Shown here: piece by piece, positions 1 to 19,438 of the stretch
Position numbering within the stretch: position 1 is the stretch's first letter
Layout: each line of letters starts with the position of its first letter
Origin: Candidatus Poribacteria bacterium
GTDB lineage: Bacteria > Poribacteria > DTPJ01 > WJIO01
Direction of reading: 5' to 3'
NCBI GenBank assembly: GCA_014730235.1
Contig: WJIO01000109.1
Span: forward strand, 1-19,438
DNA length: 19,438 nucleotides
Program-made: the position numbers and the translations under genes
Notes under the pieces: model-generated
The model's input: the letters and a program-made list of their open reading frames with translations, nothing else
Database searches by the model: none
Told to the model about the DNA's origin: nothing

Positions 1-82
1 CAAACACTAGCAAAAATTTTTCCCGTAGCAAATCCATAAGAATTAATTGAACTTCTAATTTTTTGTAATTTTTTGCAGGAGG
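1..82. other. Leader region upstream of the first gene
   Basis: This AT-rich stretch contains no recognisable gene end. A strong Shine-Dalgarno run (gcaggagg, 75-82) lies at its right edge and serves the first gene. No convincing -35/-10 pair is visible, so the promoter of the first operon may lie to the left of the window. Confidence 0.5.
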
Positions 83-88
83 ATGAAT

Positions 89-763
89 ATGAAAATCATT
101 CTTTTTTGTTCGTGTGTTTTTTTATCGCTCATTTTCACAGATGGAGTTTTTGCCCTCATAGATGATTTTAATGACGGTAACGATAGTGGTTGGAATCGGA
201 TTCAGGGTGAATGGAGTATTGACAATGGAGAATATGTCCAGTCCGAAACTGAATGGACAACAACCACAACCAACGAAACATACACCCGTAGTTTTTTTGG
301 CAATGAGAACTGGACAGACTATACTCTGGAAGCAAAAGTGCGCATGGAAGGTGGCGGAGAAACTGCTGCTATCGTCGGAATTTTCTTCCGGGTAACGGAG
401 AAAACCCCAGAAGGAGATTACTATTATTTCAGACTCGATGCCCGGGCTGCCGATGGACCTGCCTTAATTAAATCACCAAATACTATTTTGCAGGAAAACG
501 TCAATAAACCATCTGAACTTGAGCAGGATTATATACTCAAGGTAGAGGTGGAAGGTGACAATATCAAATGCTATATAGACGGGGAACTGGAAATTGAGCT
601 TCAGGATGATTCCTTCCCCAGTGGTGCTGTTGGGGTTGGTACATTCAACACTCAGGGTTATTTTGATGATGTATCCGTAAATGGTGAAGGTATTGCACCA
701 AACCCAGTCTCGTCAGAAGGTAAACTTGCTGCTACATGGGCTTTGATAAAGCAGGATAGATAA
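89..763 (+). CDS. Exported concanavalin-A/LamG-like domain protein
   Basis: The 224-residue product starts with a signal peptide (MKIILF..., hydrophobic core, probable cleavage after GVFA). The mature part is a beta-sandwich of the LamG / 3-keto-disaccharide hydrolase (DUF1080)-like type: DDFNDGNDSGW near the start, an ENWTDYTLEAKVRM strand pair, YYYFRLDAR, and a closing GAVGVGTFNTQGYFDDVSV motif typical of these carbohydrate-associated folds. An ATG at 83 is in frame, but the SD sequence abuts it directly, whereas the ATG at 89 has about 6 bases of spacing, so 89 is preferred. The C-terminus ends in a short KLAATWALIK tail after a Pro-rich linker. No catalytic residues can be named; a glycan-binding or surface role is inferred. 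It is the first gene of a probable operon, with 52 bases to the next gene. Confidence 0.72.
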   Translation: MKIILFCSCVFLSLIFTDGVFALIDDFNDGNDSGWNRIQGEWSIDNGEYVQSETEWTTTTTNETYTRSFFGNENWTDYTLEAKVRMEGGGETAAIVGIFFRVTEKTPEGDYYYFRLDARAADGPALIKSPNTILQENVNKPSELEQDYILKVEVEGDNIKCYIDGELEIELQDDSFPSGAVGVGTFNTQGYFDDVSVNGEGIAPNPVSSEGKLAATWALIKQDR

Positions 764-815
764 GTATTAAGATACTCATCTCATAAGATTTACCCCAAGT
801 AAAAGCAGGTATCAA

Positions 816-2783
816 ATGAACAAAAAAGGCGATGACAGAAAGCCATCCCTTCTGATTACCCGAAAAGCAACTTTCATAGGCTTAATCCTTATACCTCTCA
901 CCACATACTGGGTTATGCGCATGGAGATCATGAGCGGAAATACAGGTGGCGGTGGGAGTACATATGGCGGTGCCCATTATGCCTCCTGCCTGTCGCTGTT
1001 TTTCAACGTCATATTTGTTGTAGTGGTTCTGGTAGGGATCAAGTATCTGCTTCGGCGTATTTTTTCCAGGGATATTATAAGCCAAAAGGAAATCCTGACT
1101 GTTTATGTCCTCCTGTCTATGGCTACAGCCGTAGCTGGAACGGACATGATACAGGTATTGATACCTATACTCCCTCATCCCTTCTGGTTTGCCACGCCGG
1201 AAAACGAGTGGGCGGATCTATTTTTCAGGTATATTCCGACATGGCTGACTGTATCGGACAAAGATGTATTAACAGGTTTTTACCAGGGTGAATCCAGCCT
1301 GTATACAGCACAAAATCTCAAAGCATGGCTGATACCAATTATTAGCTGGTCGGGTCTGCTCATAGCCATGTTTTTTGTAATGTTTTGCATAAACATAATA
1401 ATAAGACGCCAGTGGATTGAGCGGGAGAAGCTTGCTTTTCCCATTATCCAGGTTCCTTTGGCTGTAGTGGAAAAAGGTGGTAAAAAGCTATTTGCTGACA
1501 GGCTTTTCTGGGTAGGTTTTGCTATTGCAGGTGGAATAGATGTATATAACGGTCTGGCCTATTTATTCCCTACTATTCCATATTTTCATATAAGATACGA
1601 AATAGGGCATCTAATTACCGAAAGTCCCTGGAATGCCATAGGTTGGATGAATATGGCCTTCTTTCCCTTTGTTATAGGCATTGGATACATTATACCGATT
1701 CATCTGTCCTTTTCATGCTGGTTTTTCTATTTATTCACGAAATTCCAGCGGGTATTAGGAAGCGCAATGGGTTTGCGAAGTTTGCCTGGATTTCCCTACA
1801 TAAGACAACAGTCATTTGGCGCTTACATGGGTATATGTATATTTGCTATAATTATAGGACGCAGACATTTTGCCAATATTATAAAAATAGTATTCAAAAA
1901 AACGCCGGATACGACAAACGACAGGAAAAATTACACCTTTGCATTACTTGGTATAACTGCCGGTTTAGCATTTATTATAACTTTTTGTATCAGAACGGGT
2001 ATGTCCATTGGCGTAATTTTGGGTTTCTTTGGGATTTATTTCCTGCTGTCTTTAGCGATAACCAGGATGAGGGCAGAATTAGGAGTTCCCGCCCATGATT
2101 TACATCGCATGGGCCCCGGAGAAGTCCTCGCCCATGCAATGGGAACAAGACGGCTGGGTGCTAAGAATTTAACCATGTTTTCATTATTCTATTCATTCAA
2201 CCGGGCTTATCGTTCCCATCCTATGCCCCATTCTCTGGAAGCCTTTAAAATTGCTCATGAAACTGGTATGAGTGAATCCCGAATGTTTGTTACCATGATG
2301 ATGGGAGCATGCATCGGGATTATAGCTGCCATGTGGATATTGTTGGATGGATTTTATAGACTTGGTGCATCCGCCAGAATAGCCGGTTACGCCGTAAATG
2401 CCTTTGGACGTGAGCCTTTTCAGCGTCTGCAAAATTGGCTGGCCTATCCATCCAACGGTGATATTCCTGCCCTATCGTTTATGGGCATAGGTTTCTTGTT
2501 TACTATAATATTGTTATTTTTAAGGACGCGCTTTTTCTGGTGGACTTTGCATCCCTTAGGTTACGCCCTGGCTGATGATTACTCAATGCAGTGGTTCTGG
2601 GCATCTCTGCTGATGGGATGGATGCTGAAAACTATTATACTCAAATATGGTGGAATAAGAAAATACCGAAGCGCTTTTCCCCTTTTTATAGGGCTTATAC
2701 TTGGTGAATTTGTAATCGGAAGTCTATGGAGTCTAATAGGAATTTTTGGTGGAATATCAACTTATGCCTTTAAATATTGGTAA
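816..2783 (+). CDS. Large polytopic membrane protein, DUF6785/DUF6784 type
   Basis: The 655-residue protein has roughly 14 hydrophobic segments, for example near residues 20-35, 58-79, 92-118, 171-195, 230-250, 273-308 (two), 330-347, 373-392, 399-417, 493-509, 548-571, 592-608 and 622-646. The long polar loop after residue 417 carries RAELGVPAHDLHRMGPGE, which I recall as characteristic of the DUF6785/DUF6784 proteins of Planctomycetes and Poribacteria; these loosely resemble oligopeptide-transporter (OPT) membrane proteins. No transport substrate is established. It lies in the inner membrane and is flanked by a secreted lectin-like protein and a sulfatase-fold enzyme, so uptake or export of the compound those enzymes handle is a reasonable inference. 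The SD is weak (agcaggt, about 6 bases before ATG). Fifty-six bases separate it from the next gene. Confidence 0.7.
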   Translation: MNKKGDDRKPSLLITRKATFIGLILIPLTTYWVMRMEIMSGNTGGGGSTYGGAHYASCLSLFFNVIFVVVVLVGIKYLLRRIFSRDIISQKEILTVYVLLSMATAVAGTDMIQVLIPILPHPFWFATPENEWADLFFRYIPTWLTVSDKDVLTGFYQGESSLYTAQNLKAWLIPIISWSGLLIAMFFVMFCINIIIRRQWIEREKLAFPIIQVPLAVVEKGGKKLFADRLFWVGFAIAGGIDVYNGLAYLFPTIPYFHIRYEIGHLITESPWNAIGWMNMAFFPFVIGIGYIIPIHLSFSCWFFYLFTKFQRVLGSAMGLRSLPGFPYIRQQSFGAYMGICIFAIIIGRRHFANIIKIVFKKTPDTTNDRKNYTFALLGITAGLAFIITFCIRTGMSIGVILGFFGIYFLLSLAITRMRAELGVPAHDLHRMGPGEVLAHAMGTRRLGAKNLTMFSLFYSFNRAYRSHPMPHSLEAFKIAHETGMSESRMFVTMMMGACIGIIAAMWILLDGFYRLGASARIAGYAVNAFGREPFQRLQNWLAYPSNGDIPALSFMGIGFLFTIILLFLRTRFFWWTLHPLGYALADDYSMQWFWASLLMGWMLKTIILKYGGIRKYRSAFPLFIGLILGEFVIGSLWSLIGIFGGISTYAFKYW

Positions 2784-2839
2784 AAAAGGAACAATTTTTA
2801 AGAGATATGACGAGATTCAAATAAATCAGGAGGAAGTAA

Positions 2840-4252
2840 ATGAATATTATTGTAATAATTACAGACAGTTTGAGGGTTGATCATGTGGGATGCTATGGCT
2901 CACATGTAAAAACTCCCAATCTTGACAGGCTAGCGGCTGAAGGCACTAAATTTCTGCATGCCTACAGCGAAAATCTGCCCACAATGCCTACTCGTAGAGG
3001 TTGGTGGACAGGCAAATATCATTTCCATGAAGCCGGATGGCAACCTTTTACCGAAGAAGATTACCTGATGGCAGAAATACTGTGGGATCAGGGTTTTACA
3101 TCGGCTTTTATAACCGATGTGTACCATATGCATAAACCGGTATATAACTGCGGTCGTGGGTTCGATACCACTGTATTTGTAAGGGGTCAGGAATATGATC
3201 CCTGGATAGTTGATCCTGATGTTAAGGTAAATCCCGATGAATCAACTATACACCGTTACAGGGGTGGCGAAGGCCGGGAGAGTAACGAAACATGGCGCAA
3301 GCGTATAGAGCAATATCTTAAAAACTGCTCAGTCCGAAAGACTGAAGAGGATTATTATGTAGCAAGGGTAGCCAGAGAATCTATACGATGGCTGGAATAT
3401 GTAACCAAAAAACAGAAGGACAAACTTTTCCTGTGGGTTGATATGTTTGATCCCCACGAACCCTGGGATCCGCCTGCACCTTATAATCGCATGTATACTG
3501 ATCCAGATTATAACGGCCCTGACCTGGTTGATCCTGTCCCCGGAGATGTAGAAGGCTATATGACACCAGACGAGGTGCGGCACACCAAGAATCTCTACGC
3601 CGGAGAAGTTACCTTTGTGGACAAATGGGTTGGCGTGCTGCTGGACAGGATCAGAGATTTAGGCTTATACGATAACTCCCTGATTGTCCACAGCACAGAT
3701 CATGGCGAACCCTTCGGTGAACATGGCTATATACGCAAAGCACGACCCAGAAATTACGAGGAGCTTATACATATTCCCTGGATAATCCGACATCCTGAAG
3801 GTATAGGCGCAGGTAAAGAGGTTGATGCCATAGTCCAGACGGTGGACATGCTGCCAACAGTGCTGGAAGCTGTAGGTATTAAGTCGGATAAACTCACCAT
3901 GAAATTTACTGAGCCGGATCAATCAAGCAAAAGCGAAAATATATTTCCGCAAGACCTGGTAACACGACAAAAAAGACAGGTCTTGGGTGGCTGCAACTTA
4001 CTCCCTTTGATGGCCGGAGAGATTGAGAGTATTCGGGACCTGGCCTTTGGTGGACATCACAACCGGGAATGGTATGCCCGAAGTAAAGAATGGACATATC
4101 TCCTGCCTATAGACGGAAGCCGTCCACCAGAATTATATGATCGTAAGACCGATCCCCAAGAATTAAACAACGTTATAAACAAATATCCCCGTATAGCTAC
4201 GGGGTTAGAACTGGAACTAAGACGATTTGTTGATACACTTCAACAGAAATGA
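2840..4252 (+). CDS. Sulfatase-fold hydrolase with Thr at the nucleophile position
   Basis: The 470-residue protein is of the alkaline-phosphatase/sulfatase superfamily. Visible landmarks are the N-terminal metal site (IITDSLRVDHVGCYG, D9, D14, H15), the TPNLDRLAAEGTKF helix, the nucleophile loop NLPTMPTRRGWWTG (residues 45-58), the second metal motif STDHGEPFGEHG (D287, H288), K300 and the NYEELIHIPW segment, and the usual C-terminal ELYDRKTDPQELNN strand. In true sulfatases the C/S-x-P-x-R motif supplies the residue converted to formylglycine; here that position is T48 (T-M-P-T-R). Formylglycine cannot form from Thr, so phosphodiester or phosphomonoester chemistry with a direct Thr nucleophile is as likely as sulfate removal. 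There is no signal peptide, so it is cytoplasmic. A perfect SD (aggagg, 2828-2833) precedes the ATG. The stop is 7 bases before the next gene. Confidence 0.85.
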   Translation: MNIIVIITDSLRVDHVGCYGSHVKTPNLDRLAAEGTKFLHAYSENLPTMPTRRGWWTGKYHFHEAGWQPFTEEDYLMAEILWDQGFTSAFITDVYHMHKPVYNCGRGFDTTVFVRGQEYDPWIVDPDVKVNPDESTIHRYRGGEGRESNETWRKRIEQYLKNCSVRKTEEDYYVARVARESIRWLEYVTKKQKDKLFLWVDMFDPHEPWDPPAPYNRMYTDPDYNGPDLVDPVPGDVEGYMTPDEVRHTKNLYAGEVTFVDKWVGVLLDRIRDLGLYDNSLIVHSTDHGEPFGEHGYIRKARPRNYEELIHIPWIIRHPEGIGAGKEVDAIVQTVDMLPTVLEAVGIKSDKLTMKFTEPDQSSKSENIFPQDLVTRQKRQVLGGCNLLPLMAGEIESIRDLAFGGHHNREWYARSKEWTYLLPIDGSRPPELYDRKTDPQELNNVINKYPRIATGLELELRRFVDTLQQK

Positions 4253-4259
4253 GGATAAA

Positions 4260-6206
4260 ATGCTTATAGGTGTATATCTGATGATACTGCCGTCTGTTTT
4301 TTCTGCTGCTGAAGATCAACCGGCTGATATAATAGATGAATGGTTGCAGAAACCTGTCTTAAATCCCGGTGAATTCAGGACTGAGATACAAAAATACATT
4401 AGAAGCTTTATACCTGAACTGGAAATGCCGGAAACTGCCGAAGAATGGGAAGAAGAAAGCCAGGAGATGAGGGAGGAGATTCTGGATGAAATAGTGTTCG
4501 GCGGCGTTCCATCGGAATGGTATGAAGGCAAGCCTGATGTGGTCTGGGGAGATGTAATTGAGACGGACAAAGGTTACGTTATCCGAAAACTGCGATACGA
4601 AGCATTACCCGGTCTATGGATCCCCGCTTTGCTTTATGAACCGTCGGAGATTGGCGAGAGTGTACCGGGGATATTAAACGTGAATGGTCATGTCGGTCCT
4701 CCAGGCAAGACTATTGATTATGAGCAGATTCGATGTATAAACCTGGCCAAGCGGGGAATGCTGGCTTTGCATCCTGAATGGTTGTTTTTCGGCGAGTTAA
4801 GCGGCGATGATTACAAGCACAATCGTCTTTCCTATCTGGACTTATGCGGAGTCAGAGGCCTGTCGGTGTTCTTCCTGGCCATTCAGAGGGGAATTGATGT
4901 GCTGGAAGACCACGCCAATTCAGACCCGGAAAGGATAGCCATGACCGGACTCTCCGGCGGCGGCTGGCAGACTATAATTCTGAGTTCTCTGGACACCAGG
5001 ATTTCAGCCACAACACCAAATGCCGGTTACATCGGTCTGGACTACCGAACCCAATTTCGTGAGGATGTGGGCGATCTGGAACAGAATCCATCTGATCTGC
5101 TAACTATAGCTGATTATACCCATTTGACGGCCATGCTGGCCCCGCGTCATGCACTGCTCATTTACAATGAAAAAGATGATTGCTGTTTCCAATCCTACAG
5201 GTCTGAGATATCGGTATATAAGCCGATAATACCTTTTTACCAGTTGTTTGACGCAGAAGATAGATTCCACTACCACACTAATTATGATCCGGGAACGCAT
5301 AACTACGATAAAGACAACAGGGAACGTTTTTACAAGTTTATCAACAGGTGTTTCCTGACTGAATCAGAATGGATTGATGAAGAAATCCCTTCAGATGATG
5401 AAGTTCTGGAGTATGACGACCTGGTGGTAGGTATTCCTGATGATAATGCCAATTTCTTTACCCTGGCAAAACAGTTTTTAGATGATCTGCCTGGAGAAGA
5501 AGATCCGCCAGAAGATGAGGACGAACTGGAAGAATGGAAATATGAAGCATTTGAAAGGCTAGTTGACATTCTGAACATAGTACCAATGGAAACTGAACTC
5601 TTAATAATAGCGGAAGCATCTAGCCAGGGCAAAACAGCAAAATGGTATAAGATGTCTGTAAACGATGACTGGACTGTTCCTGTTGTAATGATTAAACCTT
5701 CAAAAGATTCTGACGGCCCGGTGGCTATTTTGTTTGGGGATAAAGGCAAAGCGTCGTTAGCAGAAACAGCGAAGAAACTGCTGGCAGAGGGTAAAACCGT
5801 AGTAGCCGTTGATCCCTTATTCATCGGTGAAAGCGTATCTGACAAATGTCCTCCTTCCCAGTGTGCTATGATGGTTTCGGCAGTAGGTGAAAGACCATTA
5901 GGAATACAGGTAGCTCAATTGGTTATACTGGCAGAATGGATATGCAGGGCAAACGGGGTTGACAGTGTATCAATACACAGCAACGGCTGGAACTCGGGTA
6001 TTGCCTCTATATGCGCCTGCGCCTTAAATAACGAAAGTATAAAAGCTGTGTATGCAATAGACTGTCCTGAAAGCCTGAAAAACCTTATACTGGATCATGT
6101 TGATTATGAGCAATATCCACCTTTGTTTTGCTTTGGACTTCTGGAACAGTTTGATATTCCAGAACTAAAAAAGCTATGTGAACCTTCAGAGATCAGGATC
6201 AAATAA
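4260..6206 (+). CDS. Exported two-module alpha/beta-hydrolase (acetylxylan-esterase-like)
   Basis: The 648-residue protein begins with a signal peptide (MLIGVYLMILPSVFSAAED). The ATG at 4260 is preferred: a gagg SD at 4251-4254 lies just after the preceding stop. An upstream TTG at 4227 would overlap the previous gene. Module 1 (about 40-370) has a typical hydrolase core: LLYEP, VPGILNVNGHVG (oxyanion region), the nucleophile elbow GLSGGG with S232, a candidate acid at D306/D307, and H347 in PGTHNYDKDNRERF. This resembles acetylxylan/prolyl-oligopeptidase-type esterases. An acidic linker (PGEEDPPEDEDELEEW) leads to module 2 (about 430-648), which again shows the hydrolase strand order but has HSNGWNSG where a GxSxG elbow would be, so it is probably non-catalytic. 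It is exported, unlike the sulfatase-fold partner. The likely reaction is deacetylation or ester cleavage on a glycan; this is inference. Confidence 0.75.
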   Translation: MLIGVYLMILPSVFSAAEDQPADIIDEWLQKPVLNPGEFRTEIQKYIRSFIPELEMPETAEEWEEESQEMREEILDEIVFGGVPSEWYEGKPDVVWGDVIETDKGYVIRKLRYEALPGLWIPALLYEPSEIGESVPGILNVNGHVGPPGKTIDYEQIRCINLAKRGMLALHPEWLFFGELSGDDYKHNRLSYLDLCGVRGLSVFFLAIQRGIDVLEDHANSDPERIAMTGLSGGGWQTIILSSLDTRISATTPNAGYIGLDYRTQFREDVGDLEQNPSDLLTIADYTHLTAMLAPRHALLIYNEKDDCCFQSYRSEISVYKPIIPFYQLFDAEDRFHYHTNYDPGTHNYDKDNRERFYKFINRCFLTESEWIDEEIPSDDEVLEYDDLVVGIPDDNANFFTLAKQFLDDLPGEEDPPEDEDELEEWKYEAFERLVDILNIVPMETELLIIAEASSQGKTAKWYKMSVNDDWTVPVVMIKPSKDSDGPVAILFGDKGKASLAETAKKLLAEGKTVVAVDPLFIGESVSDKCPPSQCAMMVSAVGERPLGIQVAQLVILAEWICRANGVDSVSIHSNGWNSGIASICACALNNESIKAVYAIDCPESLKNLILDHVDYEQYPPLFCFGLLEQFDIPELKKLCEPSEIRIK

Positions 6207-6503
6207 TTAACTGATTAATATGGTAATATTATTGCCACAAGCCTTATTTCCAGTTGACAAACGTATTGTTTAGAGGTAGACTTGTATCATACGGCAGCGC
6301 TATGTTCTAAAACCGCATTATAAGACATACAGCGACTATAGATATAGCGTTTTAGTATATTCTGCTGTATAATTTGAAAATACAGTAGGTTTTTGTTTTA
6401 ACATTTTTGCTTTTCAGGAAAAACGATGAGTTTGTTAATACCTGAGAGTAAAGGAGTTAAAAGCATTAATTGATCTTAATTAAATTGATTCAGGAGGGAC
6501 ATT
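6207..6503. other. Intergenic region between operon 1 and the lipoprotein pair
   Basis: This 297-base AT-rich stretch shows no credible gene; a 15-codon ORF from 6427 has no SD. It holds a candidate promoter (TTGACA 6254-6259, 17 bases, TAGACT 6277-6282) and a perfect but poorly supported TATAAT at 6368-6373. No clear terminator follows the esterase gene, so some read-through into the lipoproteins is possible. Confidence 0.4.
6254..6282 (+). promoter_or_regulatory. Candidate promoter for the lipoprotein pair
   Basis: TTGACA matches the -35 consensus exactly and is followed after 17 bases by TAGACT (4 of 6 to TATAAT). It would give a leader of about 215 bases. A second TATAAT at 6368-6373 lacks a good -35 and is an alternative start. 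Confidence 0.35.
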
Positions 6504-7145
6504 ATGAGATCAAGGTTTTTGCTAATATTTGCATTTCTTGTTGGCTTAATGATCGTTTTTGTCGGTTGTGATACAGAAGAAAGTTCTCCTGTATTGGCAG
6601 AACAGCCAACTGAAACTGTTGCAGCGGCTCCATCCATGTTTAAATTACATCGTCTTGCAAGGTCTATTGAAAGAAATAAATTTGACTCAATTCAGCTTGG
6701 TGCTGTGGCAGTGGATGATCCTGTTGAATTAGATGCAGCTGCTGATAACGCATCATTTTCTTTAAGAGCTTTAGATCTGGTTGATCAATATCCCGGAAAT
6801 GATACTATTGAACTCACCCGGACCTATAGCGTAGGCGATGATTTTTACATGACGCTGTGGTTTAACGCCAGATACAGGGGAACAGTGAAATGCCTGTTCC
6901 TGTGGATTGGTGATGATACCATAGTCTGGCCGCCGTCTGAAAATCAGTTATGGTGGGAAAAATATGTGGATACTCCGGGTATAACTCGTATGTCAATTCA
7001 GTTACCCGGCGGAGCACCAAATTTACCCGGTACATATTACTTTATGGGTGCTGTAAAATATTCTATTGGTGGATTGATTCCCTGGAGAAGAGAATGGGGA
7101 TGGAATTCCCCTGAACCAAATTGGTTTTCAATTACAGCAGACTAA
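6504..7145 (+). CDS. Small lipoprotein, first of a tandem paralogous pair
   Basis: The 213-residue protein has a lipoprotein signal (MRSRFLLIFAFLVGL..., lipobox VFVGC with C22 as the lipidated residue). The mature sequence opens with an acidic, Pro/Thr/Ala-rich linker, then AAPSMFKLHRLA and a predicted beta-rich domain: YSVGDDFYMTLWF, VKCLFLWIGDD, PGTYYFMGAVKYS, WRREWGWNSPEP. The spacing and motifs match the following gene (YLWVxLWIG-like strand, YFMGAVKYS versus AFFGGVKFS), so the two arose by duplication. I do not recognise a named family; the fold looks like an immunoglobulin-like beta-sandwich. Asp at +2 after the lipid Cys retains lipoproteins in the inner membrane of E. coli, but that rule may not hold here. 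The SD is aggaggg (6492-6498). Confidence 0.7.
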   Translation: MRSRFLLIFAFLVGLMIVFVGCDTEESSPVLAEQPTETVAAAPSMFKLHRLARSIERNKFDSIQLGAVAVDDPVELDAAADNASFSLRALDLVDQYPGNDTIELTRTYSVGDDFYMTLWFNARYRGTVKCLFLWIGDDTIVWPPSENQLWWEKYVDTPGITRMSIQLPGGAPNLPGTYYFMGAVKYSIGGLIPWRREWGWNSPEPNWFSITAD

Positions 7146-7186
7146 GATAACCTATTAACAAAGGATAATTAAAAAGGAGGAGGATT

Positions 7187-7795
7187 ATGTATAAGAAATC
7201 CCTTGCAGTACTTTCCGCATTGATGTTAGTAATACTCGTTATTGGTTGTGATGTGGAAGATACAACGGTAGAAGCCGTAGAAGAACAGGATGTATCCGCT
7301 GCACCATCTTTGTTTAACCTAAATCGAACTATTGCCGGTGCAACAATAATGGATGGGGTAGATATAAGCGTAGAAAAAGCTGATCCGGATGGCTCTCCTG
7401 CAACATCACTGCTGCCGTTTGGCAGGATTAATCTGGTCAGTCAGTATATTGGCCCCGATATCTATACAAGATACCCGGAAAATAAAGAAATAGCAGTTGG
7501 TGATTATATTAACATGTCTTTATTGGTAACCATTAAAAGACCTGGATATGTAAAATTCCTCTACGTCTGGCTTGGAGAGGAAGAAGCCTTGATTTATCCG
7601 GAATCCAGCGGAGATATATGGCATTGCATATATCTGCCGGAAGCCGGTACTTATAACCTCAGTTTAGGTCTTGAATGTCCCGATGAACCGGGTAATTGGG
7701 CATTTTTTGGTGGAGTTAAATTTTCATATGCCCCCTGGCTTAGAGATTGGGGAATTTACGCACCCAGTCCATTCCCATTTATTATAGTTCCTTAA
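7187..7795 (+). CDS. Small lipoprotein, second of a tandem paralogous pair
   Basis: The 202-residue lipoprotein has signal MYKKSLAVLSALMLVILVIGC with C21 as the lipidated residue, again followed by Asp. It shares the AAPSLFNLNR motif, the NLVSQY region, the VGDYINMSLLV strand, VKFLYVWLGEE, GNWAFFGGVKFS and a Trp-rich end (WLRDWGIYAPSPFPF) with the gene 41 bases upstream. Identity is clearly partial, so the duplication is old. The SD is very strong (aaggaggagg, 7174-7183). The pair is probably co-transcribed and ends at the hairpin terminator at 7809. Function is unknown. No catalytic motif is evident, and a binding or envelope role is only inferred from the lipid anchor. Confidence 0.7.
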   Translation: MYKKSLAVLSALMLVILVIGCDVEDTTVEAVEEQDVSAAPSLFNLNRTIAGATIMDGVDISVEKADPDGSPATSLLPFGRINLVSQYIGPDIYTRYPENKEIAVGDYINMSLLVTIKRPGYVKFLYVWLGEEEALIYPESSGDIWHCIYLPEAGTYNLSLGLECPDEPGNWAFFGGVKFSYAPWLRDWGIYAPSPFPFIIVP

Positions 7796-7808
7796 TGATT
7801 ACTAAAAG

Positions 7809-7863
7809 AACAGAAATAGAAAACGCCTCGTTAATGAAAAACGAGGCGTTTTCTATTTCTGTT
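7809..7863. terminator. Strong bidirectional hairpin terminator
   Basis: Arms 7809-7832 and 7840-7863 are perfectly complementary over 24 bp with a 7-base loop. The centre is GC-rich (acgcctcgtt / aacgaggcgt) and is flanked by A-rich sequence on the left and T-rich sequence on the right, so either strand reads as stem plus T tract. It lies between the lipoprotein genes and genes read from the other strand, as expected for a two-way terminator. Confidence 0.88.
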
Positions 7864-7877
7864 TAGTTTATATAATG

Positions 7878-8072
7878 TCATGCGATCAATTTCAAGCTTC
7901 CCAACAGCACATGGCCAACCTTAAGGCTTAGCGCGTTCTGTGTGGCACCGAATTTAGTTATAGTCAACACGCATAATATTTCCTGTGATTTGGGGCCAAA
8001 ATTCTGAGATTCGGCCTGGATCGTTCCAGGATCAACAGCCCTGACTTCAATGATAAAACCATTGGCGAGGAA
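7878..8072 (-). pseudogene. Possible C-terminal gene remnant behind double stop
   Basis: On the - strand the frame stays open for 64 codons (FLANGFIIEVRAVDPGTIQA to GSLKLIA, then TGA). It is in the same frame as the DUF3160 gene, separated from its stop by one codon and a second TAA at 8073-8075. There is no start codon or SD. The composition looks protein-like (alternating hydrophobic strands, AVDPGTIQAES, LTITKFGA), and it sits between the DUF3160 stop and the terminator, so it may be the tail of a deleted or decayed gene. An open frame of this length can also arise by chance in this base composition. I do not recognise the family. Confidence 0.25.
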
Positions 8073-8078
8073 TTATAA

Positions 8079-10907
8079 TTATTTTACCGCTGTCATTTTG
8101 CCCACAGCGGTAAAATTCCCGGCCTGGATTCTATAGAAATACATGCCGCTGGAGACTTTTTCGCCGCTTTCGTTTAAGCCGTCCCAGTGAATGGCCCTAC
8201 CATTTTCCATGTATCTACCGGGCATTTTATATCCCAGATCTATCTGTCTCACCAGTTGACCGGCGGCGTTATAGATTTCCACAGTAACACTGGCGGCTTC
8301 CATGATTTCATAGGGTATCCAGACATCGGGGTTGAAGGGGTTAGGGAATGCGTTGTATACTTTATTTCTTAATTTTGTCTTCTGAACAATATTTTCCGGC
8401 GAATTGTCATCGGAATCATGGACTGCTGTAGTGTTTTCCAATACAAGGTCCTTACTGAAAATCACATCCTCCTCACCTATTTTACCTCTTACAGTAATAC
8501 TGGCCATTCCGGGTGTAAAGTCTGAAGTATCAAGAGAACCTATATATTCAGAAATAAAGACCGTATCAGGTTTTTTATTCATACTGGATTCAGCCACAGT
8601 ATTATTCTGGCGAAGGATTATCTTTGGTGGTGTTTCAATATTTCCGAATATACTGGTTTCCACTGTTATACTTTCCCCGATCTCTACAAGTTCAGGACTT
8701 ATAGTTACATTGATCTCCGTCGGCATCCAGGGAGAATTCTGCATAACGCCAATTCTTTCACCCATTACCTTAATCACTGGCATATCCATGAAGGTATTCA
8801 TCCACACAGGCATATCCGGTGGATTATTCTTCAGCATTTCCTGCCAGCTTTCGTCGGTAAGACGGTTATTCATGGGCCATTTGAATTCATAATATGCAAA
8901 CATAGCACCCTGAGCTATACGGATTCCTCCATCAACAGATACAATTACGAAGATGTTCATAGGATAGCCAACTCCCTCTTCCAGTACGCTGTTGCTGTTG
9001 GGATCGGTATGAACATCGGCTATAATTGCCATTTCCTCATCCGCATCACCCTGAATTTGACCTGCCGTTTCCGGTTCAAAAGTAGTTATCCTTTCTAGGA
9101 TTCCACCGATATTGTTGATCAGACCGTATTGTTCTGTGCTTATTTCTGGGCTTGGTTCTACAGCACTTATAGGATTTTGCCGGAGTTCTATCTCGGATAT
9201 TTCCTTGAGTTCCAGGAGCAATTCTTCCATTTCTTTGAATTTACTTTTAAACTCATTCAACATTAACCCTCGGCTGGATAAACCCTCCCTTGTAAACCGG
9301 GCAAGAGCAGCTAAACGGGCGTAAAATTCCGGGTTAGGCTCAACGTAACCTTTTATAAGTTTTGGCCCCATGGGCATGGATGTTTCAACGGTGTAGCTTT
9401 GCTTTGCATAAAGTATAGTATCGTGGCGGAGTTCAGCCCATGAACCCAGAGCAGTAGCAAGTTCTTTGTCCGTCCAGGCTTCGTTTCTCATGAACACAGG
9501 ATAGCCTTCAGGTTTGGGATTCAGTAGAGACATAAGCACATACAACCAGTTCCAGTAAAGATTCTGTGCCCACATCTCTTCATCCATAGATGAGAATTCA
9601 TCTTTTAGCTTTTCCATCTGATCCGTATACTTTGGATACCTACCTTCATTGTATACTTCCATCAGAATATCGTAGGCCCTTTGAGAGCCTAAAACAGCCA
9701 TTACATCAAGGCCTTTAGGGAAATACCTGCCGATTACATTATCATCAACCAGTTGTGTAAACATATAGGAATCAGGGATAAAACGTTGTCCCATGAATCT
9801 GAAACCCTTGGTCATATCTAAATCTTTCATGGTAAACAGGAAGGATGAATTAATCATAGGGCTTCGAAGTTCCAGAGCTTCTTCTATAAAAACATCCAGA
9901 TTATCCTGATCAGCCAGTTGGTCCGGTGTTAATTCACCAAAATCAGAACCATATATTTCTACCATGAGTTCCATATATTCATACACATTCAGATCATCGG
10001 ATTTACCCACAAAAAATACGGTGGGCTGGTATATCCTGTCCCATACATCAGTCAGGGGTTCAGAATCAATTAGCCTATCTTTATTCATGGCAGCCACGAT
10101 AAGCAGTGCTTGCAATGTCTCTTCCCTGGCTTTTTCTATACCTTCCCTGGGCTTAAGCCTGAACATCATTCTCCCATACCACATCATAGAGCGGAAATAC
10201 TTTTTAAATGCCTCATTTCGTGTATAATGTCCTCGGGAAACATACTGACTGTAGTCCTCTTTATAGCCGAATATAGGTGATGGAAAACCACCTTCATGGG
10301 CATCAATTAGCTGAAGTTCAGCCTCTACCAGTTCCCTTGCATCAGGATAAATATTTGTAGAAGGTTCCAAAAGTATGTTTGCCACTGTAAAATAGGCTAT
10401 GTTTTTCAAAGCTGCGATTTTGGCCAATGGCTCAGAAGCAGCTTCATACTGGGATATTGATATTTCCAGCATAGCCCGATTAAGGTGCATAAGATCGTCA
10501 AAGAAACGTTGTATTTCCAGTATCCTCAAGCTGTAATCAAAGAGGATATGGTAGGTGTGCAGCATGGAATCAGTAGTTACAAATATGGGTATACCTTTTT
10601 TCTGGCAGTAGTTGTATACATCGTATACCTGTTTAAACTGGCTGGGTTTAGCCGTAAAGTAGTTTTTAGTCAGCAGTTCTACTTCCCCATCGGTAAAGAC
10701 AAACTGATCCCGGTTGGTTACGTTCTCCAATTTCGGGCCGGTGAAATATTCCGGTACGTTAGGAATAACATCAACAGTATATGGTGTATAAACGGCAAAA
10801 TCAGTTTCAACATCACCAATAATCTGCGGCATAGCAGATGCACTAACAGAAAGCACTATGAATAAAGTCATAATGCCGATATAACACAAAGCAGTTTTTT
10901 TATACAT
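8079..10907 (-). CDS. Secreted DUF3160 protein with FlgD/T9SS-like C-terminal module
   Basis: The 942-residue protein has a signal peptide (MYKKTALCYIGIMTLF..., likely cut after SASA). Residues from about 60 to 700 are a DUF3160 domain, seen in PIFVTTDSMLHTYHILFDYSLR, a long helical middle, and WAQNLYWNWLYVLMSLL followed by WAELRHDTILYAKQSYT. An Ig-like beta region (about 735-835: INVTISPELVEIGESITVETSI) follows. Residues 848-942 form a FlgD/T9SS-type tail: NAFPNPFNPDVWIPYE, VEIYNAAGQLVR, HWDGLNESGE, SGMYFYRIQAG. DUF3160 has no assigned activity. The tail suggests secretion or surface display, but whether a type IX system exists in this organism cannot be seen. SD aaggagg sits 8 bases before ATG. 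The neighbour upstream on the same strand is 89 bases away, so co-transcription is possible. Confidence 0.85.
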   Translation of the reverse strand: MYKKTALCYIGIMTLFIVLSVSASAMPQIIGDVETDFAVYTPYTVDVIPNVPEYFTGPKLENVTNRDQFVFTDGEVELLTKNYFTAKPSQFKQVYDVYNYCQKKGIPIFVTTDSMLHTYHILFDYSLRILEIQRFFDDLMHLNRAMLEISISQYEAASEPLAKIAALKNIAYFTVANILLEPSTNIYPDARELVEAELQLIDAHEGGFPSPIFGYKEDYSQYVSRGHYTRNEAFKKYFRSMMWYGRMMFRLKPREGIEKAREETLQALLIVAAMNKDRLIDSEPLTDVWDRIYQPTVFFVGKSDDLNVYEYMELMVEIYGSDFGELTPDQLADQDNLDVFIEEALELRSPMINSSFLFTMKDLDMTKGFRFMGQRFIPDSYMFTQLVDDNVIGRYFPKGLDVMAVLGSQRAYDILMEVYNEGRYPKYTDQMEKLKDEFSSMDEEMWAQNLYWNWLYVLMSLLNPKPEGYPVFMRNEAWTDKELATALGSWAELRHDTILYAKQSYTVETSMPMGPKLIKGYVEPNPEFYARLAALARFTREGLSSRGLMLNEFKSKFKEMEELLLELKEISEIELRQNPISAVEPSPEISTEQYGLINNIGGILERITTFEPETAGQIQGDADEEMAIIADVHTDPNSNSVLEEGVGYPMNIFVIVSVDGGIRIAQGAMFAYYEFKWPMNNRLTDESWQEMLKNNPPDMPVWMNTFMDMPVIKVMGERIGVMQNSPWMPTEINVTISPELVEIGESITVETSIFGNIETPPKIILRQNNTVAESSMNKKPDTVFISEYIGSLDTSDFTPGMASITVRGKIGEEDVIFSKDLVLENTTAVHDSDDNSPENIVQKTKLRNKVYNAFPNPFNPDVWIPYEIMEAASVTVEIYNAAGQLVRQIDLGYKMPGRYMENGRAIHWDGLNESGEKVSSGMYFYRIQAGNFTAVGKMTAVK

Positions 10908-10996
10908 TGTCTTTGCCTCCTTGCAATGTTTCTCAGACAGTTTGAAATTTCTTTTGGATTAACTGCTTAATATAATTGCAACTACTATGCCAATTC

Positions 10997-12583
10997 TTAT
11001 GACATCATCTTTTCCTTCAAAAGCCTCTGCATGTTACCACCCATAATCAAACGTTTATCCTTTTCGGATATATTGGCGTAAAGCACCTGGGCCATTCCCC
11101 AGCCGATAGGTAAGTCCGTAAGATCAGAGCCAAACATGATCCTGTCAGCACCGTATATTTTAACGTAGTGTTCCGCATCACCAAGACGAAGCAGAGGACA
11201 GGTGCAAATGTATAGATTATCGACCTTTTTTGTCACTTCTGCATAGGCTTTTGTAGCATGTCCAGTTATGAAACAGGCTTTGGGATATGTCTTACACAGT
11301 CGTTCTATCTGAGCCGGCGAACCCCAGTTATGGTTAAGGATAAACAGGTTATGCTCATGGGTAAATTCACAGGCGAAATCTACAAGACTACCTTCCGGTG
11401 GGTAGCCATGATAATCGTTAATTAGCTTAACACCTTTCATGCCCATTTCCAGCCCTCTCTGTAGCTCATTACCGACAATTTTTTCTCCATGATTCAGATT
11501 AAGCAACGTGAAACCGATGAACCGATCCGGAAACTGATGTATTACTTTTGCCACCTCTTCATTTCCGTATGTTTCATCGCCAAAAACCCCCTCAAGGCTG
11601 AATACGAAACACCTCTGGATACCGAACTTATCCATCTCTTTGACTAAGTCTTCCGGTTTATCATGGACTACATGATGGGGTGTACACCAACCGATATGCC
11701 CATGACAATCATCAAAGTCTTCATCAGCTAAAGATAAACGCTCTCTGGCTTTTTTATGAAGGTTATCAACAGGTTCGCTGAAATCCACATTGTCAATAAA
11801 CTCTATGCTGGAATTCCATGAAAGCATTTTTCGCATGTTTCCGCTGGCTATCATGGATAGCTCTTCATGGGATATATCGGAGTAATTCAACTGCATCATG
11901 GGTATTCCCGGATTACGCTCAGGAAGCTGAGAACCCCAAACCAGGCGTTCTGCTCCCCAGTTTTTGCATATAAATTCTATACTCCTGTGCAGCCACCAGG
12001 ATGAAATGTCAAACTTGAGATTCGGACAGGCTTCCAGGGCAGCATAGGCAGCCCTCTGGCTTTTGTATGTACGGCTTTCGGTAACAATAACAGGTAGTTG
12101 GGGAAATTTCCTGCATATCCTTACTATATTCGACCAGTCGGTAACATCCATAGATACCATACGCCAGTTGATGGGACACATAAAAACAGGGACATGAAAT
12201 TCCTCCAGTACCTCAAGAAGGTCGTCAACACCCCATTCATCCAGCCTTATATCAAACTGGCCATAAAACATATATAACGCGCCTACATCAAACTCCTGCA
12301 TTTGTGCAACCAATTCCTTTGGAGGTGGTAATTCCTGGCTTTGAGTCATCAACACAGCCCAGGCCGGATGCAGCCGAGTATGATCTTTGGTTCTCTCTAC
12401 TATTCTCCGGTTGCCGGCCATAGGGTTGGTTTCACGGGATAAAACATCTATGACCAGAGATTCATGAATACAAAAGTGATCCATTAAAGATATAATTTCA
12501 TCAGCGGTCTCAGGTTGATCTCCGCTCATGTGAACGTGCCTACCCAAGTAACAGCAGGAATCAAAATATGTAATATTATCCAT
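10997..12583 (-). CDS. Tandem amidohydrolase (amidohydrolase_2 fold), N-terminal half degenerate
   Basis: The 528-residue cytoplasmic protein holds two TIM-barrel amidohydrolase modules. The C-terminal module (about 288-528) has all the expected metal-site residues: DCHGHIG (H294, H296), NHNW (H418), TGHA (H442) and FGSD (D487). The N-terminal module (1-260) aligns by its ending (GAERLVWGSQLP...MIASGNMRKML versus GADRIMFGSDLT...IMGGNMQRLL) but has S9-C10-C11 in place of HxH and Q219 in place of the Asp. It is therefore probably a structural or regulatory partner. The family includes metal-dependent hydrolases and decarboxylases (ACMSD-like); the substrate is unknown. Each module is somewhat shorter than a usual single-domain member. 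A good promoter (12677-12705) and two palindromes in the leader imply regulated expression. SD is gaaagg, about 8 bases before ATG. Confidence 0.8.
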   Translation of the reverse strand: MDNITYFDSCCYLGRHVHMSGDQPETADEIISLMDHFCIHESLVIDVLSRETNPMAGNRRIVERTKDHTRLHPAWAVLMTQSQELPPPKELVAQMQEFDVGALYMFYGQFDIRLDEWGVDDLLEVLEEFHVPVFMCPINWRMVSMDVTDWSNIVRICRKFPQLPVIVTESRTYKSQRAAYAALEACPNLKFDISSWWLHRSIEFICKNWGAERLVWGSQLPERNPGIPMMQLNYSDISHEELSMIASGNMRKMLSWNSSIEFIDNVDFSEPVDNLHKKARERLSLADEDFDDCHGHIGWCTPHHVVHDKPEDLVKEMDKFGIQRCFVFSLEGVFGDETYGNEEVAKVIHQFPDRFIGFTLLNLNHGEKIVGNELQRGLEMGMKGVKLINDYHGYPPEGSLVDFACEFTHEHNLFILNHNWGSPAQIERLCKTYPKACFITGHATKAYAEVTKKVDNLYICTCPLLRLGDAEHYVKIYGADRIMFGSDLTDLPIGWGMAQVLYANISEKDKRLIMGGNMQRLLKEKMMS

Positions 12584-12608
12584 AACTCAACCTTTCAAAG
12601 TAATTATT

Positions 12609-12643
12609 TTCAGAAATCTGAATTGCAATATCAGAATTCTGAT
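12609..12643. promoter_or_regulatory. Paired palindromic operator candidates in the amidohydrolase leader
   Basis: Two 14-bp perfect palindromes share the pattern WTCAGA-AW-TCTGAW: TTCAGAAATCTGAA (12609-12622, dyad with 2-base centre) and ATCAGAATTCTGAT (12630-12643). Their centres are 21 bp apart, two helical turns, so a dimeric regulator would bind both on one face. They lie between the predicted start of transcription (about 12670, - strand) and the gene, where a bound repressor would block elongation. Confidence 0.55.
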
Positions 12644-12676
12644 GATAAGCATGTATTTTTAGAGTGAAGTCAAGGG

Positions 12677-12705
12677 ATAATAACAGGAATAGAAACAAAT
12701 GTCAA
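12677..12705 (-). promoter_or_regulatory. Sigma-70-type promoter for the tandem amidohydrolase
   Basis: On the - strand, TTGACA (12700-12705) is followed after exactly 17 bases by TATTAT (12677-12682), which is preceded by TG one base upstream (extended -10). Transcription would start near 12670 and give a leader of about 87 bases carrying the two operator-like palindromes. Confidence 0.7.
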
Positions 12706-12712
12706 ATTTCCG

Positions 12713-12970
12713 TTGGTATTTCAAAGCATAAATTTCTTGTCTGGATCCAAGCATAAAATTTATGTCCCTGTGTTATTGCGAAGAACTGGGTAACAAGTAA
12801 AGTTTGGTTATTCCGGGTTGAGTGTGTTAAAGATAAGAAACTACTATATGCTGTCATTCCTGCGAAAGCAGGAATGACAGGCTGAGAGAATTTTCAAATT
12901 ATTACCATACTTAAACCGCAAGAGCCAAAGTTTTCACGTACATAAATTTTATGCTTGGTTGGTATTTTCA
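12713..12970. repeat. Long-hairpin repetitive element, copy A (core 12747-12958)
   Basis: The core is bounded by a perfect 19-bp inverted repeat (12747-12765 and 12940-12958; ccaagcataaaatttatgt and its complement). Between these, the two halves are imperfectly complementary along most of their length and meet in a perfect 13-bp stem with a GAAA loop (12851-12880), so the whole element can fold back on itself. The left half carries an extra ~30 bases (about 12766-12795). Segment 12868-12953 matches copy B (18453-18545) in reverse orientation at 78 of 86 positions with one 7-base gap. Near-identical direct repeats ttggtatttca (12713-12723) and ttggtattttca (12959-12970) flank the core and could be a target duplication. 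No ORF lies inside. It resembles a MITE or REP-like non-autonomous element. Confidence 0.75.
12851..12880. repeat. Central GAAA-capped hairpin of element A
   Basis: Arms ctgtcattcctgc (12851-12863) and gcaggaatgacag (12868-12880) pair perfectly over 13 bp around GAAA. From memory, very similar TCATTCC-GCGAAAGC-GGAATGA hairpins are dispersed in many unrelated bacterial genomes (for example the dRS3 repeats of Neisseria have the same ATTCC...GGAAT layout). Alone it lacks a T tract, so it is not a typical terminator. Confidence 0.8.
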
Positions 12971-13004
12971 GGGGTAAATTTTACTTGGTGGAGATATTCC
13001 GCAC

Positions 13005-13033
13005 TTGCTTTTCCCGGCTCAGGATTGTATAAT
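13005..13033 (+). promoter_or_regulatory. Candidate promoter for the isomerase-oxidoreductase operon
   Basis: TTGCTT (13005-13010, 3 of 6) and a perfect TATAAT (13028-13033) are separated by 17 bases. Transcription would begin near 13040, giving a leader of about 94 bases before the ATG at 13134. No operator-like palindrome like the one on the other side was seen in this leader. Confidence 0.5.
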
Positions 13034-13133
13034 ACAGGCATTAGCGTTGATAAATTATACCAAGTAGGGAATGGCAAGTAAAAGGTATAGACTATATTGA
13101 AACTCGCTCAAAAAATCAGGAAAGGAAAAGAGG

Positions 13134-15017
13134 ATGTATTTATCCATATTTACCGATGAATTAGGTGTTGATATAACGGAAGGTTTACCGATAATAAAAT
13201 CCTGGGGGTTGGAATATGTTGACCTCAGGGGTAGGGTTTTTGGTAAAGCTGCTGAAGCGCTGCCTCCAGAAAAACTTCCTGAATTACGAAAGCTTATAGA
13301 CGACCACGGTATGAAGGTTGGATGTCTGCAATCCTCCCTGGCAAAAGTGCATCTGCCGGACAAGGAACGACAAAAGGCCGAAGCAGAAAAACTTGAGGGT
13401 ATTATCCGGGCTGCTGACGCTCTGGACTGTCGAATGGTGAGGTCTTTCTTCTACTGGCAGCCGCCAAGGGAACTGGCTGGCCAGTTAGCAGTCAGGCCTG
13501 ATGAACAACAGAAAGTCCTGGATATGTTTGGGCCTTTGGCTGAAAGAGCCAAAGAAGCCGGTCTTATAATGACCTTTGAAAACTGCGGCGTTACTGCCGA
13601 TGAAGTAATAACTATTGTTGATGCCCTGGGTGTAACTAGCTGGGGTCTTGCGTGGGATGTCTGTAACGGTTGGAATGATGAAGAAAGGCGTAAAGATGAA
13701 GATGCTTATATCCTGAGACTAGCCCAGCTATCCAAGTTACTGCACGTAAAAGCCCAATGCGCTATTGAAGGTCTGGGAGATGAAACGATCCCCTATGACA
13801 AAGTATTAAATATATGCCATAACGCAGGTTTGCCGGGGCCCGTAAGTGTTGAAACCCATAATCCGGATCGCTCTATAAGTAATGTGGAGATGTCCAAGCA
13901 GGTTGTAGATGTTCTTAAGAAAGCCTGGCCATCCGCCGCTCCCGGTGGATTATTCGAGGAAAACAGATCAGATAAGGGAATAGTGCGTCCCTGGTCTGAT
14001 GATCCTGTTGGTTTTGTAGTGGTTGGATTGGGTATGGGACACAGCAGGGCCAAACAGGTTAAAAATACCACTGGAAACCGCTTAATTGGTGTGTGCGATA
14101 TTGTGGAAGAAAGAGCAAAACGAACTGCTGAAGAATGCGATGTTCCTTACACAACTGATCTCAAAGAATGGTTGGATAACGATGAGGTGGAAGTTATCTA
14201 TGTGGTTACTGAAACTGGCAATCATGCAGAAGTAGCAATACAGGCACTGGAAGCTGGAAAGCATGTATTGAGTACAAAACCTATGGAAGCATCCCTGGAA
14301 GCATGCGACCGGGAAATCCGAAAAGCTGAGGAAAAAGGTCTTATACTGGGTATCGACTTTGACCGAAGATTTGTGACTGAAACCCACACCCTCAGAGCAT
14401 GCATTAAAGACGGAATGTTCGGAAAGCTGCTTTACAGCACATGCGGTCTGAAGGTTCTCAGGACTATGGCATATTTCAATTCTAACGGCGGCTGGCGTGG
14501 TACAAGGCGATGGGATGGCGGTGGTGTATTGTCAAATCAGGCCATACATAATCTGGATGAAGTTGCTTTTACCCTGGGTATACCGGCAAGGGTTAAATGT
14601 GATATATGGACTCAAAATCACGACATTGAAGCAGAAGACCTGGGAACGGCTGTATGGGAATATAATAACGGTCTTATAATTACATATTACGCCACTACAT
14701 GCTATCCCCATTCCACATGGTATCGTCAGTATGAGGTATCAGGAACAGAAGGAGCGTATTTCTCAGCCAGCGGAGGCCCGTTCCAGAAATCTGTTATCCG
14801 ATGGTTCTATGACAACGCATGGGCAGATAGACCGCCTATTGAAGGTAAGTTGGAATGGATAAATGCCACAGATAACTTTGCTGCTGCTGTTAGAGGCGAG
14901 GGGGAATTATTATGTCCTGGTCGGGAAGGAAGAAAATCCCAGTCTATACTGGATGCCATGTATCGTTCGGCTTATGAAGCTGACGGTGGATGGGTAGATG
15001 TGAATTCAGAGTTATAA
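13134..15017 (+). CDS. Sugar isomerase/epimerase - Gfo/Idh/MocA oxidoreductase fusion
   Basis: The 627-residue protein joins two enzymes. Residues 1-265 are a xylose-isomerase-like TIM barrel (AP endonuclease 2 superfamily) with the metal quartet E149 (MTFENCG), D175 (LAWDVCNGW), H204 (LLHVKA) and E240 (VSVETHNP). Residues 293-627 are a Gfo/Idh/MocA dehydrogenase: Rossmann loop VGLGMGHS (G298, G300, G302), STKPMEAS with K382-P383 (the usual EKP lysine), and H472/D475 in NQAIHNLDE as catalytic candidates. Both halves keep their active-site residues, so a two-step conversion (keto-sugar or cyclitol isomerisation and NAD(P)-dependent oxidation) is likely. The pairing recalls IolE/IolG of inositol breakdown as separate proteins, but the substrate is unknown. 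No signal peptide. SD-like aggaaaggaaaagagg precedes ATG. The next gene follows after 12 bases. Confidence 0.85.
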   Translation: MYLSIFTDELGVDITEGLPIIKSWGLEYVDLRGRVFGKAAEALPPEKLPELRKLIDDHGMKVGCLQSSLAKVHLPDKERQKAEAEKLEGIIRAADALDCRMVRSFFYWQPPRELAGQLAVRPDEQQKVLDMFGPLAERAKEAGLIMTFENCGVTADEVITIVDALGVTSWGLAWDVCNGWNDEERRKDEDAYILRLAQLSKLLHVKAQCAIEGLGDETIPYDKVLNICHNAGLPGPVSVETHNPDRSISNVEMSKQVVDVLKKAWPSAAPGGLFEENRSDKGIVRPWSDDPVGFVVVGLGMGHSRAKQVKNTTGNRLIGVCDIVEERAKRTAEECDVPYTTDLKEWLDNDEVEVIYVVTETGNHAEVAIQALEAGKHVLSTKPMEASLEACDREIRKAEEKGLILGIDFDRRFVTETHTLRACIKDGMFGKLLYSTCGLKVLRTMAYFNSNGGWRGTRRWDGGGVLSNQAIHNLDEVAFTLGIPARVKCDIWTQNHDIEAEDLGTAVWEYNNGLIITYYATTCYPHSTWYRQYEVSGTEGAYFSASGGPFQKSVIRWFYDNAWADRPPIEGKLEWINATDNFAAAVRGEGELLCPGREGRKSQSILDAMYRSAYEADGGWVDVNSEL

Positions 15018-15029
15018 AGGAACTAAATC

Positions 15030-15995
15030 ATGACACCAAGAGAACGCTTTATATCAGCTTTGGAGTTAAAGCCAATTCCCGGTAGAGTTCCCCATTTTGA
15101 GCTGGTTTTCTTTTTGACTATGGAGGCATTTGGTAAGGTTCATCCGAGCCACAGAAGCTATCGTCAATGGGATCAGATGACAGATGAAGAACGTCAATAC
15201 CACAGGGAAGATATAGCCGATATACACATTAATACAGCCCTTAGATACGAACACAGCGCGATATTTTTGCATCCCAATCCAAGTAGTGAAGACGAGGCCA
15301 TGAGGCTTATTGATATTGTCCGGGATAAAACCGATAATGAATTTTTCCTGATGATGCACGGTGACGCAACTTACGGAATACCATCGGGAACAAATATGAC
15401 CGAATGGGTTGCCCGACTGGTGGAAAAACCCGACGAAGTAAAGGATGAAGCTGCAAGGCGCGTAGATAACGCATTGGCCAGAGGAGAACGCTTTGCACAG
15501 CATGGAGGCATAGACGGTTGGGCACTGTGCAGTGATTACTGCTTTAATACCGGTCCATTTCTAAGACCTGAGTGGTTTGCTGAATTTGTTACCCCTTACC
15601 TTAAACGTCTTATTGCGGGTTATCGGAATTTAGACCAGTATGTTATTAAACACACCGACGGCAATATAATGCCAATACTGGATCAGTTGGTTGACGCTAA
15701 TCCCCATGCTTTACATTCCCTGGATCCCCAGGGTGATGTGGATATCGCAGAGGTAAAAAGATTATATGGAGACAAAGTTTGCCTTATCGGGAATGTAAAC
15801 TGCGGTATGCTGACTACAGGAACTGATGAGGAATGTATTGAATCGGCTCGATACGCCATACAAAGCGGTATGCCGGGTGGAGGGTATGTCTTTTCCACCA
15901 GCAACTGCATATTTACAGGCATGCGCCTTGAACGTTATGAATTAATTCTTGACGTGTGGCGCAAAGAGGGCAACTATTCTTTTTCCCAAAATTGA
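15030..15995 (+). CDS. URO-D-like protein (methyltransferase type, not HemE)
   Basis: The 321-residue protein has the uroporphyrinogen-decarboxylase fold: TPRERFISALELKPIPGRVP at the start, KHTDGNIMPILDQLVD (H208), a GNVNCGMLTTGTDEEC turn and GGGYVFSTSNCIFTGM (C293) near the end. It lacks the Arg-rich MRQAGR loop of HemE, so heme synthesis is unlikely. In MtaA/CmuA-like members of this fold an H-x-C...C zinc site activates a thiol for methyl transfer from corrinoid proteins; here H208 and C293 match, with Asp (D210) in place of the first Cys. A Zn-dependent methyltransferase or demethylase role is inferred. No corrinoid-binding protein is in the window. SD aaagga lies 12 bases after the fusion gene stop, so the two are co-transcribed. 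Confidence 0.8.
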   Translation: MTPRERFISALELKPIPGRVPHFELVFFLTMEAFGKVHPSHRSYRQWDQMTDEERQYHREDIADIHINTALRYEHSAIFLHPNPSSEDEAMRLIDIVRDKTDNEFFLMMHGDATYGIPSGTNMTEWVARLVEKPDEVKDEAARRVDNALARGERFAQHGGIDGWALCSDYCFNTGPFLRPEWFAEFVTPYLKRLIAGYRNLDQYVIKHTDGNIMPILDQLVDANPHALHSLDPQGDVDIAEVKRLYGDKVCLIGNVNCGMLTTGTDEECIESARYAIQSGMPGGGYVFSTSNCIFTGMRLERYELILDVWRKEGNYSFSQN

Positions 15996-16013
15996 AGATA
16001 TATAGAATTTATA

Positions 16014-16047
16014 TATTGGACTCACGTTTTAAAACGTGAGTCCAATA
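16014..16047. repeat. 34-bp perfect palindrome between URO-D-like gene and alanine racemase
   Basis: Arms of 17 bp meet without a spacer: tattggactcacgtttt (16014-16030) and its exact complement (16031-16047). It sits 18 bases after the URO-D-like stop and 12 bases before the racemase ATG. It could fold as a hairpin but has no T tract on either strand, so it suits an operator, a translational control hairpin or a recombination-type site better than an intrinsic terminator. Confidence 0.85.
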
Positions 16048-16059
16048 AATTTAAAAATT

Positions 16060-17166
16060 ATGCTTACCTGGGTTGAGATAGATTTAAACGCTATATCCCA
16101 TAATATAAATCAAATAAAGGCAAAAGTCAAAGCCTATAATGCCGGTATTATGGCCATAATAAAAGATAACGCCTACAGTCATGGCGCAGTGAATGTTGCA
16201 CAAACGGCAACTAATACAGGTGTTAATATGCTAGGAGTTGCCACTGTAGAGGAAGCTGTTGAACTGCGGCAGGCTGGTATTGATCACCCAATCTTGATTA
16301 TCTGCGGCATACTGCCTGGACAAGCTGAAACTGTTGTTAAACATGATATAGCTCAGACTGTGTGCACGTTAGACACCTGTAAAGCTTTGTCAAAAGCGGC
16401 TGAAAAATGCGGGAAAAAAGCAAGAGTCCATGTGAAGATTGATACAGGAATGAACAGGATAGGCGTAAACTATCAAAACGCTTTAGATTTTATAAAGTCA
16501 GCTTTAGCTTTTCCTGCCCTCACAATGGAAGGTATAATGAGCCATTACGCCGTAGCCGAAACAGACAGAGATTTTACAGAACTTCAGCTTTCGCGCTTTA
16601 AGCAAACATTATCACAACTGGAAGATTCGGGAATTCGTATTCCTGTAAAACATACGGCCAACAGTGCTGCCATCCTAAGGTTTCCGGAATCATACTTTAA
16701 TATGGTTAGACCGGGACTTATAACTTATGGATTGTATCCATCCAAAGATCACTATGGACTGGATTTAAAACCAGCCCTCAGCTTTAAGACAAAGATATTT
16801 TACCTGAAGGAACTGCCACCCGGACAGGATATTAGCTATGGTCGCAGATATACCACATATAAGAAAACTCTTGTGGCATCTATCGCTGCGGGATATGGAC
16901 ATGGATACAGCAGAAGCTTGTTTAACAAAGGTGAGGTTATTATCAGGGGAAAAAGGGCGGCTGTAATAGGTACAATATGTATGGATCAGTGTTTATGTGA
17001 TGTGACACATATACCGGGAGTTTCTATCGGTGATGAAGTTGTTCTAATAGGTAAACAGGACGATCAGGAAATTACAGCCGACGAAGTGGCAGAAAAGATG
17101 GATACTATATCTTATGAAGTTTTGTGTCGAATTAACCCAAAAATTTCAAGAATTTATGTAAAATAA
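16060..17166 (+). CDS. alr: Alanine racemase
   Basis: The 368-residue PLP enzyme interconverts L- and D-alanine for peptidoglycan. It opens with TWVEIDLNAISHNINQIK, has the PLP-lysine motif IIKDNAYSHG (K35; usually VKANAYGHG), KIDTGMNRIGV, TANSAAIL, NMVRPGLITYGLYP, the second catalytic base Y279 in AAGYGHGYSR (usually GYADGY), and GTICMDQ. Length and domain order are those of the family. The ATG at 16060 is chosen because family members begin a few residues before TWxEIDL; a GTG at 16036 in frame lies inside the 34-bp palindrome. No clear SD precedes either start (aaatttaaaaatt), which is unusual beside the strong SDs around it. It may be read through from the URO-D-like gene. Its stop is 10 bases from the convergent gene. 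Confidence 0.93.
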   Translation: MLTWVEIDLNAISHNINQIKAKVKAYNAGIMAIIKDNAYSHGAVNVAQTATNTGVNMLGVATVEEAVELRQAGIDHPILIICGILPGQAETVVKHDIAQTVCTLDTCKALSKAAEKCGKKARVHVKIDTGMNRIGVNYQNALDFIKSALAFPALTMEGIMSHYAVAETDRDFTELQLSRFKQTLSQLEDSGIRIPVKHTANSAAILRFPESYFNMVRPGLITYGLYPSKDHYGLDLKPALSFKTKIFYLKELPPGQDISYGRRYTTYKKTLVASIAAGYGHGYSRSLFNKGEVIIRGKRAAVIGTICMDQCLCDVTHIPGVSIGDEVVLIGKQDDQEITADEVAEKMDTISYEVLCRINPKISRIYVK

Positions 17167-17176
17167 TTCCTGATGA

Positions 17177-18280
17177 TCAGCAACCAAAATATCCGTGATA
17201 GGCATCCACAGCAGCGAGATAATTGTCTGGTTTAACATCCTTATGAACCAGATTGCTGGTGCAGATGATATGCCCTCCGTTACCCCAGCCATCCTGAATA
17301 CACTTGACCATTTCCTTTCTGCAATCATCCGGAGTGCCTTTTGTGAATGTCCACCTTATATCCAGATTACCAACAAAACAGATGCGATCTCCGTATTCCC
17401 TTTTTAACCTGGCCATATCCATGCCAGCGGCTTTATCTATCTCACCAAATCCATCAACGTTGGTTCCTATCAGAAAGTCATCCAGAATGGGCCAGAGATC
17501 ACCATCAGAAGTATTATTAACAAACACCCCTAGCTTATGTAAAGCATCAGCCTGTTTGCGTATCTGAGGCATAATGAATTCCCGGAAATGCTGTGGTGAA
17601 ATCATGGGACCTTTATCAGATGCCAGATCGCCGCCTAATCCGATGACTTCAGCGCCCATCTCCACCAGCTTTGTTCCCGAGTTAATGGCATTACGAGTAC
17701 ATTCATCATAATATTCATGGAGCTTTTCAGGATCAGTGACAAACCATGCCAGCCTTGCGCCCAGGACAGCAACGGGGATAGCGTAAAGGGGTGAAAAAAT
17801 AGCAAGTTCAATTCCTTGCTCCTTCATAAGTTCTTTAACCCGACGGAAAACATAAAAAGCAGGTTCAGGAACTGATACAGTTTCCTTATTTATATATTCA
17901 TCTCGGGGTGAAGATTCATCACCTTTTGAGATAGTTCTGGTTATGTTGCTTTCCGGTAGATATTCATGAATTATACTGCTGGTTTCCCATCTGTATCTGG
18001 AGAGAGGGCGAGGTCGTTCAAAATCCGGGGTGATATTACGTCTTACACCGATCATATCAAAACCCAACTTGACGGCAATATCAATAATCTCCTGAGCTTC
18101 TGTTTCAACTATAGTTTGCCATGAGGCATCTCTGAGCATCTCCATTCTCTCGGTAAAACCGCATTTTTTACCCAATACAACCTCACGGGTAGGCGGAGCC
18201 ATTTCATACATCTCACCTATAGGTGTTCGGTCTACTTCCTCATGCCGATAGGCCTTCAACACCCTTTCTCTGCTTGTCAT
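17177..18280 (-). CDS. Second URO-D-like protein lacking the zinc-site His and Cys
   Basis: The 367-residue protein starts TSRERVLKAYRHEEVDRTPIGE and shows the URO-D fold: FSPLYAIPVAVLGARLAWF, EVIGLGGDLASDKGPMISPQHFREF, NNTSDGDLWPILDDFL, CFVGNLDIRWTFTKGTPDDC and IICTSNLVHKDVKPDNY. Against the 15030-15995 protein, T257 replaces the His and L344 replaces the C-terminal Cys, while the SDG (S258-G260) core is kept. HemE-type arginines are also absent. It is therefore a different functional class of the same fold, with unknown reaction. SD gaggt lies 6 bases before ATG. A candidate promoter sits about 125 bases upstream (18404-18431). It converges with the racemase across a 10-base gap with no visible terminator. 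Confidence 0.78.
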   Translation of the reverse strand: MTSRERVLKAYRHEEVDRTPIGEMYEMAPPTREVVLGKKCGFTERMEMLRDASWQTIVETEAQEIIDIAVKLGFDMIGVRRNITPDFERPRPLSRYRWETSSIIHEYLPESNITRTISKGDESSPRDEYINKETVSVPEPAFYVFRRVKELMKEQGIELAIFSPLYAIPVAVLGARLAWFVTDPEKLHEYYDECTRNAINSGTKLVEMGAEVIGLGGDLASDKGPMISPQHFREFIMPQIRKQADALHKLGVFVNNTSDGDLWPILDDFLIGTNVDGFGEIDKAAGMDMARLKREYGDRICFVGNLDIRWTFTKGTPDDCRKEMVKCIQDGWGNGGHIICTSNLVHKDVKPDNYLAAVDAYHGYFGC

Positions 18281-18403
18281 TGTTTACCTCGTTTTGGTAT
18301 CCCAGAAGGCCTTATAAAGCTCCTGTAGATCATATTTTAGTTAATTTTGAGGAATATCAGTTTGTATTTCTTTATCATAGTCCTTAAATGAAGATATAAA
18401 TCT

Positions 18404-18431
18404 ATTATACCAAAAGAAAGTAAAAATACAA
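18404..18431 (-). promoter_or_regulatory. Candidate extended -10 promoter for the second URO-D-like gene
   Basis: On the - strand, TTGGTATAAT (18404-18413) is a perfect TATAAT preceded by TGG (extended -10). A weak TTGTAT (18426-18431) lies 16 bases upstream. The leader would be about 115 bases. Confidence 0.5.
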
Positions 18432-18445
18432 TCAAATTTTAACCT

Positions 18446-18640
18446 TACCAAACATAAAATTTATGTCCATGAAAACTTTGGCTCTTCCGGTTTGATTATG
18501 GTAATAATTTGTAATTTGAAAATTATCTCAGCTTTTCATTCCTGCGGAGACAAGAATGAAAAGCAAAATAGATTTTTCCTGTATAACTTTTGATTTTTCT
18601 TCATTACCACACTAAATCCTGGAAGAGCCAAAGATTTTTA
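18446..18640. repeat. Long-hairpin repetitive element, copy B
   Basis: This copy lies inverted relative to copy A; 18453-18545 matches A 12868-12953 at 78 of 86 positions with a 7-base insertion (gtaattt, a local duplication). Its own arms include a perfect 13-bp inverted repeat ctttggctcttcc (18476-18488) / complement (18621-18633) and a central 11-bp stem gcttttcattc (18531-18541) / complement (18554-18564). The right half has decayed more than the left. No ORF lies inside. It occupies most of the 456-base gap between two divergent genes. Confidence 0.72.
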
Positions 18641-18641
18641 C

Positions 18642-18670
18642 TTGACTGTATGGGAAGATATGAAGATAAT
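18642..18670 (+). promoter_or_regulatory. Promoter for the class V aminotransferase
   Basis: TTGACT (18642-18647, 5 of 6) and GATAAT (18665-18670, 5 of 6) are separated by exactly 17 bases. Transcription would start near 18677, about 60 bases before ATG. The -35 box abuts the right end of long-hairpin element B, so the repeat may contribute sequence to this promoter. Confidence 0.65.
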
Positions 18671-18736
18671 AAATAATACCAAATATGATTATGAAAACAA
18701 ATAATAACCTCTTTATTTTAGGGGGATAATAATATT

Positions 18737-19438
18737 ATGAAGAACAGATTGATGACTCCAGGGCCTGTCCCGGTTTCTGAGGATGCTCTTCTGGCTATGG
18801 CCAGACCTGTTATACACCATCGCACTGAGGAATTTCGGCAGGTTATGGCCGAAGTTAAGGATGGGCTAAAATATGTATTCCAGACGGTAAACGATGTTCT
18901 GATACTTATGGCTTCCAGCACAGGGGCAATGGAAAGCGCGGTAGTCAACCTTCTTTCGCCAGGAGATGAAGTTTTGGTTATCAAAGGGGGGAAATTCGGT
19001 GAGAGATGGGGGGAAATTTGTGAAGCATATAATGTGAAGGTTCATCCGGTGGATTTGGAATGGGGCCATGCCGTTGATGTCGAGGTTGTTAAAGAGAAAT
19101 TGGATGAAAAACCGAATATCAAGTGTGTATACTCAACTTTGTGTGAAACATCTACAGGTATTCATCATAATATAAAGGAACTTGGTGAAGTTGTAAATAA
19201 ACGTGACAATACACTCTTAGTTGTTGATGCAGTAAGCGCATTGGGTGCTGTTGAGCTGCAAACGGATAATTGGCATGTAGATGTAGTGGTTTCCGGTTCT
19301 CAGAAGGGTTTAATGACACCTCCTGGGCTTGGTTTTATAAGCTTAAGTGACGCCGCATGGAAATTCACAGAAAAGTCCCAGCTTCCCGGTTACTATTTTG
19401 ACCTGAGTAAAACCAGAGAATGTATGAAGAAAAATGAG
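18737..19438 (+). CDS. Class V aminotransferase (alanine-glyoxylate/serine-pyruvate type), 3' end outside window
   Basis: The frame is open for 234 codons from the ATG to the window edge. It begins MKNRLMTPGPVPVSEDALLAMARPVIHHRTEEFRQVM, the typical start of the AGXT/serine-glyoxylate branch, followed by ILMASSTGAMESAVVNLLSPGDEVLV (PLP phosphate loop), STLCETSTGIHHNIKEL, LLVVDAVSALGAVEL (the Asp that contacts the PLP ring) and VVSGSQKGLMTPPGL with K190 as the Schiff-base lysine. A full family member has about 360-390 residues, so about 40 percent is missing. Exact substrate pair (alanine, serine or phosphonate-related amines with glyoxylate or pyruvate) cannot be fixed. SD aggggg (18720-18725) is about 11 bases from ATG, rather far. 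It is transcribed divergently from the second URO-D-like gene. Confidence 0.9.
   Translation, partial: MKNRLMTPGPVPVSEDALLAMARPVIHHRTEEFRQVMAEVKDGLKYVFQTVNDVLILMASSTGAMESAVVNLLSPGDEVLVIKGGKFGERWGEICEAYNVKVHPVDLEWGHAVDVEVVKEKLDEKPNIKCVYSTLCETSTGIHHNIKELGEVVNKRDNTLLVVDAVSALGAVELQTDNWHVDVVVSGSQKGLMTPPGLGFISLSDAAWKFTEKSQLPGYYFDLSKTRECMKKNE

Follow-up and report, generated by a model that had tools for sequence, protein, structure and literature searches.

A composite MITE in a Candidatus Poribacteria genome mostly lies at a fixed distance from predicted sigma70 promoters and is probably moved by an ISLre2/ISKra4-type transposase

Two strongly folding repeats, elements A and B, lie in opposite orientation in a 19,438-nucleotide stretch of DNA from Candidatus Poribacteria bacterium (the window), and the question they raise is what kind of element they are and what determines where they stand. 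The window corresponds to contig C25 in an assembly of 5.53 Mb (451 contigs; 91.6% complete, 4.8% contamination). The inverted relationship described in the initial annotation was reproduced, positions 12889-12959 aligning with 18447-18517 at 89% identity over 71 nt, plus 81% over 48 nt. The reported match of 78 of 86 positions could not be reproduced ungapped, the best ungapped 86-mer giving 66. Both elements folded more strongly than dinucleotide shuffles (DNA z = -8.4 for A and -6.6 for B) and no ORF of at least 80 aa overlapped either of them, as had been described. The proposal of a mobile family had been made to depend on further copies; with element A as the query, dozens, close to full length, were recovered in the same genome at 80-93% identity. 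Elsewhere in the window, perfect or near-perfect short hairpins located directly 3' of genes at 7809-7863 and 16011-16050 are probably terminators.

The limits of element A were corrected to 12722-12958, position 12713 of the earlier coordinates being the start of a target duplication. This 9-bp duplication, TTGGTATTT, is present as exact copies on the left (12713-12721) and on the right (12959-12967). Reading along the + strand, A starts with an additional copy of its inverted end, CAAAGCATAAATTTCTTGTCTGGAT (12722-12746), which abuts the target duplication; this doubled left end recurs in another copy, L151:4389-4670 on contig C120. Alignment of the copies delimited a long outer arm (12747-12805) with the inverted end CCAAGCATAAAATTTATGTCCCTG at 12747-12770 and a short outer arm (12927-12958) with the inverted end CATAAATTTTATGCTTGG at 12941-12958. 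Between the arms lies an inner MITE, GGTTATTCCGGG...CCGCAAGAGCC (12806-12926), which occurs alone elsewhere with 8-bp duplications. It is bordered by the direct repeat AAAGTTT (12799-12805 and 12927-12933) and contains a central hairpin, CATTCCTGCGAAAGCAGGAATG (12855-12876), also seen in solo inner copies.

Element B extends from 18448 to about 18640 and reads along the - strand. It consists of an outer arm with the inverted end CCAAACATAAAATTTATGTCC (18448-18479), the inner MITE GGCTCTTCCGG...CTGGAAGAGCC (18480-18629; hairpin at 18537-18558) and a truncated side (18630-18640) without a second outer arm. No second inverted end of B was found within range. The arm that B retains beside the inner element is the short one; the long arm is missing, and a deletion would have removed it.

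The outer element has inverted ends CCAAGCATAAA... (CCAAGCATAAAATTTATG...), of the type CCAAGC, and is flanked by a 9-bp target duplication. Its end CATAAATTTTATGCTTGG gave 174 matches with at most two mismatches in the 5.5 Mb genome, compared to one for the reversed control. Direct repeats at paired outer ends were exact 27 times at 9 bp, twice at 8 bp and never at 10-12 bp; this and the other pair searches were run on 1.37 Mb of the genome, mostly stretches with a known outer end, so its densities do not represent the genome as a whole. The outer element is short and ORF-less, with terminal inverted repeats, a duplication of fixed length and many unrelated sites, the features of a MITE, and the outer and composite forms measure about 160-360 bp. 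The outer family was not found in related genomes, and in the GTDB representatives, among which the window's own genome was perhaps left out, its end gave no more than six isolated matches, which fell in unrelated genera and were taken as chance. The outer end is nearly palindromic (CCAAGCATAAA/TTTATGCTTGG). Shorter forms look like deletion products, and a 23-bp form, CCAAGCATAAAATTTATGCCTGG, with the duplication TGTCAACAA at L143:2746-2768, would be the expected leftover of a deletion between two nearly palindromic ends.

The inner element has ends GGYTCTTCCGG... (GGYTCTTCCGGG...CCCGGAAGARCC) and contains the central hairpin. Most of its solo copies measured 109-165 bp. They had an 8-bp duplication (90.5% A+T), exact at 49 places; at 9 bp there was no exact duplication. 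The inner end was matched 429 times in this genome, and a search of 83 others from the phylum returned no match. The central stem, likened earlier to hairpins widespread in bacteria, belongs to the inner element and is also the only part in common with one related genome, G001, of the same or a sister order. In composites of the long form (about 294 bp, e.g. L136:10002-10295), (G/A)AAGTTTT borders the inner element and reads as the trace of its own insertion, and the 7-bp AAAGTTT of A as what is left of this trace. At L177:4167-4331, an outer element with an exact 9-bp duplication contains no inner element, and CAGAAGTCTTTACGG runs uninterrupted across the junction. The presence of such an element in this genome settles the order of nesting: the inner MITE entered the outer one. 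As each composite has its own 9-bp duplication, composites then spread as units. Judged from their sequence, A and B are copies of this composite MITE. The earlier view of two copies of one element was right as to the repeats and overlooked both the nested pair and the promoter phasing described below.

Some other repeats were met beside these families. The element at L177:4167-4331 carries a different hairpin, CATTGCGA...TGCAATG, resembling another widespread bacterial repeat. An IS1182-like IS is located at 1126-2334 of L108 (G000:C228), with inverted ends ATGTAATCGTTAAAAAATG at about 1104 and 2418. Its end motif TAATCGTTAAAAAATG occurs 86 times in the 1.37 Mb, including 23 inward pairs 30-400 bp apart, thus making a third MITE family probable. 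In fourteen cases the motif is no more than 60 bp away from an inner-family end.

Sigma70-like promoters directed away from the element are present in the DNA flanking the outer ends; they were recognized as consensus matches with a score of 9 of 12 or more and compared with the expectation from composition-preserving shuffles. For 157 outer ends, the -35 hexamer was at index 16 in 45, at 15 in 13 and at 17 in 5, while the shuffles gave about 0.9 per position. When only insertions with a verified duplication were counted, the -35 was at index 16 in 24 of 37 (0.78 expected; Poisson p ~2e-27). A promoter at 15-17 was present on at least one side in 26 of the 37, other phases amounting to 6.5%, and about a fifth to a third of verified insertions were without a clear phased promoter. 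Solo inner MITEs of this genome served as a control, and 0 of 132 of their ends had a -35 at index 16.

Both elements of the window conform to the 16-bp spacing. The promoter predicted at A (12677-12705, - strand; -35 TTGACA at 12705-12700, 17-bp spacer, -10 TATTAT at 12682-12677) begins 16 bp beyond the end of A, facing the gene at 10997-12583. That predicted at B (18404-18431, - strand; -35 TTGTAT at 18431-18426, 16-bp spacer, -10 TATAAT at 18409-18404) begins 16 bp beyond the end of B, facing the gene at 17177-18280; its -35 is weak (3/6) and its -10 perfect. Bases 0-15, the duplication included, were hardly conserved except for a preference for T at index 9. TG at 36-37 (extended -10) was enriched, although it was outside the selection criteria. 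ORF starts were found 45-300 nt downstream of 54 of 64 phased ends vs 47 of 90 others. Both orientations relative to the promoter occurred (15 long-arm, 8 short-arm, 3 unassigned), and relics of the outer end, 23-30 bp long, also stand at phased promoters. The fixed promoter distance of the outer ends suggests that the moving enzyme recognizes promoters.

According to published work, TnGBS, ISLre2 (p-MULT3) and some ISs of the ISKra4 group (p-MULT4) insert 15-17 bp upstream of the -35, most often at 16 bp; they have 8-9 bp repeats and a conserved terminal C, and those with nearly symmetrical ends insert either way round (Guerillot et al. 2014, PMC3942029). For TnGBS, its discoverers suggested that the RNA polymerase initiation complex is contacted. 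Since this promoter-targeting rule was on record, the genome was searched for UPF0236 (PF06782) transposases. Contig C354 contains a 1509-bp IS with 25-bp ends, CCAAGCATAAAAATAATGTTCCCTT, nearly the same as the MITE outer ends, a 442-aa UPF0236 transposase and a 9-bp duplication, CCGATTTGT. The transposase scored above the Pfam UPF0236 cut-off and reached 152.9 bits with the NCBIfam model for ISKra4 (cut-off 205) and 144.5 with that for ISLre2 (cut-off 200). With inverted ends, target duplications, many copies and this candidate transposase with matching ends, the non-autonomous mobile family proposed in the initial annotation is borne out; its statement that the repeats did not obviously belong to a named group no longer holds, as the outer element groups with ISLre2/ISKra4-type Mutator-like ISs.

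A second copy of the C354-type IS is divided between the ends of contigs C117 and C402, with ACGGGCTTG present in the flanks of both. Neither intact IS site (C354 and C117/C402; n=2) had a promoter at 16 bp, and the true partner may therefore be a related element like that on contig C45. That remnant, L259 (G000:C45) 1460-1740, encodes the C-terminal part of a diverged transposase, 72% identical, which stops just inside a MITE-type end, CCAAGCATAAAATTTACATCC; this ISLre2/ISKra4-type IS was apparently cut off by an IS3-type insertion. No complete IS with ends identical to those of the MITE was found, and the search for long outer-end pairs with a 9-bp duplication in the 1.37 Mb returned one poor match of 7.5 kb with two weak ends. 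In the transposase at L252 1459-2787 (- strand), Asp (GSADKAGD) stands at the place taken by Glu in relatives such as L253 (STVESAC), and the C45 relative also has Asp; this difference may fall on the third catalytic position.

Other transposases were considered as partners of the outer element and rejected. None of the DDE_Tnp_1 transposases of the genome was bordered by outer ends, the single match to the IS256-type PF00872 had ends not matching, and ISL3 has different ends and is nearly absent from the phylum. For the inner element, we take the ends GG(C/T)TCTTCCGG and the 8-bp AT-rich duplication to resemble those of ISL3. The assembly contains three ISL3 fragments, with ends including GGTTCATCCGG and GGATTCATCCGGG, similar to the inner ends but not identical. 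A complete ISL3 element with ends matching the inner MITE was not found in the assembly, and the inner element was therefore not filed as ISL3. Two of the fragments, L213 (G000:C342) and L214 (G000:C236), adjoin foreign-looking genes and possibly lie on contaminant contigs.

Related ISs elsewhere in the phylum (26-31% identity) have unrelated ends, GGGTGTGTAAA. In a small set read by eye, TTGACA was seen 15-17 bp from the right side of L268, L281 (duplication GTTTAGCGT), L282 and L273; L280 was similar with a weak -35, and the other copies were without the spacing. As the same spacing occurs despite unrelated ends, the rule probably belongs to the enzyme rather than to the end sequence. L275 and L282 (G082:C1) are two identical IS copies whose flanks begin ATGCTGAAC and GTTCAGCAT, mutual reverse complements, as an inversion between both IS copies would leave.

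We consider it very probable that the composite MITE is moved in trans by an ISLre2/ISKra4-type transposase of the Mutator superfamily that targets a point 16 bp upstream of the -35. In the sequence of events, an inner MITE entered an outer MITE and the combined unit then spread as one element. The transposase would act in trans on the outer ends and direct insertion to the fixed point upstream of the sigma70 -35 box, probably guided by contact with promoter-bound RNA polymerase, as in the analogous proposal for TnGBS.

The element is like ISLre2, TnGBS and ISKra4 in its spacing, 9-bp duplication, terminal C, both orientations and related transposase in the genome. Unlike them, it is a MITE of about 160-360 bp without a transposase gene, in high copy and with a second MITE inside; and unlike in ISLre2 and ISKra4 proper, the candidate transposase scores between both models and below both cut-offs. 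It is also like Correia elements in being small and intergenic, with inverted ends, a target duplication and many copies, often near gene starts (PMC10969869). Correia-type MITEs reportedly act via internal promoters or IHF sites (PMC10969869), whereas here the promoter is external and at a fixed distance. In that review of bacterial MITEs, ISLre2, ISKra4, Mutator and nested elements go unmentioned. The literature searched, which covered few subscription journals, yielded no description of promoter targeting by a high-copy, gene-less, composite element within a single genome. The insertion rule itself is known, and its use by such a MITE is what is added.

Host selection could in principle produce the same spacing, if insertion were random and copies were kept only where the palindromic end formed a regulator-binding site usefully spaced from a promoter. 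The nearly palindromic outer end with its one fixed upstream position would fit, as would the relics of only 23-30 bp at phased promoters; but we regard selection as improbable, since the phylum ISs share the spacing with unrelated ends, the rule was already published for this type of transposase (PMC3942029) and one-base precision across unrelated genes would be hard to obtain. It is very improbable that the outer arms are flanking DNA taken along by an inner MITE that is itself the active unit. The inner family is the more numerous and is found alone with its own duplications, so this reading holds for solo inner copies; for composites it is contradicted by the 9-bp duplications that border their outer ends at numerous unrelated sites, by the duplication of the outer element without the inner one and by the lack of promoter phasing in solo inner copies. 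REP-like palindromes, the other label offered at first, or ordinary leader or terminator hairpins would account for strong intergenic folding and for a central stem common to one related genome, but are contradicted by target duplications and transposon-type ends at many unrelated sites in units of 120-360 bp (REP/RAYT being a single short palindrome without target duplication), and no Rfam match was found in the window.

The promoter-directed transposition of a composite MITE thus remains the preferred reading. Most bacterial MITEs have been described merely as intergenic, while here the insertion rule is resolved to the base and lends support to the published view that the orientation of an element depends on how asymmetric its two ends are. 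It is conceivable, though rather unlikely, that the MITE end serves as an upstream (UP-like or regulator-bound) element at scores of promoters and thereby forms a shared regulatory layer. The dozens of sites provide a natural insertion set for asking how the transposase finds promoters and whether inserted ends alter expression, in a genome in which one MITE has been carried within another through many rounds of transposition.
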